Source: Amycolatopsis benzoatilytica AK 16/65
GTDB lineage: Bacteria > Actinomycetota > Actinomycetes > Mycobacteriales > Pseudonocardiaceae
Length of the DNA stretch: 64,000 bases
Assembly (NCBI RefSeq): GCF_000383915.1
Contig: NZ_KB912942.1
Location: 4,865,039 to 4,929,038 of the forward strand
Direction: 5' to 3'
In this document: positions 1 to 64,000 of the stretch, in pieces
Numbering within the stretch: the first letter of the stretch is position 1
Layout of the letters: every line of letters starts with the position of its first letter
The notes under the pieces: model-generated
What the model was told of the DNA's origin: nothing
Seen by the model: only the letters and a program-made list of their open reading frames with translations
Database searches by the model: none
Position numbers and translations under genes: made by a program

Positions 1-2
1 AC

Positions 3-299
3 CGCGAGTGGGTCCTGTACGACGCCACCGCGAAGACCTGGGTGCTCCGGTTCGCGTTCCGGGTCTTCGTCGAGGCGCTGCCGTGGCTGATCGCGGGCTA
101 CGTGGTGTTGCGGCTCGTGACGCCGATGCCGACGCTGATGATCGTCGCCGCCTTGCTGATCAGCCTGTTGCTGAGCCTTTTCCTGACCGTCACCAGCGCC
201 GACGAACTGGCCGAGGTCCGGCTGGCGAAGCACGGATTCCCGCCTGGAACGGGGAAAGCGGTGCGGAAGCAACGCGGCGGCGCGTCGACTTGGCCGTAG
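3..299 (+). CDS. DUF5313-like small membrane protein, 5' end cut by window edge
   Basis: The frame is open from the first complete codon, so the start lies outside the window; a GTG at 42 is an internal alternative but would remove the REWVLYDAT motif that resembles the conserved part of DUF5313 proteins. About 98 residues are visible: this motif, two hydrophobic stretches separated by a short PMP turn (probably two membrane helices), then a basic tail with the HGFPPGTG motif typical of the family. The function of DUF5313 proteins is unknown; they are small actinobacterial membrane proteins. About 200 bases with no gene follow before the sigma factor gene. Confidence 0.6.
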   Translation, partial: REWVLYDATAKTWVLRFAFRVFVEALPWLIAGYVVLRLVTPMPTLMIVAALLISLLLSLFLTVTSADELAEVRLAKHGFPPGTGKAVRKQRGGASTWP

Positions 300-517
300 C
301 GGTCCGGCTCCGCCAGGCGAGCGGCGGGCGTCCGGGCTCGCTCGCCGATCCGGCGGTAGATTCCGGACAATCTCCCCCAGTGCCACGAACACCCCGAAGA
401 AGGAGAGCCTCGGCGCGGATCCGGACGGGTGGCGGCCATATGGAGTACACTGATGTACCTGTAACTTTGAGTAGTCCCGCGTGACGAAGTGTGGGCCAGC
501 CCGGTGGGAGGCGCACG

Positions 518-1330
518 ATGAACGGAATCTCGGGCAGCACCCTGGCGAACCAGGTGCCCGCGCCCGACCGGCACGACGACGCGCGCACCGACGCCGAATT
601 GCTCGCCGCCGTCCGAGCTGGTGATTGCCAAGCCGGCGGCGAACTGTTCCGGCGGCATGTGTCGCTCATGCGCGGGATCGCGAGCGGATGGGTGCGCCAG
701 CCCGCCGAACGGGAGGATTTGGTCGCCGAAGCGTTCGCGCGGGTGCTGAGCACGGTCGCGGCGGGCGGCGGGCCGGAATCGAACGCGCCGGCGTACCTGG
801 TGGCCACCATGCGAAATCTGTTCGCACGCTGGAGTCGCTACGAAAACCGGATCGATCTCTACGCGACGGTTCCGGAACACGCATCGGCGGACCTGGGTGC
901 CGACGAACTCGCGGTGACCCGCTCCGAAGACCGCCTGGTCTGGTCGGCCTACCGGACCCTTCCCGGCCGCTGGCGAACGGTGCTGTGGCGGCAGGCCGCC
1001 GAAGGCGACACCGCGGCCGAGCTCGCCCCGCTGCTCGGCGTTTCGCCGAACGGAGTGGCGGTGCTGGCCCGCCGGGCCCGGGAAGGGCTGCGGCAGGCGT
1101 ACCTGCAAGTCCAGGTGCCGGACGCGGATTTGCCGCAGTGCCAGGAAGTCCGCCGCCGGATGGGGGCGTGGCTGCGCGGCACTCTGCCCGCGCGACGAGC
1201 CGGCCTGCTGTCCGGGCATCTGACCGGATGCGCGCCGTGCCATTCGGTGGCCGCCGAACTGGCGGAGATCAATCGCGAGCTGCCGGCGATGACCGGATGC
1301 TGCGAGCCGGTGGTCCCCAAGCCTCGCTGA
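518..1330 (+). CDS. ECF-type RNA polymerase sigma factor with C-terminal zinc-finger tail
   Basis: Start ATG at 518 is chosen because GGGAGG lies 7 bases upstream; a GTG at 491 in the same frame has no ribosome binding site. The 270-residue product has a sigma region 2 (about residues 25-110, with ELLAAVRAGD and AEREDLVAEAF), region 4 (about 135-195, LPGRWRTVLW and a GVSPNGVAVLARRAREGL helix-turn-helix), then a tail with HLTGCAPCH, the H-x3-C-x2-C pattern of zinc-binding anti-sigma domains. No anti-sigma gene is adjacent, so the fused zinc finger may sense redox state or ligand in cis, as proposed for similar ECF groups (inference). It directs promoter choice by core RNA polymerase. Converges on the IniB-like gene. 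Confidence 0.85.
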   Translation: MNGISGSTLANQVPAPDRHDDARTDAELLAAVRAGDCQAGGELFRRHVSLMRGIASGWVRQPAEREDLVAEAFARVLSTVAAGGGPESNAPAYLVATMRNLFARWSRYENRIDLYATVPEHASADLGADELAVTRSEDRLVWSAYRTLPGRWRTVLWRQAAEGDTAAELAPLLGVSPNGVAVLARRAREGLRQAYLQVQVPDADLPQCQEVRRRMGAWLRGTLPARRAGLLSGHLTGCAPCHSVAAELAEINRELPAMTGCCEPVVPKPR

Positions 1331-1574
1331 CGAGGACTCGACCGACGGCTCCTGCCCGGACACCGAATGTCCGCGCGCCGTGCCGATGCGCTGCGAGACA
1401 CGCCGATGCTGGTCAACGCAGGCGATCCGGGAGGAGACCGCGACGCACCCGGAACGGGGCGGCGAAGACGGTGCCCGCGCTGCCCGGGAAGAGCGCGGAA
1501 GGAGTCGTCTGGGCAGCGACCGCGCTGCCGGACGGGCCGAGCGGCGGGATGTTCGGGGACGGTCGCGAACGCAC

Positions 1575-1610
1575 TGCGGGCCCAGACCGAAAATTCGGCC
1601 CGGGCCCGCA
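1575..1610. terminator. Stem-loop between converging genes
   Basis: TGCGGGCCC (1575-1583) pairs with GGGCCCGCA (1602-1610), with an inner CCGAA/TTCGG pairing. It sits in the 307-base space between the ECF sigma gene (plus) and the IniB-like gene (minus), so it could end transcription from either side. There is no strong U-tract. The rest of this gap shows no gene. Confidence 0.5.
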
Positions 1611-1637
1611 GATTTCCCCCCTCAACACACCATGAGG

Positions 1638-2927
1638 TCAGTGACCCAGGTGCATGTCCCCGAGGTGCAGCGCGCCGGCGTGCGACTCGAGCCCGTTGGC
1701 CAGGTCGTGCACGTGGTTCTGAACCTCGTTGAGCACGTTCGCGCCGTGCGTGGCGTCCGGCAGCTCGCCGGTGGCGACGTGCTGCGCGCCGGTCTCGACC
1801 GCGTCGTGCACCGCGCCCGCGGCGTGGTGCGCGGCAGCGCCGACGGCCGGCGCGTGCGAGGTCGCGCCCTCGATCGCGTGGGTCAGCGAGCCCGCGTTCG
1901 GCGCGGCCGGGACCGCGGCCGGCAGGTGCGGCAGTTCGCCCGCACCCGGGACCTGCGGCAGCGCACCGACGCCCGGAACCTGCGGCAGCGCACCGACACC
2001 CGGCACCGCCGGAAGAGCCGGCACGGCCGGAAGGCCCGGCACCGCCGGAAGGCCCGGCACCGCCGGGACGCCCGGCACGGCCGGCAGCGCCGGGGCGCCC
2101 GGGATCGCGCCGGCGGCGTGGTCCAGGGTCCCCGCCAGGTCACCGGCCGAAGTCAGGTCGCCCGCGGCGTGGGTCAGGTCGGCACGGACGTCGCCGTGCT
2201 CGCCGACCGGGGTGGAGCCGATCGCTTCGTTCACGGTGCCGAGCAGGTGCGAGCCGCCCACGCGGACGTCCTCGACCAGGCCGCTGACCGGGCCGCCGAC
2301 GCCCGGGATCTTCGCGGTCTCGGCCACGACGGCCTTCCAGGTCAGCGCGTCGCCGAGGTGGTTGGTGGTGGCGTCCACGGCGGAGCCGACCAGCTTGCCG
2401 TCGAAGACGTGGTCGCCCACGGCGCGCACGGTGTTCTGGGTGTCGATCGCGGCCGCGTCGAGGATCGGGCCGACCAGCGGGGCCGGGTGGGTCGCGGCGG
2501 CGACGTGGTCCAGCACGCCCGAGACCGCGCCCAGCGCGCCGTGCGTGACGGTGTTCAGGCCGGTCTCGTCCGCGACGTTGCTGACGCCCTCGAAGACCGG
2601 GCTGAGGTTCGGCAGGTTGCCGAGGAGGCCGCCGAGTCCGGCGCCCGCCTCGTGCGCCACCGGCTCGGCAGCGGTGTTCGCCTTGTCCAGCGCGCCGGAC
2701 ACGGAGGCCGGGGCGGCCGGAACCGCGGGCACGCCGGCCGGGACCGCGGCGGGCAGCGGGGCGCTGTCCATCACCAGCGGCATGATGTCCTGCACGTCGG
2801 ACGGGCTGAGCTCGCCGAGGCCGGCGCCGTTGAGCACGCCCTGCGGGTCAGCCTTGTAGTCCGCCAGGGACTGCGGGTCGTTCAGCAGGTTCATCGCGAA
2901 ATCGTGCAGCGTCTGCACCGGGCCCAT
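1638..2927 (-). CDS. IniB N-terminal domain protein with Pro/Val/Ala repeat region
   Basis: ATG at 2927 has an AGGAG sequence 10 bases upstream; the frame stays open further upstream without a better signal. Of 429 residues, about 1-55 (VQTLHDFAMNLLNDPQSL...GELSPSDVQDIMPLVMD) match the N-terminal domain of mycobacterial IniB, the isoniazid-induced protein. The middle is Ala/Gly/Val-rich; about residues 275-335 form imperfect Pro-Ala-Val-Pro repeats including two GVGALPQVP units; the tail is His-rich and ends in HLGDMHLGH. No signal peptide is apparent. The iniA/iniC dynamin-like partners are absent, so a stress link like that of IniBAC is unproven. A long leader of about 460 bases precedes it. 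Confidence 0.75.
   Translation of the reverse strand: MGPVQTLHDFAMNLLNDPQSLADYKADPQGVLNGAGLGELSPSDVQDIMPLVMDSAPLPAAVPAGVPAVPAAPASVSGALDKANTAAEPVAHEAGAGLGGLLGNLPNLSPVFEGVSNVADETGLNTVTHGALGAVSGVLDHVAAATHPAPLVGPILDAAAIDTQNTVRAVGDHVFDGKLVGSAVDATTNHLGDALTWKAVVAETAKIPGVGGPVSGLVEDVRVGGSHLLGTVNEAIGSTPVGEHGDVRADLTHAAGDLTSAGDLAGTLDHAAGAIPGAPALPAVPGVPAVPGLPAVPGLPAVPALPAVPGVGALPQVPGVGALPQVPGAGELPHLPAAVPAAPNAGSLTHAIEGATSHAPAVGAAAHHAAGAVHDAVETGAQHVATGELPDATHGANVLNEVQNHVHDLANGLESHAGALHLGDMHLGH
1921..2105 (-). repeat. In-frame Pro-Val/Ala-Val repeat of the IniB-like gene
   Basis: Short units encoding PAVPG and GALPQVPGV repeat through this stretch (for example LPAVPG several times, GVGALPQVP twice). They produce tandem near-identical 15-27 base units, which makes the stretch prone to length variation. 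Confidence 0.75.
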
Positions 2928-2988
2928 AGTTCGTATTCTCCTGTAATGACCAACGGATCGGGGTGGGGTGTCCGAAGAAAACACGGAC

Positions 2989-3015
2989 GCGCCGCCCGTT
3001 GCGGCGGCGCTTTTT
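2989..3015 (+). terminator. Intrinsic terminator reading on the plus strand, antisense to the iniB-like leader
   Basis: GCGCCGCC (2989-2996), a 6-base loop, GGCGGCGC (3003-3010) and TTTTT (3011-3015) form a textbook rho-independent terminator on the plus strand. It lies 62-88 bases upstream of the IniB-like start codon, and the preceding plus-strand gene ends at 1330, so no plus-strand gene feeds it. The rest of the gap up to 3391 is AT-poorer and shows no gene. Confidence 0.5.
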
Positions 3016-3391
3016 CCGAAGATAGGACTAAGCCGAATACCCGCCATCGGGGGGTCACCCGGGTCCGCGGCGGCCACCACTAGGGAGTTCACCCCTCCCC
3101 CGATTAGGGGCGTTAGGGGATTTGCGGCGTCATGCCAGGTCAACGGCCTATCGCGGGGACCACTCCGAAGAGCGCCGGTCACCCGCCGATCGGGGGACGG
3201 GCGGGCGTCGCCAGCCAATACTCCCCGGGACCACCCAATGGTGTGACACCCGAAGGAATTTCGCCCTGCCCGGAACGGACGAAACGGCGGGGAGGCCGGG
3301 CGAACCCGCTCTCCCCGCCGTTTCGCGGGCCAGCCGGAAACGAGAACGCGGAATCCGCAGTGCTCCCGTGACCGGCCTAGCCGATCCTAAG

Positions 3392-6300
3392 TCAGGCCCG
3401 GGCGACCTCCACGGAATCCGGCGTCGCAAGCTCCTTGAGCAGCTCTTCCTGCCGCTTCCGGTAGGCCGCGACGTTGGCGAGCTTGATCTCCTCGTATCCG
3501 CGCACCGCGTCCGGCAGCCCGGCCAGCTCGACCAGCCGCGCGTCGTCCGGACCGGCGACGTCCAGCGCCCGCTCGATCGTCTGCCGGTACTCGCCGACCA
3601 GCGCCCGCTCGACCTTGCGGACCTCGGCCCTGCCGAACGGGTCGAACCGGGTGCCGCGCAGCTTGCGCATGGCCCGCAGAGCCGCGAACGCAGGCCGGAA
3701 GCCGCGGCTGCCGAGGCTGATCTTGCGGTTCATGCCCAGCGCGCGCAGCACCGGCGGGTGCAACCGGTGCGCGAACCGGGTGCCGACGCCGAACTGGGCT
3801 TCGATCTCCGCGGTCAGCCGCGGATCCAGCGACAGCCGGGCGACCTCGTACTCGTCCTTGTAGGCCATCAGCTTGAACAGGTTCCGCGCGACCGCCTCGG
3901 CGACCGGCGCGCTGGCGCGGACGCGGATCCGCTCGACGAACTCCGCGTACTGCCGGGCGTACCGCTCGTCCTGGTAGGCGATCAGGTCCGGGACGCGGAT
4001 GTCGAGCAGCCGGGCGAGTTCGCCGTCCGCCCGCACCAGCGAACGCACCCGGGCGACCGCCGCCGCGTCCACCGGGGCCGGTGCGGACGCGGCTTCCGGG
4101 GCGAGTTCGGCTTGCAGCGCCTCCGGGTCCGCGACCAGCTGACGGCCGCGGCGGAACGCCTGGACGTTCGTCTCCACCGCGGTGCCGTTGATCTCGATGG
4201 CGCGTTCCAGGCTCTCCGCGGTCACCGACAGCATGCCGGTCTGGTACGCCGCGCCGAGCTGGAGAATGTTCGCGAACTGGTCGTCGCCGAAGATTTGCTC
4301 GGCAAGGCCCCGCGCGTCCAGGTAGTGCCCGGACTCGGTGGCGTCGCCGAGCGCGGCGCGGATGCTCGTCTGGTCCGGGTAGGAGACTTCCTTGTCCACG
4401 ACCATCCGCCCGGTCGGCACCTCCGAGGTGGAGACCACCGCGACGGTGCGGGCGGGATCGGTCACGCTCAAATACGCCGGGTCGGCCGCGACCAGCGCGT
4501 CGCACGCCAGGTAGAGATCGCATTCGCCGTTGGCGAGCTTCGGGGCCTGCTCGACCGCGCCAGCAGTGATCTTGACGTCCGAGACGACCGCGCCGCCCTT
4601 CTGCGCGAGGCCGATCTGGTCCAGAGTGCGGACCTCCTTGCCGTCGAGAACGCCTGCCACGCCGAGGATCTGCGCGACGGTGACCACGCCGGTGCCGCCG
4701 ATGCCGGTGATCCGCACCGCGACGTCGCGCGGGGTCCGCACCGGTTCCGGCAGCGCGTCGGCGGCCAGCGGGGCGAGGTGGCGCCGCCGGACCTCGCCGG
4801 TCGGCACCACGGTCAGGAACGACGGGCAGTCGCCGTCGAGGCACGAGTAGTCGACGTTGCAGGACGCTTGGTGGATCTGGGTTTTCCGGCCGAACTCGGT
4901 GTCGACCGGCTGCACCGAAAGACAATTCGACTTCACGCCGCAGTCGCCGCAGCCCTCGCAGACGCGCTCGTTCACGAACACCTTGCGCGCTGGGGTTTCC
5001 TGCTTGCCCCGACGCCGCTTGCGCCGCTTCTCCGCCGCGCACTCCTGCTCGTGGATCAGCACCGTCACCCCGCGGTGGGCAGCCAATTCCTCCTGCGTAC
5101 GAAGAAGTTCCGACCGGTCCCGCACCTCGACGCCGCGCGGCAGCGCGCGCTTGCGCAACCGGCGCGGCGCGTCCGAGGTGATGACGACCTTCGCCGCGCC
5201 TTCGGTCAGCAGCAACGCCGCGACCTTCTCCACCGACAGCCCGCCGACCGCGTCCTGCCCGCCGGTCATCGCGACCGCGGAGTTGTAGAGCAGCTTGTAC
5301 GTGATGTCGACGCCCGCCGCGACCGCCGCGCGCACGGCGAGGCTGCCGGAGTGCATGAACGTTCCGTCGCCGATGTTCTGCATCAGATGCGGGGTCTCGA
5401 CGAAGGGCGCCATGCCGATCCACTGCGCGCCTTCCCCGCCCATCTGGGTCAGCCCGACGACCTCGCCGACCTGCTCCGGTTCCATGAACAGAGCCATGGT
5501 GTGGCAACCGATTCCGGCGCCGACCAAGGTGCCTTCCGGGACCTTCGTGGACGAGTTGTGCGGACAGCCGGAGCAGAAATACGGCGTACGGGCCAGCAAC
5601 GGCACCGAAATCCGCTCACGCCGGCGACGCTGCCGCCAAGCCGCGACGGGTTCGGCGCCGGACAGGCGCTTGGCCAGCCCGCCGGCGATCCGGTCCGGGT
5701 CGAGCTCGCCGAGTTCGGTGAACAGCACCTGCCCGTCCGGCCCGGACTTGCCGTGCACTCGCGGCGCGTTGGCGCGGCCGTACAGGATTTCCTTGATCGC
5801 CGGTTCCACCAGCGCACGCTTCTCTTCGACGACCAGGATTTCGTCGAGCCCCTCGGCGAACTCCTTGACGATCGTCGGCTCCACCGGGTAGATCACGCCG
5901 AGCTTCAGCAGCCGGATCCCGTAGCGGGACAACGCGGACTCGTCCAGGCCGAGCAACCGCAGCGCCTGCCGGAGGTCCAAATAGGACTTGCCGGCGGTGA
6001 CGATGCCGATCCGGTCGCCGGGCGCGGACCGCACGATCCGGTTGACGCCGCTGGCCCGCACGTACTCCATCGCGAGCGGCAGCCGGACGCGGTGCAGGCT
6101 GTGCTCCAGCGTGACCAGCTCCGGGCCGAGCAGGCGGCTGTTCGGCTGGTGCCGGTAGGCGCCTTCGGGCAGCTCCGGCGCCCGCCATGGCGAACCGACC
6201 ACCGCGGTGCCGCCGGCGTCGGCGACGTTCGCGACGATCTTCATCGACGACCACAGCCCGCTCGCCCGGGACAGCTCGACCGCGTGCCGGCCGTGGTCGA

Positions 6301-6832
6301 GCACATCCTGCGAATCGGCCGGGAAGAACACCGGCATCGCCAGGTCGGCCAGCGCGTGCTCGGACGCGCACGGAATGGTGGAGGACTTCGCGTTCGGGTC
6401 GTCGCCGACCAGCGCGACCGCCCCGCCGCGCGGGTCGGTGCCGGCCAGGTTCGCGTGCCGCAGCGCGTCGGTGGCGCGGTCCAGCCCGGGTGCCTTGCCG
6501 TACCACATGCCGACCACGCCGTCCGGGCGCATGGTGCCCGCCCGGGCGGCCAGCTGGCTGCCCATCACCGCGGTCGCGCCGAGTTCCTCGTTCACCCCCG
6601 GCTGGTGCACGATCCCGTGCTCGGCCAGCAGTTTCGCCCGGCGCGCCAGCTCCAGGTCGAACCCGCCGAGCGGCGACCCCTGGTATCCGGAGACGAACGC
6701 CGCCGGGTCCGCACCTGCGGCCCGGTCCAGCCGGATCCGGTCCAGCAGCACGCGCACCAGCGCCTGCACCCCGGTCAGGTAGACCGTGCCCGCTTCGCGA
6801 ACGTACCGGTCTTCCAACGTGAAGGCGCTCAT
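3392..6832 (-). CDS. Indolepyruvate ferredoxin oxidoreductase family protein (fused alpha/beta/gamma)
   Basis: ATG at 6832 follows GGAAGGGAAGTG. The 1146-residue product is a single-chain 2-oxoacid:ferredoxin oxidoreductase: an N-terminal pyruvate-oxidoreductase-like domain (FVSGYQGSPLGGFD near residue 50), a CSGCPHNSST motif near 420 leading into the thiamine-diphosphate domain, a ferredoxin-like cysteine group (CEGCGDCGVKSNC, then CNVDYSCLDGDCPS) at about 620-670, and a gamma-type domain beginning GIGGTGVVTVAQILG at about 710. The family oxidatively decarboxylates aryl- or branched-chain 2-oxoacids to acyl-CoA, passing electrons to ferredoxin. The divergent Lrp/AsnC gene supports a role in amino-acid catabolism (phenylalanine or branched-chain; inference). 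Confidence 0.9.
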   Translation of the reverse strand: MSAFTLEDRYVREAGTVYLTGVQALVRVLLDRIRLDRAAGADPAAFVSGYQGSPLGGFDLELARRAKLLAEHGIVHQPGVNEELGATAVMGSQLAARAGTMRPDGVVGMWYGKAPGLDRATDALRHANLAGTDPRGGAVALVGDDPNAKSSTIPCASEHALADLAMPVFFPADSQDVLDHGRHAVELSRASGLWSSMKIVANVADAGGTAVVGSPWRAPELPEGAYRHQPNSRLLGPELVTLEHSLHRVRLPLAMEYVRASGVNRIVRSAPGDRIGIVTAGKSYLDLRQALRLLGLDESALSRYGIRLLKLGVIYPVEPTIVKEFAEGLDEILVVEEKRALVEPAIKEILYGRANAPRVHGKSGPDGQVLFTELGELDPDRIAGGLAKRLSGAEPVAAWRQRRRRERISVPLLARTPYFCSGCPHNSSTKVPEGTLVGAGIGCHTMALFMEPEQVGEVVGLTQMGGEGAQWIGMAPFVETPHLMQNIGDGTFMHSGSLAVRAAVAAGVDITYKLLYNSAVAMTGGQDAVGGLSVEKVAALLLTEGAAKVVITSDAPRRLRKRALPRGVEVRDRSELLRTQEELAAHRGVTVLIHEQECAAEKRRKRRRGKQETPARKVFVNERVCEGCGDCGVKSNCLSVQPVDTEFGRKTQIHQASCNVDYSCLDGDCPSFLTVVPTGEVRRRHLAPLAADALPEPVRTPRDVAVRITGIGGTGVVTVAQILGVAGVLDGKEVRTLDQIGLAQKGGAVVSDVKITAGAVEQAPKLANGECDLYLACDALVAADPAYLSVTDPARTVAVVSTSEVPTGRMVVDKEVSYPDQTSIRAALGDATESGHYLDARGLAEQIFGDDQFANILQLGAAYQTGMLSVTAESLERAIEINGTAVETNVQAFRRGRQLVADPEALQAELAPEAASAPAPVDAAAVARVRSLVRADGELARLLDIRVPDLIAYQDERYARQYAEFVERIRVRASAPVAEAVARNLFKLMAYKDEYEVARLSLDPRLTAEIEAQFGVGTRFAHRLHPPVLRALGMNRKISLGSRGFRPAFAALRAMRKLRGTRFDPFGRAEVRKVERALVGEYRQTIERALDVAGPDDARLVELAGLPDAVRGYEEIKLANVAAYRKRQEELLKELATPDSVEVARA

Positions 6833-6949
6833 CCGCACTTCCCTTCCGCATGCCATTTCGCCCACGGACACCCCGCCGTTGGGACGTGAGCCACCTCACC
6901 GCAACGCTGACCCTGGCGCAACGCGCCCGGCCACCCTAGTGGCAAGGAC

Positions 6950-6993
6950 GCAACGGATGTCACCGGACAGGGCCTTTTCGGCACATCCGTTGC
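6950..6993. promoter_or_regulatory. 11-bp inverted repeat, probable Lrp/AsnC operator
   Basis: GCAACGGATGT (6950-6960) and ACATCCGTTGC (6983-6993) are perfect inverted copies 22 bases apart, in the 175-base space between the oxidoreductase and the Lrp/AsnC gene. The right arm reaches a TACGAT (6995-7000) that could be the -10 element of the regulator, whose ATG at 7008 would then be at or near the transcription start. GCAACG/GCGCAACG also appears at 6901 and 6917. Autoregulation plus control of the divergent catabolic gene is the likely role. Confidence 0.7.
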
Positions 6994-7007
6994 GTACGAT
7001 GCCCGTC

Positions 7008-7472
7008 ATGGCCGAAGAACTGCTGGACGCGACGGACTACGAGATCATCGCGCTGCTGCGCGAGGACGCGCGCCGCACGTTCTCGGACATCGCCACGCAG
7101 GTGTCGCTGTCCACCGCGGCGGTGAAGCGGCGAGTGGACCGGCTCCGCGAGAAGGGCGTGATCACCGGCTTCACGGTGCAGATCGACCACGCGAAACTCG
7201 GCTGGGGCATCGAGGCGTTCGCGCAGCTGCGGTTCTTCGGCAGCACCAACGTCGCGGAGATCGTGGAGACCACCACCCGGATCCCGGAGGCGCAGGCGGT
7301 GTTCACCATCGCCGGCGACCCGGACGCGGTGGTGTGGCTGCGCAGCCGCGACATGGCGCATTTGCAGCGGACCATCGACGAGCTGCGGCGCAGCCACCGG
7401 ATCACCAGCACACGCACGCTGATCGTGCTCGACTCGTGGGTGCGCGGGGAGGACCGGCCCGCGCCGGAATGA
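7008..7472 (+). CDS. Lrp/AsnC family transcriptional regulator
   Basis: 154 residues. Residues 1-60 hold the winged helix-turn-helix (LDATDYEIIALLREDARRT, then LSTAAVKRRVDRL as recognition helix) and the C-terminal RAM ligand-binding domain follows (FTVQIDHAKLG, AVFTIAGDPDAVVWL). No Shine-Dalgarno precedes either ATG (6999 or 7008); 7008 is preferred because a TACGAT -10-like box 8 bases before it fits a leaderless transcript. Its divergent placement with the oxidoreductase gene and the perfect inverted repeat between them suggest it senses an amino acid and controls that gene. Confidence 0.9.
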   Translation: MAEELLDATDYEIIALLREDARRTFSDIATQVSLSTAAVKRRVDRLREKGVITGFTVQIDHAKLGWGIEAFAQLRFFGSTNVAEIVETTTRIPEAQAVFTIAGDPDAVVWLRSRDMAHLQRTIDELRRSHRITSTRTLIVLDSWVRGEDRPAPE

Positions 7473-7475
7473 CGA

Positions 7476-7505
7476 GAAGGGGCGAGCCGGCCGGCTCGCC
7501 CCTTC
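7476..7505. terminator. Perfect 15-bp palindrome between converging genes
   Basis: GAAGGGGCGAGCCGG pairs perfectly with CCGGCTCGCCCCTTC with no loop bases beyond the symmetric centre. It lies 3 bases after the Lrp/AsnC stop and 10 before the stop of the acetate transporter gene, so it should serve as a bidirectional terminator. Confidence 0.8.
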
Positions 7506-7515
7506 GAGGAGTGGT

Positions 7516-8121
7516 TCAGGCCTTGCGAATCGGCCCGATTGGCAGCAGAGTGCGGCCCGCGGTGGTGTTCGTGACCACGGCGAACGAGCCATACCAGGCG
7601 AGTACGGCGGTGACGAGCCCCAGCCAGCCGCCGACCTTGCCCATGCTCGCCGCTCCGCCCAGTTCGGCGATGGTGAGGAACAGGAAGGTCAGGAACAGCA
7701 GCACGAACACCCCGACCAGCACCGCGTTCGTGCGCAGCGCCGCGATCGTCATGTAGCCGGTGAAGATCGTGAAGACCAGCAGGAACATGCCGGTCGCGGT
7801 CGCCGCGTCGGCGGCCGGGATCTTGGGCGCGAACTGCCAGACGTAGAAGGCGAACGCCAGCCAGAACGCTCCGTAGGTGCCGAACGCGGTGGCGCCGAAA
7901 GTGTTGTTCTTGCGGAATTCCCACATCCCGGCGAGCAGCTGGGCGAGCCCGCCGTAGAACAGCGCTAGCGGCAGCACCACTGGTTCGATGGACTTCGGCA
8001 CCAGACCGGCGTTGACGGTGCTGAGCACGAACGTGGTGGCGGCGAATCCGGCCAGCCCGAGTGGGCCGGGATCCGCGATCCCCGGGGCGGTTGAGGTCGG
8101 ATGGGCGGCCGGTTCAGTCAT
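7516..8121 (-). CDS. Acetate uptake transporter, GPR1/FUN34/YaaH (SatP) family
   Basis: 201 residues, ATG preceded by GAGGG. The family signature appears near residue 20 as GPLGLAGFA, followed by six hydrophobic segments (VLPLALFYGGLAQLLAGMWEF, AFGTYGAFWLAFAFYV and so on) as in acetate/succinate channels. It imports acetate with protons across the cytoplasmic membrane. It sits 27 bases downstream of acetyl-CoA synthetase on the same strand, so the two probably form an acetate uptake and activation operon. Confidence 0.9.
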   Translation of the reverse strand: MTEPAAHPTSTAPGIADPGPLGLAGFAATTFVLSTVNAGLVPKSIEPVVLPLALFYGGLAQLLAGMWEFRKNNTFGATAFGTYGAFWLAFAFYVWQFAPKIPAADAATATGMFLLVFTIFTGYMTIAALRTNAVLVGVFVLLFLTFLFLTIAELGGAASMGKVGGWLGLVTAVLAWYGSFAVVTNTTAGRTLLPIGPIRKA

Positions 8122-8148
8122 CGGTTCCCTCGTTTCTTCCGGTGCTGC

Positions 8149-10128
8149 TTACTCCTCCTTGCCGGCATTGAGTCCGGCGGAGATGAGGTCCATGACCGAG
8201 GAGTCGGCGAGCGTGGTGACGTCGCCGATCTGGCGGTTTTCCGCGACGTCGCGCAGCAGGCGGCGCATGATCTTGCCGGATCGGGTCTTGGGCAGCTCGG
8301 CCACGACCATGATCTGCCGCGGTTTCGCGATCGGCCCGATCTCCTTCGCGACGTGGTTGCGCAGCTCCTGCACCGCCCCGTCACCTCCATCCACAGCGTT
8401 GCCGCGCAGGATCACGAACGCGACGATGCCCTGCCCGGTCGTCGGGTCCGTCGCGCCCACCACAGCGGCCTCGGCGACCGTCGGGTGCGACACCAGCGCG
8501 GACTCGACCTCGGTGGTGGAGATCCGGTGCCCGGACACGTTCATCACGTCGTCGACCCGGCCCAGCAGCCAGATGTCGCCGTCCGCGTCGTACTTCGCGC
8601 CGTCCCCGGCGAAGTAGTAGCCCTGCTCGGCGAACCGGGACCAGTAGGTGTCGCGGAACCGCTCGTCGTCGCCCCACACCCCGCGCAGCATCGAGGGCCA
8701 CGGCTTGTCCAGCACCAGGTACCCGCCGCCGCCGTGCGGGACCTCCGTGCCGGTGTCGTCCACGACCTTCGCCGAAATCCCCGGCAGCGCCCGCTGCGCC
8801 GAACCCGGCTTCGCGGCGGTGACCCCGGGCAGCGGCGAGATCATGATCGCCCCGGTCTCGGTCTGCCACCACGTGTCCACCACCGGCGTCGTGTTCGCGC
8901 CGATCTTCTCCCGGTACCAGATCCACGCCTCCGGGTTGATCGGCTCGCCCACCGACCCGAGCACCCGCAGGCTCGACAGGTCGTACTTCGCCGGGATGTC
9001 CTCGCCCCACTTCATGAACGTCCGGATCAACGTCGGCGCGGTGTAGTAGATCGACACCTTGTACTTCTGGATGATCTCCCAGTGCCGGCCCTCGTGCGGC
9101 GTGTTCGGCGTCCCCTCGTACACCACCTGCGTCACCCGGTTCGCCAACGGCCCGTACACGATGTACGAGTGGCCGGTGATCCAGCCGATGTCGGCGGTGC
9201 ACCAGTAGACGTCTTCGCCCGGCTTGTGGTCGAACACGACGTTGTGGGTGTACGCGGTCTGGGTCAGGTAGCCGCCGGAGGTGTGCAGAATGCCCTTCGG
9301 CTTACCGGTGGTGCCCGAGGTGTACAGGATGAACAGCGGGTGTTCGGAATCGAACGCTTCCGGCTGGTGCTCCGCGGACTGCCCGTCGACCAGCTCGTGC
9401 CACCACAGGTCGCGGCCCTCGGTCCACGGCGCCTCGCCTTCGAGGTCGCTGCCGGTGCGCTTGACCACGATGACCTTCTGGACGGTTTCCGCGCCCTGCA
9501 ACGCTTCGTCGACGTTCGCCTTCATCGGCGCGGCCTTGCCGCGACGGTACTGCCCGTCCGAGGTAATCACGATCTTCGCCGCCGCGTCGTCCACCCGCGC
9601 CCGCAACGCCGTCGGCGAAAACCCGCCGAACACCACGCTGTGCAACGCCCCGATCCGCGCGCACGCCAGCATCGCGAAAATCGCCTCCGGCACCATCTGC
9701 AGCTGGATCGCCACCACGTCGCCCGCGCCCACCCCCAGCGACGACAGCGCGTTCGCCGCCCGCGACACCTCGTCCTTCAACTCCGCGTACGTGATGTCGC
9801 GAGTGTCGCCCGGCTCGCCGACCCAATGGATCGCCACCTGCTCCCCGTGCCCCGACTCCACATGCCGGTCCACGCAGTTGTACGCGACGTTCAGCTTCCC
9901 GCCCACGAACCACTTCGCGAACGGCGCATTGGTCCAGTCCAAAACCTGCGACCACTTCGTGTCCCACGACAGCCGCTCCGCCTGCGCCGCCCAGAACGCC
10001 TCCCGATCAGCGTCCGCGGCCGCATACAAATCCGCCTTCGCGTTCGCCTGACCAGCGAACTGCTCACTCGGCGGAAACGTACGGCTCTCCGTGAGCAGGT
10101 TGTCCAATGCTGGGGACTGCTCGGACAT
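8149..10128 (-). CDS. acs: Acetyl-CoA synthetase (acetate--CoA ligase)
   Basis: ATG at 10128 has GGAGG 9 bases upstream; upstream in-frame sequence is not coding-like. The 659-residue length fits AMP-forming acetyl-CoA synthetases. Visible motifs: the adenylate-forming P-loop TSGTTGKPKG near residue 267, TWWQTETG, YYTAPTLIRTFMKWG, and the C-terminal TRSGKIMRR whose lysine (near 617) is the catalytic and acetylation-regulated residue. It converts acetate, ATP and CoA to acetyl-CoA. It heads an operon with the acetate transporter; the 326-base space to the TetR gene carries its promoter. Confidence 0.96.
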   Translation of the reverse strand: MSEQSPALDNLLTESRTFPPSEQFAGQANAKADLYAAADADREAFWAAQAERLSWDTKWSQVLDWTNAPFAKWFVGGKLNVAYNCVDRHVESGHGEQVAIHWVGEPGDTRDITYAELKDEVSRAANALSSLGVGAGDVVAIQLQMVPEAIFAMLACARIGALHSVVFGGFSPTALRARVDDAAAKIVITSDGQYRRGKAAPMKANVDEALQGAETVQKVIVVKRTGSDLEGEAPWTEGRDLWWHELVDGQSAEHQPEAFDSEHPLFILYTSGTTGKPKGILHTSGGYLTQTAYTHNVVFDHKPGEDVYWCTADIGWITGHSYIVYGPLANRVTQVVYEGTPNTPHEGRHWEIIQKYKVSIYYTAPTLIRTFMKWGEDIPAKYDLSSLRVLGSVGEPINPEAWIWYREKIGANTTPVVDTWWQTETGAIMISPLPGVTAAKPGSAQRALPGISAKVVDDTGTEVPHGGGGYLVLDKPWPSMLRGVWGDDERFRDTYWSRFAEQGYYFAGDGAKYDADGDIWLLGRVDDVMNVSGHRISTTEVESALVSHPTVAEAAVVGATDPTTGQGIVAFVILRGNAVDGGDGAVQELRNHVAKEIGPIAKPRQIMVVAELPKTRSGKIMRRLLRDVAENRQIGDVTTLADSSVMDLISAGLNAGKEE

Positions 10129-10454
10129 GGTGCAAAGCCTCCGTCGCCCTCGGCAGCAGGATCTCCACATCTGACACCTGCCGCAACAGACTTGTCCACT
10201 GTCCCCAGTGTCCCTCTTTCGAGTGGCCATCGGTAGTCTTCACCCGATTTGCGCACACAGTTTCGGAATATACTTCCCATTCCAGGACAAATGCTCCTCG
10301 CGGATACATTAAGAACGTCGCGGAATAAACCGGGAATACCGCGCCGGCGACTGGCACGGGAGCCCCCGCCGCCCCAGTGAGGTTCCGGCCCCGCCGACCG
10401 GACCGGAGCGAGTAGTGTCACCGGGTGCCAGAAGGCCCACCGGAGGGGAACAGC

Positions 10455-11090
10455 ATGTCAGCCGAACCGGCCGGGGAGCCGCGTCCCCGCCGCGGCCGCC
10501 CGCGCGGGACCAGCGCGCGCCAGCTGGAGGAGATCGCGCTGCGCCTGTTCACCGAACAGGGTTTCCACGAGACGACCGTCGACCAGATCGCGGCCTCGGC
10601 CGGCGTCAGCCGGCGCACCTTCTTCCGTTACTACGACGCCAAGTCGGACGTGCTCTGGAACGAGTTCGACTCCGAAGTGGACACCATTCGCGAGCTGCTG
10701 GCGGACACCCCGGACGGCCTGCCGGTGCTGGAAGCCGTCCGGCGCGCGGTGCTGGCCGCCAACCACTACCGCGCCGAAGACGTGCCTGAGCTGCGGATGC
10801 GGATGAACCTGCTGAGCACCGTCGCCGAGCTGGCCGCGAGCGCGACCCGGCACTACGACGACTGGGAACGCGCGGTGATCAGCTTCGTGGCCCACCGCAC
10901 CGGCCAGCCCGAAGACTCGCTGTATCCGCTGGCGGTCGGCCGCGCGGTCCTGGCCACCTGCCGGGCGGCGTACGAACGCTGGTCCGCCCGCGCGGACGCC
11001 GACCTCACCCTCTACCTGGACGCCGGCCTGCGCGCCCTCGCCGCCGGCTTCTCCGACGAAGTCCTGACCGCCGAGCCCGAGGCGCCATGA
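10455..11090 (+). CDS. TetR family regulator resembling mycofactocin regulator MftR
   Basis: ATG at 10455 has a strong GGAGGGGAA 5 bases upstream; a GTG at 10425 lacks one. 211 residues: a basic lead (RRGRPRG), a TetR helix-turn-helix (LFTEQGFHETTVDQIAASAGVSRRTFFRYY, as two adjoining segments) and a C-terminal domain with DVLWNEFDSE, LRMRMNLL and YDDWERAVISFVAHR, a pattern I recognise from the regulator of mycofactocin loci. No mftA precursor peptide (IDGxCGVY ending) or mftB-F gene is visible here. The neighbouring NDMA-dependent alcohol dehydrogenase belongs to a mycofactocin-linked family, which supports the assignment; it rests on remembered family patterns. Confidence 0.7.
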   Translation: MSAEPAGEPRPRRGRPRGTSARQLEEIALRLFTEQGFHETTVDQIAASAGVSRRTFFRYYDAKSDVLWNEFDSEVDTIRELLADTPDGLPVLEAVRRAVLAANHYRAEDVPELRMRMNLLSTVAELAASATRHYDDWERAVISFVAHRTGQPEDSLYPLAVGRAVLATCRAAYERWSARADADLTLYLDAGLRALAAGFSDEVLTAEPEAP

Positions 11091-11099
11091 CCAAGCCGT

Positions 11100-11152
11100 T
11101 CCGTGAAGGGCCCCATGAGGGACATAGATTCCCTCAAGGGGCCCTTCACGGA
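11100..11152. repeat. Dispersed palindromic repeat, copy A
   Basis: A 23-base arm starting TCCGTGAAGGGCCCC pairs with its inverted copy ending GGGGCCCTTCACGGA (one mismatch), with loop CATAGAT. It lies between the converging TetR and VWA genes and may end both transcripts. Four other copies are at 25159, 34468, 35504 and 62939. Confidence 0.85.
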
Positions 11153-11174
11153 CCAACGCCCGGCGGAACCTCAA

Positions 11175-11957
11175 CTACCGGTGGTCGAGCAGAGCGGCGA
11201 GAGCGGCCGGCGCGGCCGCGGCGCCGCTGAGCGGATACCAGCGCGCACCGGATTCGCGTGCGAACCGTTCGGCTTCCTCGCAGTCCTCCGCCGGAGCCAG
11301 AATCAGCAATTCCTCGCACGCGCGCGCGGCCGGCAACGGATCCTGATCATCGGTCGCCCGGCAATCCGACAACAGAATGATCGTCTTCCGCGCCGCCCGC
11401 GAAGACGACAATTGCTCATTCGCTTTTCGCAACGCCGCCGCGAGCGCCGTCACGCCATGCCCCCGCAAGGACAACACCGATTCCACCACCGCGGCTTTCG
11501 ACCGCGACGACCGCAGCGGCCGGATGACCTCGGCCTGCCGCGCGAACGACACCACTGCGTGTTCCTCCGGTGCCCGCCACGCACAGGCCGCCGCCGTGAG
11601 CGCGGCGGCCGCCAGCCGGGCACCCGTCATCGACCCGCTGGTGTCGATCACCATGCACAGCGCCAGTTCCGGCCGAGCCCAGCGGCGGGCCACCAGGTCG
11701 TCCAACGCCGGCACCCCGCCGATCGCCGCGGCGTCCACCAGCGCGGGCAGCGACCGGTCCAGGTCCAGTTCCCCGCCGCGATCGGCGCGATCGCGGCGCA
11801 GTTTTCCCACGCCTCGCCCGCGCGCGACGCCTCGCCGGGCAACGTCGATCATCAACCGCCGCGCCAGCCCGCGAGCCGCGGCACGCAACGACTCGTCGGT
11901 CGCCTTGCTCATCTCGACCAGGAGCGCCATCGCCTCGTCCGCGTCGTCGCGGAACAC
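11175..11957 (-). CDS. VWA-domain protein partner of MoxR ATPase
   Basis: 260 residues from GTG at 11957. The von Willebrand A domain carries its metal-ion site as DTSGSM near residue 105, with HGVTAL and LLSDCR further on. The preceding region (EAMALLVEMSKATDESLRAAARGLARRL) is helical. The frame remains open and coding-like up to 12134 (…SRFAEISPEVGVLDEE…), but holds no ATG, GTG or TTG, so the true start may be a CTG near 12119 that overlaps the MoxR stop. MoxR/VWA pairs act as metal-centre or complex-assembly chaperones (NorQ/NorD, CbbQ/CbbO). Here they follow the alcohol dehydrogenase, a probable client (inference). Confidence 0.82.
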   Translation of the reverse strand: MFRDDADEAMALLVEMSKATDESLRAAARGLARRLMIDVARRGVARGRGVGKLRRDRADRGGELDLDRSLPALVDAAAIGGVPALDDLVARRWARPELALCMVIDTSGSMTGARLAAAALTAAACAWRAPEEHAVVSFARQAEVIRPLRSSRSKAAVVESVLSLRGHGVTALAAALRKANEQLSSSRAARKTIILLSDCRATDDQDPLPAARACEELLILAPAEDCEEAERFARESGARWYPLSGAAAAPAALAALLDHR

Positions 11958-12115
11958 CGCGCTGAACGCTTCCTCGTCGAGAACGCCGACTTCCGGCGAG
12001 ATCTCCGCGAACCGGCTGTTGCGGGACAGTTCCGAGCGCGGCGTGGTGCTGCTGCGCGCGGAACCCGGCCGCGGCGGTCGTTGCTGGTGTTGCTCAGTGC
12101 CCGCCGGCGGCGGGC

Positions 12116-13054
12116 TCAGGCTTCCCCCGGCGGTTCACCGCCTTCCGGTTCCTTCGGCGCGGATTCCTCGCCGAACACCGCCACGTACAGCTCGTCGATC
12201 ACCGATTCCGCGGTGCGCCCGCTGGATTCGTGCATCCCGATCCGGCCGGACAGCGCCGCCATCGCGGCATCGTGGCCGACCCGCCACTCCGTCGCCTCCG
12301 CACCGCGGATCCGGGCCAGCGAAACCGAAAGCCGCACCACGTCGATCGCGCCGCGCACCGAAGAACCGACGCGCACGTCCGCGTGCTCCCGGGTACGCCG
12401 GACCAGGTCCACCACGCGGTCGCGCCACGGCGCCGGCACCGGCGGGCACCGGCGCGCGACGATGTCGTTTTCCTCGTCGTGGCTCTGGTAGCCCATGACG
12501 ATCCGGCACACCCGGTCGTAGATCGCCGACGAGATCCGCGCCGTCCCCACCGCGTCGAACGGGTTCATCGCGGCCACCAGCCGGAACCCCTCGGCCGCGC
12601 GCACCCGGCCCAGCCGCGGCACGTGCAGCTCCGCTTCGGACATCACGGTGATCAGGACGTTGAGCGTCTCCTCCGGAATCCGGTTGACCTCCTCGACGTA
12701 GAGCAGCCCGCCGGTCCGCAGCGCCTCGATCAGCGGACCGTCCACAAAGGTCTCCGGGACGTAGCCTTCGGCCAGCACCCGCGACGGATCGAACTGCCCG
12801 ACCAGCCGGGCCGGCGTCAGCTCCGCGTTCCCTTCCACGAACACGAACGACGAGCCGCCCGCTTCCGCGACCGCACGCAGCAGCGTGGTCTTCCCGGTGC
12901 CGGGCGGGCCTTCGAGCACGACGTGCGCGCCGCAGTCGAGACCGGCCAGCAGCAGTTCGATCTCGCGCTGCCGGCCGACCACCTCGTCGGAGAGGAACGG
13001 TACCGCCGCCCGGGGGCCGGAAACCGGCCCCCGGGCAGCGTGCAATGCCGTCAC
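12116..13054 (-). CDS. MoxR-family AAA+ ATPase
   Basis: 312 residues. Walker A GPPGTGKTT near residue 50, Walker B LLYVEEVNR near 115, sensor 1 AAMNPF, and an arginine-finger region after ISSAIYDRV. GTG at 13054 overlaps the alcohol dehydrogenase stop as GTGA, so translation is coupled. MoxR ATPases work with VWA proteins to mature or activate enzyme complexes in the cytoplasm. Its own 3' end abuts or overlaps the open frame of the VWA gene. Context suggests activation of the nicotinoprotein alcohol dehydrogenase, but no direct evidence is in the sequence. Confidence 0.9.
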   Translation of the reverse strand: MTALHAARGPVSGPRAAVPFLSDEVVGRQREIELLLAGLDCGAHVVLEGPPGTGKTTLLRAVAEAGGSSFVFVEGNAELTPARLVGQFDPSRVLAEGYVPETFVDGPLIEALRTGGLLYVEEVNRIPEETLNVLITVMSEAELHVPRLGRVRAAEGFRLVAAMNPFDAVGTARISSAIYDRVCRIVMGYQSHDEENDIVARRCPPVPAPWRDRVVDLVRRTREHADVRVGSSVRGAIDVVRLSVSLARIRGAEATEWRVGHDAAMAALSGRIGMHESSGRTAESVIDELYVAVFGEESAPKEPEGGEPPGEA

Positions 13055-14172
13055 GGCGCGTCGTGGACCAGCACGCCGCGCACGTTCCGGCCCTCCAGCA
13101 GATCGTCGTACCCCTGGTTGATCTCTTCCAGGGTGTACGTCCGGGTGATGATTTCGTCCAGCTTCAGGTCCCCGCTCTGGTACAGCCCGAGGATCTTCGG
13201 GATGTCCGTGGTCGGGTTGCAGTCGCCGAACAAGCTGCCCTTCACGGTCTTCTTGAACAGCGTGAGGATCGAGCCGGGCAGGTTGACGTTGTTCACCGAC
13301 AGCTTGTTCAGCCCGGTCAGCACGATCGTGCCGCCCTTGCCGGTGGCGTTGAACGCGCCGGTGACGATCTCCTCGGTGACGATGCCCGCGGTGACGATGG
13401 TCTTGTCCGCTCCGTTGCCGTTGGTGAACGACTGGGCCAGCTCAGCCGCTTCCTCCGGCGTCGCGACCGCGTGCGTCGCGCCGAGCTCCATCGCCTTCTC
13501 CCGCTTGTTCTCCAACGGGTCCAGCGCGATCACGTTCTTCGCACCGGCGTACCGCGCGCCCTGCACCGCATTGATGCCGATGCCGCCGACGCCGGACACG
13601 ATCACCGTCTCGCCGGGCCGGACGTCGGCCGCGTTGACCGCCGAACCCCAGCCGGTCGGGACGCCGCAGCCGACCAGCACCGCCTTGTCCAGCGGCAGGT
13701 CGTCGTCGACCTTGACCACCGAGTTCTGGTGGATCGTGGAGTACTGGCTGAACGTGCCCAGCATGCACATCGCGCCGTATTCCTTGACCGGGCCGGGGCC
13801 GCTGAACGGGAACCGCTCGCCCGGCAGGTAGCCCTCCAGGATGGTGGCGCCCATGTCGCAGATCGCCTGCTGCCCGGTGGCGCACCAGCGGCACACGCCG
13901 CAGTTGGGGATGAACGAGCACACCACATGGTCGCCGGGCTTGACGCGGGTGACGCCGACGCCGACTTCCTCGATGATGCCCGCGCCTTCGTGGCCGAGCA
14001 CCATCGGCAGCCGGGCCTCCAGGTCGCCGTGCGCGATGTGCACGTCGGAGTGGCACAGCCCGGCATGCGTGTACCGGATCAGCACCTCGCCCTCGCCCGG
14101 GCCTTCGAGATCCAGCTCCACTACCTCGATCGGCTTGCCGATTTCGTAGACCACCGCGGCCTTAGTCTTCAT
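13051..14172 (-). CDS. NDMA-dependent (nicotinoprotein) alcohol dehydrogenase, zinc MDR family
   Basis: 373 residues; ATG preceded by AAGGAG at 6 bases. Zinc-type medium-chain dehydrogenase: catalytic-zinc region GLCHSDVH and GHEGAG, structural zinc cysteines in PNCGVCRWCATGQQAIC, Rossmann motif SGVGGIGINAVQGA and adenine-side acidic residue in ALDPLENK. The overall pattern fits the Rxyl_3153-type NDMA-dependent dehydrogenases, which hold NAD tightly and in the cell are thought to be re-oxidised through mycofactocin. It oxidises primary alcohols to aldehydes, feeding the aldehyde dehydrogenase 28 bases upstream. It overlaps the MoxR gene. Confidence 0.88.
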   Translation of the reverse strand: MKTKAAVVYEIGKPIEVVELDLEGPGEGEVLIRYTHAGLCHSDVHIAHGDLEARLPMVLGHEGAGIIEEVGVGVTRVKPGDHVVCSFIPNCGVCRWCATGQQAICDMGATILEGYLPGERFPFSGPGPVKEYGAMCMLGTFSQYSTIHQNSVVKVDDDLPLDKAVLVGCGVPTGWGSAVNAADVRPGETVIVSGVGGIGINAVQGARYAGAKNVIALDPLENKREKAMELGATHAVATPEEAAELAQSFTNGNGADKTIVTAGIVTEEIVTGAFNATGKGGTIVLTGLNKLSVNNVNLPGSILTLFKKTVKGSLFGDCNPTTDIPKILGLYQSGDLKLDEIITRTYTLEEINQGYDDLLEGRNVRGVLVHDAP

Positions 14173-14200
14173 CGGGAACTCCTTTGTTCGATTGGGCGGA

Positions 14201-15700
14201 TCACAACGCGACGTTGACGGACTTGGTCTGGGTGTAGAGGTCGAGCGCGGCGGCGCCGAGTTCCCGGCCCCAGCCGGACTGTTTGAAGCCGCCGAACGGC
14301 ATCGCGGTGTCGAAGCCGTTGTACTGGTTGACCCAGACCGAACCGGCCTTCAGTTCCTTGGCGGTCCGGTGCGCCTTCGAGATGTCCCGGGTCCAGATGC
14401 CGGCGGCGAGGCCGTACTCGCTGTCGTTGGCCGCCGCGGCCACGCCTTGTTCGGCGTTGAACGGCAAGGCCGCCACGACCGGGCCGAAGATCTCCTCGCG
14501 GACGATGCTGAATTCCGGCTGCACGTCGACGAAAACGGTCGGCTCGATGAAGTATCCGGTGTCGCCCCAGCGTTTCCCGCCGGTGAGCGCGCGGGCCCCG
14601 TCGGCGATGCCCTCGCCGAGGTAGCGAGAGACCCGCTCGAACTGTTCCTGCGAAACCATCGGGCCGAGCTGGGTCGACGGGTCGAGGCCGGGGCCGATCT
14701 TCACCTGGCTCGCGGCGTCCGCGACCGCCTGGGTGAATTCCTCGAAGATGGTGTCCTCTACGTACAGCCGGGTGCCGGCGACGCAGCACTGGCCGTGGTT
14801 GAACATCCACGCGTTGACCGAACCGGGCACCGCGAGGTCGAAGTCGGCGTCCGCGAACACCACGTTCGGGCTCTTGCCGCCCAGTTCGAGGGAGACCTTC
14901 TTGAGGTTGCCGCTGGCCGCCTGGACGATCTTCTTGCCGACCTCGGTCGAGCCGGTGAAGGCGACCTTGTCGACGCCGTCGTGCGCGGCGAGCGCGGCGC
15001 CGGCGTCGCCGAACCCGGTGACGACGTTGACCACCCCGGGCGGGAACCCGGCTTCCTCGAACAGCTTGCCCAGCAGCAGCGCGGTCAGCGGCGTCTGCTC
15101 GGCGGGCTTGAGCACCACGGTGTTGCCCGCGGCGAGCGCCGGCGCGATCTTCCAGGCGGCCATCAGCAGCGGGAAGTTCCACGGGATGATCTGGGCGCAC
15201 ACGCCGACCGGCTCGCGCAGGGTGTAGGCGTGGAACTGGGCGTCCGGTGCGAACGGCATCGACACGTTCACCGTGCTGCCTTCGATCTTGGTCGCCCAGC
15301 CGGCGTAGTAGCGGAACACGTCGGCCGCCCAGCCGGTGTCCACCGCGGTGGCGATCGCCGCGGACTTGCCGTTGTCGAGGGCTTCGAGCTGCCCGAAGAT
15401 CTCCGCCCGCTCGGACAGCAGGTCGCCGATGCGCCAGATCAGCCGTTCCCGCTGGTTCGGCTTCATCGCCGGCCACGGGCCTTCGTCGAACGCCTTGCGC
15501 GCGGCCGCCACCGCCCGGTTGACGTCCTCCGCTTCGGCGTGCGCGACCTCGGCGATCTTCTCGCCGGTGGCCGGGTCGTAGGTCGGGAACGTGCGGCCGG
15601 ACGCGGCCGGCACCCACTGTCCGCCGATGAGCAGTTCGAGCGGCCCGGACACGAACTCCCGGACCCCGGTGTGCAGGGGGTACTCAACCGTTGCGGTCAC
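14201..15700 (-). CDS. Aldehyde dehydrogenase (NAD-dependent)
   Basis: GTG at 15700 is chosen for its GGAGG 7 bases upstream; five more in-frame codons upstream are not needed. 499 residues with the standard ALDH marks: PWNFPLLMAAWK, FTGSTEVGKKI, the general base in LELGGKSPN, the catalytic cysteine in NHGQCCVAGTRL (the second or first Cys) and the C-terminal MPFGGFKQSGWGRELG. It oxidises aldehydes to carboxylic acids. It heads the ald-adh-moxR-vwa operon and would take the product of the adjoining alcohol dehydrogenase. Confidence 0.95.
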   Translation of the reverse strand: MTATVEYPLHTGVREFVSGPLELLIGGQWVPAASGRTFPTYDPATGEKIAEVAHAEAEDVNRAVAAARKAFDEGPWPAMKPNQRERLIWRIGDLLSERAEIFGQLEALDNGKSAAIATAVDTGWAADVFRYYAGWATKIEGSTVNVSMPFAPDAQFHAYTLREPVGVCAQIIPWNFPLLMAAWKIAPALAAGNTVVLKPAEQTPLTALLLGKLFEEAGFPPGVVNVVTGFGDAGAALAAHDGVDKVAFTGSTEVGKKIVQAASGNLKKVSLELGGKSPNVVFADADFDLAVPGSVNAWMFNHGQCCVAGTRLYVEDTIFEEFTQAVADAASQVKIGPGLDPSTQLGPMVSQEQFERVSRYLGEGIADGARALTGGKRWGDTGYFIEPTVFVDVQPEFSIVREEIFGPVVAALPFNAEQGVAAAANDSEYGLAAGIWTRDISKAHRTAKELKAGSVWVNQYNGFDTAMPFGGFKQSGWGRELGAAALDLYTQTKSVNVAL

Positions 15701-15763
15701 CTGGCGCCTCCTCACTTCGTTGTGACGGAGGTCATCGTCACCCGGCGGACCGGGCGCGAAGTG

Positions 15764-17398
15764 TTACAGAAGTGGACAGTCCTCGGTGATGCCCAGCGCC
15801 TGCATGCGGCGGTAGAGCGTGGTGCGGCTGATGCCCAGCTCGCGCGCGGCGCGCAGCTTGTTGCCTTCGCTGGCGCGCAACGCCGTGACGATCGCGTTCC
15901 GTTCGGCGAGCTCGCGGCCGCCGAGCTGCCGGGTCCTCGAGCTGCCGCGGCAAGCCGGCGGCAGCTGAGCGAGGTCGATCACCCCCGTGTACGGAAGACG
16001 GGAGACTTCGCGCATCGCGGCGCGGAGTTCGTGCAGGTTGCCGGACCACGGGTGGGTGCGCAACGCGGCCAGTGCGGTGCCGGTGAACCGTGGTTTCCGG
16101 TCCGGGTGCTCGTCGCGGAGCATCGCTTCGGCGATGGCGGGCAGCTCGTCCAGCCGCTCGCGCAGCGGCGCGAGCGAGACGGTCTGGACGCACCTCGTCG
16201 CCACCGCCGCGACGGCGGGCGGCATGGCCTTCGGCGGGACGCTGGTGAGCAGCAGTGCCTTGCCGTCGTCGAGTGCTTCGCCGACCAGCGGCAGCAGGCT
16301 CTCCGGGAGCAGGTGGACGTCGTCCAGGATGACCGTGGTCCCCGGCTGGCCGACCAGGTCTGCGAAGCGGGCGGCCCAGGCGCGCGGTTCCTCCCGCAAC
16401 GCGGCGGCCGCATGCAGCACGACCGGGTCGTCCACGCCGGCCCGGGTGCGCGCTTCGGTGGTGCGGCCGGTGCCGGGCTCGCCCGTGACGAGGACGGAGC
16501 GGGCGGTTTTCGCCGCCGCCGGCGCATACTTCCGCCGCTCGGTTTTCGAGATCCGGAATACCGCGCCGTCGGTTGACCCCGCGACGCGTTCGGCGGCCAC
16601 CGAGAGAGTGATGCCGTCCCCCACCTCGAGGCAGGTGTCGAACACTCCGCGTTCCGGCACTTGCGGAAGCAGGGTGCGCAGCAGCGTCGGATCGGCGGGC
16701 CGGAGCTGGTCGATACAGGTTTCGTTGGCGAAGACGAGGTCGCCGCCGAGCACCGCGACCGGCACGCTGCGGTGATGCGTGGCCTGCTGGAAAGCGAGGA
16801 ACAGCCGGCGTTCGCTGGCGCGCGCGGTTTCCAGGATGACCTGCTCGATGTCGCCGACCACGCGTTTCACCAGCGGCCCGAAAAGCGGGTTGCCGCTGGT
16901 GCTTTCACCGGTGATGTCGAGGACGCCTTCGATGCGCCCGGTCAGCGGATGCCGGATCGGATGGCCGTAGCAGCTGAACCGCTTCAACGCGTCGGCGTAG
17001 TGCTCCTGGCCGTGGATCTCGACGGCCTGCCGGGACTCGTGCGGCGTGCCCAGCGCGTTCGTGCCGACCCGGCCCTCGCTGAGCTGGGAGCCGTGCAGGA
17101 CGCCGATCTCTTCGAGCTGGTGCTGCAGGCCGCGGTCGCCGAACCAGCGGAACACCAGGCGGCAGTCCTTGTCGGTGAGGAGGATGGAGAATTTCGTGCC
17201 GGCGAGCTGCTCGGCCAGCTGGTCGAGGACCGGCCGGGCGGCCTTCATCAGCCTGCTGGCCGGGTCGACGTCGGCGATCGAGATCGCCGAGGCGTTCAGC
17301 CCTGGTTCCACCCCGAACAGGCGAGACCGGCGCCAGGAGTCAGCGATGGGCGGGCGCAGCACAGCACCCCCCTGCGGCGGAATCCCTCCGAGCGACAC
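15764..17398 (-). CDS. GAF–degenerate AAA+–Fis transcriptional activator (AcoR/MimR-like)
   Basis: 544 residues: an N-terminal GAF-type sensor (ADSWRRSRLFGVEPG, then ILLTDKDCRLVFRWFGD and EGRVGTNALGT), a central AAA+-like part with Walker A GEPGTGRTT and Walker B VILDDVHLL, and a C-terminal Fis-type helix-turn-helix (ASEGNKLRAARELGISRTTLYRRM). Between the Walker motifs there is no GAFTGA loop, so contact with sigma-54 is not expected. Such proteins activate alcohol, ketone or aromatic catabolism genes in actinomycetes. It lies 63 bases upstream of the aldehyde dehydrogenase on the same strand and is its probable regulator. Start GTG follows GGGAGGAG; a GTG 12 codons later is possible. Confidence 0.85.
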   Translation of the reverse strand: MSLGGIPPQGGAVLRPPIADSWRRSRLFGVEPGLNASAISIADVDPASRLMKAARPVLDQLAEQLAGTKFSILLTDKDCRLVFRWFGDRGLQHQLEEIGVLHGSQLSEGRVGTNALGTPHESRQAVEIHGQEHYADALKRFSCYGHPIRHPLTGRIEGVLDITGESTSGNPLFGPLVKRVVGDIEQVILETARASERRLFLAFQQATHHRSVPVAVLGGDLVFANETCIDQLRPADPTLLRTLLPQVPERGVFDTCLEVGDGITLSVAAERVAGSTDGAVFRISKTERRKYAPAAAKTARSVLVTGEPGTGRTTEARTRAGVDDPVVLHAAAALREEPRAWAARFADLVGQPGTTVILDDVHLLPESLLPLVGEALDDGKALLLTSVPPKAMPPAVAAVATRCVQTVSLAPLRERLDELPAIAEAMLRDEHPDRKPRFTGTALAALRTHPWSGNLHELRAAMREVSRLPYTGVIDLAQLPPACRGSSRTRQLGGRELAERNAIVTALRASEGNKLRAARELGISRTTLYRRMQALGITEDCPLL

Positions 17399-17814
17399 TG
17401 CTCCTCCCGACTACCGGACGGCGACGTAGCGGTTCGTTCGACAGTACCTTCGCGGATCGTCAAGTTCCAGACGTGCACCCCAACCGACCTGCGAAGTCCT
17501 TTGTGGACAGTGCGTGGTCCCCGGGGCGGCCGGCGACGTCTCGCGACCATTTCGTCCCTCCTGTTCGACCGGGCCGACGGGGAACACCGGCGTTCACCGC
17601 GCCGCGGCCTGGGACCACGGGGACCGGCGAGGCGGTGGTGGAACTGCCGCCGCGGAAGCCGGCGCAATCGCATTGGTCAAGGATTTTCCCCATCCCGGCG
17701 GGCGAGGGTTCTTTTTTCCGGAGTCGAAGAGGGAAGACGCTCTGCTCCGACAGCGGGCCAGGCTGCCTCGCCTCACTCAGCGGCGTCCCGGACCACCTGC
17801 TCTAGCCTCTTCCC
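17399..17814. other. Intergenic region, no gene seen
   Basis: 416 bases between the divergent activator and MarR genes. It should hold both promoters. Short open frames here lack ribosome binding sites and family motifs. A T-run (about 17706-17717) follows a GC-rich stretch but I could not find a convincing stem. Confidence 0.5.
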
Positions 17815-18249
17815 ATGTCCGCCCCTTCCGCCGAGGATGTAGCAGCCGCGCTGTTCAGCGCGGTCGGCCTGATCTCCCGCCGGCTCCGCCAGAACCCCGT
17901 CGCCGCCGAGCTGTCCCTGCCGGAGCGCTCGGCGCTGTCCCACTTGAACCGCTACGGCCCGGCCACCACCGCAGCACTGGCCCGGACCGAACAGATCACC
18001 CCGCAGGCGATGAGCACCACCATCAGCGGACTGGCCGGTCGCGGCTTCGTGCGGCGCAGCCCAGACCCGGCGGACGGACGGCAGATGATCGTCTCCCTGA
18101 CCGACGAGGGGACCGAAGTCCTGCGCGCCCGCCGCGACGCCCGGATCCGCCAGATCGCCGCTTCGCTCACCACGAGCTTCACCGCGGAGGAGCTGGCCGT
18201 GCTGGCCGAAGCGGCACCATTGCTGGACCGGCTGGGCGAGACGTTCTGA
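17815..18249 (+). CDS. MarR family transcriptional regulator
   Basis: 144 residues. Winged helix-turn-helix: LSLPERSALSHLNRYGP, TTAALARTEQITPQAMSTTISGL as DNA-reading helices (two parts), and the wing with the family aspartate-arginine motif SPDPADGRQMIVSLT. MarR dimers repress neighbouring transport or detoxification genes and are released by small phenolic or drug ligands. The co-directional ABC-F pair starts 860 bases downstream and the divergent neighbour is the GAF/Fis activator; which of them it controls is not evident. Confidence 0.88.
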   Translation: MSAPSAEDVAAALFSAVGLISRRLRQNPVAAELSLPERSALSHLNRYGPATTAALARTEQITPQAMSTTISGLAGRGFVRRSPDPADGRQMIVSLTDEGTEVLRARRDARIRQIAASLTTSFTAEELAVLAEAAPLLDRLGETF

Positions 18250-18639
18250 TCGCGCGGCGGGCGTCGTCCGGATCGGCCGGAAGATCGCATCGCCGGCAGC
18301 AGCGGAGGGACCGGTCTGCGGCCGGAGCGCCAGCCAGCGGGGACGCGTGCGGCTCAACGAGTACGCGGCGTCTGCCGTCAAGTCTCGTCGGCCGACGAGC
18401 CGGGGCTCGCCGCCGTCCGGCCCGGAACTCAGCTGCGGGGCTCAAGATCCCTTGGTATCCTTGATCGCGGCCAGCAGCACCGATCCAGAGGATTCCTATC
18501 GTGGCAGGTGAAGACGACATCTCCGGGTGAGCCCGGGGCACGGGCCTTCCCGAGGACCAGCCGCGCAGGCGGTCCCGGGAGCACGGCACCGGCCCCTCGC
18601 TGAGCCCCGGCACGGCCGTTGCTGCCGTGCACGGAGATT

Positions 18640-18935
18640 CCCCCGGTATCGCGGCAGGTCAGGCGCACCGCGCCGACGCCGCGAAGTTCGAGGGCTGCGA
18701 GGTATTCGACCCCCAGCAGGCGAAGCGCGCTACTCGGGTGCGGCTGCGCACCGAGGCAGCGTGCCGCACCCGCGATGCGGCTCACGCCACCGGATGCGGC
18801 ACCGCGACCGCGATGAGGCCAACCCAGCCGAGTGCGACGCACTTCGGCCGGACGCGGCACCGCCGCCAGGCGCAGCGCACTGGAACGGTGCAGCACCGCC
18901 GGCAGGGTGCGGCACCACCGGCGGCGGCCGCAAGC
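18640..18935. repeat. Non-coding GC-rich block with recurring GCGGCACCG-type units
   Basis: Within the 857-base gap between MarR and the first ABC-F gene, the motif TGCGGCACC/CGCGGCACC recurs (near 18795, 18853 and 18918), and GTGCGGC/GTGCCGC units alternate in both orientations. No frame has a ribosome binding site. Translated on the minus strand it reads TRVARFACWGSNTSQPSNF, a phrase I recall from spurious small proteins of Amycolatopsis genomes, so it may be a genus-specific dispersed repeat; that part is memory, not a search. It might also be a leader controlling the ABC-F genes. Confidence 0.4.
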
Positions 18936-19106
18936 CCGCCAGGTGCGCCGCCCAGCACAGGGTCGAGAGAACGCCATTTCCCGCCGCGCGCGCCAGCGCC
19001 GCCGCGGGACCGGCAAGGCCAACGGTGCGACCGAAGCCCGCCAGGTCGTCCGCCCAATCCCAGCAGGCGCCACCGCCTGCCGATCCACCGTGAGGCACGC
19101 ACCGCC

Positions 19107-20729
19107 ATGTCCGATCTCCGCATCGTCCTTTCCGGACTCTCCTTCTCCTGGCCGGACGACACGCCGGTCTTCGACCAGCTCTCCGCCACCTTCCCGGCCG
19201 GACGCACCGGGCTCGTCGCGCCCAACGGGGCAGGCAAGTCCACCCTGCTCAAGCTCATCGCGGGGCAGCTCAAGCCCGCCGCGGGCAGCGTCACGGTCGA
19301 CGGCGTCCTCGGGTACCTGCCGCAGGATCTCCCGCTTACCGCCGAGCGCACGGTCGCCGAGGTGCTCGGCGTCGACGCGATCCTCAAGGCCATCACGGCG
19401 GTCGAAGGGGGCGACGCGGCCGAGGAGCACTTCACGACCATCGGCGCCGACTGGGACGTCGAGGACCGTACGCGGGCCCAGCTCGACCGGCTCGGGCTCG
19501 GGGACGTCGCGCTCGACCGGCTGCTCGGCACGCTCAGCGGCGGCCAGGTCGTGTCGCTCGGGCTCGCCGCGCAATTGCTGCGCGACCCGGACGTCCTGCT
19601 TCTCGACGAACCCACCAACAACCTCGACCAGACCGCCCGGCACCAGCTTCGCGCGGTGCTCGACGACTGGTCCGGCTGCCTGCTCGTGGTCAGCCACGAC
19701 CGCGCGCTGCTCGACCGGATGGACCGGATCGCCGAGCTCGGCCCGGACGAAATCCGGTTCTACGGCGGCAATTTCACTGAATACGAGCAGGCCGTGCAGG
19801 CGGAGCGCGAGGTCGCCGAGAAGAACATCCGCAACGCCGAACAAGAGGTCAAGCGCGAGAAGCGCGAGATGCAGCAAGCTCGCGAGCGCGCGGCCAAACG
19901 GGCCAGCAACGCACAGCGGAACCTGTCCAGTGCCGGACTGCCGAAGATCTTCGCGGGCACCATGAAGCGCAACGCGCAGGAATCCGCGGCGAAGGCGGAC
20001 GGAGCGCACGCCTCCCGGGTCAGCGCGGCGAAAGCCAAGCTCGACCAGGCTGAGCGGTCGCTGCGCGAGGAACAGAAGATCAGTCTCGAACTGCCGAAAA
20101 CTGCGGTGCCGCAGGGGCGGACGTTGTTCGACGGCAAGCACCTGAAGGTCCGGGACTTGTTCGCGGGCGAAGGCGCGGACCTGTCGATTCGCGGTCCGGA
20201 ACGGATCGCGCTCACCGGCCCGAACGGCGTCGGCAAGTCGACATTGCTGCGGCTGGTGCACGGCACGCTCGCGCCGGACGCGGGCGAGATCAGCCGGGCG
20301 GACAGCCGGATCGCGTACCTTTCGCAGCGGCTCGACCTGCTCGACCTCGACCGGACGGTGGCGGAAAACCTCGCCGGCGCGGCACCGGAAATGCTGCCCG
20401 CGGACCGGATGAACCTGTTGGCGCGCTTCCTGTTCCGCGGTGCGCGGGCGCATCTGCCGGTCGGCGGGCTGTCCGGTGGGGAACGGCTGCGCGCGACGCT
20501 CGCGTGCGTGCTGTTCGCCGAGCCCGCTCCGCAGCTGCTGCTGCTCGACGAGCCGACGAACAACCTCGACCTGGTCAGCGCCGGTCAGCTGGAAAGCGCG
20601 CTGAACGCCTACCAGGGCGCGTTCGTCGTGGTCAGCCATGACGAACGGTTCCTCGCCGAGATCGGCGTCGACCGCTGGCTGCGGCTGGAGAACGGGCAGC
20701 TCCGGGAAACGGCCGGGATCGACGCGTGA
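19107..20729 (+). CDS. ABC-F family ATPase (first of a pair)
   Basis: 540 residues, no membrane segments. Two nucleotide-binding domains: Walker A APNGAGKST near residue 37 and GPNGVGKST near 370; signatures LSGGQ and LSGGE; Walker B LLLDEPTNNLD twice. A charged linker (about 220-310: AEREVAEKNIRNAEQEVKR, KREKREMQQARERAAKR) separates them, as in ribosome-associated ABC-F proteins that protect against ribosome-targeting antibiotics or rescue stalls. ATG is preceded by only a weak GAGG. It overlaps the next ABC-F gene by GTGA. The long upstream region could hold an attenuator, common for resistance-type ABC-F genes (inference). Confidence 0.92.
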   Translation: MSDLRIVLSGLSFSWPDDTPVFDQLSATFPAGRTGLVAPNGAGKSTLLKLIAGQLKPAAGSVTVDGVLGYLPQDLPLTAERTVAEVLGVDAILKAITAVEGGDAAEEHFTTIGADWDVEDRTRAQLDRLGLGDVALDRLLGTLSGGQVVSLGLAAQLLRDPDVLLLDEPTNNLDQTARHQLRAVLDDWSGCLLVVSHDRALLDRMDRIAELGPDEIRFYGGNFTEYEQAVQAEREVAEKNIRNAEQEVKREKREMQQARERAAKRASNAQRNLSSAGLPKIFAGTMKRNAQESAAKADGAHASRVSAAKAKLDQAERSLREEQKISLELPKTAVPQGRTLFDGKHLKVRDLFAGEGADLSIRGPERIALTGPNGVGKSTLLRLVHGTLAPDAGEISRADSRIAYLSQRLDLLDLDRTVAENLAGAAPEMLPADRMNLLARFLFRGARAHLPVGGLSGGERLRATLACVLFAEPAPQLLLLDEPTNNLDLVSAGQLESALNAYQGAFVVVSHDERFLAEIGVDRWLRLENGQLRETAGIDA

Positions 20730-22336
20730 GCGCGCTGCGCGCGCACGAGATCGTGCGGGTGCTCGGGGGACGGCGCGTGCTCGACGGGCTGTCGGTCACC
20801 GCGCCCCCCGGCCGCCGGATCGGCGTGATCGGGGAGAACGGCGCCGGGAAGTCGACCTTGCTGCGGGTGCTCGCGGGGGTGGACGCGCCCGACCGCGGCG
20901 AGGTCGAACGGCCGCCGGATCTCGGTTTCCTGCACCAGGAAATGCCGTACCACCCGGCCGCGACCATCGCGGACGTCGTCGGTCGCGCGCTCGCCGCGGC
21001 CCGCCGGGTGCTGGCCGAGCTCGAGCGGGTAGCCGCACTGCTCTCCGACGACGATCCGGCTCGGCTCGCCGAGTACTCCGGACTGCTCGACCAGGCACAG
21101 CGGCACGAAGTGTGGGATGCGGACCGCCGCGCGGAGGTCGTCCTGACCGGCCTCGGGCTCGGCGCGGTGCCGCGCGACCGCGCGCTCGGGTCGCTCTCCG
21201 GCGGCCAGCGCGGCCGCCTCGCGCTGGCCGAGCTGCTGATCCGCCGTCCGTCTGCGGTGCTGCTCGACGAACCGACCAACCATCTCGACGCCGAAGCGGT
21301 CACGTTCCTAGAACAGCAGCTGCGCGAACTGCCTGGCAGCGTGGTGTTCGCGAGTCACGACCGAGCATTCCTCGACGCCGTCTGCACCGACCTTCTCGAC
21401 CTCGATCCGTCGCCGGAAGGCCCGGTGCGCCACGGCGGCGGCTACACCGATTACCTCGGCTGGAAACGCGCCGAACGAGAACGCTGGGAACGCCAGTACC
21501 TCGAAGAACAGGAAGAGCTGGAGCAGCTGCGCGACGCGCTCGGCAGCACCGCGCATCGGATCGCACCCGGACGGATCGCGCGGGACAACGAGAAAATGGG
21601 GTTCGGCCACACGTCCGGCCGGGTGCAGAACCAGATCTCGCGGCGCGTCCGCTCCGCCGCGAAACGGCTCGAAGAGAAGGAACGCACTCAGCTGCCCGCC
21701 CCGCCGCCGCGGCTCCGGTTCCGCCCGCGCGCCCTGTCCGCCGGCCTGTCCGGCGAAAAGCTGGTCACGCTGGAAAACGTGCACCTGCCGGACCGGCTGT
21801 CCGTCGCCGGGCTGGAGATCCGGCCGGACACCCGGCTCCTGGTCACCGGCCCGAACGGCGCGGGAAAGTCCACCCTGCTCCAGGTCCTGGCCGGACGGGC
21901 GGCCGTCGACGGCGTGACCCGGCAGCCCGGCCTGCGGATCGGATTCCTCGGCCAGGACACCGCATTCGACCGGCCGAACCGGACGGCGCGCGCCACCTAC
22001 GCCGCGGTCCTCGGCCCCGAACGCGCCGCCGAGGTACCGCTTTCGTCGTTGGGGCTGCTGGGAAAGCCCGAGTCCGCCCGCCCGGTCGGCGAGCTGTCCG
22101 CCGGTCAGCGGCGCCGGCTCGCGCTGGCGCTGCTCATCGCCGACCCGCCGCAGCTGCTCCTGCTCGACGAGCCGACCAACCACCTCTCCCCCACCCTGTG
22201 CGACGAGCTGGAGGAGGCGCTGCGCACCAATCCCGGCGCGATCGTGGCCGCCACGCACGACCGGCGGCTGCGCGAACACTGGACCGGGGATCTCCTGGCG
22301 ATCGGACCGGACCACCGCGCCACGCCGGGAAGGTGA
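20726..22336 (+). CDS. ABC-F family ATPase (second of a pair)
   Basis: 536 residues beginning at GTG within the previous gene's stop (GTGA), so translation is coupled. Walker A GENGAGKST near residue 34 and GPNGAGKST near 375, signatures LSGGQ and LSAGQ, Walker B VLLDEPTNHLD and LLLDEPTNHLS. The linker (RAERERWERQYLEEQEELEQL…NEKMGFGHTSGRVQNQISRR as separate stretches) resembles the interdomain arm of macrolide/lincosamide resistance ABC-F proteins of actinomycetes. Last motif of the second Walker B has Ser where Asp is usual. Tandem ABC-F genes are uncommon; both may act on the ribosome under the same stress. Confidence 0.92.
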   Translation: MSALRAHEIVRVLGGRRVLDGLSVTAPPGRRIGVIGENGAGKSTLLRVLAGVDAPDRGEVERPPDLGFLHQEMPYHPAATIADVVGRALAAARRVLAELERVAALLSDDDPARLAEYSGLLDQAQRHEVWDADRRAEVVLTGLGLGAVPRDRALGSLSGGQRGRLALAELLIRRPSAVLLDEPTNHLDAEAVTFLEQQLRELPGSVVFASHDRAFLDAVCTDLLDLDPSPEGPVRHGGGYTDYLGWKRAERERWERQYLEEQEELEQLRDALGSTAHRIAPGRIARDNEKMGFGHTSGRVQNQISRRVRSAAKRLEEKERTQLPAPPPRLRFRPRALSAGLSGEKLVTLENVHLPDRLSVAGLEIRPDTRLLVTGPNGAGKSTLLQVLAGRAAVDGVTRQPGLRIGFLGQDTAFDRPNRTARATYAAVLGPERAAEVPLSSLGLLGKPESARPVGELSAGQRRRLALALLIADPPQLLLLDEPTNHLSPTLCDELEEALRTNPGAIVAATHDRRLREHWTGDLLAIGPDHRATPGR

Positions 22337-22552
22337 CCGCCGCGGAAGAGATCGACGATGTTCACGAGATCCCGCTCCGCGCCCGGTCGGCTACCTCGAC
22401 CCCGCGGACCTGCCGATCACCGTCCGGGGCCTCTCGCCTTCCGCTGCGGCTACGGCCGGCCGCCGGACTTCCCGCTGCCTCGGACCCAGGAACTGCTCAC
22501 GGTGCGGACCGACGGCCGCGAAGTCCGGCGGCGCCCGGAACCGGACGAATGA
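22332..22552 (+). pseudogene. Possible decayed small gene after the ABC-F pair
   Basis: A GTG at 22332 overlaps the ABC-F stop (GTGA) and opens TAAEEIDDVHEIPLRAR; a coding-like phrase GYLDPADLPITVRGL continues in a second frame and TQELLTVRTDGREVRR in a third, ending at 22552. This would be one small protein broken by two frameshifts. No family is recognised. The rest of the gap to 22815 has no gene. Confidence 0.25.
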
Positions 22553-22815
22553 CTCGCCCCGCTCGCCGGCAGCCCGCCGCCTGCCGGCGGACCGGACGGA
22601 GGCACCCCGCAGAGGGCGGATTTCCGGCTGGCCGGGGCGCGGTGAAATGCCCCGCGACCAGGCGGATCACCATGCCCTGCCGCCGTTTCGTCCCTGCTGC
22701 CGCACTCCGCGCCGGACACGTCCGTGCCAGAGTCATCGCGCGCGAACCGTGCCCTGTACTGTGACTCCGGGCCGGCAGTGTGCCTCAGGCGAGGCGACGA
22801 CGACGGGGGGTTGAC

Positions 22816-23973
22816 GTGGGCATCTTCGACAAGATCCGCGGCGAATTCATCGACATCATCGAGTGGACCGACGACAGCCGGGACACTCTCGTGTGGCGCT
22901 TCCCGCGCTACGAGAACGAGATCAAGATGAACGCCAAGCTGACCGTGCGCGAGTCGCAGGCCGCGGTGTTCGTGAACGAAGGCCAGGTCGCCGACGCCTA
23001 CCCGCCCGGCATGTACACCCTGCAGACGCAGAACATGCCGATCATGTCCACCCTCAAGGGCTGGAAGTACGGCTTCAACTCGCCGTTCAAGGCCGAGGTG
23101 TACTTCGTCAACACCCGGCAGTTCACCGACCTCAAGTGGGGCACGCAGAACCCGATCATCCTGCGCGATCCGGAGTTCGGCATGGTCCGGCTGCGCGCGT
23201 TCGGCGGCTACGCGGTCCGGGTGGTCGAGCCGGTCGCGCTGCTGAAGGAGCTGGCCGGCACCGACCCGCAGTTCCGCACCGAAGAGGTGTCGGAGTACCT
23301 GCGCAGCATGGTCATCAGCAAGCTCGGGCCGTCGATCGCGGCGGCCAAGGTGCCGATGCTCGACCTGGTCACCCAGCAGGACCAGATCGCGGGCAAGATC
23401 GCCAACGCGCTGAACCTCGAACTGCGCGAGGTCGGCGTCGAGATCTCGAAGTTCATGATCGAGAACATCTCGGTGCCGCCCGAGGTCGAGGCCGCGATGG
23501 ACAAGCGGACCCAGATGGGCGTGGTCGGCGACCTCGACCAGTACACGAAGTTCCAGTCCGCGAACGCGATCGAGGCCGCCGCCAACAACCAGGGCGGCGC
23601 GGGCGAGGGGCTCGGCATCGGACTGGGCATGGCTCTCGGCCAGCGCGCGGCCGGCCCGCAGCAGCCGCAGTACCAGCAGGCCGCCCCGCAGCAGTACCAG
23701 CAACCGCAGCAGTACCAGCAGGCGCCCCCGCCGCAGCAGCCTCCGATGCCGCCGCCGCTGCCGCAGGGCGAGCAGTGGTTCATCGGCGCGAACGGCCAGC
23801 AGCTCGGCCCGTTCGACCGCAACGGCCTCGGCCAGCAGATCTCCGCCGGCGCGCTCGTCCAGGACACGCTCGTGTGGAAGGCCGGCATGGCGCAGTGGAC
23901 GCCGGCGTCGCAGGTGCCGGAGGTGTCCGCGCTGTTCGGCGCGGCCCCGCCGCCGCTCCCGCCGCAGTCCTGA
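22816..23973 (+). CDS. SPFH-domain protein with C-terminal GYF_2 (DUF4339) domain
   Basis: GTG at 22816 follows GGGGGG at 5 bases; upstream codons are not needed. 385 residues: residues 1-260 form an SPFH/virion-core-like domain (GIFDKIRGEFIDIIEW, VFVNEGQVADAYPPGMYTL, GVEISKFMIENISVPPEVEAAMDKR as parts), then a glycine-rich stretch, a Gln/Pro low-complexity linker (about 275-315, YQQAPPPQQ type), and a C-terminal GYF_2 domain (QWFIGANGQQLGPF…LVWKAGMAQW). It resembles Bacillus YdjI, linked to membrane stress. It is 28 bases from a zinc-ribbon membrane protein like YdjG. Probably a membrane-associated scaffold. Confidence 0.85.
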   Translation: MGIFDKIRGEFIDIIEWTDDSRDTLVWRFPRYENEIKMNAKLTVRESQAAVFVNEGQVADAYPPGMYTLQTQNMPIMSTLKGWKYGFNSPFKAEVYFVNTRQFTDLKWGTQNPIILRDPEFGMVRLRAFGGYAVRVVEPVALLKELAGTDPQFRTEEVSEYLRSMVISKLGPSIAAAKVPMLDLVTQQDQIAGKIANALNLELREVGVEISKFMIENISVPPEVEAAMDKRTQMGVVGDLDQYTKFQSANAIEAAANNQGGAGEGLGIGLGMALGQRAAGPQQPQYQQAAPQQYQQPQQYQQAPPPQQPPMPPPLPQGEQWFIGANGQQLGPFDRNGLGQQISAGALVQDTLVWKAGMAQWTPASQVPEVSALFGAAPPPLPPQS

Positions 23974-24001
23974 GCCGAACCGACCGTTCCGGGGGAGACC
24001 C

Positions 24002-25147
24002 ATGACCGATCCAGGCTTCCAGCAGAGCGGCGTGGCCAACACGACCTATCCGTGCGGCGGCTGCGGGGCGCGGCTGGAGTTCGCGCCCGGCTCGACGTCC
24101 CTGCAGTGCCCGTACTGCGGGTACCGGCAGGAGATCGCGCAGGGCGACCGGCAGATCAACGAGATCCCGTTCGCCCAGCTGGCCAGCCTCGCCCGCAAGC
24201 CGGTGGGTTCCATCGGCAAGTACGTGTTCGTCTGCCAGCGGTGCGGGGCGAGAACGGAGACGAACGAGACCGCGAGCGTATGCCAGTTCTGCGGCGCGCC
24301 GCTGGTCATCGACGGCAACGCGTCCGGGCAGCTGGTTCCCGAGGGTGTGCTGCCGTTCGCGTTCGACCGCGGCGCGGTGAGCACGCACCTGAAGAAGTGG
24401 ACGGGTTCGCGCTGGTTCGCGCCGAACGCGCTGAAGAAGGTCACCACCGCCGAGTCCACCAAGAGCACCTACATCCCGCACTGGACCTACGACTCGCAGA
24501 CGGTGTCGGTCTACACCGGCTCGCGCGGCGAGTACTACTACGTGACCGAGACCTATTACGAGAACGGCGAGCGCAAGACCCGCCAGGTCCGCCACACCCG
24601 CTGGTACCCGGCGCGCGGCCGGGTCGCCCGGAACTTCGACGACGTGCTGGTGCCGGCGAGCATGCAGCTGCCGCTGCCGGAACTGGACAAGCTCGCGCCG
24701 TGGCCGCTGCTCGAATCGGCGCCGTATCAGCCCCAGTTCCTGTCCGGGCACTACGCGCTGCGCTACGACGTGGAACCGGAGAACGGCTTCGAAGAGGCCA
24801 AGAACCGGATGGCCCCGGTCATCGCCGACGACTGCAGGCACGACATCGGCGGCGACGAGCAGCGGCTGGACTCGGTCGACACCCAGCACAACAACGTGAC
24901 GTTCAAGCTGCTGCTGCTCCCGGTGTGGGTGGCGAGCTACGTGTACGCGGGCAAGACCTGGCAGATCCTGGTCAACGGCCGCACCGGCGAGATCCACGGC
25001 GAGCGTCCGTGGAGCAAGGTCAAGATCACCATCGCGGTGATCCTGGCCCTGATCGCGATCGCGGTGATCGTGTACTTCGTGGCCACCGGCAAGCATTCCG
25101 GGTCGACACACACGTCGTCCACCCACACGAGCCACACCCGGCACTGA
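24002..25147 (+). CDS. Zinc-ribbon protein with C-terminal membrane helix (YdjG-like)
   Basis: 381 residues; ATG preceded by GGGGGAG. Two zinc ribbons: CGGCGARLEF…CPYCGY at about 18-42 and CQRCGARTET…CQFCGAP at about 77-100. A large beta-rich middle (TYIPHWTYDSQTVSVYTG, Tyr-rich YYYVTETYYE) is followed by one hydrophobic helix near 345-365 (ITIAVILALIAIAVIVYF) and a Ser/Thr/His tail. Proteins of this type are often misnamed PriA-like helicases because of the zinc ribbon. With the SPFH gene just upstream it probably forms a membrane-anchored complex. The palindromic repeat 12 bases downstream may end the transcript. Confidence 0.82.
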   Translation: MTDPGFQQSGVANTTYPCGGCGARLEFAPGSTSLQCPYCGYRQEIAQGDRQINEIPFAQLASLARKPVGSIGKYVFVCQRCGARTETNETASVCQFCGAPLVIDGNASGQLVPEGVLPFAFDRGAVSTHLKKWTGSRWFAPNALKKVTTAESTKSTYIPHWTYDSQTVSVYTGSRGEYYYVTETYYENGERKTRQVRHTRWYPARGRVARNFDDVLVPASMQLPLPELDKLAPWPLLESAPYQPQFLSGHYALRYDVEPENGFEEAKNRMAPVIADDCRHDIGGDEQRLDSVDTQHNNVTFKLLLLPVWVASYVYAGKTWQILVNGRTGEIHGERPWSKVKITIAVILALIAIAVIVYFVATGKHSGSTHTSSTHTSHTRH

Positions 25148-25158
25148 TCTTTCCGAGG

Positions 25159-25210
25159 CCGTGAAGGGCCCCTTGCCGGAATCTGATTCCGGCAAGGGGG
25201 CCTTCACGGA
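25159..25210. repeat. Dispersed palindromic repeat, copy B
   Basis: A 24-base arm starting CCGTGAAGGGCCCCTTG pairs with its inverted copy (25186-25209, one mismatch) across loop CTG. It lies 12 bases after the zinc-ribbon gene and before the histidine kinase gene, where it can act as a terminator. Confidence 0.88.
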
Positions 25211-25286
25211 CAAGCCGACCGGCACGATCGGCACAATCCGGGTCTTCCCTCCCCTATCCTCGCTAGGGAAACCGGGGGGCCGATGC

Positions 25287-26552
25287 ATGCCGAAACCAGC
25301 CTTCGCAGTGCCACGCAAAGATCTGGTCCGCACCATTCTCCGCGGCAGCCCCGCAGAGCCCCCGGACCCCGCCGGCGACCTCTCCGCGGTCGGCGACGCC
25401 ACCCTGGCCCGGGCCGCCCGCTACTGGGTGGTCGTCCCGGCCGCCTACCGCATCGCCGCCTTTCTCAAGGTCTTCATCGGCTACGCCTCGGCCAACGGTG
25501 CTCTCGGCCTGCCCCAAGTCCTTTCGGCGACCGCCTTCGGGATGACCGCGAACGCGGGATTCCTCTGGTGGCTGATCCGGTCCCGCGGACTTCCCGCCCG
25601 CCGCACCCGCCCCGTCCTGATCGCCGATCTGACTGTCGGACTCCTCCTCAACGTGGTCGTCGCCGCGACCGCGCCGTCGGCGGTCCAGCCCTTCGCCGTC
25701 GACGTGGCCTGGACCTGGATGATCGGCGCGGTCGCCATGTGGGCCGGCACCCGGGGCCTCCCCGCCGCGCTGGGCCTGCTGGCCGCGGCGATCCCGGTCC
25801 GCGCCGCGCTGACCCTGGCCGGCGGTCTCCCGCTGACCGACCCGCTGGCGGTCAGCCGCTCGGTCGGCTGCCTGATCGCGCTGGCGGTGGCGATCATCGT
25901 CGCCTGCGGCATCCTCGTCCTGCTCGGCGTCGGCACCCGGTTCGCCCTCGACATCGGCTTGCGCCGCGGCCAGGAAGCCGAACGCCGCCGCACCCGGCGC
26001 CTCCTCCACGACAGCGTCCTGCAGACCCTGGAAGCGTTCGCGATCACTCCGCCCGGCGACGACGATCACGCCGCGGAACGGCTCGCCCAGCTCCGCGCCG
26101 TCGCGCACGCCGAAGCGGCCGAACTCCGCCGCAGCATCACCGAACCCGTCGACCAGCGTTCCCGGCGCACTTTCCTGGTCGAACTGGCCGACGTCGCCGC
26201 CGAACTGGCCCGCGAGGGCCTGCGCACCCAACTCGTAGCCGCGGATTTCGCCGACGACGACCGCCTTTCCGCCGACCGCCGCACCGCGTTGTGCGAAGCA
26301 GTGCGAGAAGCATTGCGCAACACCGCGAAACACGCCGGAACCCGCCAGGTCGTGCTCCGCGTCGAGGAGCGCGACGGCGGCACCGCGGTAGTCGCGCGCG
26401 ACCAGGGCCGCGGCTTCGACGTGCGCCAGCGGCGTCCCGGCTTCGGCATCCAGCAGTCCATCGAGGCGCGCTTGGCCGAGGTCGGCGGCACCGGACAGGT
26501 CGAATCGACGCCCGGCCACGGCACCCGCGTCACACTGTGGGTCCCGCACTGA
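25287..26552 (+). CDS. Orphan membrane sensor histidine kinase
   Basis: ATG at 25287 follows GGGGGG at 7 bases; the longer upstream frame would run through the palindromic repeat. 421 residues: about six hydrophobic segments over 50-225, then a DHp region with the phosphoacceptor histidine in RRLLHDSVLQTLEAF (HisKA_3-like), and a HATPase domain with N-box REALRNTAKHAG, DQGRGFD and GHGTRVTLW. It should sense a signal in the membrane and phosphorylate a response regulator, but none lies next to it: the following gene is an isochorismatase-fold protein and the preceding one a zinc-ribbon protein. Confidence 0.88.
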   Translation: MPKPAFAVPRKDLVRTILRGSPAEPPDPAGDLSAVGDATLARAARYWVVVPAAYRIAAFLKVFIGYASANGALGLPQVLSATAFGMTANAGFLWWLIRSRGLPARRTRPVLIADLTVGLLLNVVVAATAPSAVQPFAVDVAWTWMIGAVAMWAGTRGLPAALGLLAAAIPVRAALTLAGGLPLTDPLAVSRSVGCLIALAVAIIVACGILVLLGVGTRFALDIGLRRGQEAERRRTRRLLHDSVLQTLEAFAITPPGDDDHAAERLAQLRAVAHAEAAELRRSITEPVDQRSRRTFLVELADVAAELAREGLRTQLVAADFADDDRLSADRRTALCEAVREALRNTAKHAGTRQVVLRVEERDGGTAVVARDQGRGFDVRQRRPGFGIQQSIEARLAEVGGTGQVESTPGHGTRVTLWVPH

Positions 26553-26670
26553 TTAGCAACCAAGACTGTTCAGTTTGATTTACCCAGTCTAACCTGTCTA
26601 TGCTGCCGGCAGGCGCGCGATCACCCGCGCCGGACTTCGTCCTCCCCAGCCCGCAGAGAAGGACCCAGAC

Positions 26671-27231
26671 ATGCCTGTCAGCACGCTCGATCCCCAACCC
26701 GCGCTGGTCGTCGTCGATCTGCAGAACGGACTGGCCGCCCTCCCCGGGGTGCCGGAAGTCATCGCCCGCACGGCGGAACTGGCCGACGCCTTCCGCGCCC
26801 GCGAGCATCCGGTCGTCCTGGTCCGCGTCACCTTCGCCGCCGACGGCGCCGACCTGGTCCCCGGCCGCACCGAAGCGCCGCGGTCCAGCTTCGCCCGCCC
26901 GGACGGCTGGGACCAGATCACCCCGGAGCTGGCCGGGCACGACCAGGACATCGTGGTGACCAAACGCAACTGGTCCGCCTTCTACGGCACCGATCTCGAC
27001 CTGCAGCTGCGCCGCCGCGGCGTGACCCAGGTGGTGCTCACCGGGGTGGCGACGAGCATCGGCGTGGAGTCGACCGCCCGTGCCGCGCACGAGCACGGGT
27101 ACCACGTGGTGCTGGCGACCGACGCGATGGCGGATACGCAGCCGGAAGCCCACGAGAACAGCGTCCAGCGGATCTTCCCGCGGCTCGGCGAGACCGGCAC
27201 GGTCGCCGAAATCCTCGAGTTGCTGCCCTGA
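26671..27231 (+). CDS. Isochorismatase-fold (cysteine hydrolase family) protein lacking the nucleophile Cys
   Basis: 186 residues; AGAAGGA precedes ATG. Fold marks: aspartate in VVVDLQNGL near residue 17, lysine in VTKRNWSAFYGT near 97, and the nucleophile region TGVATSIGVESTARAA near 130. In cysteine hydrolases (nicotinamidase, YcaC) the last motif reads ICVEST; here Gly replaces Cys, as in true isochorismatases such as EntB and PhzD, which act without a cysteine. Substrate unknown. Gene stands alone; a GACTGTTCAG sequence with T-rich DNA at 26563-26600 may hold its promoter. Confidence 0.85.
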   Translation: MPVSTLDPQPALVVVDLQNGLAALPGVPEVIARTAELADAFRAREHPVVLVRVTFAADGADLVPGRTEAPRSSFARPDGWDQITPELAGHDQDIVVTKRNWSAFYGTDLDLQLRRRGVTQVVLTGVATSIGVESTARAAHEHGYHVVLATDAMADTQPEAHENSVQRIFPRLGETGTVAEILELLP

Positions 27232-27381
27232 CCCGGGCAATCCGCTCGTAGTGCGTCGGCAACTGCAGTCGCACACCGTGCCCGCGTGCCGATTCACCAC
27301 TTTCGGTGGTTAGCAGACCGCCCCCGCGCGGCCCACAATGCAAGGCCGGACACGGCCGAGGGCAGCCGCGGGGGCGATCGC

Positions 27382-27753
27382 ATGGACACGCCGGAGAACG
27401 CACGCACCGACCGCAATCGCCGGATGCTCGAATCCTGGCGGCGCGGCGCGTCGATCACCGAAATCGCCCGGGAACACGGCCTGTCGCTGAGCTGGACCGG
27501 ACGCCTGCTGCGCCAGGAAGGCGCGGTGCTGCCAGAGATCCGCCGAGGGGTGCGCCGCAAGCTCGACACCGCCCGGATAGTCCGGGAATACGAGGCCGGT
27601 GCCCCGATGCAGCACCTGGCCGCACAGCATTCCGCTTCCTACGGCACAATCCGCCGCCTGCTGTTGCGAGAGAACGTGAAAATACGTCCGCACGGCGGAC
27701 AGAACGCCGGCGGACGGCGCACGCCGGACTCCCCCGATTCGCCCGCCGGATAA
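27382..27753 (+). CDS. Small protein with two helix-turn-helix motifs
   Basis: ATG at 27382 follows GCGGGGGCG. 123 residues. Two related helix-turn-helix segments: WRRGASITEIAREHGLSLSW (about 18-37) with TGRLLRQEG, and YEAGAPMQHLAAQHSASYGT (about 71-90) with IRRLLLRENV, each like the resolvase/Sigma70-region-4 type that ends in RRLL. A disordered Gly/Pro/Ser tail follows. Similar small actinobacterial proteins are annotated only as helix-turn-helix proteins. It is probably DNA-binding; target unknown. Confidence 0.72.
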   Translation: MDTPENARTDRNRRMLESWRRGASITEIAREHGLSLSWTGRLLRQEGAVLPEIRRGVRRKLDTARIVREYEAGAPMQHLAAQHSASYGTIRRLLLRENVKIRPHGGQNAGGRRTPDSPDSPAG

Positions 27754-27796
27754 CGAAAACGGATTCCGGGCCGCCGCCGTGGTTCGAAGTCGCGGC

Positions 27797-27887
27797 TAAG
27801 AGCGTGTCTCGTTTGGTGCGGTTGACAGGGCGGGCGGACTCGTCCGTGAGGGATCTCGGCGCCCTAGTCAACTGAGACGCGCTCTTA
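27797..27887. repeat. 91-bp imperfect palindrome, MITE-like
   Basis: TAAGAGCGTGTCTC (27797-27810) and GAGACGCGCTCTTA (27874-27887) are terminal inverted repeats with one mismatch; inner arms GTTGACAGGGCG (27821-27832) and CGCCCTAGTCAAC (27860-27872) also pair. No transposase is present. The right end overlaps the TAA stop of the ferredoxin gene, so the element may supply that stop and a terminator. Size and structure suit a miniature inverted-repeat element or an insertion-sequence remnant. Confidence 0.65.
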
Positions 27888-28085
27888 AGCACTCTTCCGC
27901 AGCCGCAACGCCAGCACCGGGCAAGCCGCCGCCGCGCGCCGGGCCTCGGCCACCAGCGGCTCCGGTACCGAAGCACCGGCGATCACCGGATAGCCCCACT
28001 CGTCCAACGACACCAGCTCCGGCAGCACCTCCGCGCACAACCCGTGTGCCCGGCAGGCAATCGGATCCACCGTCAGCCGGTTCAC
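27885..28085 (-). CDS. Small [3Fe-4S]/[4Fe-4S]-type ferredoxin
   Basis: 66 residues. The cysteine pattern CRAHGLC near residue 10 and ACPVLAL near 55 matches the single-cluster ferredoxins (C-x2-[x/C]-x2-C…CP) that serve cytochromes P450 and other redox enzymes; the second ligand position of the first motif is Ala/His rather than Cys, as in [3Fe-4S] types. GTG at 28085 overlaps the stop of the NuoF-like gene (GTGA). It is the last gene of the five-gene redox operon, and its stop lies in the MITE-like palindrome. Likely electron partner of the NuoF-like flavoprotein. Confidence 0.85.
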   Translation of the reverse strand: MNRLTVDPIACRAHGLCAEVLPELVSLDEWGYPVIAGASVPEPLVAEARRAAAACPVLALRLRKSA

Positions 28086-29199
28086 GCCGCACCCGCCGTC
28101 ACCCGGCACGAGCCGCTTGTCAGATGTGCCTGGACGTCCGCGGCGAACACCCGCAACGCGCTCGCCGCCAGTCGCGCCGCTCCGTCCGGGTGGGCGCACG
28201 CGCCGCGGCCGGTCAGGACCGGGAGACGGCGTGCCAGCCGCCCTGTCGAGTCCCGCCCGGCCAGCAGTTCGGCGAAATCTCCAGCGACAGCCGGAAGGCC
28301 GAACATGCACGGCCCGCATTGCCGGGCCGACTCCGCCGCCAGCCGGGACAGGATGCGCGCCGTCACCTCCAGTCCGCAGCCCGGGTCCGGCAGCAGGTGC
28401 AAGGACGACAACCCGGGCTCCTTCCCCAGCGGCACCGGGTCCGCGAGCGCCCGCGGCAGCCACGTCCCGCCGAACCCGCCGACCAGAACCGCTCGCGAGG
28501 CAAGGGATCCGCCCGCCCGGGCGAGGACCGTGGAGATCGGCGTGCCCGCCGGAAATTCCAGCACGCCCGGCCGCGAAACCGCGCCGGTCACGGTGACCAA
28601 GTCGGTCCGGCCCGCCTGGTAGCGGTCCGCGCCGAGGCGGCTGATCAGCGCGAACCGGGCCAGCGTCTCGACGTTCTGCACCAAAGTCGGCCGCCCGTAC
28701 AAGCCACGCTCTGTCGGGCGCGGAAGCTTGCCGGTCGGGCGCGCGTCGCCAGACGCGAGGAAGTGCACGAGTGCGGTCTCCTCGCTCGCGACGTACCGCG
28801 GCGGCACAGCGATCAGCTTGACCGGCACCGCGTCGCGGCGTTCCGCCAACGCCTCCAGCACGCTGCGGTTTCCTTCGTGCAGACAGAGAAATGCCTCCGT
28901 CGCACCGACCGCGCGAGCCGCGACCTGGATGCCGTCCAGCACGAGGTGCGGCGCGAGGTCGAGCAGCGCACGGTCCTTCGTGCTGAACGGATCGCTCTCG
29001 CAGCCGTTGGCGATCACGATCGCCTGACCGGGTGCGACCGAGCGCAGTTTCACCGCGGAGGGAAAGCCCCCTCCGCCGCGGCCCCGCAGGCCGGCGGCGT
29101 CGATCTCGCGGATCAGCGCGTCCCGGCTCAGCACGGGAAGTCCACCGTGGACAGTCAGATGTGCGGCCAGGTTGTGCCGGCGCGAGGGAAGCACGGAAG

Positions 29200-29203
<4 letters not shown>
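28082..29203 (-). CDS. NuoF-like NADH-binding flavoprotein (51 kDa subunit family)
   Basis: 373 residues from GTG at 29203, which overlaps the preceding stop (GTGA). FMN/NADH-site motifs GLRGRGGGGFPSAVK near residue 40 and NGCESDPFSTKDRALL near 65; SLBB-like middle (VTGAVSRPGVLEFPAGTPI). In the N3-cluster region the usual four-cysteine pattern reads ESARQCGPC near 300 and GACAH near 345, so the first ligand is Ala. Shorter than complex I NuoF (about 430). No other complex I gene is present, so it probably moves electrons from NAD(P)H to the adjacent ferredoxin or membrane protein. Confidence 0.85.
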
Positions 29204-32729
<3,526 letters not shown>

Positions 32730-32742
32730 TCCACCTCCCGCA

Positions 32743-32775
32743 GAACGCCCGCGCCGCATACCGGCGCGGGCGTTC
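32743..32775 (+). terminator. argG terminator hairpin
   Basis: GAACGCCCGCGCC (32743-32755) and GGCGCGGGCGTTC (32763-32775) are perfect 13-base arms around GCATACC, 14 bases after the argG stop. Confidence 0.85.
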
Positions 32776-32809
32776 TCCTCTGCGGAGCGTGGCCCGCTAA
32801 CGTGTCGGC

Positions 32810-34411
32810 GTGACCCCGATCTTCCAGCTGTCCGACACCCATGTGACGGCCGAAGCCGAACTCGACCCGGTCTCCGCCACCTACGCGGGCATCGCCGTCG
32901 ACCCGGCCGCGCTCACCGACCTGACCCCGGACGGTTTCGCCGCCCGCGCCGACCTGAACCGGCGCACGCTCGCCACTCTCGCGACGCTGGCGCCCGAGTC
33001 CCGCGCGGACCGGATCGCCGCCGCGCACCTGCGGAACAGCCTCGAAGCCGAGCTGGCCTGGTACGACCTCGACGAGCCGTACCGGACTGTCCAAGCGCAT
33101 TTCGGCACGCTCAGCTCGCTGGCCGACTCCGTCCGGCTGATGCCGCGCACCGGCGAGGACGCCTGGCGCGCCTTGGCGATCCGGATGGCCGGCGTCGAAA
33201 CGATGCTGGCCGGCTGGCAGACGACGCTGCGGACCGGCCTCGGCCGCGGGCTGCGCGCCGCCCGCCGGCAGGCGCTGGAAACCGCCGCACAGGCCGACCG
33301 GTATGCCGGGGTCCACAATGGACTCGTAGCGGAGTACGGCGACGGACCGCAAGCCGACGACCTGCGCGCCGCCGCTGCCGCCGCGCACCGCGGTTACGCG
33401 GCGATCGCCCGCTTCCTGCGCGAGGACTATGCCCCGCACGCCACCGAAACCGAAGGCGTCGGCGCGGAGCGCTACGCCGTCGGCGCCCGGCTGTGCCTCG
33501 GCGCGGAGATCGATCTGGCCGAAGCGTACGAGTGGGGCTGGGCCGAGCTTGCCCGGATCGAGTCCGAAATCGCCGCCGAGGCCGCGAAAATCCGGCCGGG
33601 CGCGAGCGTAAGGGAAGTTCTCGCGCTGCTGAACGACGAATGCGCGGTGGACGGCGAAGAGTCCTATTTGGACTGGCTACGCGCCGCGCACGACCATGCG
33701 CTCGAGGCGGCCGCGGAACACTTCGACATCCCGGAACCGTTGCACGCCTTGGACGTCACCCTCGCGCGCGACTCCGGCGCCGGTTCGCCGTACTACACCG
33801 GCCCGGCCGAGGACGGCAGCCGTCCCGGCCGCACCTGGTGGCCGCTGGGCGGGCGGAACCGGTTCGCCACCTGGTCGGAGCTGACCACGGTGTTCCACGA
33901 GGGCGTCCCCGGGCATCATCTGCAAATCGGCGTCGCCAGCCTGGCCGGAGACGCGGTGAGCCGCTACGCCCGGATCCATTCGGTCAGCGGGCACGCGGAG
34001 GGCTGGGCGCTCTACGCCGAACGCCTCGCCGACGAACTGGGCTGGTACTCCGAGCGCGGCACCCGGCTCGGAATGCTCGCGGGTTCCGCGCTGCGCGCCG
34101 CCCGGGTCGTGATCGACCTCGGCGCGCACTTGAACCTGCCGCTGCCGGACGGTTCCCGCTGGGACTTCGAGACCGCTTGCCGGTTCTTGCACGAACGCGG
34201 ACTGGCCGCGGAACACCGCGTGCACGCCGAGGTCGTCCGCTACTTCGGCTGGCCGGCCCAGGCCATCTCGTACAAGCTCGGCGAACGCGCCTGGCTGCAG
34301 GCCCGCGAGGAAGCGGCCGCCAAGCCCGGGTTCACGCTGCGCCAGTGGCACCACGACGCGCTGGCGGTCGGCCCGGTCGGGCTCGCCGCCCTGCGGGACG
34401 CGCTGCGCTAA
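32810..34411 (+). CDS. DUF885 family protein (putative zinc peptidase-like)
   Basis: 533 residues. Near residue 365 HEGVPGHH is the zinc-binding HExxxHH-like motif of DUF885, and SGHAEGWALYAERLADELG near 390 gives the further glutamate. These proteins resemble carboxypeptidases and are often unassigned. GTG at 32810 lies 14 bases after CTAACGT, so the transcript may be leaderless; no Shine-Dalgarno is seen. No signal peptide, so probably cytoplasmic. It converges on the Fur gene, with a nested palindrome between. Confidence 0.9.
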   Translation: MTPIFQLSDTHVTAEAELDPVSATYAGIAVDPAALTDLTPDGFAARADLNRRTLATLATLAPESRADRIAAAHLRNSLEAELAWYDLDEPYRTVQAHFGTLSSLADSVRLMPRTGEDAWRALAIRMAGVETMLAGWQTTLRTGLGRGLRAARRQALETAAQADRYAGVHNGLVAEYGDGPQADDLRAAAAAAHRGYAAIARFLREDYAPHATETEGVGAERYAVGARLCLGAEIDLAEAYEWGWAELARIESEIAAEAAKIRPGASVREVLALLNDECAVDGEESYLDWLRAAHDHALEAAAEHFDIPEPLHALDVTLARDSGAGSPYYTGPAEDGSRPGRTWWPLGGRNRFATWSELTTVFHEGVPGHHLQIGVASLAGDAVSRYARIHSVSGHAEGWALYAERLADELGWYSERGTRLGMLAGSALRAARVVIDLGAHLNLPLPDGSRWDFETACRFLHERGLAAEHRVHAEVVRYFGWPAQAISYKLGERAWLQAREEAAAKPGFTLRQWHHDALAVGPVGLAALRDALR

Positions 34412-34412
34412 A

Positions 34413-34561
34413 AGCTTGTCTCAGGTGCTGCTCCCGTGATGCCTGGGCGGCCAGTGTGCCGGTCTGGCCGCGAAGGGCCCCTTCAGGGACTTGGATTCCC
34501 TCGACGGGCCCTTCACCGATAGGCCAGCCAACCGTTCGGCGCGCGCCACGTGAGACAAGCT
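34413..34561. repeat. Outer inverted repeat enclosing palindrome copy C
   Basis: AGCTTGTCTCA (34413-34423) and TGAGACAAGCT (34551-34561) are perfect 11-base inverted copies that bracket the 52-base palindrome. They begin 2 bases after the DUF885 stop and overlap the Fur stop codon. The pair sits between converging genes. Confidence 0.75.
34468..34519. repeat. Dispersed palindromic repeat, copy C
   Basis: Starts CCGCGAAGGGCCCCTT and ends with the diverged inverted copy GGGCCCTTCACCGA; several arm mismatches. Lies in the middle of the outer inverted repeat 34413-34561. Confidence 0.8.
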
Positions 34562-34982
34562 AACCGCGGTTCTCGCACTCCTCGCACATGCCCCACCAGG
34601 TGACCTCGGCCTGGTCCACCCGGAATCCCGGTACCGGGCCAGGTTCGAGGCACGGCGCGGCGCCGACCGCGCACGGCACGTCCTGAATGCGTCCGCAACC
34701 ACGGCACACCAGGTGGTGGTGGTTGTCGTCAAGCTCCACTTCGAACCGGGCCGGCGACCCGGCCGGCTCCAGCGAGCGCAGCAGCCGGGCGCCGACCAGG
34801 TCGTCCAGCACGTTGTACAGCCCCTGCCGGGACAACGCGCCGACCGCGCCTTCGGCGGAGAGCGAGGACGCGATCTCGGCGGCGGTGACGTGCGGAGTCC
34901 GGGCGACCGCCGCCAGCACCGCGCGCCGCTGCGGCGTGACGCGCAGGCCCTTGTCGCGCAACCGCGCCGCTAACTCGTCCAT
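34560..34982 (-). CDS. Fur family metalloregulator (FurA/PerR-like)
   Basis: 140 residues. N-terminal winged helix (LRDKGLRVTPQRRAVLAAV, LSRQGLYNVLDDL), then the metal and dimer region with HHHLVCRGCGRIQDV near 95 and a closing CEEC. The two CxxC pairs indicate a structural zinc. Actinomycete proteins of this type (FurA, CatR) sense iron or peroxide and usually sit beside a catalase gene; none is here. Start ATG has a weak ribosome site. Divergent from a second, shorter Fur paralogue across repeated AGTTGA-type sites, which suggests cross- or autoregulation. Confidence 0.9.
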   Translation of the reverse strand: MDELAARLRDKGLRVTPQRRAVLAAVARTPHVTAAEIASSLSAEGAVGALSRQGLYNVLDDLVGARLLRSLEPAGSPARFEVELDDNHHHLVCRGCGRIQDVPCAVGAAPCLEPGPVPGFRVDQAEVTWWGMCEECENRG

Positions 34983-35002
34983 GGCCGCGAGCGTACCCGC
35001 GG

Positions 35003-35096
35003 AGTTGACCGGATCAATTCTGTCGTGCACCGGCTCACAGTCCCAGAGTTGACCTGATCCTAGGTTTGACTGGATCAACTTTAGGGTTGACAATGG
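35003..35096. promoter_or_regulatory. Repeated GTTGA(C/T)C…GATC operator sites between two fur genes
   Basis: AGTTGACCGGATCAATT (35003-35019), AGTTGACCTGATCC (35047-35060) and its inverted partner CTGGATCAACT (35070-35080), and GGTTGACAATGG (35084-35095) crowd the 118-base divergent space. The middle two form an inverted repeat around CCTAGG. They are the likely Fur boxes and also supply TTGACA-like -35 sequences. Confidence 0.6.
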
Positions 35097-35100
35097 TGCC

Positions 35101-35478
35101 GTGCTCACGACCCCGGTTCCTTCCGACGCTCCCGTGGACGTCCGGCTCCGGCGCGCCGGACTGCGCGTGACGACCGTGCGGCAAGTCGTGCTCGAAGTAC
35201 TGGCCGACCACCCGCACGTCACCGTCGCCGAACTGCTGCCGCTGGTCCGCACCCGGTTGCGGATGGCCTCCACCCGCGCGGTGCACGACGTGCTCGCCAC
35301 CGGCGTCGCCGCCGGCCTGGTGCACAGGTTCGACCACGTCGGAGTCGCCCAGCGCTACGAGATGTCCGGCTTCGACCATTCGCACCTGCTGTGCCGGCAA
35401 TGCGGCCGGCTGGAGGCGACCGCCCCGACCGACTCCCCCGGCGAAGCGATCTCTGGACTCTGCACGTCCTGCAGGTAG
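35101..35478 (+). CDS. Short Fur family regulator, divergent paralogue
   Basis: 125 residues from GTG. Fur winged helix (RRAGLRVTTVRQVVLEVL, then MASTRAVHDVLATGV) and metal region with SHLLCRQCGRLEAT near 96, ending CTSC. It lacks the HHH of its neighbour (has HSH) and is shorter. The pairing of a standard and a short Fur protein across one operator region is unusual. No ribosome binding site is clear; TTGACA 17-18 bases before the start with no room for a -10 suggests its promoter lies further upstream within the operator region. Confidence 0.85.
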   Translation: MLTTPVPSDAPVDVRLRRAGLRVTTVRQVVLEVLADHPHVTVAELLPLVRTRLRMASTRAVHDVLATGVAAGLVHRFDHVGVAQRYEMSGFDHSHLLCRQCGRLEATAPTDSPGEAISGLCTSCR

Positions 35479-35503
35479 CCGTCGCGCGCCACCCAGCCTT
35501 GCG

Positions 35504-35555
35504 CCGGTGAAGGACCCTTGCTGGACCCAGATTCCCGTCAGGGCCCCTTCACGGA
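35504..35555. repeat. Dispersed palindromic repeat, copy D
   Basis: Starts CCGGTGAAGGACCCTTG and ends GGGCCCCTTCACGGA; diverged arms. Lies between the second fur gene and the alpha/beta hydrolase operon, both plus strand, so probably a terminator for fur. Confidence 0.82.
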
Positions 35556-35582
35556 CCGAGTCGCATTACCTCAGGCGTAATT

Positions 35583-35605
35583 TACATACAGACTGAATGT
35601 ATGTA
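35583..35605. promoter_or_regulatory. TetR-type operator before the hydrolase-TetR operon
   Basis: TACATACA and TGTATGTA are perfect 8-base inverted arms 7 bases apart, ending 11 bases before the hydrolase start. The TetR gene ending this two-gene operon is the likely binder. Confidence 0.75.
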
Positions 35606-35616
35606 TCTTCCGGTGC

Positions 35617-36489
35617 ATGACCTCACAAGAAGCGCTCGGCGCCCAGCACCTCCTCCCCCTCGCCCAAGGCACCCTCCGCTACTACGACCGGGGCGAACCC
35701 GGCGCCCGCCCGGTCGTCTTCGTGCACGGTGTCCTCACCAACGCCCTCCTTTGGCGCAAAGTCGTCCCCACCGTCGCCGACGCCGGATTCCGCTGCCTCG
35801 CCCCCGATCTCCCGCTCGGCTCGCACACCACCCCGATGCGGCCGGACGCCGACCTCAGCGCACCCGCCGTAGCCACCCTCCTCGGCGACTTCCTCACCGC
35901 ACTGGACCTGGAAGACGCGATCCTCGTCGCGAACGACACCGGCGGGGCCATCACCCAGCTCCTGCTCGCCCGTTACCCGGACCGCGTCGGCAAAGTCGTG
36001 CTCACCCCGTCGGACAGCTTCGAGTACTTCTTCCCGCCGATCTTCCGCCCGCTGCCGAAGATCGCCCGCATCCCCGGCTCGATGTCCGTCCTCGGCCAGC
36101 TGCTGCGGATCAGGGCCCTGTACCGGCTGCCGCTCCTCTTCGGCTGGGTCGCCAAACGCCCGCTGCCGCCCGCCATCGCCGAGGAGTACCTCGGAAAGCT
36201 CCGCAAGTCCAAGGGAGTGCGCCGAGACCTGCGCAAGTTCCTCCGCACCGTCCACTCCCGGCACACCCTCGCCGCGGCCGAGAAACTGCGTCAGTTCAAC
36301 CAGCCAGTCCTGCTCGTCTGGCCGCCGGAGGAAAAGCTGTTCCCGATCAGCCTCGCCCACCGGTTGGCGGCCGTGCTGCCGGACGCTGAACTGGTCGAGG
36401 TCCCGGATTCCTACACCTTCGTCTCCGAAGACCAGCCGGACGCACTGGCCGGCCACATCAAACGATTCGCCGCCGCCATGGCAGATTAG
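35617..36489 (+). CDS. Alpha/beta hydrolase, haloalkane-dehalogenase-like, variant catalytic His
   Basis: 290 residues. Oxyanion motif VFVHGVLTNALLW near residue 35; nucleophile elbow LVANDTGGAITQL near 108 has Asp, as in haloalkane dehalogenases and epoxide hydrolases; an acidic residue in WPPEEKLFP near 232. Where the catalytic His normally occurs (GHF-x2-ED-x-P) the sequence reads DSYTFVSEDQP, so His is replaced. It may be a non-hydrolytic binder or use another residue. Co-transcribed with the TetR gene 5 bases downstream, with an operator upstream: a self-regulated pair responding to a small ligand (inference). Confidence 0.85.
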   Translation: MTSQEALGAQHLLPLAQGTLRYYDRGEPGARPVVFVHGVLTNALLWRKVVPTVADAGFRCLAPDLPLGSHTTPMRPDADLSAPAVATLLGDFLTALDLEDAILVANDTGGAITQLLLARYPDRVGKVVLTPSDSFEYFFPPIFRPLPKIARIPGSMSVLGQLLRIRALYRLPLLFGWVAKRPLPPAIAEEYLGKLRKSKGVRRDLRKFLRTVHSRHTLAAAEKLRQFNQPVLLVWPPEEKLFPISLAHRLAAVLPDAELVEVPDSYTFVSEDQPDALAGHIKRFAAAMAD

Positions 36490-36493
36490 GTGC

Positions 36494-37087
36494 GTGCGAC
36501 GTACCCAGCAGGAACGCTCCGACGCGACGCGAGCCGCCCTGATCACGGCCGCGCGCGACCTGTTCGGCGCGCGCGGCTACCACGATGTGCCCGCCGAAGA
36601 AATCACGCGCACGGCAGGTGTCACCCGAGGCGCGCTGTACCACCACTTCGGCGACAAGAAGGGCCTCTTCCGCGCCGTAGTCGAAGTGCTGGAACGAGAG
36701 CTGACCAACGAGGTGGACGCCGTGCTCGGCGATGCGGCAAACCCGCTGTCCGGCCTCGCTACCGCGCTGGGCGTCTTCCTCGACGCGTGCCTGCGCGAGG
36801 AAGTCCGGCGGATCTCCCTCACCGATGCGCCCGCCGTGCTGGGCTGGGAGGAATGGCGGCAGATCGAAGCCGCCTACGGCCTGGGTCTCGTCACGGAAAA
36901 CCTGGCCAAGGCCCGGGACTCCGGCTTGATCGCCGACACTCCGGTGGAGACGCTGGCACAGCTGGTCCTCAGCACCGTGATGGAAGCCGCCCGGATGATC
37001 GCCGTCGCGGACGACCCGGACCGAGTGCGCGCCGACGTGCAGCAAGTGTTCGCCGGCTGGCTGTCCGGATTGCTCCGGCCGGCCTGA
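36494..37087 (+). CDS. TetR family regulator of the hydrolase operon
   Basis: 197 residues. Helix-turn-helix LFGARGYHDVPAEEITRTAG and VTRGALYHHFGDKKGLFRAV at residues 23-62; variable C-terminal ligand domain. GTG start is 5 bases after the hydrolase stop with AGG as weak ribosome site. A perfect TACATACA-7-TGTATGTA operator precedes the pair, so it most likely represses both genes. Confidence 0.92.
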   Translation: MRRTQQERSDATRAALITAARDLFGARGYHDVPAEEITRTAGVTRGALYHHFGDKKGLFRAVVEVLERELTNEVDAVLGDAANPLSGLATALGVFLDACLREEVRRISLTDAPAVLGWEEWRQIEAAYGLGLVTENLAKARDSGLIADTPVETLAQLVLSTVMEAARMIAVADDPDRVRADVQQVFAGWLSGLLRPA

Positions 37088-37150
37088 CCGGCCGGGATGC
37101 GCCGCCGCCGACAACCGGGCACCATCGCCAAGACCGGAGGTGACCAGCCC

Positions 37151-38005
37151 ATGCCCAACCCGCGAGCGCGTGCCCTCGGCGCGGCCCTGCGAACCGCCCG
37201 CTCCGAAGCGAACCTCGACCTCCCGCAGCTGGCCCGGCACCTCGGCGTCTCGCCCGGCCAGCTGTCCGGCTGGGAACAAGGCGAACCTGTCCCGCTGCCG
37301 GAGGAGGTCGCCGGAATCCTCGGCGCGCTGGGCGTGGTCGGCGACCGCAAAGCCCGGATTCGTTCGCTGGCCCGAGCCGCCGCCGGTTCCGCCTGGTTCA
37401 CCCCGGGAACGCAGGCCGACCGCACCCACTACGAGACCCTCGTCTGCTACGAACGAGCAGCCGAACGCCTCTCGGTCTGGGCCCCGATCCTCGTCCCGGA
37501 TCTGCTGCAGATCCCGGACTACGCCCGCCTCGCCTGCGGCCCGGACCTGCCCCCGGAAGCCGCGCTCGAACCGATCGTCGCCCAGCGCGTCGACCGCGCC
37601 CGCATCCTCTCCGGCACCGAAGCGGCGTTCTTCGTCGGCACTGCCGCGCTGGCGAACCACTTCGGCGACGCCGACACCATGCTCCGGCAGGTCCGAAGCC
37701 TTCAAGAACTGGCTGCCACCACCGAAATCCGCGTCCTCCCCAGCGAAACCATCGCCGAGGACGCGTTCACTCTGTTCCACGGTCCAGACCCAGCGGTGTA
37801 CTTCCCGCGGAGCAACACCGGCTTGTTCCTGGTCGACGACCAGGCCGCGCCGTACCCCTCGATCGTCGCCCGGCTGGCCGAAGCCGCGCGGTCGCCCGAG
37901 GAATCCCTGCGCACGCTGAGCGAAGTGGCCGGCGAATTCGCCGGTGCGGTTCGCGCCGAACGCCGAGCCGACGACGCCGCCCTCGCCGAGATCCTGAACT
38001 CGTGA
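37151..38005 (+). CDS. XRE family regulator with DUF5753 domain
   Basis: ATG at 37151 has GGAGG 10 bases upstream. 284 residues: helix-turn-helix about 10-60 (LRTARSEANLDLPQLARHLG, VSPGQLSGWEQGE) and a DUF5753 domain (YERAAERLSVWAPILVPDLLQIPDYAR near 115, RVLPSETI, VYF…TGLFLVDD). In actinomycetes such regulators usually pair with a small DUF397 protein; none is seen next to it, so it is a stand-alone copy. Similar BldB/WhiJ-type systems influence development. Confidence 0.88.
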   Translation: MPNPRARALGAALRTARSEANLDLPQLARHLGVSPGQLSGWEQGEPVPLPEEVAGILGALGVVGDRKARIRSLARAAAGSAWFTPGTQADRTHYETLVCYERAAERLSVWAPILVPDLLQIPDYARLACGPDLPPEAALEPIVAQRVDRARILSGTEAAFFVGTAALANHFGDADTMLRQVRSLQELAATTEIRVLPSETIAEDAFTLFHGPDPAVYFPRSNTGLFLVDDQAAPYPSIVARLAEAARSPEESLRTLSEVAGEFAGAVRAERRADDAALAEILNS

Positions 38006-38051
38006 ACGGCGGCGCCGGCGGGAACCGGCGCCGCCCTCGCGAGCAACGGCG

Positions 38052-39704
38052 TCAGTTCGTCAGATTCCCGAAGCGCCGCAACGTTTCCTCCGCACCGAGC
38101 GCCTGCGTGATCGAGTGCAGGTCCGGGCTGCGGGTCGAGCCGGTGATCGCGATCCGGATGATCTGCGACGCCTCGCGGATCGAGCCCGGGTAGGCGTCCG
38201 GGTCCTTCTTGAGTTCCTTGGCGTTCTTGGCGAACCCGTGCTTCGCCGCGACGTCGCGGATCTGCTGGAACCATTCCTGGCCGTCGTCGAGCTGCTGGTA
38301 GCTCGAGACGAAGTCCGACGCGACCGCGCGCACGACGTCCGCCGGCACGCCCAGCGCGGCGATCCGCTCGTCGTCCGGGCCGGTCGCTTCCTGGTGCAGC
38401 TGCGGGAAGAAGAACCCGTAGACGGCGCGGAAATCGCTCCACTTCTTCAGGTCCTTGCGCGGATTCTCGACGCCTTCGCGCTCCACCGCCAGCGCGCGCA
38501 GCGCCAGCTCGCGCGAGGACTCCAGCACCGTCTTGAGCTCCGGGTCGAACTGGTCCGCCCACTCCAGCACCGCTTCGAGGATCTCCGTGCCGGACAGCGT
38601 CGCGACGTAGTCGGCGGCGAGGTCGTCCAGCTTCACCAGGTCCACCAGCGGGCCGGCGACACCGCACTCGGCCAGGTTGATCGGCGCGTCCAGCGCCTCG
38701 GCGAGCGGCATCTCGGCGAGCCGGCCGTTGGCCAGGCCGCGCAGGTAGTACAGCACCGCGGGGACCGGGTAGCCGGCCTCCAGATAGAAGTCGACGGAGG
38801 CTTCCGGGTCCTTGCGCTTGGACAGCTTCCGCTTGCTGCCGCCCTCCTGCTTCATCAGCGGCGCGATGTGCGCGTACTGGATCGGCTCGAAGCCCAGCGC
38901 ATCGAACAGCTGCTGGTGGGTCGGCACCGAAGAGATCCATTCGTCGCCGCGGATCACCAGGTTCACGCGCATCAGGTGATCGTCGACCGCGTGCGCGAAG
39001 TGGTAGGTGGGCAGCCGCGGGCTCTGGTCTGAGCTCTTGAGGATCACCACGTCGTTGCGGTTCGCCTCGGCCTCGATGGTGCCGCGGATCGCGTCCGTGA
39101 AGCGCACCCGCGCGCCGGTGTCGTCCGGTGCGCGGAAACGGACCACCCACGGCTCGCCCGCGTCGAGCTTCGCCTGCACGTCCTCGGCCGAAGCGTCGCG
39201 CCAGATCGCCCACGAGCCGTAGTAACCGGTCGGCAGCTTCGTCGCCTGCTGGCGCGCGGTGATGGACGCCAGCTCGTCCTTCGTCGCGAAATCGATGTAC
39301 GCACGGCCTTCGCGCAACAGGTGCCGCACGTAGGTCAGGTAGATCTGCTCGCGCTCGGACTGGCGGTACGGGCCGTACTCACCGCCGCGCAGCGTGTCCT
39401 CGTCCGCCTGCAGCCCGAAGTGGGCGAAGCCGCGCTCGAACTGCTCCAGCGCACCTTCGACCTCGCGCGACTGGTCGGTGTCCTCGACACGGACCAGGTA
39501 GCGGCCTTCGGAGCGGCGCGCGACGTCCTGGTCGATCGTCGCGACGTAGATGCCGCCGATGTGCACGAAGCCGGTCGGCGACGGGCCGAACCGGGTCACC
39601 AACGCGGCGTCGGGCAGCTGCCGGGCCGGGTAGCGCTGCTCCCAGTGCTCCGGCTCGGGCAGATCCGCGGGGAACAGGGCGTCGATGACCGCACGGTCCA
39701 GCAT
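38052..39704 (-). CDS. gltX: Glutamate--tRNA ligase, long clostridial-type variant
   Basis: 550 residues from ATG with GGAGA upstream. Class I motifs: HIGH-type PSPTGFVHIGG near residue 40 and KMSKS-type KRKLSKRKDP near 290; RVEDTDQSREVEG identifies a GluRS. The N-terminal extension (LFPADLPEPEHWEQRYPAR) and the extra length differ from the usual actinomycete GltX of about 490 residues and recall clostridial GluRS. The housekeeping gene normally lies near leuCD, so this may be a second or resistant copy (inference). It charges tRNA(Glu). Divergent from the PadR gene. Confidence 0.9.
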   Translation of the reverse strand: MLDRAVIDALFPADLPEPEHWEQRYPARQLPDAALVTRFGPSPTGFVHIGGIYVATIDQDVARRSEGRYLVRVEDTDQSREVEGALEQFERGFAHFGLQADEDTLRGGEYGPYRQSEREQIYLTYVRHLLREGRAYIDFATKDELASITARQQATKLPTGYYGSWAIWRDASAEDVQAKLDAGEPWVVRFRAPDDTGARVRFTDAIRGTIEAEANRNDVVILKSSDQSPRLPTYHFAHAVDDHLMRVNLVIRGDEWISSVPTHQQLFDALGFEPIQYAHIAPLMKQEGGSKRKLSKRKDPEASVDFYLEAGYPVPAVLYYLRGLANGRLAEMPLAEALDAPINLAECGVAGPLVDLVKLDDLAADYVATLSGTEILEAVLEWADQFDPELKTVLESSRELALRALAVEREGVENPRKDLKKWSDFRAVYGFFFPQLHQEATGPDDERIAALGVPADVVRAVASDFVSSYQQLDDGQEWFQQIRDVAAKHGFAKNAKELKKDPDAYPGSIREASQIIRIAITGSTRSPDLHSITQALGAEETLRRFGNLTN

Positions 39705-39827
39705 CGGGGGTCGGGTCTCCCAGGTCGTTCGAGTGTTCTCGCTAGCCCTTCGAGTATCGCCGACCGTCGTCCTCGCCGGTCGCGCAGGTCCCCGCCGCTC
39801 TCGGCAAGGTTGCCAATCGACCGGTTC

Positions 39828-39837
39828 CGATATATCG
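39828..39837. promoter_or_regulatory. CGATATATCG palindrome, probable PadR operator
   Basis: A perfect 10-base palindrome in the 216-base space between gltX and the PadR gene, 84 bases before the PadR start, in an AT-rich patch unusual for this genome. PadR-type repressors commonly bind ATATCG/CGATAT elements. Confidence 0.55.
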
Positions 39838-39920
39838 TGAAAATGTCGCAATCGTTCGCGACAACTCGGCGACTGCCGCTCACCCGGAGCGGGAGCGCCG
39901 CAGCGAAAGGAAGCAAGACC

Positions 39921-40571
39921 ATGAACACCCGACGACGACACCCCTTCCCCGGCGGCCATCACGAACACGGCGAGCACGACCAGCGCAGGCGGTCTTCGTT
40001 CGGCCCGTGGGGCCGCGACTTCGGAGACTTCGGCTTCGGCCCCGGCGGTCCGCGCGGCCGGCACGGCCACGGTCCGGGCGGACGCCGCGGACCGGGCCCC
40101 CGGCGCGGCCGGCGCGGCGACGTGCGAGCGGCGATCCTCACCCTGCTCGCGGAGCAGCCGCGGCACGGATACGAGATCATCCGCGAGATCGGGGAGCGCA
40201 GCGGCGGCCTGTGGAAGCCCAGCCCCGGCTCGATCTACCCGACCCTGCAGATGCTGGCCGACGAGGGCCTGGTGGTGAGCCGCGACGAGAGCGGCAAGAA
40301 GCTCTTCGAGCTCACCGACGAGGGCCGCGCCACCGCCGAGCAGCAGACCGGCACTCCGCCGTGGGAGCACTTCGCCGACGACGTCGACCCGGTCGAGCAC
40401 GACCTGCGCAAGGCAGGCGCGACGCTCGCCGCGGCCGTGGTCCAGGTGATGCGCGCGGGCAGCGCTAACCAGCAGTCCCGCGTGGTGGACGTGCTCAACG
40501 AAGCACGCCGCTCGATCTACTCGATCCTCGGCGAGGTCGAGGACGAGGACTCCGGCGAGACGGCCGAATGA
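39921..40571 (+). CDS. PadR family regulator with Gly/Arg/His-rich N-terminus
   Basis: 216 residues, ATG preceded by AAGGAAG. Residues 1-65 are disordered and Gly/Arg/His-rich (GPGGRRGPGPRRGRRG), then the PadR winged helix (VRAAILTLLAEQPRHGYEIIREI, KPSPGSIYPTLQMLADEGLV, KKLFELTDEGR) and a C-terminal helix for dimerisation. PadR proteins repress efflux or stress genes. Its 3' end overlaps the convergent methyltransferase gene by 55 bases. A CGATATATCG palindrome upstream suggests autoregulation. Confidence 0.9.
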   Translation: MNTRRRHPFPGGHHEHGEHDQRRRSSFGPWGRDFGDFGFGPGGPRGRHGHGPGGRRGPGPRRGRRGDVRAAILTLLAEQPRHGYEIIREIGERSGGLWKPSPGSIYPTLQMLADEGLVVSRDESGKKLFELTDEGRATAEQQTGTPPWEHFADDVDPVEHDLRKAGATLAAAVVQVMRAGSANQQSRVVDVLNEARRSIYSILGEVEDEDSGETAE

Positions 40572-41329
40572 CCGGGCAGGACGAGGCCGGTGGGTTTGAC
40601 GCGGCAATGCACGCGATAGCCCACCGGCAGCGTCACCTCGCCCGGTCCCGGGTTCAGCCGGCGCACCTCGGCGATCGCACGCTGCGCGACCCGTGCGCTG
40701 AACTCGATCTTCAGCACTGATTCCGCCTCGGCGAAGTCCGCGAAGCGCCATCGCGTGCTCACCCGCCGGCAAGTGAACCCTTGCTCGGCGAAGAACCGTT
40801 CCACCGCGGGCGGGTCGTAGTGCGGCAAGTCCGCCCGCATCCATCCGCCGTATGGCTCGCTCGCCACGTCGAGGTCGACGATGACCGTCGTGCCTCCGGG
40901 CCGCAGCACCCTTTCCGCCTCGCGCAACCCGGGTTCGCAGCCAGGGCCGAAGAAGTACGCGGTGCGCGCGTGCACGATGTCCGCGCTGGCGTCGTCCGCG
41001 GGCACCTGCTGGGCTCGTCCGACCCGAACCCGCACGTTGTCCAGATCCCGCACCCGCCGCTCCGCGTCCCGCGCGAGCGGCGGGTGTGGTTCCACGCCGA
41101 GCACCGAACGCGCGTCCGCGGCGAAGACCGGCAAGTGGTAGCCGTCGCCGCAACCGAGGTCGAGGACGTCGCGGCCGGTCCAGTCGGCTTCCTCGCGGAC
41201 GGCGCGCCAAATGTCTCCGTCGACGTCCTGCGCGCGGTTCTCGATGGCGTAAACCTGCTGGTGGTACCAAATGTTGGGGCTGGGGACGACTTCCCCGGAC
41301 TTGGCCGGGCCGCGGGAGAACCAGCGCAC
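40517..41329 (-). CDS. Class I SAM-dependent methyltransferase
   Basis: 270 residues from GTG with GGAGGG 3 bases upstream. Motif I DVLDLGCGDGYHLPVF near residue 55, motif II region VLGVEPHPPLA, post-motif VHARTAYFFGPGCEPGLREAERVLRPGG. The start region FSRGPAKSGEVVPSPNIWYH is conserved-looking. Substrate unknown. Its last 18 codons run antisense to the end of the PadR gene. Confidence 0.85.
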   Translation of the reverse strand: MRWFSRGPAKSGEVVPSPNIWYHQQVYAIENRAQDVDGDIWRAVREEADWTGRDVLDLGCGDGYHLPVFAADARSVLGVEPHPPLARDAERRVRDLDNVRVRVGRAQQVPADDASADIVHARTAYFFGPGCEPGLREAERVLRPGGTTVIVDLDVASEPYGGWMRADLPHYDPPAVERFFAEQGFTCRRVSTRWRFADFAEAESVLKIEFSARVAQRAIAEVRRLNPGPGEVTLPVGYRVHCRVKPTGLVLPGHSAVSPESSSSTSPRIE

Positions 41330-41439
41330 AGGCCCTCCTCTCCCGCACCGGGCCGGCCGCGGGTGCGACCGGGTTTCCCGCTCAAAGCGTAGAACCCCGC
41401 TGCGGCGAATAGACTTCTCCCTCTCGGGAGGAGGCCATC

Positions 41440-42282
41440 ATGTCTGTCGGCTGGGCCGGCACCCGCGCGATCCCGGCAGGTCTGCCGTGCTGGATCGAAG
41501 TGGCGTGCCGCGACGAAGCGCGAATCCAGGACTTCTATTCCCGCCTGTTCGGCTGGGAATACACGGCACGGAGAGACCCGGCCGCCCCGAACGGCAGATA
41601 CTGGATCGCTTCCGCCGGCGGCGTCGCGGCCGGAGGCCTGTACCAGGCAGGGGCCCGCAGCGCGCCGGGCTGGACGCTGCAGCTGTCCGTGCCGCACACC
41701 GCCAGCGCGGCCGAATGGGTGGAACACCTCGGCGGGCAAGTCGTGCTCGGCCCGGTCGCGATCCCCGAGCGCGGCAGCATCGTGCACACCATCGACGCCT
41801 GCGGCGCGCCGGTGGTGTTCTGGGAGGCCCCGCCGGACTGGGAATTCGCCAGCGGCGTACCCAACGCGTTCAGCGGCGCGGACCTCAACACGCACGACGG
41901 CGCGGCGGCGGATCACTTCTACACCAAGCTGTTCAGCTATTCGAGCCGTCAGGTCGGCGACGGCGAAACCGTCGACTACGCCGAATACTCGCTGGAGCAC
42001 ACACCGGTGCTGTACCGGTACGTGATGGGCCCGGAGTACGGCCCGGACACTCCCCCGCACTGGCTGGTGTACTTCAAGGCCGAGCCCGCTCGCGGGACCG
42101 ACGCCACCGCGGGCGAGGCGCTGATGCTGGGAGGTTCGGTGGTGATCGAGCCCTACGACACCGCGTTCGGCCGCACCGCGATCCTCGCCGACCCGGACGG
42201 CGCGGTGTTCGCCGTGATCGACCACTCGCGCGTGCTGGAGGACGTCGGCCGGGCCGAGGTCGACGACCCGTACGACGACTGA
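41440..42282 (+). CDS. VOC family protein with two glyoxalase-like domains
   Basis: 280 residues; GGGAGGAGG precedes ATG. Two repeats of the betaalphabetabetabeta fold: PCWIEVACRDEARIQDFYSRLFGWEY (as parts, from residue 16) and LNTHDGAAADHFYTKLFSY near 150, each ending in a metal-type acidic motif (VVFWEAP; AILADPDGAVFAVID). These match actinomycete proteins often called glyoxalase/bleomycin-resistance or hydroxylase. Role uncertain: binding or isomerisation of a small molecule. Between methyltransferase and cdsA. Confidence 0.88.
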   Translation: MSVGWAGTRAIPAGLPCWIEVACRDEARIQDFYSRLFGWEYTARRDPAAPNGRYWIASAGGVAAGGLYQAGARSAPGWTLQLSVPHTASAAEWVEHLGGQVVLGPVAIPERGSIVHTIDACGAPVVFWEAPPDWEFASGVPNAFSGADLNTHDGAAADHFYTKLFSYSSRQVGDGETVDYAEYSLEHTPVLYRYVMGPEYGPDTPPHWLVYFKAEPARGTDATAGEALMLGGSVVIEPYDTAFGRTAILADPDGAVFAVIDHSRVLEDVGRAEVDDPYDD

Positions 42283-42336
42283 GTTCTACGCCGGAACGAA
42301 AGCTCCGCCCGCTCCGTCCAGGCCGGCTGCTTCCAG

Positions 42337-43386
42337 TCAGGCCGGAATGAAGGCCGAGAGCAGCAGCCAGGACACGACGGCCGAGGGCAGCAACGAGTCG
42401 AGCCGGTCCATGATGCCGCCGTGGCCGGGCAGCAGCGTGCCCATGTCCTTGATGCCGAGGTCGCGTTTGATCAGCGACTCGACCAGGTCGCCGAGCGTCG
42501 CGGTGAGCACGATCGCCGCGCCGAAGAGCGCGCCCTGCCAGGCGTGGCCGTTGAGCATCAGGCTGAGGGTGAGGACGCCGGCGGCGATGCCGGCGATCAT
42601 CGAACCGGCGAAGCCCTCCCAGGACTTCTTCGGGCTGATCGTGGGCGCCATCGGGTGTTTGCCGCCGAGCACGCCGGCGATGTAGCCGCCGGTGTCGGAG
42701 GCGACGACGGCGATGAGGAACGCGAGGACCCGCCCGACCCCGTCCGCCGGCGGCACCAGCATCGCCGCGAAGGCGCCGAACAACGGCAGGTACGCGGCGG
42801 CGAAAACCGAGGCGCCGACGTCGCGGACGTAGCCGTTGGCCCCGCCGGGCAGCCGCCAGAGCAGGCAGGCGAGCACGGTGAGCACGAACGCGGTGAGCGC
42901 GCCTTCGCGGCCGTACGGCCAGGCGAGCCAGATCATCGCCTGCCCGCCGACGAGCACCGGGATCAACGCGACCTTGGTATTCGCGACCCGGCGCAGCACA
43001 CCGGAGAACTCGACCGTGCCGACCGCGATCGCGGCGGCGATCACCCCGATGAAGAGGAACCGGACGGTGAGCAGGGAAACGATGATCGCGGCACCGAGCA
43101 GCAGCCCGACGCCGATCGCGGCGGGCAGGTTGCGCCCGGCACGAGACGTCTTCTTCGCCGGTTCCGCAGCCGATTTCGCAGCTTTTCCGGGCGCTGCACC
43201 GGAATCCGTCGACGAATCCGCCGCGGATTCTGCTTTCTCGGGCACCGCTGGGGTTTCCGCCCCGGCGGGGGGCGGAGTGGGCCGCGATTCCCGCGCCGGG
43301 CCGGACGTGGGGTCCGGCTCGGCGGCCGGGTCCGGCGCCGGGGTGTCGTGCACCCGCTCGTCGCGTTCCTCGCTCACCTGGCTCAT
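42337..43386 (-). CDS. cdsA: Phosphatidate cytidylyltransferase
   Basis: 349 residues. A long Pro/Ala/Glu-rich cytoplasmic N-terminus (about 1-90), eight hydrophobic segments, and the family signature SLIKRDLGIKDMG…LPGHGGIMDRLDS near 315. It makes CDP-diacylglycerol for phospholipids at the membrane. Its ATG overlaps the frr stop (TGATG). The disordered N-terminal extension is longer than in most species but usual in actinomycetes. Confidence 0.95.
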   Translation of the reverse strand: MSQVSEERDERVHDTPAPDPAAEPDPTSGPARESRPTPPPAGAETPAVPEKAESAADSSTDSGAAPGKAAKSAAEPAKKTSRAGRNLPAAIGVGLLLGAAIIVSLLTVRFLFIGVIAAAIAVGTVEFSGVLRRVANTKVALIPVLVGGQAMIWLAWPYGREGALTAFVLTVLACLLWRLPGGANGYVRDVGASVFAAAYLPLFGAFAAMLVPPADGVGRVLAFLIAVVASDTGGYIAGVLGGKHPMAPTISPKKSWEGFAGSMIAGIAAGVLTLSLMLNGHAWQGALFGAAIVLTATLGDLVESLIKRDLGIKDMGTLLPGHGGIMDRLDSLLPSAVVSWLLLSAFIPA

Positions 43387-43943
43387 CAGACCTCGAGCAG
43401 CTCGGCTTCCTTGTGTTTCACCAGCTCGTCGACCTGGTGGACGTAGGTGTCGGTGAGGTTCTGCAGTTCCTTCTCCGCGCGCGCGACCTCGTCCTCGCCG
43501 GCTTCGCCGTCCTTGGCGATGCGGTCGAGCTCTTCCTTGGCCTTGCGGCGGACACTGCGGATGGAGACGCGCGCGTCCTCGCCCTTGCCCTTGGCGACCT
43601 TCACCATCTCCTTGCGCCGCTCCTCGGTGAGCTGCGGGATGACGATGCGGATCACGGTGCCGTCGTTGCTCGGGTTGACGCCGAGGTCGGACTCGCGGAT
43701 CGCCTTCTCGACGGCGACCAGCTGCGTCTGGTCGTAGGGCTTGACCAGCGCCATCCGCGCCTCCGGCACGGACACGCTGGCCAGCTGGTTCAGCGGGGTC
43801 GGCGCGCCGTAGTAGTCGACGACGATGCGGGAGAACATCGACGGGGTCGCCCGCCCGGTCCGCACCGAGGCGAGGTCCTCCTTCGCCACGGACACCGCTT
43901 TTTCCATCTTCTCCTCGGCGTCGAGGAGGGTCTCGTCGATCAC
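43386..43943 (-). CDS. frr: Ribosome recycling factor
   Basis: 185 residues from GTG preceded by GGGAG. Standard RRF sequence: [69 protein letters not shown]. It splits post-termination ribosomes with EF-G. Lies between pyrH and cdsA in the conserved order. Confidence 0.97.
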
Positions 43944-43993
43944 GGCTACTCCCGGTGTTGTGATTGTCGAAGCTGTGCTTGATCCCAGCAGGT

Positions 43994-44740
43994 CTAGGCG
44001 GAAGCCTCGGCAGCGGGGGTGGCGACCAGCGTGCCGATCCTCTCACCACCGACCGCGCGCGCGATGTTGCCCTCGGTCAGCAGGTTGAACACGATCATCG
44101 GCATCTTGTTGTCCATGCAGAGGCTGAACGCGGTGGCGTCGGCGACCTTGAGACCGCGCTCGAGCACCTCGCGGTGGCTGATCTCGTTGAACATCTCCGC
44201 GTCCGGGTCCGTCTTCGGGTCCGCGGTGTAGACGCCGTCGACGGCCTTCGCCATCAGCACGGCTTCGCAGCCGAGTTCGAGCGCGCGCTGCGCGGCCGCG
44301 GTGTCGGTGGAGAAGTAGGGCATCCCGACGCCGGCGCCGAAGATCACGACGCGGCCCTTCTCGAGGTGGCGCTCCGCGCGCCGCGGGATGTAGGGCTCGG
44401 CGACCTGGCCCATCGTGATCGCGGTCTGCACGCGTGTGGGCAGGCCCTCCTTTTCCAGGAAGTCCTGCAGCGCCAGGCAGTTCATCACGGTGCCGAGCAT
44501 CGCCATGTAGTCGGCGCGGTCGCGGTCCATGCCGCGCTGGGAAAGCTCCGCGCCGCGGAAATAGTTGCCGCCGCCGATCACCACCGCGATCTGCACCCCG
44601 GTGCGCGCGACGTCGGCGATCTGCTTGGCGACCGAATGCACGACGTCGGGATCGACTCCGACCGCGCCTCCGCCGAACATCTCGCCGCCCAGCTTCAGCA
44701 GCACCCGGCGGTATCCGCCCTCGACTCGGACGTCACCCAT
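43994..44740 (-). CDS. pyrH: Uridylate kinase
   Basis: 248 residues; ATG at 44740 has AGGAGG upstream, and the longer in-frame extension is not supported. Motifs: [11 protein letters not shown] near residue 15, [10 protein letters not shown] near 55, [30 protein letters not shown]. Phosphorylates UMP to UDP. Confidence 0.97.
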
Positions 44741-44770
44741 GTCTGTCGCCTCCTGCCCCTCGTAGACCCG

Positions 44771-44809
44771 ACTGTGCCCCGTCCCCGATTCACGGAGACG
44801 GGGCACAGT
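44771..44809 (-). terminator. Terminator after tsf
   Basis: ACTGTGCCCCGTC (44771-44783) and GACGGGGCACAGT (44797-44809) are perfect 13-base arms, between tsf and pyrH. It separates the rpsB-tsf unit from pyrH-frr-cdsA. Confidence 0.85.
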
Positions 44810-44835
44810 GCCAGAACCTAGTCCCAGTGCCTCGC

Positions 44836-45651
44836 TCAGGCCTGGCCGACCTCGAACCGGGCGAACCGGGTCAGGGTCACGCCGGCCTCGTCGAGCAGGG
44901 CCTTGACGGTCTTCTTGTTGTCCTTGACCGACGGCTGCTCGAGCAGCACGTTGTCCTTGTAGTACGCGGTGACCTTGCCCTCGATGATCTTCGGCAGCGC
45001 CTGCTCCGGCTTGCCTTCCTCGCGGGCGGTCTGCTCGGCGATGCGGCGTTCGTTCTCGATGATCTCGGCCGGCACCTCCTCGCGGGTCAGGTACTTCGCG
45101 CGCAGCGCGGCGACCTGCATGGCGGCACCGCGGGCGGCGTTGACGTCGTCGCCGGTGAACTCGACCAGCACGCCGACGGCCGGCGGGAGGTCGGAGCCGC
45201 GGCGGTGCAGGTAGGTCGCGGTCTGGCCCTCGAAGGAGACCACGCGGCGCAGCTCGAGCTTCTCGCCGATGCGGGCGGACAGCTCCTGCACGGCCTCGTT
45301 GACCGGCTTGCCGCCCAGGTCAGCGGCCTTGAGCGCCTCGACGTCGCTGGTCTTCAGCGCCTTCGCGGCCTCGACGATCTTCGCCGCGAGCTGCTGGAAC
45401 TCGTCGTTCTTGGCGACGAAGTCGGTTTCCGAGTCGAGCTCGATCAGGATGCCGCCGTCGCCGGCCACCAGGCCCTCGGCGGTGGCGCGCTCGGCGCGCT
45501 TGCCGACGTCCTTGGCACCCTTGATGCGCAGGAACTCGACGGCCTTCTCGAAGTCGCCGTCGTTCTCCTCGAGCGCCTTCTTGCAGTCCATCATGCCCGC
45601 GCCGGTCATCTCGCGCAGGCGCTTCACGTCAGCGGCGGTGTAGTTCGCCAT
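44836..45651 (-). CDS. tsf: Elongation factor Ts
   Basis: 271 residues. N-terminal UBA-like start [27 protein letters not shown], then [22 protein letters not shown] and the [10 protein letters not shown] motif that contacts EF-Tu. Exchanges GDP on EF-Tu. Follows rpsB, separated by a strong hairpin. Confidence 0.97.
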
Positions 45652-45692
45652 CGTGTTGAATCCGTCCGTTTCAGGTACGTGTGCGGTGAGCA

Positions 45693-45727
45693 GTGCCCGG
45701 GCGGCCCTGCGCGGACCGCCCGGGCAC
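45693..45727 (-). terminator. Hairpin between rpsB and tsf
   Basis: GTGCCCGGGCGG (45693-45704) and CCGCCCGGGCAC (45716-45727) are perfect 12-base arms starting 7 bases after the rpsB stop. It may partly terminate or stabilise rpsB mRNA and so set the S2:EF-Ts ratio. Confidence 0.75.
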
Positions 45728-45733
45728 GATGGA

Positions 45734-46642
45734 TCAGGAGTTGGCCGGAGCCTGCTCGTCGGCGGCAGCCGGAGCGGCCTCGGCCTCGGTCGAGGCAGCG
45801 TCGGTCGCAGCGGCGGCGTCGGTCGCGGCAGCGGCCTCAGTCGCGTCCGCGGCGGCGGTCTCCGAGCCCGCGAGGAGCTCCTTTTCCCACTCGGCCAGCG
45901 GCTCTTCCGAAGCGCTGGTCTCCGGCTTCGCGTCGGCCGACCCGCCGTTGCGGCCCGAACGGGCCATCAGGCCGGCGGCAGCCGCCTCGGCGACCACCTT
46001 GGTGAGCAGCGCGGCGGAGCGGATCGCGTCGTCGTTGCCCGGGATCGGGTAGTCGACCTCGTCCGGGTCGCAGTTCGTGTCCAGGATCGCGACGACCGGG
46101 ATGTTCAGCTTGCGAGCCTCGCCGACGGCGATGTGCTCCTTCTTGGTGTCGACGATCCACACCGCGGACGGCACCTTGGCCATGTCGCGGATACCGCCGA
46201 GGGTCTTCTCGAGCTTGTCCTTCTCACGGGTCAGCGTGAGAATTTCGCGCTTGGTGAGGCCGGCGAAGCCGCCGGTCTGCTCCTGCGCCTCGAGCTCCTT
46301 CAGGCGGAGAAGACGCTTGTGCACGGTCTGGAAGTTGGTCAGCATGCCGCCGAGCCAGCGCTGGTTGACGTAGGGCATGCCCACGCGCGCGGCCTCGTTG
46401 GCGATCGCTTCCTGAGCCTGCTTCTTGGTGCCGACGAACATGATGGTGCCGCCGTGCGCGACGGTTTCCTTGATGAACTCGTACGCACGGTCGATGTAGG
46501 TCAGCGTCTGCTGCAGGTCGATGATGTAGATGCCGTTGCGCTCGGTGAAGATGTAGCGCTTCATCTTCGGGTTCCACCGACGGGTCTGGTGTCCGAAGTG
46601 CACGCCGCTGTCGAGCAGCTGCTTCATGGTGACGACGGCCAT
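45734..46642 (-). CDS. rpsB: 30S ribosomal protein S2
   Basis: 302 residues. Typical S2 core: [82 protein letters not shown]. The tail after 250 is a long Ala/Thr/Glu-rich extension ([15 protein letters not shown]), typical for actinomycetes. GAAGG lies before the ATG. The 5' leader of about 270 bases could carry an S2 autoregulatory structure; a TAGAAT on the minus strand (46912-46917) is a candidate -10. Confidence 0.96.
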
Positions 46643-47652
46643 TGCCGGAATCACACCTTCTCTGTAGTCACGCGCTCCCGCCGCAGGTTTCGTCCTGTGC
46701 GGAGACGCTGTTCCGGTTTGTCGCTGGCCACCGGGCGGCTGCCAGCCCTGGTGCAGTAGCCGATGCCCGGACCCGACGGGTTTGCAGTGCGAAACCCCAG
46801 GGACCGCCGGACACCGTGCGCCCCTCCGTCCGGGTCCCGCGCGAGGCGGACCGTCCGGGGAACGCGCGCACGTGCACGCGAAGTCAGCCCAGCAAGTGGA
46901 CTGCGCACATGATTCTACCCCCTGCCACCAGCCCCGTCCCTGCGGGCAGCCTTCGCCCGGCCGAGAGTTGTCCACAACCGCACAAGCCTGTGGACAACTG
47001 CCGATGACGGACGGGCTGGCACCAGCTGGTCGGCGAGCATGGAGGCATGACCGCTGATCGAGGTTTTTCCCGCTTTTTCGCTGCTGGTTTCGCCGGTTTC
47101 GCTGGCGGTTCTGATGGTGGTTCTGATGGCGATCCTGCTGATGGTGCGACGTGCACCGAGGGGTTGGCGAGGTCTCTTGACGACGCTGCCGGTGCACCCG
47201 CGCCGCCGCCTGTTCTGCCCCTGCCTCCGCCACCCGCGCATCCGGTCGTCCAAGCGACCGCAGCACTGCTCTGCTGCTCCCAGGCCACCCGGTTGTCCGG
47301 CAGAGCGGACTCACCGCCCGCAGGTCCGGCCGGCGGACTCCGCACCAGCATCGTCCCCAGCACCGACGCGCTCTTCGCCGAGCGCCCGCTCCCCCGAAGC
47401 GGCCGTCACCGAAGAACGCCCGCCCGGCCGCCCATCCACCGCGTCGCCGCGTCGAGACTTCGAACGGCGTACTCCGCGACCTTCATGACGACCAGCGCCA
47501 CTGCCCGATACTCGATCTTCGCCATCCGCCACACCCTCTTCGTCCTCCGCAGATTCGTCGGGCATCCGCCTCGCGCCGCCGAGCCGGGCCGCCTCCCCCG
47601 AATCCGCCTGTCCCTCCCCTGCGACTTCAGCTGGGGACACCCGCCGCTCCGG
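46643..47652. other. About 1 kb without a convincing gene between rpsB and the M23 peptidase gene
   Basis: Contains the rpsB leader and promoter, a pair of DnaA-box-like sites, and from about 47060 to 47145 a run of short near-repeats (GGTTCTGATGGTGGTTCTGATGG type) with many T third-position bases, unlike neighbouring genes. The M23 reading frame is open through 47047-47652, but the peptide is low-complexity, changes character and has no ribosome site, so I do not treat it as coding. Confidence 0.45.
46968..46997. promoter_or_regulatory. Inverted pair of DnaA-box-like sequences
   Basis: TTGTCCACA (46968-46976) and, inverted, TGTGGACAA (46989-46997) each match the DnaA box of high-GC actinomycetes exactly; with flanking bases they form 10-base inverted arms (46967-46976, 46989-46998). 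Lies 326 bases upstream of rpsB. Confidence 0.6.
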
Positions 47653-48516
47653 ATGGCCAGGCCGACCAGCCAACCCGCCCATCCGGCACTCAGCGCGTCT
47701 TCGAACTCCCGCCGAACCACGGCCCGCACCCGGCTCACCGGGTCTGCCGCCCTGCTGTTGTGCGCCGTCCTGCTGTTTTGTGCCGTCCTGGCCGCGACCG
47801 GCACGCGCGCCGAAGCCGGACAATTCCCGGCCGCCGCCCCCACCGGATCCCTGACCTCGATCGCATCCACGCCCCCGTCCACACCCGCCGCGCCGCCGGC
47901 CCCCGCCTCGTCTCCAGCTCAAGCCACCTCCTCCGCACCACTCACCACCTCCTCCGCACCCGCCACGTCCTCCCCTGCGCCCGCCACGTCCACGCCGCTC
48001 GCCGCATCCCCTGCCCCCGCCACACCCACGCCGCCCACCACATCCCCTGCACTCACGACACCTGCGTCACCTGGGTCGTCTGCCGAGCAGCCCGGCCGCC
48101 TGTCGTGGCCGCTGACCCCGCTCCCCCACGTCACGCGCACCTTCGAACCACCCGCCACCCCATACGGTCCCGGCCACCGCGGCGTAGACCTCGAAGCCAC
48201 TGCCGGACAACAGATCCTGGCCGCGGACATGGGCGTCGTCGTGTTCGCCGGCCAGGTCGGCGGCCAGGGCGTCGTAGCGCTGGACCACGACGGCGGCCTC
48301 CGCACGACCTACCTCCCCATCACCCCCGCGGTCGCCACCGGCGACCAGGTCTACCGAGGCCAGGTACTCGGAACCGTCATGCCGGGACACCTCGGCTGCC
48401 CGTCAGCAGCCTGTCTGCACTGGGGTGCCCGGCGCGGCGCCGAGTACATCGACCCGCTCGCTCTGGTCGGCGCCCCGAGCCGAGTCCGCTTGAAACCGTG
48501 GGCGGATGGCCGGTGA
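47653..48516 (+). CDS. M23 family metallopeptidase (cell-wall endopeptidase)
   Basis: 287 residues from ATG at 47653 (weak ribosome site). A basic N-terminus and one hydrophobic segment (about 30-50, GSAALLLCAVLLFCAVLAATG) serve as signal anchor; about 70-150 is a Pro/Thr/Ser/Ala wall-spanning linker; the LytM/M23 domain follows with GHRGVDLE (zinc His and Asp), GGQGVVALDHDGG and LHWGARRG (final His). It probably cuts peptidoglycan cross-links outside the membrane. M23 genes lie next to rpsB and whiG/xerC in many actinomycetes. The frame is open for 606 bases upstream but is not coding-like. Confidence 0.82.
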   Translation: MARPTSQPAHPALSASSNSRRTTARTRLTGSAALLLCAVLLFCAVLAATGTRAEAGQFPAAAPTGSLTSIASTPPSTPAAPPAPASSPAQATSSAPLTTSSAPATSSPAPATSTPLAASPAPATPTPPTTSPALTTPASPGSSAEQPGRLSWPLTPLPHVTRTFEPPATPYGPGHRGVDLEATAGQQILAADMGVVVFAGQVGGQGVVALDHDGGLRTTYLPITPAVATGDQVYRGQVLGTVMPGHLGCPSAACLHWGARRGAEYIDPLALVGAPSRVRLKPWADGR

Positions 48517-48627
48517 CGTTGCGGGGTCGCAAAGCTGGCTTCATTTCCCGGCAGCCGTAGACAGCGAATCTCCGTTGCCTGCCGCTGCGACTTCGCAGTT
48601 CAAAGGCAATCGCAGTGCCGTCGCCCG

Positions 48628-49479
48628 TCAACAGCGCTGGTACACGTACGCCCGGCCGCCTGGGGGAACGAGCTGGCGATCCCGCAGAATGGTCGCCTTC
48701 GGCGTGCCAGGCCGGCCGCACATCTGGGTGAAATCGCCGTCGAGGTTGTCGGCGTATTCGATGTCGATCACAAGGTCGCCGTACACCTTGGCGTATGAAT
48801 CGCATTCCTCGAACCGCACGCACTCCTCGGCCACCGCGAAGTCGAACCCGGCCTGTTTGCCCCGGACACCGAACTCGGCGGCGTTCTTCTGCCCGATCAC
48901 CAGTCCGCTAGCGTGCGCGATCCGCGACAGTTGCGCGGCAAACGCCAGGTTGTCCTCCGGTTTGAGCGCGCCACCGGACCGGCTGAACGAGTCGAGATTG
49001 TCGATCTCGGCCGCCTGGAAACCCTTGTGCGCGCACAGCTTTATCGCCTGTCCGACCACCTCGGCCAGCCGTTCCCGCTTGGCCTCGGTGGAGGTATCCA
49101 AGATCAGCTCGTCGGGCCAGTTTCCGTCCACGAGCGGTTGGCCGTCAGCACCGCTGAGAACAAGATCGCGCCGCTGCTCCAGCCAGGTGGCCCTGTCGGC
49201 TGGCTGGGTCTGGAAACCATTGACGTAGCAGACATTGTAGAGCCCGGCGGCGGGTGAAGCGGTGCTGTCGCGCACGACGACGGCCGTGCCGGAGGGAGGC
49301 GGGTAGGCCCCGCCGAGCTGGTAGTCGAACTTCGCGCCGCCAGGCAACGCCGTGAGACCGGCGGTTGATGCTGGTGGGGCTGGTGAGCCGGGGGGCCGCT
49401 GCGGCGACGGGGAGCACGCGGCGAGCAGCCCGAGGGCGATCACCGTGCCGGCCATCGTCAGCGAAGTGCGCCTGCTCAA
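48628..49479 (-). CDS. Lipoprotein of glycoside hydrolase family 114 type (endo-alpha-1,4-polygalactosaminidase-like)
   Basis: TTG at 49479 is chosen because GGAGAGG lies 8 bases before it; an in-frame GTG at 49500 is possible. The N-terminus SRRTSL, a hydrophobic stretch and the lipobox LLAACS give a lipoprotein. After a Pro/Ala linker the GH114 TIM-barrel motifs follow: KFDYQLGG, YNVCYVNGFQTQ, LILDTSTEAKRERL, GFQAAEIDNLDSF (near 160) with acidic catalytic candidates, GLVIGQKNA. The family attacks galactosamine-rich polymers. Converges on the M23 gene, with a 111-base gap. Confidence 0.85.
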   Translation of the reverse strand: MSRRTSLTMAGTVIALGLLAACSPSPQRPPGSPAPPASTAGLTALPGGAKFDYQLGGAYPPPSGTAVVVRDSTASPAAGLYNVCYVNGFQTQPADRATWLEQRRDLVLSGADGQPLVDGNWPDELILDTSTEAKRERLAEVVGQAIKLCAHKGFQAAEIDNLDSFSRSGGALKPEDNLAFAAQLSRIAHASGLVIGQKNAAEFGVRGKQAGFDFAVAEECVRFEECDSYAKVYGDLVIDIEYADNLDGDFTQMCGRPGTPKATILRDRQLVPPGGRAYVYQRC

Positions 49480-49500
49480 ACAACGGTCCTCTCCGGCCAC

Positions 49501-49831
49501 GGCTTCGTAGTGGATCTTACGCGGCCTGCCGGGCTGCTCCGGGCTGCGGTCAGCTCCCCTCCGAAAAATGCAACGACTCTGAGGCTGTTCTTGGTGGCAT
49601 CACGGTGAGGCAAACAGAGAACCGCTGGTCAGCGAAGATCGACTTGTCATACGCCGCGAGCCCCTGCAGACGTCACCCCTCCCCGAACACGCCTGAAACG
49701 CACCCGCCGAGATCGACTGGAGGCAGCACGACGGCACCTTGCCGACCGCGCAGCCCGACCGCACCTCTCCGCTCCCGCAGTTGGCCACGCCGTTGGCCAC
49801 GGCGCTGACCTGCGATCGATCGCGCGGCCGG
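49501..49831. other. Intergenic region, no gene seen
   Basis: 331 bases between the whiG stop and the start region of the GH114 gene. It includes a TTGGCCACG direct repeat (49789-49797 and 49777-type copy 12 bases before) and a long purine-poor stretch. No open frame with a ribosome binding site. Confidence 0.4.
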
Positions 49832-50815
49832 TCAGCCGGTCGGCTGCTCCATGAGCTTGGCGCGCAGCCGCATCACCGCGCGAGTGTGCAGCTGGCTCAC
49901 TCGCGATTCGGTGACGCCGAGCACCTTGCCGATCTCCGCCAGGGTCAGGCTTTCGAAGTAGTAGAGGCTGACCACGATCTTGTCCCGGTCGGTGAGCTGC
50001 GCGATCGCCTCGGCCAGCTGCCGCCGGTTGTCCTGGTCGACCAGGACGGCCACCGGGTCTACCGCACCGTCGTCGGGGAGCGTGTCGACCAGCGAACCGG
50101 CATCCTTGCCCGCCGCGACGAGATCCTCCAGCGCCACCACGCTGGTGAGACGGAGCTGGCCGTAGAAGTCGCGCAGGTCGTCCAGGCTGACGCCCATTTC
50201 CCCGGCGAGTTCGGCGTCCGTCGGGGTGCGGTGCAGGCGCGCGCCCAGGCGTTCCAGCGCGCGAGCGGTTTCCTTGGCCTTGCTGCGCACCGCGCGCGGC
50301 ACCCAGTCCTGGGAACGCAGGTCGTCCAGGATCGCGCCCCGGATGCGCTGCATCGCATAGGTCTCGAAGCGCAAACCACGTTCCGGGTCGAACTTTTCGA
50401 TCGCGTCCACCAGACCGAAAATCCCCGACTGCACCAGATCGCCAACGTCTACATGGGTCGGAAGACCGGTGCCGACTCGGCCGGCGACGTATTTGACCAG
50501 CGGGGCGTAGTGCAGCACCAGCCGGTCGCGCGACGTCTGGTCCGGTTTGTCGGCGAACTGCCGCCACAGCGCCTGGATCCCCGCGTCGACGTCATGACCA
50601 GGACGTCCGTCCCCGCTGACGGCGTCCTGCGCGCCGGGTCGGTCCGCCCCGGCTTTCGTGACCTGCGACGTGGAAGTCATTGCACGGTCGTTCTCGGCGT
50701 GCTGCTCAGTGTGGTCTCCGTGCTCGTGCGGATGCGCGTGCGCCGACGGTTCGGCCCGGCCTTCCTGGGCCGAGTCTCCGCCGGCCCCGTCAGGCCCGCG
50801 GGTGTGCTCGGTCAT
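49832..50815 (-). CDS. whiG: WhiG/FliA-type RNA polymerase sigma factor
   Basis: 327 residues from ATG at 50815 (AAGG upstream; overlaps xerC end by 26 bases); an internal ATG 45 codons later (50680) would give a length nearer Streptomyces WhiG. Sigma regions: [21 protein letters not shown] (as two parts), [46 protein letters not shown], and region 4 [37 protein letters not shown] in segments. WhiG starts sporulation in aerial hyphae. The N-terminus is His/Asp-rich and unusual. Confidence 0.93.
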
Positions 50816-51809
50816 GGATCGCCTTCAGCCGATCGACGGTCACGTGAGTGTAGAGCTGGGTCGTGGCCAGCGTAGCGTGACCGAGCAGTTCCTGAACGCT
50901 CCTGAGATCGGCACCTCCCTCGAGCAGATGCGTCGCAGCCGAATGCCTTAGACCGTGTGGCCCCATGTCCAGAGCGCCGGGCACCGCGGACACCGCTTCG
51001 TGCACCACCCGGCGCGCCGCGCGCGGGTCGAGCCGCTTCCCGCGGACGCCCAGGAAAAGCGCCGCGACCGGCGTTTCCCCTGCCAGGGCGGGCCGTCCGG
51101 CCTCCAGCCAGACAGCCAATGCCTCCGCCGCCGGGACGCCGAACGGGACCGTCCGCTCCTTGTCGCCCTTGCCGACCACCGTCACCACCCGGCGGGAAAA
51201 ATCGACCCGCCCGACGTCCAGTCCGCACAATTCCGACACCCGAATGCCGGTTGCATACAGCAATTCGACCAGCGCTCGATCACGGAGAGCGACCGGATCC
51301 CGTTCGGCTGCTCCTTTCGCGGAGGCGGTCATGAGCGCGTCCGCCTGATCGGCTCGCAACACGCCCGGCAACGTCCGATGCGCGCGCGGCGCGGCCAGCC
51401 GCCCACCCGGATCTGACTTCAGCAAGCCCGTGCGGTGCGCCCACGCGGTGAAAGTGCGCGCGGAGGCGGCGCGGCGCGCAAGGGTGGTCCGGCCGGCACC
51501 ACCCGAGCGCTGCCCGGCGAGCCACGCGCGCAACAACGTGACGTCCAAGTCCTCGAAGCGCCGCGCGGGCCGGTCACCCTCCTCCACGGTCACGAACGCC
51601 AGCAGCGACACGATGTCGCCGACGTATGCGCGCACGGTGTGCGGCGACAGGCCACGCTCGAGCGCCAGGTGTCGTTCGTAATCCGCCACCACGGCCTGGG
51701 CTTGTTCCGGCAACTCGCCGCGAAGAGCACGAAGATCGGGTCGGGGCGGGTGTTTCCGGTGTCCGCCGGGACGCGGGACCGCGCCCTGGTGTGCACTCGC
51801 TGACGGCAT
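50790..51809 (-). CDS. xerC: Tyrosine recombinase XerC
   Basis: 339 residues from ATG at 51809; a TTG at 51845 would add 12. N-terminal SAM-like domain ([19 protein letters not shown]) and catalytic domain with all residues of the family: Arg in [12 protein letters not shown], Lys in [41 protein letters not shown]. Resolves chromosome dimers at dif. No clear Shine-Dalgarno; follows dprA by 51 bases. Confidence 0.94.
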
Positions 51810-51860
51810 GGCGATCACGCTGCGCGAACCATCGGCTTTGGTCAAGCATCGCCACGCCGA

Positions 51861-53033
51861 TCATCGGCTGGCCCTTCGGACGATCTGCCGCCAGCCGGTC
51901 TCGCCGCGCACCGCGAATCCGTCGATTTCCAATGCCGGCAACAACGCGCGCACTCGCGAAACCGGCACTCCGGCACCCGCTGCGACCTGCTCCGGAGTGC
52001 GGCCGGCGCGCGGGAGCAGCGCGTCGTAGATCCGTGCGGCCTCCGGACCGAGGTCGTCGGTAGGGCGGTGACGCGTTTCCCGGACTGGGTTCGCGGCATC
52101 GAATCGGCCGACCGTTTCGAGCACCTCGTCGACAGTGGTGACCAGCGTCGCCCGGCAGTCTCGGATCAGGGCATGGCAACCCGCGGAACTTCCGGAGTGG
52201 ACGGGGCCGGGCAGTGCCATCACGACCTTGCCGAGCGCACCTGCGGTGGTAGCGGTGTTGCGGGCACCGCTGCGAATTCCGGCCTCCACCACCAGGGTGC
52301 CGTCGGTGAGGCCCGCGATCAGCCGGTTCCGGACGAGGAAACGGTGACGTGCGGGGGTAGTCCCTGGCCCGTATTCGCTGACGACCGCACCGCCTTCCGC
52401 GACGATGCGCTCCAGAAGGTCGATGTTGCCCACGGGATACCCGTGGGCAAGGCCGCAGCCGAGCACCGCCACGGTGGTCCCGCCGCCCGCGAGCGCACCT
52501 CGATGCGCCGCCGCGTCAATGCCCAGCGCGGCACCGGAAAACACCGGTATCTGCCGGATTGCCAGCGCATGTGCCATCTCGACGGCATTGTGCAACCCGT
52601 AGTCGGTGGCGAGCCGAGCGCCGACGACTGCCACCGCTCGATCCGCCGCTTCAGCCAGGCTGATGGCACCGCGCACCCACAATCCGAGCGGCGCGGCGAT
52701 GTTCTTCACCCCGTTCCCGGCAGCGACGGCCAACGACAGCAGCGGCCACGCCGGCCATTCGCGGTCTTCGGGAACCACGAGCCGGGCACCGGATTTGGCG
52801 GCTTCTTCGAGATCTCGTTCCGCGACCAAGGTTTCCCGCCGCGCGGCGGTTTCGCGCAGCACCTGGCTCGGACAGTCCCCGGCGCGGACGCGCGCGGCGG
52901 CTTCGACCGGTCCGCGCTCACCGACGAACTCCAGCACATGCGGTGCCGGCGGCTCCGCGACTCCGAGCAGGTAGGCGCGGGCGAGACGCTCGGACTCAGT
53001 CGCCGCGGCCTGGTCTTCGACGGCGGCTGTCAC
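51861..53033 (-). CDS. dprA: DNA-processing protein DprA
   Basis: GTG at 53033 has GAGG 6 bases upstream and overlaps the end of a small Arg-rich frame (GTGA). 390 residues: helical N-terminus, Rossmann-like core with VVGARLATDYG, VFSGAALGIDAAAHRGAL, VAVLGCGLAHGYPVGN, VSEYGPGTTPARHRFLVRNRLIAGLTDGTLVVEA in separate segments, then a C-terminal winged helix. Loads RecA on incoming single-stranded DNA. Follows comM, as in other actinomycetes. Confidence 0.95.
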   Translation of the reverse strand: MTAAVEDQAAATESERLARAYLLGVAEPPAPHVLEFVGERGPVEAAARVRAGDCPSQVLRETAARRETLVAERDLEEAAKSGARLVVPEDREWPAWPLLSLAVAAGNGVKNIAAPLGLWVRGAISLAEAADRAVAVVGARLATDYGLHNAVEMAHALAIRQIPVFSGAALGIDAAAHRGALAGGGTTVAVLGCGLAHGYPVGNIDLLERIVAEGGAVVSEYGPGTTPARHRFLVRNRLIAGLTDGTLVVEAGIRSGARNTATTAGALGKVVMALPGPVHSGSSAGCHALIRDCRATLVTTVDEVLETVGRFDAANPVRETRHRPTDDLGPEAARIYDALLPRAGRTPEQVAAGAGVPVSRVRALLPALEIDGFAVRGETGWRQIVRRASR

Positions 53034-53248
53034 GCCGCACCTCTTCGGCAACCGGGCTGCTCGGGCAGCACGATCGCGAGGTGCCGATCCCGGGACAGCC
53101 GCTCGCGAACCCGGACCGGGTCGTGCTCGGGCCGGACCTCGCGTCCCCGGACGGGCCGCAGATGCCGGACGATCTCGCGTTGCGCGGTCCGGGGGCGGCG
53201 GTGCCGGGCGCGCGCCGGTACGGCCGGGACAGCTTGACGACGGGACAT
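53030..53248 (-). CDS. Small arginine-rich protein between comM and dprA
   Basis: 72 residues from ATG with GGAAAGGAA 6 bases before it; its TGA overlaps the dprA GTG as GTGA. Third codon positions are almost all G or C, as in true genes here. The sequence is highly basic (about 20 Arg; REIVRHLRPVRGREVRPEH), with no known motif. Strong ribosome site and coupling suggest it is translated and may serve mainly to lead into dprA, or as a nucleic-acid binder (inference). Confidence 0.5.
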   Translation of the reverse strand: MSRRQAVPAVPARARHRRPRTAQREIVRHLRPVRGREVRPEHDPVRVRERLSRDRHLAIVLPEQPGCRRGAA

Positions 53249-53332
53249 GGGGTTCCTTTCCTTCACGGTTCCGGGCGGCGGGTGCTCGTCCCGGGAGCTG
53301 GGTCAGCGGACCGGGCCGCGCTGGGCCAGGCG

Positions 53333-53422
53333 GGTTCGACAGGTCAGCGAGGTTTGACGGATCAGCGGCGTCCGACAGGTCAGCGGACTCGATAGGGCAG
53401 CCAGGTTTGACGAGGCAGCGGG
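53333..53422. repeat. 18-bp degenerate tandem repeat, five units
   Basis: Units beginning GGTTCGACAGGTCAGCGA, GGTTTGACGGATCAGCGG and CGTCCGACAGGTCAGCGG follow at exact 18-base spacing, then two weaker units. They fill much of the 244-base space between comM and the small Arg-rich gene. An 18-base period keeps any frame, but no start signal is present. Confidence 0.7.
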
Positions 53423-53492
53423 GCTCGAACATCGGCGGGCTGGGGCTGGGGGGGCTGGCCGCCGGGTCCCGGCGGATCGGGCTGGTCAGTGG

Positions 53493-55004
53493 TCAGGCGG
53501 CCTTCCGCTCCCGGAAGTCCAGCGCCGCGCTGACGTGGTCCGTGTCGGGTTGCGGGAGTCCGGCCAGGTCGGCGAGCGTCCAGGCGATGCGCAGGCACCG
53601 ATCGGCGCCTCGGGCGGTCAGGAGGCCGCGGTCGAGGGCTCGGTCGAGGACGGCTGTCGCGACTGGCGGGAGGGCGAAGTCGCGGCGCAGCACCGGGCCG
53701 GGCACCTCGGTGTTCGCTTGCCAGCCTTGGCCGCGCCAACGATGCCGGGCCCGGTCGCGGGCGGCCAGGACTCGCTCCCGGACCGTCGCGGACGGTTCCG
53801 GGGTCGCGGCCTGGTGGGCGGAGATCGCGGTGAGCGGGCGCAGCCGGACGCGGAGATCCACCCGGTCGAGCAAAGGGCCGGACAGCCGGGACAGGTAGCG
53901 ACGGCGGGTCGTTGCCGAGCAGGTGCAGTCGGTCTCGCGAGGCGGGGCGCACGGGCAGGGGTTCGTCGCCAGGACCAGCTGGAACCTGGCCGGGTAGGTG
54001 ACGACGCCTTTCGCCCGGGAGATGCGGACCTCGCCTTCCTCCAGAACCGTGCGGAGCGAATCGAGGCGCTGGCTGCCGAATTCGCAGGCTTCGTCCAGGA
54101 ACAGGACCCCGCGGTGGGCCCGGCTGATCGCGCCGGGGGCGGCCAGGCCGGTGCCGCCGCCGATGAGGGCCGGCGGGCTGATCGAGTGATGCGGGGCGAC
54201 GAAGGGCGGAACGGTGATCAGCGGCGCGGATTTCGACAGCGAGCCGTCCACCGAATGGATCGCCGTGACCTGGAGCGATTCCTCCGGGGAGAGATCCGGC
54301 AGCAAACCGGGCAGCCGTCGGGCCAGCATGCTTTTGCCTACGCCGGGCGGACCGGTCAGCAGGACATGGTGACCGCCGGCGGCCGCTACTTCCAGGGCCC
54401 AGCGCGCTTCCGGCTGGCCTACGACGTCGGCCAGGTCCGGGACGGCGGCGGGCACGGCACGGACCGGGGCGGCGGGGTGCTCGAGTTCGCCTTCGTCCTT
54501 CAGCCAGGCGAGCAGTTCGGACAGCCGGGAAACGCCGGCGATCTCCAGGCCGTCCACCAGCGCGGCCTCGACGAGGGACTCGATCGGTACGACGGCGCGC
54601 TCGTGTCCGGCCGCTTTGGCGGCCAGCAGGCCGGGCAGCACGCCGCGGACCGGCCGGATGCGGCCGTCCAGCGCGAGTTCTCCGAGCAGGATCGTGTTCA
54701 GCAGCTTCCGGGCCGGGACGGCGCCGGTGGCGACCAGGACCGCGGCGGCGATGCCCAGGTCGTACCCGGAGCCCATCTTCGGCAAGTTGGCCGGGGACAG
54801 CGCGAGGGTGATCTTGCCGTCCGGCCAGGGCTGGCCGGAGTTGCGGACGGCGGAGCGGACTCGGTCTTTCGCCTCGCGCAGACCGGCGTCGGGCAGGCCG
54901 ACGAGAGTGACCCGGCTGAGGCCACCGCCCAAGTCGGCTTCGATCTCGACTACTCGGCCTTCGATGCCCAGCAGGGCGACGGACCAGGTTTTCGCGTGCG
55001 GCAT
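53493..55004 (-). CDS. comM: YifB/ComM family Mg-chelatase-like AAA+ ATPase
   Basis: 503 residues. N-terminal Lon-like part (GIEGRVVEIEADLGGGLSRVTLVGLPDAGLREAKDRVRSA in pieces), Walker A GPPGVGKSMLARRLPG near 220, Walker B LFLDEACEF near 305, zinc-like CPCAPP…CTCS near 355. ComM acts in natural transformation as a branch-migration helicase. Upstream of dprA; 83 bases after yraN. Confidence 0.95.
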   Translation of the reverse strand: MPHAKTWSVALLGIEGRVVEIEADLGGGLSRVTLVGLPDAGLREAKDRVRSAVRNSGQPWPDGKITLALSPANLPKMGSGYDLGIAAAVLVATGAVPARKLLNTILLGELALDGRIRPVRGVLPGLLAAKAAGHERAVVPIESLVEAALVDGLEIAGVSRLSELLAWLKDEGELEHPAAPVRAVPAAVPDLADVVGQPEARWALEVAAAGGHHVLLTGPPGVGKSMLARRLPGLLPDLSPEESLQVTAIHSVDGSLSKSAPLITVPPFVAPHHSISPPALIGGGTGLAAPGAISRAHRGVLFLDEACEFGSQRLDSLRTVLEEGEVRISRAKGVVTYPARFQLVLATNPCPCAPPRETDCTCSATTRRRYLSRLSGPLLDRVDLRVRLRPLTAISAHQAATPEPSATVRERVLAARDRARHRWRGQGWQANTEVPGPVLRRDFALPPVATAVLDRALDRGLLTARGADRCLRIAWTLADLAGLPQPDTDHVSAALDFRERKAA

Positions 55005-55086
55005 CAGCGGGCTCCCGCAGTGCGCTGGAGGGCGGCGGGCCCGTCCATCCGGCCGCTCGGCACCGGCCAGGCTCCTGTGTTCAGCA

Positions 55087-55467
55087 TCAGAAAGCCCCTC
55101 GGATGTGCTGCACGACCGGATCCTCGCCTCGCGGTGCGTAGACCGTCACGACGTCGTAGCGCACCCGGCACCAGCCGACGTGGTGCTCTCGCAGCCATCG
55201 CATCGCCGCTCGGTGGACCCGGTCGATCTTCTCCTGCGTCACCGACTCGGCAGGGCTTCCGTACTCCGTGCCGGAGCGGGTCTTCACCTCGCAGAAGACC
55301 ACTCGCGCGCCTTCCGACAGGACCAGGTCCAGCTCGCCCTCCCGGCAGTGCCAGTTCCGGTCCAGCAGGACCAAGCCCGCGTCCTGCAGGCGCCGGGCGG
55401 CGAGGTCCTCGCCCCAGCGGCCGAACGTCTGGCGCCAGAGCGCGCCGTGGTTCGGGGCGTCGTTCAT
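55087..55467 (-). CDS. YraN family protein (UPF0102), nuclease-like
   Basis: 126 residues; ATG preceded by GAGGGGGAC. Fold and motifs of the UPF0102 endonuclease-like family: GRWGEDLAARRLQDAG, LDRNWHCREGELDLVL, VVFCEVKTRSG (Asp and Glu-x-Lys of a PD-(D/E)xK site). Its exact role is unknown; always near rnhB and comM in actinomycetes. Confidence 0.94.
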   Translation of the reverse strand: MNDAPNHGALWRQTFGRWGEDLAARRLQDAGLVLLDRNWHCREGELDLVLSEGARVVFCEVKTRSGTEYGSPAESVTQEKIDRVHRAAMRWLREHHVGWCRVRYDVVTVYAPRGEDPVVQHIRGAF

Positions 55468-55651
55468 GAGGTCCCCCTCAGGCAGCGTGCGCACCGCGGT
55501 CACGGTGCGTGTGCTTCCACGATCGCAACGTGACGGAGCGCGACGCCAGGGGGATTTCCTCCGGGTGTGGATAACTCGAGGGTTGTGGATCGCTGCCCGG
55601 CCGCGGAACCCAGCGGCACCGGAAATGTCAGGGTGGTGTGCAGGAACGACG

Positions 55652-55680
55652 AAGGCCACCCGGCGGTGCCGGGTGGCCTT
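55652..55680 (-). terminator. Terminator after DUF2469 gene
   Basis: AAGGCCACCCGG and CCGGGTGGCCTT are perfect 12-base arms around CGGTG, 19 bases beyond the DUF2469 stop on the minus strand. A DnaA-box-like TGTGGATAA lies at 55565-55573 in the same gap. Confidence 0.88.
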
Positions 55681-55698
55681 GTGGCGAAGCGGGAGAAC

Positions 55699-56022
55699 TC
55701 AGCCCGAGAACGGGCCGTCTTCCGGGAGTCGCAGGTCGGGCTTGTCGAGTTCCTCGACGTTGACGTCTTTGAAGGTGATGACCCGGACGTGCTTGACGAA
55801 CCGGGCGGGGCGGTACATGTCCCAGACCCACGCGTCCGACATGCGCACCTCGAAGTACACCTCGCCTCCACCGTCGCGCACCTGCACGTCCACGGCGTTG
55901 GCCAGGTAGAACCGCCGCTCGGTCTCCACCACGTACGAGAACTGGCCGACTATGTCGCGGTACTCGCGGTACAGCGAGAGCTCCATCTCGGTCTCGTACT
56001 TCTCGAGATCCTCTGCGCTCAT
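55699..56022 (-). CDS. DUF2469 family protein
   Basis: 107 residues, beginning SAEDLEKYETEMELSLYREYRDI, with RRFYLANAVDVQV and DVNVEELDKPDLRLP. Conserved in Actinobacteria right after rnhB and of unknown function. ATG overlaps the rnhB stop (ATGA). Confidence 0.95.
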   Translation of the reverse strand: MSAEDLEKYETEMELSLYREYRDIVGQFSYVVETERRFYLANAVDVQVRDGGGEVYFEVRMSDAWVWDMYRPARFVKHVRVITFKDVNVEELDKPDLRLPEDGPFSG

Positions 56023-56891
56023 GAAATCCGCGCCCCTCCTCGCGTTCGTCCTGCTCCGGCGGCGGAGCGTTCATTCTTACCCACCGGGCGGTCCGGGGCA
56101 CGGACCGGCCCGCCCGCTTTTTCCAGGGCATTCTCCAGTGCAGCGTAGGTCAGTACTACCGGGTGCGGAGCAGTGAGCCCGTGTGCGAGCGCCGCGGTGG
56201 CGACATTCGTGTACGACCAGCGATGCACCCGGCTCGGACCGTACTCGCCCAGAGCGGCGAGATGGTCCGCTGTGCTGTACCCCTTGTGCACGTCGAACCC
56301 GTACGCCGGCAGCTCGTCGTGCAGGCCGGTCATGATCCGGTCCCGGGTCACCTTGGCCAGCACGGACGCCGCCGCGATGCTGGCGACGCAGCGGTCTCCC
56401 TTGATCACCGCGAGGTTCGCGGCGGGGATGCCGGGGACCGGGAAGCCGTCCGTCAGCACGTAGCCGGGGTGGGTCCGCAAGCCGGCGACGGCGCGGCGCA
56501 TCCCTTCCAGATTCATCACCCGGATGCCGAGCAGATCGACCTGCTCGGCGGGGATGACGATCACGCAATAGTCGAGGGCTCGCTTCAGCACCCGGTCATA
56601 GACCCGGTCGCGGGCCTTCGCGGTGAGCAGCTTCGAGTCGGTGAGCTCCGGCAGCCGGGCAGCGTCGCCGGGGCGCAGCACGCAAGAGGCGACGACCAGC
56701 GGGCCGGCGCAAGCACCGGCTCCGGCCTCGTCCACTCCAGCGACCGGGCCGAGGCCGCGTCGCTCGAGCGCGCCCTGTAAACCCCAGAACAGTTCGCCGC
56801 GCACGACGGCGCGGGGCGGCCGCACGGGTTCGGCGGGAATGCGGGGAGCCGGGAGCGGGTACGCCGTCCCGGAATCGCCGAGGGAGCGCAC
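56019..56891 (-). CDS. rnhB: Ribonuclease HII
   Basis: 290 residues from GTG at 56891. AGVDEAGAGACAGPLVVAS near residue 52 holds the first two acidic residues; ELTDSKLL; YVLTDGFPVPG gives the later Asp. The usual family reads DEAGRG; here DEAGAG. It removes ribonucleotides and RNA from DNA duplexes. The C-terminal 40 residues are a low-complexity basic extension. Starts 4 bases after lepB. Confidence 0.94.
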   Translation of the reverse strand: MRSLGDSGTAYPLPAPRIPAEPVRPPRAVVRGELFWGLQGALERRGLGPVAGVDEAGAGACAGPLVVASCVLRPGDAARLPELTDSKLLTAKARDRVYDRVLKRALDYCVIVIPAEQVDLLGIRVMNLEGMRRAVAGLRTHPGYVLTDGFPVPGIPAANLAVIKGDRCVASIAAASVLAKVTRDRIMTGLHDELPAYGFDVHKGYSTADHLAALGEYGPSRVHRWSYTNVATAALAHGLTAPHPVVLTYAALENALEKAGGPVRAPDRPVGKNERSAAGAGRTRGGARIS

Positions 56892-56894
56892 TGG

Positions 56895-57818
56895 CTACCG
56901 TCTCCGGCCGGCCGCCTTGCGGAGGCCCGCCTTCAGCCGTCGTCCGCCGTAGAACACCGGCACGGCCGTCGCGACTCCGAGGCCGAGCGGAAGCCCTTGC
57001 TGCCAGGCCGGTGCGCCGAGCGCGACCGGCTGGGCGTTCTCCTGCGGATTGTGGTCCGAAATGCCGCCCCAGCGGCCCGGCGGCAGCACGATGATGCGCG
57101 CCTTGCCGATGACGTCGTCCACCGGCACCGCACCGTTGGGCCCGCCGCCGCCTTGATAGCGCGAGTCGGCGGAGTTGTTGCGGTTGTCGCCCATCACCCA
57201 CAGGGCGCCCTGGGGCACCTTGACCGGAGCGAACGACTCCTGCACGGGGTGGTTCGGGTCTTCCCAGTGGATGTAGGGCTCGTCGAGCGCCTTGCCGTCG
57301 ACGATCACCCGGTTGCGGTCGTCGCAACACTGAACGGTCTGGCCGGCGGTGGCGACGACTCGCTTGACGAAGTCCCGCTCGTCCGGCGGCGCGAAGCCGA
57401 CCAGCGAGCCAAGGCCGCGCAGCGCGCGCACCACGATGTTGCTCGACTCCTGCGGCGCGATCTCGTTCTCGGTCCACGCGGGCGGGCCCTTGAACACGAT
57501 CACGTCCCCCGGAGAGGGGTCCTTGAAGTCGTAGGTGACGCGGTCGACCAGGATCCGGTCGCCGGTGCACCCAGGGCAGCCGTGGAGCGTGGCCTCCATC
57601 GATCCGGACGGGATCATGTAGACCTTGGCGAGGAACGCCTGGATCAAGATCGTCAGGACCAGCGCGATCCCGATCAGGATCGGCAGTTCCTTCCAGAACG
57701 ACCGTTTCTTCTCGGATTTGCCCCGCCGGTGCGACCCCCGACGCCCGCCGGACCGTTCCTGGTCCTCCGGGCGTTCGGGGCCGTCCTCGTCAGCGTTCTG
57801 GGACACGGGTTCGACCAC
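56895..57818 (-). CDS. lepB: Signal peptidase I
   Basis: 307 residues from GTG. A charged N-terminal tail, one membrane helix (about 44-65, ILIGIALVLTILIQAFLA), the catalytic Ser in IPSGSMEATL near 71, the Lys in RDFVKRVVATAGQTV near 150, and MGDNRNNSADSR. Cleaves secretory signal peptides at the outer membrane face. A second hydrophobic stretch at the C-terminus (LGLGVATAVPVFYG) is also seen. Confidence 0.95.
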   Translation of the reverse strand: MVEPVSQNADEDGPERPEDQERSGGRRGSHRRGKSEKKRSFWKELPILIGIALVLTILIQAFLAKVYMIPSGSMEATLHGCPGCTGDRILVDRVTYDFKDPSPGDVIVFKGPPAWTENEIAPQESSNIVVRALRGLGSLVGFAPPDERDFVKRVVATAGQTVQCCDDRNRVIVDGKALDEPYIHWEDPNHPVQESFAPVKVPQGALWVMGDNRNNSADSRYQGGGGPNGAVPVDDVIGKARIIVLPPGRWGGISDHNPQENAQPVALGAPAWQQGLPLGLGVATAVPVFYGGRRLKAGLRKAAGRRR

Positions 57819-57844
57819 GTCGCCAGGCTACCGGGTACCGCTGC

Positions 57845-58213
57845 TCAGGAAGCGGAGGTGGTCTCGCGGTTCTCGCGGCGCTCCTTGATCTTGGCCTTCT
57901 TGCCGCGGAGCTCGCGCAGGTAGTACAGCTTCGCCCGGCGGACGTCGCCGCGCTTGAAGACCTCGATCTCGGCCACGTTCGGCGAGTGCACCGGGAAGGT
58001 GCGCTCGACGCCGACGCCGAACGAGACCTTGCGGACGGTGAAGGTCTCCCGGACGCCGCCGCCGTGCCGGCGGATCACGACGCCCTGGAAGACCTGGTTG
58101 CGCTCGCGGTTGCCCTCGATGACGCGGACGTGCACCTTGAGCGTGTCGCCGGGGCGGAAGGCCGGGATGTCGGAACGCAGTGACTGCGCGTCCAGCGCGT
58201 CCAGGGTGTTCAT
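57845..58213 (-). CDS. rplS: 50S ribosomal protein L19
   Basis: 122 residues. [35 protein letters not shown] (in parts), [28 protein letters not shown]. Sits at the 30S-50S interface. In the standard order between trmD and lepB. Confidence 0.97.
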
Positions 58214-58408
58214 CGGTGGTCCGTCCTCGTATTCGTGTGGCTTACGTACAGCTTGAGCGCGCAGCGATAGGCACTGCGACTAGCCCGGGGCTGATGGCGT
58301 TCACAATTGGCGACGCTGTTTGACGATTGCCGGGGCAAACGTCAAGCTGAAAGCGTCACGCCAACCGGTCCATTATGGCAAACCTCGGGCGAACCCTTCA
58401 CAGGGGGT

Positions 58409-59155
58409 CTAGCCGGGGTGCTCGCCGAGCTGGTCGAGCACCTCGTGATCGCGCCGGTCCAGGCTGCCCTCCGGCAGCTTGGCCAGCAGATCGGGGCGGC
58501 GCCGCGCGGTGCGCTCGAGCGCCCGGTCGCGTCGCCAGCGGTCGATGACCGCGTGGTTGCCCGAGCGCAGCACGTCCGGCACCGCCAGGTCGCGCCACAC
58601 CTCCGGGCGGGTGTAGCTGGGGCCTTCGAGCAAGCCGTCGGAGAACGAGTCCTCGGCCGCCGACCGCGCGTTGCCGAGCACGCCCGGCAGCAGCCGGACC
58701 ACCGCCTCGACGATCACCAGCACCGCGGCCTCGCCGCCGACCAGCACGTAGTCGCCGATCGAGACCTCGTCGACCGGCATCCGGCGGGCCGCGTCGTCCA
58801 CGACCCGCTGGTCGATGCCCTCGTAGCGGCCGCAGGCGAACACCAGGTGCTTTTCCTCGGCGTAGGAATGCGCCAGTTCCTGGGTGAACGGCTTGCCGGC
58901 CGGCGTGGGCACCACGAGCCGGGTCTCCTCGCCGCACACGTCGTCCAGCGCGGGACCCCAGATCTGCGGCTTCATGACCATGCCGGGACCGCCGCCGTAC
59001 GGGGCGTCGTCGACCGCGCGGTGGACGTCGTGGGTCCAGTCGCGCAGGTCGTGCACGCCGACCTCGATGAGGCCGCGGTCGATCGCCCGGCCCAGCAGCG
59101 CGGCGCGCAGCGGATCCAGGTACTCGGGGAAAATGGTGACGACGTCGATGCGCAA
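58409..59155 (-). CDS. trmD: tRNA (guanine-N1)-methyltransferase TrmD
   Basis: 248 residues beginning at TTG (59155), 4 bases after the stop of the secreted-protein gene; no ATG or GTG fits and [11 protein letters not shown] is the normal second block. SPOUT knot motifs: [42 protein letters not shown]. Methylates G37 of tRNA. The rare TTG start and close spacing suggest reinitiation. Confidence 0.95.
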
Positions 59156-59159
59156 GCGG

Positions 59160-59867
59160 TTACCAGTTCCAGTACTCGGTGGCCTGGGCGTGCCAGGGGC
59201 TCGGGACGTCCTGGTCGATCGCGAAGGCCATGCCGAGCCCCTTCGCGATCTTGATGCTGCGGTGCAGGGTCTTGCGGATCGGCGACCCGGCGGGCAGCCC
59301 GTTGTCGTCCGACCAGGTCTCGGTCTGCGTGACGCAGGTGCGCGCCCCGAAGCGGGCGTTCGAGCACGGAGCGGGCGCACCCCAGGTCTGCAGATGTTCG
59401 AAGTGCACGATCTTGCCCGAGCTCTTCTCGGTGATCGTGCCACGCGCGATGAGCCGGTAGTCCGTGGACGGCACGGTCCAGCGCACGTAGTGCTGGCGGC
59501 CGCCGTCGGACGGGATCGGCGTGCACGTGGAGCCGTTGCACGCGGACTCCTCGGTGACTCGCTGCGTGTAGTACGTGCCGTTGCCGTCCCAGCCGTCGAG
59601 CAGCACCCAGTCGCCCGAGCGGACGAAGTGCTCGGCGGTCGCCGGCGGCCACGTGACCGGGTCGCCCCAGGTGATCTGCGATTCGGTGGCCGACTGCGGC
59701 GACCACGCCCACTGGAACGCCTTCTCCCCCGGCGGGGCGTACTGGCCCGCGCTGCGCTGGAACATCAGCGAAAAGTCGCCGTACACCGGCGAAGCGGCCT
59801 GCGCGGGCGGCGCGGCGAAAGCGGTGGCCAGAACGGCTGCGAAGACAGCCTTCGTCCAGAACTTCAC
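59160..59867 (-). CDS. Secreted protein of unknown function between rimM and trmD
   Basis: 235 residues from GTG, GGGGGAG 4 bases upstream. Signal peptide [23 protein letters not shown], cleavage likely after AQA. The mature part is Trp/Thr/Cys-rich ([21 protein letters not shown], four or more Cys such as CNGSTC and [11 protein letters not shown] that may form disulphides). No known domain is recognised. It sits inside a tight operon for tRNA and ribosome modification, 10 bases from rimM and 4 from trmD, so it must be co-transcribed and may be a recent insertion. Confidence 0.85.
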
Positions 59868-59877
59868 GAACTCCCCC

Positions 59878-60393
59878 TCAGTCAGCGTCGAGGAGGCCTT
59901 CGGGCGGATCGAGCACGACCCGACCCCCAGCGACATCCACCACCGGAACGATGGCGCGGACGAAAGGTACCAAGACCGAGCGCCCGTCGTGATCGAGTTC
60001 GAGCAGTTCCCCGGCCGGCGAGTGGACCACCTCGACGACCTTGCCGACGACCGTCCCGTCGGCCAGCTCGGCGCTCAGGCCGGCCAGCTCGTGGTCGTAG
60101 AACTCGTCCGGGTCGCCGGTGGGCGGCAGCGTGTCCGTGTCCGCCAGAAGCAGGGCTCCGCGCAGGGTTTCCGCGACATCGCGGGTGAGCACCTGCTCGA
60201 AACGCACCAGCAGCCGCCCGCTGTGTTCGCGGGCGGCTGCGATGGTGAGTTCTCTCGTGCTGCCGTCGCGCAGCTTCGTCGTGACGACCGCACCGACCGC
60301 GAACCGCTCCTGCGGAGAATCGGTGCGCACGTCGACCGCGAGCTCGCCGCGGATGCCGTGCGCTTTCGCGATACGGCCGACTACGACGTCCAT
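59878..60393 (-). CDS. rimM: Ribosome maturation factor RimM
   Basis: 171 residues. GRIAKAHGIRGELAVDVRTDSP at the start, then EFYDHELAGL and the PRC-barrel VGKVVEVVHSPAGELLEL, VPFVRAIVP. Helps 16S rRNA processing and 30S assembly. Confidence 0.96.
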   Translation of the reverse strand: MDVVVGRIAKAHGIRGELAVDVRTDSPQERFAVGAVVTTKLRDGSTRELTIAAAREHSGRLLVRFEQVLTRDVAETLRGALLLADTDTLPPTGDPDEFYDHELAGLSAELADGTVVGKVVEVVHSPAGELLELDHDGRSVLVPFVRAIVPVVDVAGGRVVLDPPEGLLDAD

Positions 60394-60418
60394 CCTGACC
60401 GTTTCCGTAAGTTCCGGG

Positions 60419-60658
60419 TCAGCGATCGGTGTCGACGACGTCCACCCGGACGCCGCGGCCGCCGATGCCGCCCATCACGGTGCGCAGAGCGGTCGCCGTG
60501 CGACCGCCCCGGCCGATCACCTTGCCGAGGTCGTCGGGGTGCACGTGCACCTCGAGCGTGCGGCCACGACGCGTGGTCAGCAGCTCGACCCGGACCTCGT
60601 CCGGGTTGTCGACGATCCCGCGCACGAGGTGCTCGAGGGAGTCGGCGAGGAAGCTCAC
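60419..60658 (-). CDS. KH-domain RNA-binding protein (UPF0109, KhpA-like)
   Basis: 79 residues from GTG overlapping the rpsP stop (GTGA). The KH signature [21 protein letters not shown] near 40-60. KhpA-type proteins bind RNA and influence cell wall growth in Gram-positives. Fixed between rpsP and rimM. Confidence 0.96.
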
Positions 60659-61092
60659 TCGGACTTCTCGCCCTCAGCAGCTTCGGCCTTCTCCTCGGCC
60701 TTCTTCGGGGCCTTCTTCTTCTGCGTGATCGCCTCGGCGGAGGGCTCCTCGCCCGCCGCGGCCAGCGCCGCGTTGAACAGGTCCTGCTTGGACGGCTTCG
60801 GCTCGGCCACCTTCAGGGTGCCCTCGGCGCCCGGCAGGCCCTTGAACTTCTGCCAGTCGCCGGTGATCTCGAGGATGCGCTGGACCGGCTCGGTCGGCTG
60901 CGCGCCGACGCCCAGCCAGTACTGCGCCCGCTCGGTGTCGACCTCGATGAAGCTCGGCTCTTCCTTCGGGTGGTACTTGCCGATCGTCTCGATGGCCTTG
61001 CCGTCCCGGCGGGTGCGCGCGTCGGCGATGATGATGCGGTAGTACGGCGCACGGATCTTGCCGAGGCGCTGCAGCTTGATCTTGACGGCCAC
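60655..61092 (-). CDS. rpsP: 30S ribosomal protein S16
   Basis: 145 residues from [56 protein letters not shown]. The C-terminus is a long Lys/Glu/Ala tail ([17 protein letters not shown]), common in actinomycetes. Confidence 0.97.
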
Positions 61093-61266
61093 GGGTGTGG
61101 GTACTCCTCAGTGCTGTGTGGTGCAAGGCGCGCGCCGAACCCGTGGGGACAGGCTTGCGGGCGCCCGGAGGTCAGGAGCTTCCGCGCGGCGAGAGGGTCC
61201 GGCGGAAGCGGGCAAGCAAACATTCTGCCAGATGCCCCGTCGTGCCTGCGCAGGGGCCCGCCGTGG

Positions 61267-62052
61267 TCAGAACGAGGCGATGCCGAGCGCGCCGAGCAGG
61301 ATCGCGACCGCGGGCAGGAAGTTGTTCACCGCGTGCGCGACGATGCCGCCGGCGAGACGCCCGGTGCTGAGCCGGGCCAGCCCGATCGGAATCGAGATCA
61401 CCAGCAGCAAGGTGGTGCGCAGCGGTTCCAGATGGCTGACCGCGAACACCGCGGTGGACAGCAGGAACGCGGCCATCCGGCCCCACTTCTCGCTGCGCCA
61501 CTGCAGCCGCTCCACCGCGCCCCAGAGCAGGCCGCGGTAGATGATCTCCTCGCAGATCGGCCCGACCAGCCACAGGTAGCCGAACATGACGATCGCCGCG
61601 GGCACCGACATCTTGCGGTCGTCGACCACCGCGCTGATCGCCGAGGTCGCGTTCGACGAGCCCACCGCCTCGGTCCAGATCCACGCGCTCAGCGAGGTGA
61701 GCACCAGGCCGAGCAGTCCGTACTTGAGGCCGACGCGGGCGTCCGCCCACCGCCATTCCAGCCGCAAGTCGAGCTTCGGCCCGTTGCCGCGCACGAGCGT
61801 GACCAGCACCGCTGCCCCGGCGGCGATCAGAGTCGGCAGCATGGTGCCGAGCAGGACCGTGCTGATCGGCAGCGGCCGTCCGTGCGCGGGCTGGCCGGCC
61901 AGCACGCCGATGAACGCCGCGGACGCCAGCAGGATCGCTTCGACCAGGAGAAAGGCCCCGAATCCCCACCGATGGGACGGGAACGCGGCCGATTCGGCCC
62001 CGAATTCCTCCGGGGAGAGAGCGCTGGTTTCGCGGGGCCGTGATGTGGTCAC
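61267..62052 (-). CDS. CPBP family intramembrane metalloprotease
   Basis: 261 residues with about seven hydrophobic segments. The Abi/CPBP signature: CEEIIYRGLLWG (Glu-Glu-x3-Arg), FAVSHLEP and HAVNNFLPAV. Family members resemble CAAX proteases and bacteriocin-immunity proteins. GTG start; GGCGGGCG upstream is weak. Beside a second CPBP gene. Substrate unknown. Confidence 0.92.
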   Translation of the reverse strand: MTTSRPRETSALSPEEFGAESAAFPSHRWGFGAFLLVEAILLASAAFIGVLAGQPAHGRPLPISTVLLGTMLPTLIAAGAAVLVTLVRGNGPKLDLRLEWRWADARVGLKYGLLGLVLTSLSAWIWTEAVGSSNATSAISAVVDDRKMSVPAAIVMFGYLWLVGPICEEIIYRGLLWGAVERLQWRSEKWGRMAAFLLSTAVFAVSHLEPLRTTLLLVISIPIGLARLSTGRLAGGIVAHAVNNFLPAVAILLGALGIASF

Positions 62053-62133
62053 GCCCGCCTCCCCGTGCTCGCTTGGCTCACCGGTCGAGCCTAGCCGCCG
62101 AAACGGCTTCGCACAGTACTCGGATGGTCTTGC

Positions 62134-62856
62134 TCAGTATCCGGTGAACAGCAGCACGGCCGGCGGCAAGTTGTTGGCGACGTGCGCGATGACGCTTGCC
62201 GAGGTCCGCCCGGAGTAGTGCCGGGCCAGGCCGAGCACCAGGCCCTGGCCGAACAGCGCGATCGTGCGGGTGGCCTCGCCGTGCAGCAGCGCGAACACCA
62301 GGGAGGTGAGCACCAGCACCACCCACGGCGGCACCCGATGGTGTACCAGTGCGTTCCACAGCGCGCCGCGCAGCAGCAGTTCCTCGGTCAGCGGCACAGC
62401 GACCACGAGCAGCAGCGCGGCGGCGACCAGCCAGACCGGGCCGCTGCCGGACACGTCCGGCAGATCGGTGAGCGGGCTGTCGGACACCTCGTCGCCGCCG
62501 AAGACGGAGATCTCGGCGAGATTCAGCACGAAACCGACGACAAGGGCGAGCGCGCCGCAGGCGAGGCCGATCCGGAGGTCGCGGCCGCGGGGGCGCAGGC
62601 CGAAGTCGCGTTCGAGACCGTCGCCGCGGCGCAGCGAGCCGAGCAGCGGGCCGAGGCCGAGGATCAGGTTCGGCAAGAGGGCCAGCAGGAGCAGCGGCCC
62701 GACGAATGCCTCGACCGGGTCGTCGTCGCGGACGTGCCGGTTGAAGGCGGCCGCGGTGAGGATGGTGACGAGGTAGTAGCCGGCGACTCCGCCGAAAAAG
62801 GCGGCGAATGCCCAATGGGCACCGAGTATTTTTCTGTCCCCAGCGTCGTCGGCCAC
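62134..62856 (-). CDS. CPBP family intramembrane metalloprotease (second copy)
   Basis: 240 residues; six or more hydrophobic segments. Motifs TEELLLRGALWNALVHH, FALLHGEATRTI and HVANNLPPAVLL match the first copy, though total identity is low, so an old duplication. It also carries an acidic loop (HVRDDDPVEAFV). Same strand as the first copy, 81 bases upstream of it. Confidence 0.9.
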   Translation of the reverse strand: MADDAGDRKILGAHWAFAAFFGGVAGYYLVTILTAAAFNRHVRDDDPVEAFVGPLLLLALLPNLILGLGPLLGSLRRGDGLERDFGLRPRGRDLRIGLACGALALVVGFVLNLAEISVFGGDEVSDSPLTDLPDVSGSGPVWLVAAALLLVVAVPLTEELLLRGALWNALVHHRVPPWVVLVLTSLVFALLHGEATRTIALFGQGLVLGLARHYSGRTSASVIAHVANNLPPAVLLFTGY

Positions 62857-62902
62857 GGTTTCACGCTAGGCGCCCGGCCCGTGGCGCGTCGCGGCGGGGT
62901 GG

Positions 62903-62940
62903 CGCCGGGCGAGACAGTCCTTCGCCGGGCGAGACAGTCC
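62903..62940. repeat. Perfect 18-bp direct repeat
   Basis: CGCCGGGCGAGACAGTCC occurs at 62903-62920 and 62923-62940, separated by TT. The second copy abuts palindrome copy E, sharing its first bases. Confidence 0.85.
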
Positions 62941-62990
62941 GCGAAGGGCCCCTTGAGGGAATCTGAGTCCGGTAATGGGACCTTCACGGA
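62939..62990. repeat. Dispersed palindromic repeat, copy E
   Basis: Starts CCGCGAAGGGCCCCTTGAGG and ends GGGACCTTCACGGA with a few mismatches between arms. Lies downstream of the amidohydrolase gene (minus) and upstream of the second CPBP gene. Confidence 0.82.
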
Positions 62991-63006
62991 CCGGCCGGCA
63001 GACCGC

Positions 63007-64000
63007 TCAGTGGAAGACGGTGCCGCCCAGCACGATGTGGCTCGGGTGGTGCAGCGCGGCCAGGTCCTCGCGCGGGTCGTCCGGATAGACGATCAGATCC
63101 GCCGGTGCGCCGTGTTCGAGGCCCGGGTGGCCAAGCCACTCACGCGCCGCCCAGGAGGCGCTCGCCAGTGCCTGCGTACGCGACATGCCCGCGCGGTGCA
63201 GCGCTTCGACCTCGTCCGCGATCCGGCCGTGCGCGACCATGCCGCCCGCGTCCGTGCCCGCGAAGACGCGTACGCCCGCTTCGACCGCTGAGGAGACCAT
63301 CTCCGCCACGCCTGCGTGCAGGGCGCGCATGTGCGCCGCGTACGCCGGGTACTTGCCAGCTTTCTCCGCGATGCCCGGGAAGTTCTCGATGTTGATCAAA
63401 GTGGGCACCAGCGCGACGTCGCGGCGCGCGAGTTCGGCCAGCTGCTCCGGGGACAGCGCGGTCCCGTGCTCGAGACAATCGATGCCCGCGCCGATCAGGC
63501 CCGGCAACGCGGCTTCGCCGAACACGTGCGCGGTGACGCGCGCGCCGAGGTCATGAGCGACCCGGATGGCTTCGGCCAGGACGTCGTCCGGCCACAGCGG
63601 GGCGAGATCGCCTTCGGCGCGGTCGATCCAGTCGCCGACCAGTTTGACCCAGCCGTCGCCGCCGCGGGCTTGTTCGGCGACTGCTTCGGGCAGCAGTTCC
63701 GGGTCGTCCAGCTCGATCGCGAAGCCGGGGATGTACCGCTTCGGCAGCGCCAGATGCCGGCCGCAGCGGATGATCGTCGGCAGGTCGGCGCGGGATTGCA
63801 GAGGGCGCACGTCGAGCGGCAGGCCGCAGTCGCGGATCAGCAGCGTGCCGGCCTCCCGGTCGGTCACCGCCTGCTCCGCCGCCTCCTCCACCGGCACCGC
63901 GCCGTGCGGGCCCAGGCCCGGGTGGCAGTGCGCGTCGACGAGGCCGGGAACCACGAATCCGCCGGTCGACAGCGTCTCCGCGCCGGGGACCGGCTCGAAG
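63007..64000 (-). CDS. Amidohydrolase family protein, N-terminus beyond window edge
   Basis: 331 residues are visible; the frame is open to the right edge (…ETLSTGGFVVPGLVDAHCHPG), so the true start is outside. Metal-site motifs of the imidazolonepropionase/prolidase-like group: DAHCHPG, a lysine in DGWVKLVGDWI, THxF-like TAHVFGEAALPG, CLEHGTAL and AGTDAGG. It probably hydrolyses a cyclic amide or dipeptide-like bond with zinc; substrate unknown. No signal peptide can be judged. Confidence 0.88.
   Translation of the reverse strand, partial: FEPVPGAETLSTGGFVVPGLVDAHCHPGLGPHGAVPVEEAAEQAVTDREAGTLLIRDCGLPLDVRPLQSRADLPTIIRCGRHLALPKRYIPGFAIELDDPELLPEAVAEQARGGDGWVKLVGDWIDRAEGDLAPLWPDDVLAEAIRVAHDLGARVTAHVFGEAALPGLIGAGIDCLEHGTALSPEQLAELARRDVALVPTLINIENFPGIAEKAGKYPAYAAHMRALHAGVAEMVSSAVEAGVRVFAGTDAGGMVAHGRIADEVEALHRAGMSRTQALASASWAAREWLGHPGLEHGAPADLIVYPDDPREDLAALHHPSHIVLGGTVFH

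Follow-up and report, generated by a model that had tools for sequence, protein, structure and literature searches.

What does a MoxR-type AAA+ ATPase do, together with a VWA protein, directly behind a mycofactocin-type alcohol dehydrogenase (ADH)? This question is raised by a stretch of 64,000 nt from Amycolatopsis benzoatilytica AK 16/65 (contig NZ_KB912942.1; hereafter the window), in which the gene order NDMA-type ADH, moxR, vwa is confirmed (Table 1). The ADH scores 520.4 bits with TIGR03989 (cut-off 440), and the MoxR protein exceeds the cut-offs of both PF07728 and PF07726 (AAA_5/AAA_3 domain). The genes are tightly arranged on the same strand, the GTG start of moxR overlapping the adh stop as GTGA (13054-13051), a coupling pointed out in a first-pass annotation of this DNA and found identically in five Amycolatopsis relatives. 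The MftR regulator, which that annotation had located within 11175..17398, is in fact encoded outside this interval; it scores 257.2 bits with TIGR03968 (cut-off 224.9) and is the sole MftR above cut-off in the genome. Searching the genome for mft genes, as had been proposed, retrieved mftA and mftC approximately 3.5 Mb from the locus. The start of the ALDH gene is more likely at 15700, because AGGAGG precedes that position. The inverted repeat downstream of vwa matches a palindrome pattern present at 111 places in the genome.

Table 1. Features of the moxR-vwa locus, with positions in the window.
Feature	Position	Strand	Remarks
MftR	10425..11090	+	TIGR03968 over cut-off
23-bp inverted repeat	11100..11152		between convergent vwa and mftR
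VWA (CoxE-like) coding frame	11175..12134	-	frame -1 relative to moxR; intact MIDAS
Hairpin GCCCGCC-GCC-GGCGGGC	12099..12115	-	7-bp stem; immediately behind the moxR stop, with a 6-nt spacing from the slip site
MoxR-type AAA+ ATPase	12116..13054	-	0-frame product, 312 aa
Proposed -1 slip site GGGGGAA	12122..12128	-	0-frame reading G GGG GAA; variant of the GGGAAAA of most relatives
TGA in the -1 frame	12135..12137	-	just upstream of the slip site
NDMA-dependent (mycofactocin-type) ADH	13051..14172	-	TIGR03989 over cut-off
Aldehyde dehydrogenase (ALDH)	14201..15715	-	
AcoR/DhaR-like regulator with Fis HTH	15764..17398	-	accessory; outside the conserved unit

The same annotation had grouped these genes into an alcohol oxidation island with a sigma-54-independent Fis activator. 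The description of the activator agrees with its Fis HTH, with no Pfam sigma-54 domain match and no GAFTGA-like motif in this protein. As a conserved functional unit, the island was rejected, since ALDH, the Fis regulator and MftR are close companions only in Amycolatopsis loci. Among the named loci defined below, an ALDH gene directly upstream of adh and on the same strand was found only in Amycolatopsis, some of the other loci being short contigs. The Fis-type regulator has a close match in L047 only, with weak matches in L051, L061 and L075, and MftR has close matches in Amycolatopsis loci and matches at 38-41% in L085, L087 and L091.

The arrangement of dehydrogenase, moxR and vwa extends much further. 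We collected 80 loci, 29 of which were left out before counting as outside the subfamily (identity <=35%), and we analysed separately a sample of 396 Actinomycetota genomes, 29 of which encode this MoxR, in 32 units. The neighbourhood survey suggested by the first-pass annotation placed the pair directly downstream of a mycofactocin-type ADH in 38 of the 51 remaining, named loci and in 26 of the 32 units. A mycofactocin SDR often stands in for a missing ADH, and the gene directly upstream of moxR on the same strand codes for a mycofactocin nicotinoprotein in all 32 units (26 ADHs, all above the TIGR03989 cut-off, and 6 SDRs), with vwa 3' of moxR in every case. An ADH or mft-SDR gene is directly upstream in 41 of the 51 named loci, and mftE or mftF adjoins the pair in another 2; 9 loci (L068, L070, L073, L074, L077, L082, L083, L084 and L093) have no mycofactocin enzyme immediately next to the pair, and L049 is cut at the edge. 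These rows are not all independent, L072 and L170 for instance having almost the same sequence. Adjacency to moxR is kept by ADHs of 98% down to about 45% identity. Among 72,556 plasmid records, only 2 were found to carry moxR-vwa, beside SDRs that PGAP names mycofactocin-coupled. Mapped on the MoxR tree, neighbour types require at least 14 changes, and copies linked to SDRs appear at more than one position, although some rows scored as having no partner may correspond to undetected partners. The association is not obligatory for the enzymes: of the 43 ADHs above cut-off in the 29 moxR-containing genomes, 17 do not immediately precede moxR (tandem neighbours account for 3 of them), and the Amycolatopsis genomes G003, G005, G020 and G021 encode ADHs that are related (48-63%) and lack this type of MoxR. 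Judged from gene order, these analyses show a genetic linkage of moxR-vwa to two unrelated superfamilies of mycofactocin nicotinoproteins, Zn-type ADHs (TIGR03989) and SDRs (TIGR03971/TIGR04504).

The distribution of moxR also follows that of mycofactocin biosynthesis. mftC is present in 27 of the 29 moxR-containing genomes, versus 53 of 396 overall (Fisher 7e-25, kinship ignored), and the two genomes devoid of it are 87% and 89% complete. Three low-scoring genomes (G061, G072 and G337, 265-307 bits) are outside the 29; counting them in gives 27/32 with mftC. Within the genus, moxR was found in 6 of 10 genomes with mftC, one of the six being a fragment, versus 0 of 20 without. moxR does not occur wherever mycofactocin is made: 26 of the 53 mftC-containing genomes lack it, including all 14 such genomes of one family (f2) of the same order. 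moxR is thus accessory at most, and nicotinoproteins are not in general need of it. Neighbourhoods, co-occurrence with mftC and the replacement of ADH by SDR bear out the link to a mycofactocin-dependent dehydrogenase proposed in the first-pass annotation, which missed the frameshift and the fusions described below.

The same gene neighbourhoods might indicate that the target of the machine is the production or handling of mycofactocin (MftC/E/F or the cofactor) rather than the dehydrogenases. moxR-vwa is directly followed by mftE-mftF in L057, L072, L162 and L170 (where L072 and L170 again represent nearly one sequence), it is located between mftE and mftF in L068 and before mftF in L084, and mftC is within a few kb of the pair in many genomes. 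However, the pair still adjoins a dehydrogenase gene in four genomes in which mftC is far away (that of the window, G060, G276 and G082), the plasmid stretches harbour SDRs but lack annotated genes for mycofactocin biosynthesis, and G355, G266 and G082 each combine a moxR-vwa copy downstream of an ADH with a second one downstream of SDRs. We therefore regard an action on biosynthesis as unlikely.

How the VWA moiety is produced emerged from the junctions between the two genes, for which we assembled 94 rows, the window included, leaving out fragments <600 nt (three in VWA regions, and L194). In 67 of them, including the window, vwa is in frame -1 relative to moxR and this frame continues uninterrupted through the moxR stop; the vwa frame is +1 in 2. 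After removal of L187 and L189, 65 family loci remained for slip-site counts. A canonical slippery heptamer (X XXY YYZ) is present in phase in 50 of these, 47 times as GGGAAAA, and 9 more, namely the window and 8 other rows, have GGGGGAA at the slip position, which is not a canonical heptamer; no recognisable slip site was found in 6. Canonical heptamers occupy 50 of 1300 end positions versus 8 of 18018 in gene bodies, an approximately 90-fold enrichment by odds ratio, and GGGAAAA occurs 47 times in phase and never out of phase. On these phase and gene-body controls, we rejected a simple chance origin. A requirement for Gly-Lys at the protein level would not account for the codon choice either, AAA:AAG being 50:4 in the last 60 nt versus 29:99 in gene bodies, where 188 of the 1598 glycine codons are GGA.

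In the window, owing to the TGA in the -1 frame, any -1 slip would have to occur within the last 16 nt ahead of the moxR stop, and the predicted -1 fusion with MoxR is 626 aa long. A stem of >=5 bp (at least 5 bp) starts 4-7 nt downstream in 47 of the 59 slip-site loci, versus 16% of shuffles and 22% of gene bodies. Stem position and length are better evidence for the hairpin than z-scores, which taken alone are modest (mean -1.2; 34/59 below -1). In 18 rows, including one outside the subfamily (L188), moxR and vwa are fused in frame. GGGAAAA-type sites are absent from 12 of these fusions; in the other 6, the arrangement is mirrored, with the same heptamer followed, 3-15 nt further on, by a stop in the -1 frame, such that a slip would yield the short form. 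The stem window used above finds a stem in 1 of these 6, and inspection by eye shows longer, slightly later stems in L077, L080 and L088. Some lineages have a tandem arrangement of a short gene and a fusion gene. Altogether, these sequence features strongly indicate that programmed -1 frameshifting generates AAA+ and AAA+-VWA proteins from one gene in most lineages.

An alternative without frameshift is that VWA is a separate protein, translationally coupled at a CTG (CTGA, 12119) or initiated at a downstream GTG or ATG. The window CTG does overlap the moxR stop, some ATG, GTG or TTG exists in the vwa frame of 40 of the 59 slip-site loci, and vwa is annotated as a separate gene in the two plasmid loci. 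Against this, the CTG reads CTA in the relative L190, which led us to reject it as a conserved signal, and the window vwa frame contains no ATG, GTG or TTG ahead of the conserved N-terminal block. The strong bias towards frame -1, the enrichment and phase of the heptamers, the in-frame fusions and the mirrored stops also argue against separate initiation, which we consider improbable.

The proteins themselves have the motifs of a MoxR-type AAA+ ATPase and of a VWA partner with MIDAS. GPPGTGK, E121-E122, N164 and R234 of MoxR are invariant in 22 sequences, and we take these residues to be the Walker A motif, the Walker B acidic pair, and the sensor asparagine and arginine; the acidic pair has E at the place where D is usual. 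Among 94 VWA hits, 87 were long enough to be evaluated (>150 aa), and all 87 harbour the MIDAS DxSxS motif, with invariant T and D columns. Foldseek identified NorQ and CbbQ as the nearest solved structures to MoxR, at 19-26% identity. Neither curated scores nor close kinship assign the protein to the CbbQO, NorQD, GvpN or MadB subfamilies, the best NCBIfam scores being far under the cut-offs (GvpN, 74.9 vs 266.8; MadB, 62.6 vs 475).

The proximity to NorQ raises the idea of a metal-insertion chaperone, like NorQD for iron or CoxDE for the CO dehydrogenase cluster, which would here insert zinc into the ADH. The ADH is a Zn-type enzyme and the VWA protein is CoxE-like. Nevertheless, the same pair is found at mft-SDR loci in several lineages, and SDRs in general have no catalytic zinc; the features common to the ADH and SDR partners are the mycofactocin link and a trapped NAD. 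Metal insertion thus appears quite improbable to us. Lastly, mere genomic hitch-hiking, in which the pair travels with mycofactocin genes and does not act on them, would fit with cluster linkage inflating the co-occurrence and with statistics that ignore kinship, but it is very improbable given the two partner types, the plasmid copies, the loci far from mftC and the constancy of the adjacency across divergent ADHs.

We thus consider it rather probable that moxR-vwa is an accessory component of the actinobacterial mycofactocin system, made as short and long forms by frameshifting and forming a ring that remodels nicotinoproteins. The dehydrogenase would be the client of MoxR/VWA. The AAA+ subunits may form a hexamer like CbbQ and NorQ, with one or a few of them carrying VWA, in a short to VWA-bearing subunit ratio that would be set by frameshift efficiency. 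The VWA/MIDAS domain would dock on the dehydrogenase, and ATP hydrolysis would remodel the latter, so that tightly held NAD(H) is loaded or reset, or a dead-end inhibited state is rescued. More tentatively, and with somewhat less than even confidence, we propose a nicotinoprotein activase, whose VWA subunits would be metered by -1 frameshifting, or by a fusion plus a separate short gene, and which would serve dehydrogenases of two unrelated folds for NAD(H) loading, reset or rescue; a slip of about 1 in 6 would fix the ring composition for which CbbQO and NorQD rely on separate genes.

These proposals have precedents in part. Like the CbbQO Rubisco activase and NorQD, moxR-vwa combines a MoxR AAA+ fold, a VWA with MIDAS and a location beside an enzyme gene; unlike them, at the low identity given above, its VWA is mostly in the -1 frame or fused and its partner enzymes are mycofactocin nicotinoproteins. 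Passages of PMC4660213 and PMC9976466 describe one VWA protein per AAA+ hexamer for CbbQO and NorQD, respectively. In fs-chlD, as described in parts of PMC3711429 and PMC9227772, one gene gives rise to the small and the medium chelatase subunit through a -1 frameshift, and fused homologues of these products exist in other species, as for moxR-vwa; however, fs-chlD belongs to another AAA+ subfamily, in a context of porphyrin/corrin metal insertion, and the main text of PMC3711429 does not mention MoxR. Both frameshift polarities are also known for bacterial dnaX, whose frameshift product is shorter or longer depending on the lineage (sections of PMC3711429 and PMC4066793), with an unrelated function. 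With the mycofactocin system itself (mftA-G, TIGR03971 SDR, TIGR03989 ADH), moxR-vwa shares context and co-occurrence with mftC. MftG is similarly an accessory protein, almost confined to mftC-containing genomes according to portions of PMC11778925, but it is no ATPase: as a GMC oxidoreductase, it re-oxidises mycofactocin. Term searches found neither 'MoxR' nor 'AAA' in the main texts of PMC3023750, PMC5264612 and PMC11778925. No publication connecting MoxR to mycofactocin turned up in our literature searches.

Mycofactocin dehydrogenases with buried NAD have been described (PMC5264612). For the question of how such enzymes receive their non-exchangeable NAD, remain active and are coupled to mycofactocin, moxR-vwa represents a specific, knock-out-ready candidate in non-pathogenic actinobacteria. 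If the frameshift is real, moxR/vwa pairs of this type are likely to be misannotated as two genes, and a single gene encoding both ring and adaptor would constitute a natural experiment on AAA+/VWA stoichiometry. moxR-vwa could also explain why a mycofactocin ADH of such species might be hard to obtain in active form in a foreign host.

In the window, the minus-strand gene order is Fis-type regulator, ALDH, ADH, MoxR and VWA, followed past VWA by a convergent MftR gene. The window corresponds to positions 4865039-4929038 of an 8.70-Mb genome in a single contig, and the nearest named relative among the matches listed is Amycolatopsis jejuensis (L047; ADH 98%, MoxR 89%). The NDMA-type ADH exceeds the TIGR03989 cut-off in an NCBIfam scan. 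Both regulators named in the first-pass annotation stood up to closer analysis. The TetR-type gene called MftR-like scores above the TIGR03968 (MftR) cut-off, and it is the sole copy above it in its genome, while the putative sigma-54-independent activator combines a Fis HTH with an AAA lid and has neither a match to the sigma-54 interaction domain nor a GAFTGA-like motif. Mycofactocin genes are present in the genome, with mftA near 1.40 Mb and mftC adjoining it; at this locus (L195 7948-9808), a mftC-mftE spacing of ~160 bp leaves no room for mftD between them. The Walker B region of MoxR reads LLYVEE, and the family alignment shows both Glu residues conserved without exception; Asp is the usual residue where this MoxR has Glu. 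The palindrome GTGAAGGGCCCC...GGGGCCCTTCAC is a member of a dispersed repeat family whose pattern is found at 111 places in the genome, and in many copies among the matches listed, changes on one arm are mirrored by changes on the other. These dispersed palindromes are perhaps terminators.

Features of the ADH-moxR-vwa locus (positions in the window)
Feature	Position	Strand	Remark
ADH, NDMA-type	13051-14172	-	
MoxR	12116-13054	-	
VWA frame	ends at 11175	-	
Putative slip site GGGGGAA	12128-12122	-	in phase
moxR stop	12118-12116	-	
Hairpin, 7 bp	12115-12099	-	behind moxR stop
Palindrome	11100-11152		between vwa and mftR

A search of named genomes yielded at least 80 loci, 51 of those listed belonging to this MoxR subfamily (identity of at least 50%). 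Conservation of moxR-vwa next to the ADH, the check initially proposed, was borne out: a related ADH is encoded directly upstream on the same strand in 38 of these 51 loci, and a mycofactocin SDR occupies that position in 3. All six ADHs scanned out of the 38 passed the TIGR03989 cut-off (NCBIfam), and the three SDRs passed that of TIGR03971 or TIGR04504. One of the ten listed loci without a direct ADH or mycofactocin SDR, L049, is truncated at the edge. Elsewhere, moxR-vwa is flanked by mftE upstream and mftF downstream (L068), by mftF downstream (L084), by an ADH 2 kb upstream that is not directly adjoining (L073) or by ordinary-looking SDRs (L070, L082), and the neighbour survey recognized no partner directly upstream in L074, L077, L083 and L093. 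Among 72,556 plasmid records searched, two harbour the pair, both from Rhodococcus, where it adjoins SDRs named mycofactocin-coupled in the record. The SDR and moxR genes overlap by 4 nt in the R. qingshengii plasmid, and in that of R. ruber the SDR genes are on the strand opposite to the pair.

A separate sample of 396 Actinomycetota genomes provides 32 moxR units, the window included, corresponding to 34 genes of 29 genomes, with two tandem pairs each counted once. The gene directly upstream of moxR codes for an ADH in 26 units, all above the TIGR03989 cut-off, and for a mycofactocin SDR in the other 6, five of which were scanned and all exceed the TIGR03971 or TIGR04504 cut-off; the sixth, L184, was left out owing to a stop within its SDR range. 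Three genomes (G355, G266 and G082) have one moxR copy after an ADH and another after SDRs, and in three others (G040, G070 and G127) the SDR, mftC, ADH, moxR, vwa, mftE and mftF genes are co-stranded within ~9 kb, with gaps. The 29 genomes encode 43 ADHs above the cut-off: 26 directly upstream of moxR, 3 as tandem neighbours and 14 elsewhere. In a MoxR tree of 92 loci, neighbour type changed at least 14 times; one supported clade holds the SDR2-linked copies, and the SDR1-linked copies require at least three changes, judged by well-supported branches.

Across the 396 genomes of this sample, the MoxR profile (E 1e-60) matched 32 and mftC was present in 53, with 27 of the 32 MoxR-positive genomes having mftC. 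Three of the five exceptions (G061, G072 and G337) have the lowest MoxR scores (265-307 bits), and neither ADH nor mycofactocin SDR was found directly upstream of their moxR genes (L187-L189); the other two (G382, G202) are 87% and 89% complete. Without the three low-scoring genomes, mftC is found in 27 of 29 (Fisher 7e-25; 3e-22 if they are kept; kinship is ignored in both values). In the genus itself (30 genomes), moxR is present in 6 of the 10 mftC-positive genomes versus none of the 20 mftC-negative ones, as five intact genes and one fragment beside the mft cluster of G001. There (L194 5908-6632), the matches to ADH, MoxR and VWA are all fragmentary, and the region looks like a decayed copy. 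Orthologues of the window ADH at 98% are limited to the five genomes with intact moxR (its own being 100%); G003, G005, G020 and G021 have ADH relatives at 48-63% only and no such moxR. In G020, whose relative is at 48%, no mftC match was found. The genetic link of moxR-vwa to mycofactocin is near certain. No moxR was found in 26 of the 53 mftC-positive genomes, including all 14 mftC-positive members of family f2 in the same order, which argues against a universal need for it.

The frame of vwa relative to moxR was established over 94 loci. In 67 of them vwa is in the -1 frame, which stays open past the end of moxR, and 18 have an in-frame fusion; the two plasmid loci have separate genes, and in five no VWA was found. 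The remaining two (L078, L183) appear to have VWA in +1, which may reflect either a sequencing error or a different gene layout. Within the final 60 nt of moxR, 50 of 65 subfamily loci with a -1 junction harbour a canonical in-phase -1 heptamer (GGGAAAA in 47, TTTTTTC in 2, CCCAAAA in 1), i.e., 50 per 1300 codon positions versus 8 per 18018 in gene bodies. All 50 fall within the -1 open stretch, where GGGAAAA is in phase 47 times and never out of phase. Lysine codons AAA and AAG are in a 50:4 ratio at the moxR end versus 29:99 in gene bodies. An in-phase GGGGGAA (2 per 18018 in gene bodies) is seen in nine more loci, those of the window and its genus among them, and six of the 65 (L053, L063, L079, L084, L090, L184) have neither type. 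In 47 of 59 loci, the slip site is followed at a distance of 4-7 nt (exactly 6 nt in 33) by a stem of at least 5 bp, and these stems represent 14 different pairings. The corresponding share is 16% for dinucleotide shuffles and 22% for gene bodies. Before the conserved block, the VWA frame lacks any ATG, GTG or TTG in 19 of the 59 slip-site loci and has one in 40. The TTTTTTC sites belong to Pseudonocardiaceae (L093 and the SDR-linked L095). Judged from these sequence features, programmed -1 frameshifting is likely for the family. In the window, vwa is also in the -1 frame and devoid of ATG, GTG and TTG from the TGA at 12137-12135 to the codon at 11957, beyond the conserved block. A -1 slip there would give a predicted MoxR-VWA fusion of 626 residues; frameshifting at its own GGGGGAA is somewhat less likely than for the family.

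Six of the 18 fusions (L071, L074, L077, L080, L081, L088) harbour an in-phase GGGAAAA in the linker, and a -1 slip would reach a stop after 3-15 nt, yielding a predicted short MoxR. This is the same situation as in E. coli dnaX; excerpts of PMC3711429 describe both frameshift polarities of dnaX. No such site was found in the remaining 12 fusions, and the short form is therefore not universal. In L178 (G266) and L179 (G082), moxR genes without VWA, of 330 and 304 codons, directly precede fused genes of 738 and 664 codons, respectively. A short AAA+ protein plus a long AAA+-VWA protein thus appear to be kept through three different arrangements. The nearest outside MoxR-VWA relatives (L187, L188 and L189; 263-307 bits) belong to mftC-negative genomes, and no mycofactocin enzyme adjoins them; in L187, nine consecutive A stand at the end of moxR and VWA is in the -1 frame, and L188 is fused. 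Formation of two products may predate the tie to mycofactocin.

Among the papers listed for an open-access library, searched from the MoxR, AAA, VWA, NDMA/nicotinoprotein, chaperone and gene-cluster angles, no link between MoxR and mycofactocin was apparent. Both occur in PMC8191103 as unrelated table rows, and term searches found neither MoxR nor AAA in the main texts of PMC3023750, PMC5264612 and PMC11778925. Co-mentions of MoxR and frameshifting were incidental in the open-literature excerpts matched, PMC7203096 being left aside.

NorQ in NorQD complexes and CbbQ are the structures closest to the MoxR fold predicted by AlphaFold (mean pLDDT 88); in a profile search of PDB sequences, NorQ, CbbQ and CobS rank after midasin. 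According to excerpts of PMC4660213, CbbQO comprises six CbbQ to one CbbO, and one VWA protein per hexamer is suggested as a general rule; likewise, an excerpt of PMC9976466 gives one NorD per NorQ hexamer. A slip at about one in six would produce such a CbbQO/NorQD-like ratio out of a single gene. Metal insertion is a less likely role for MoxR-VWA, as one machine accompanies both Zn-type ADHs and SDRs, than a task tied to mycofactocin and non-exchanging NAD, because the two kinds of enzymes share those. For the ADH, non-exchanging NAD is presumed from the family name. In TIGR03971 SDRs, NAD does not exchange, according to an excerpt of PMC5264612. Since these traits are common to both kinds of enzymes, we favour, with moderate confidence, a role of MoxR-VWA as an activase or cofactor loader of mycofactocin dehydrogenases.
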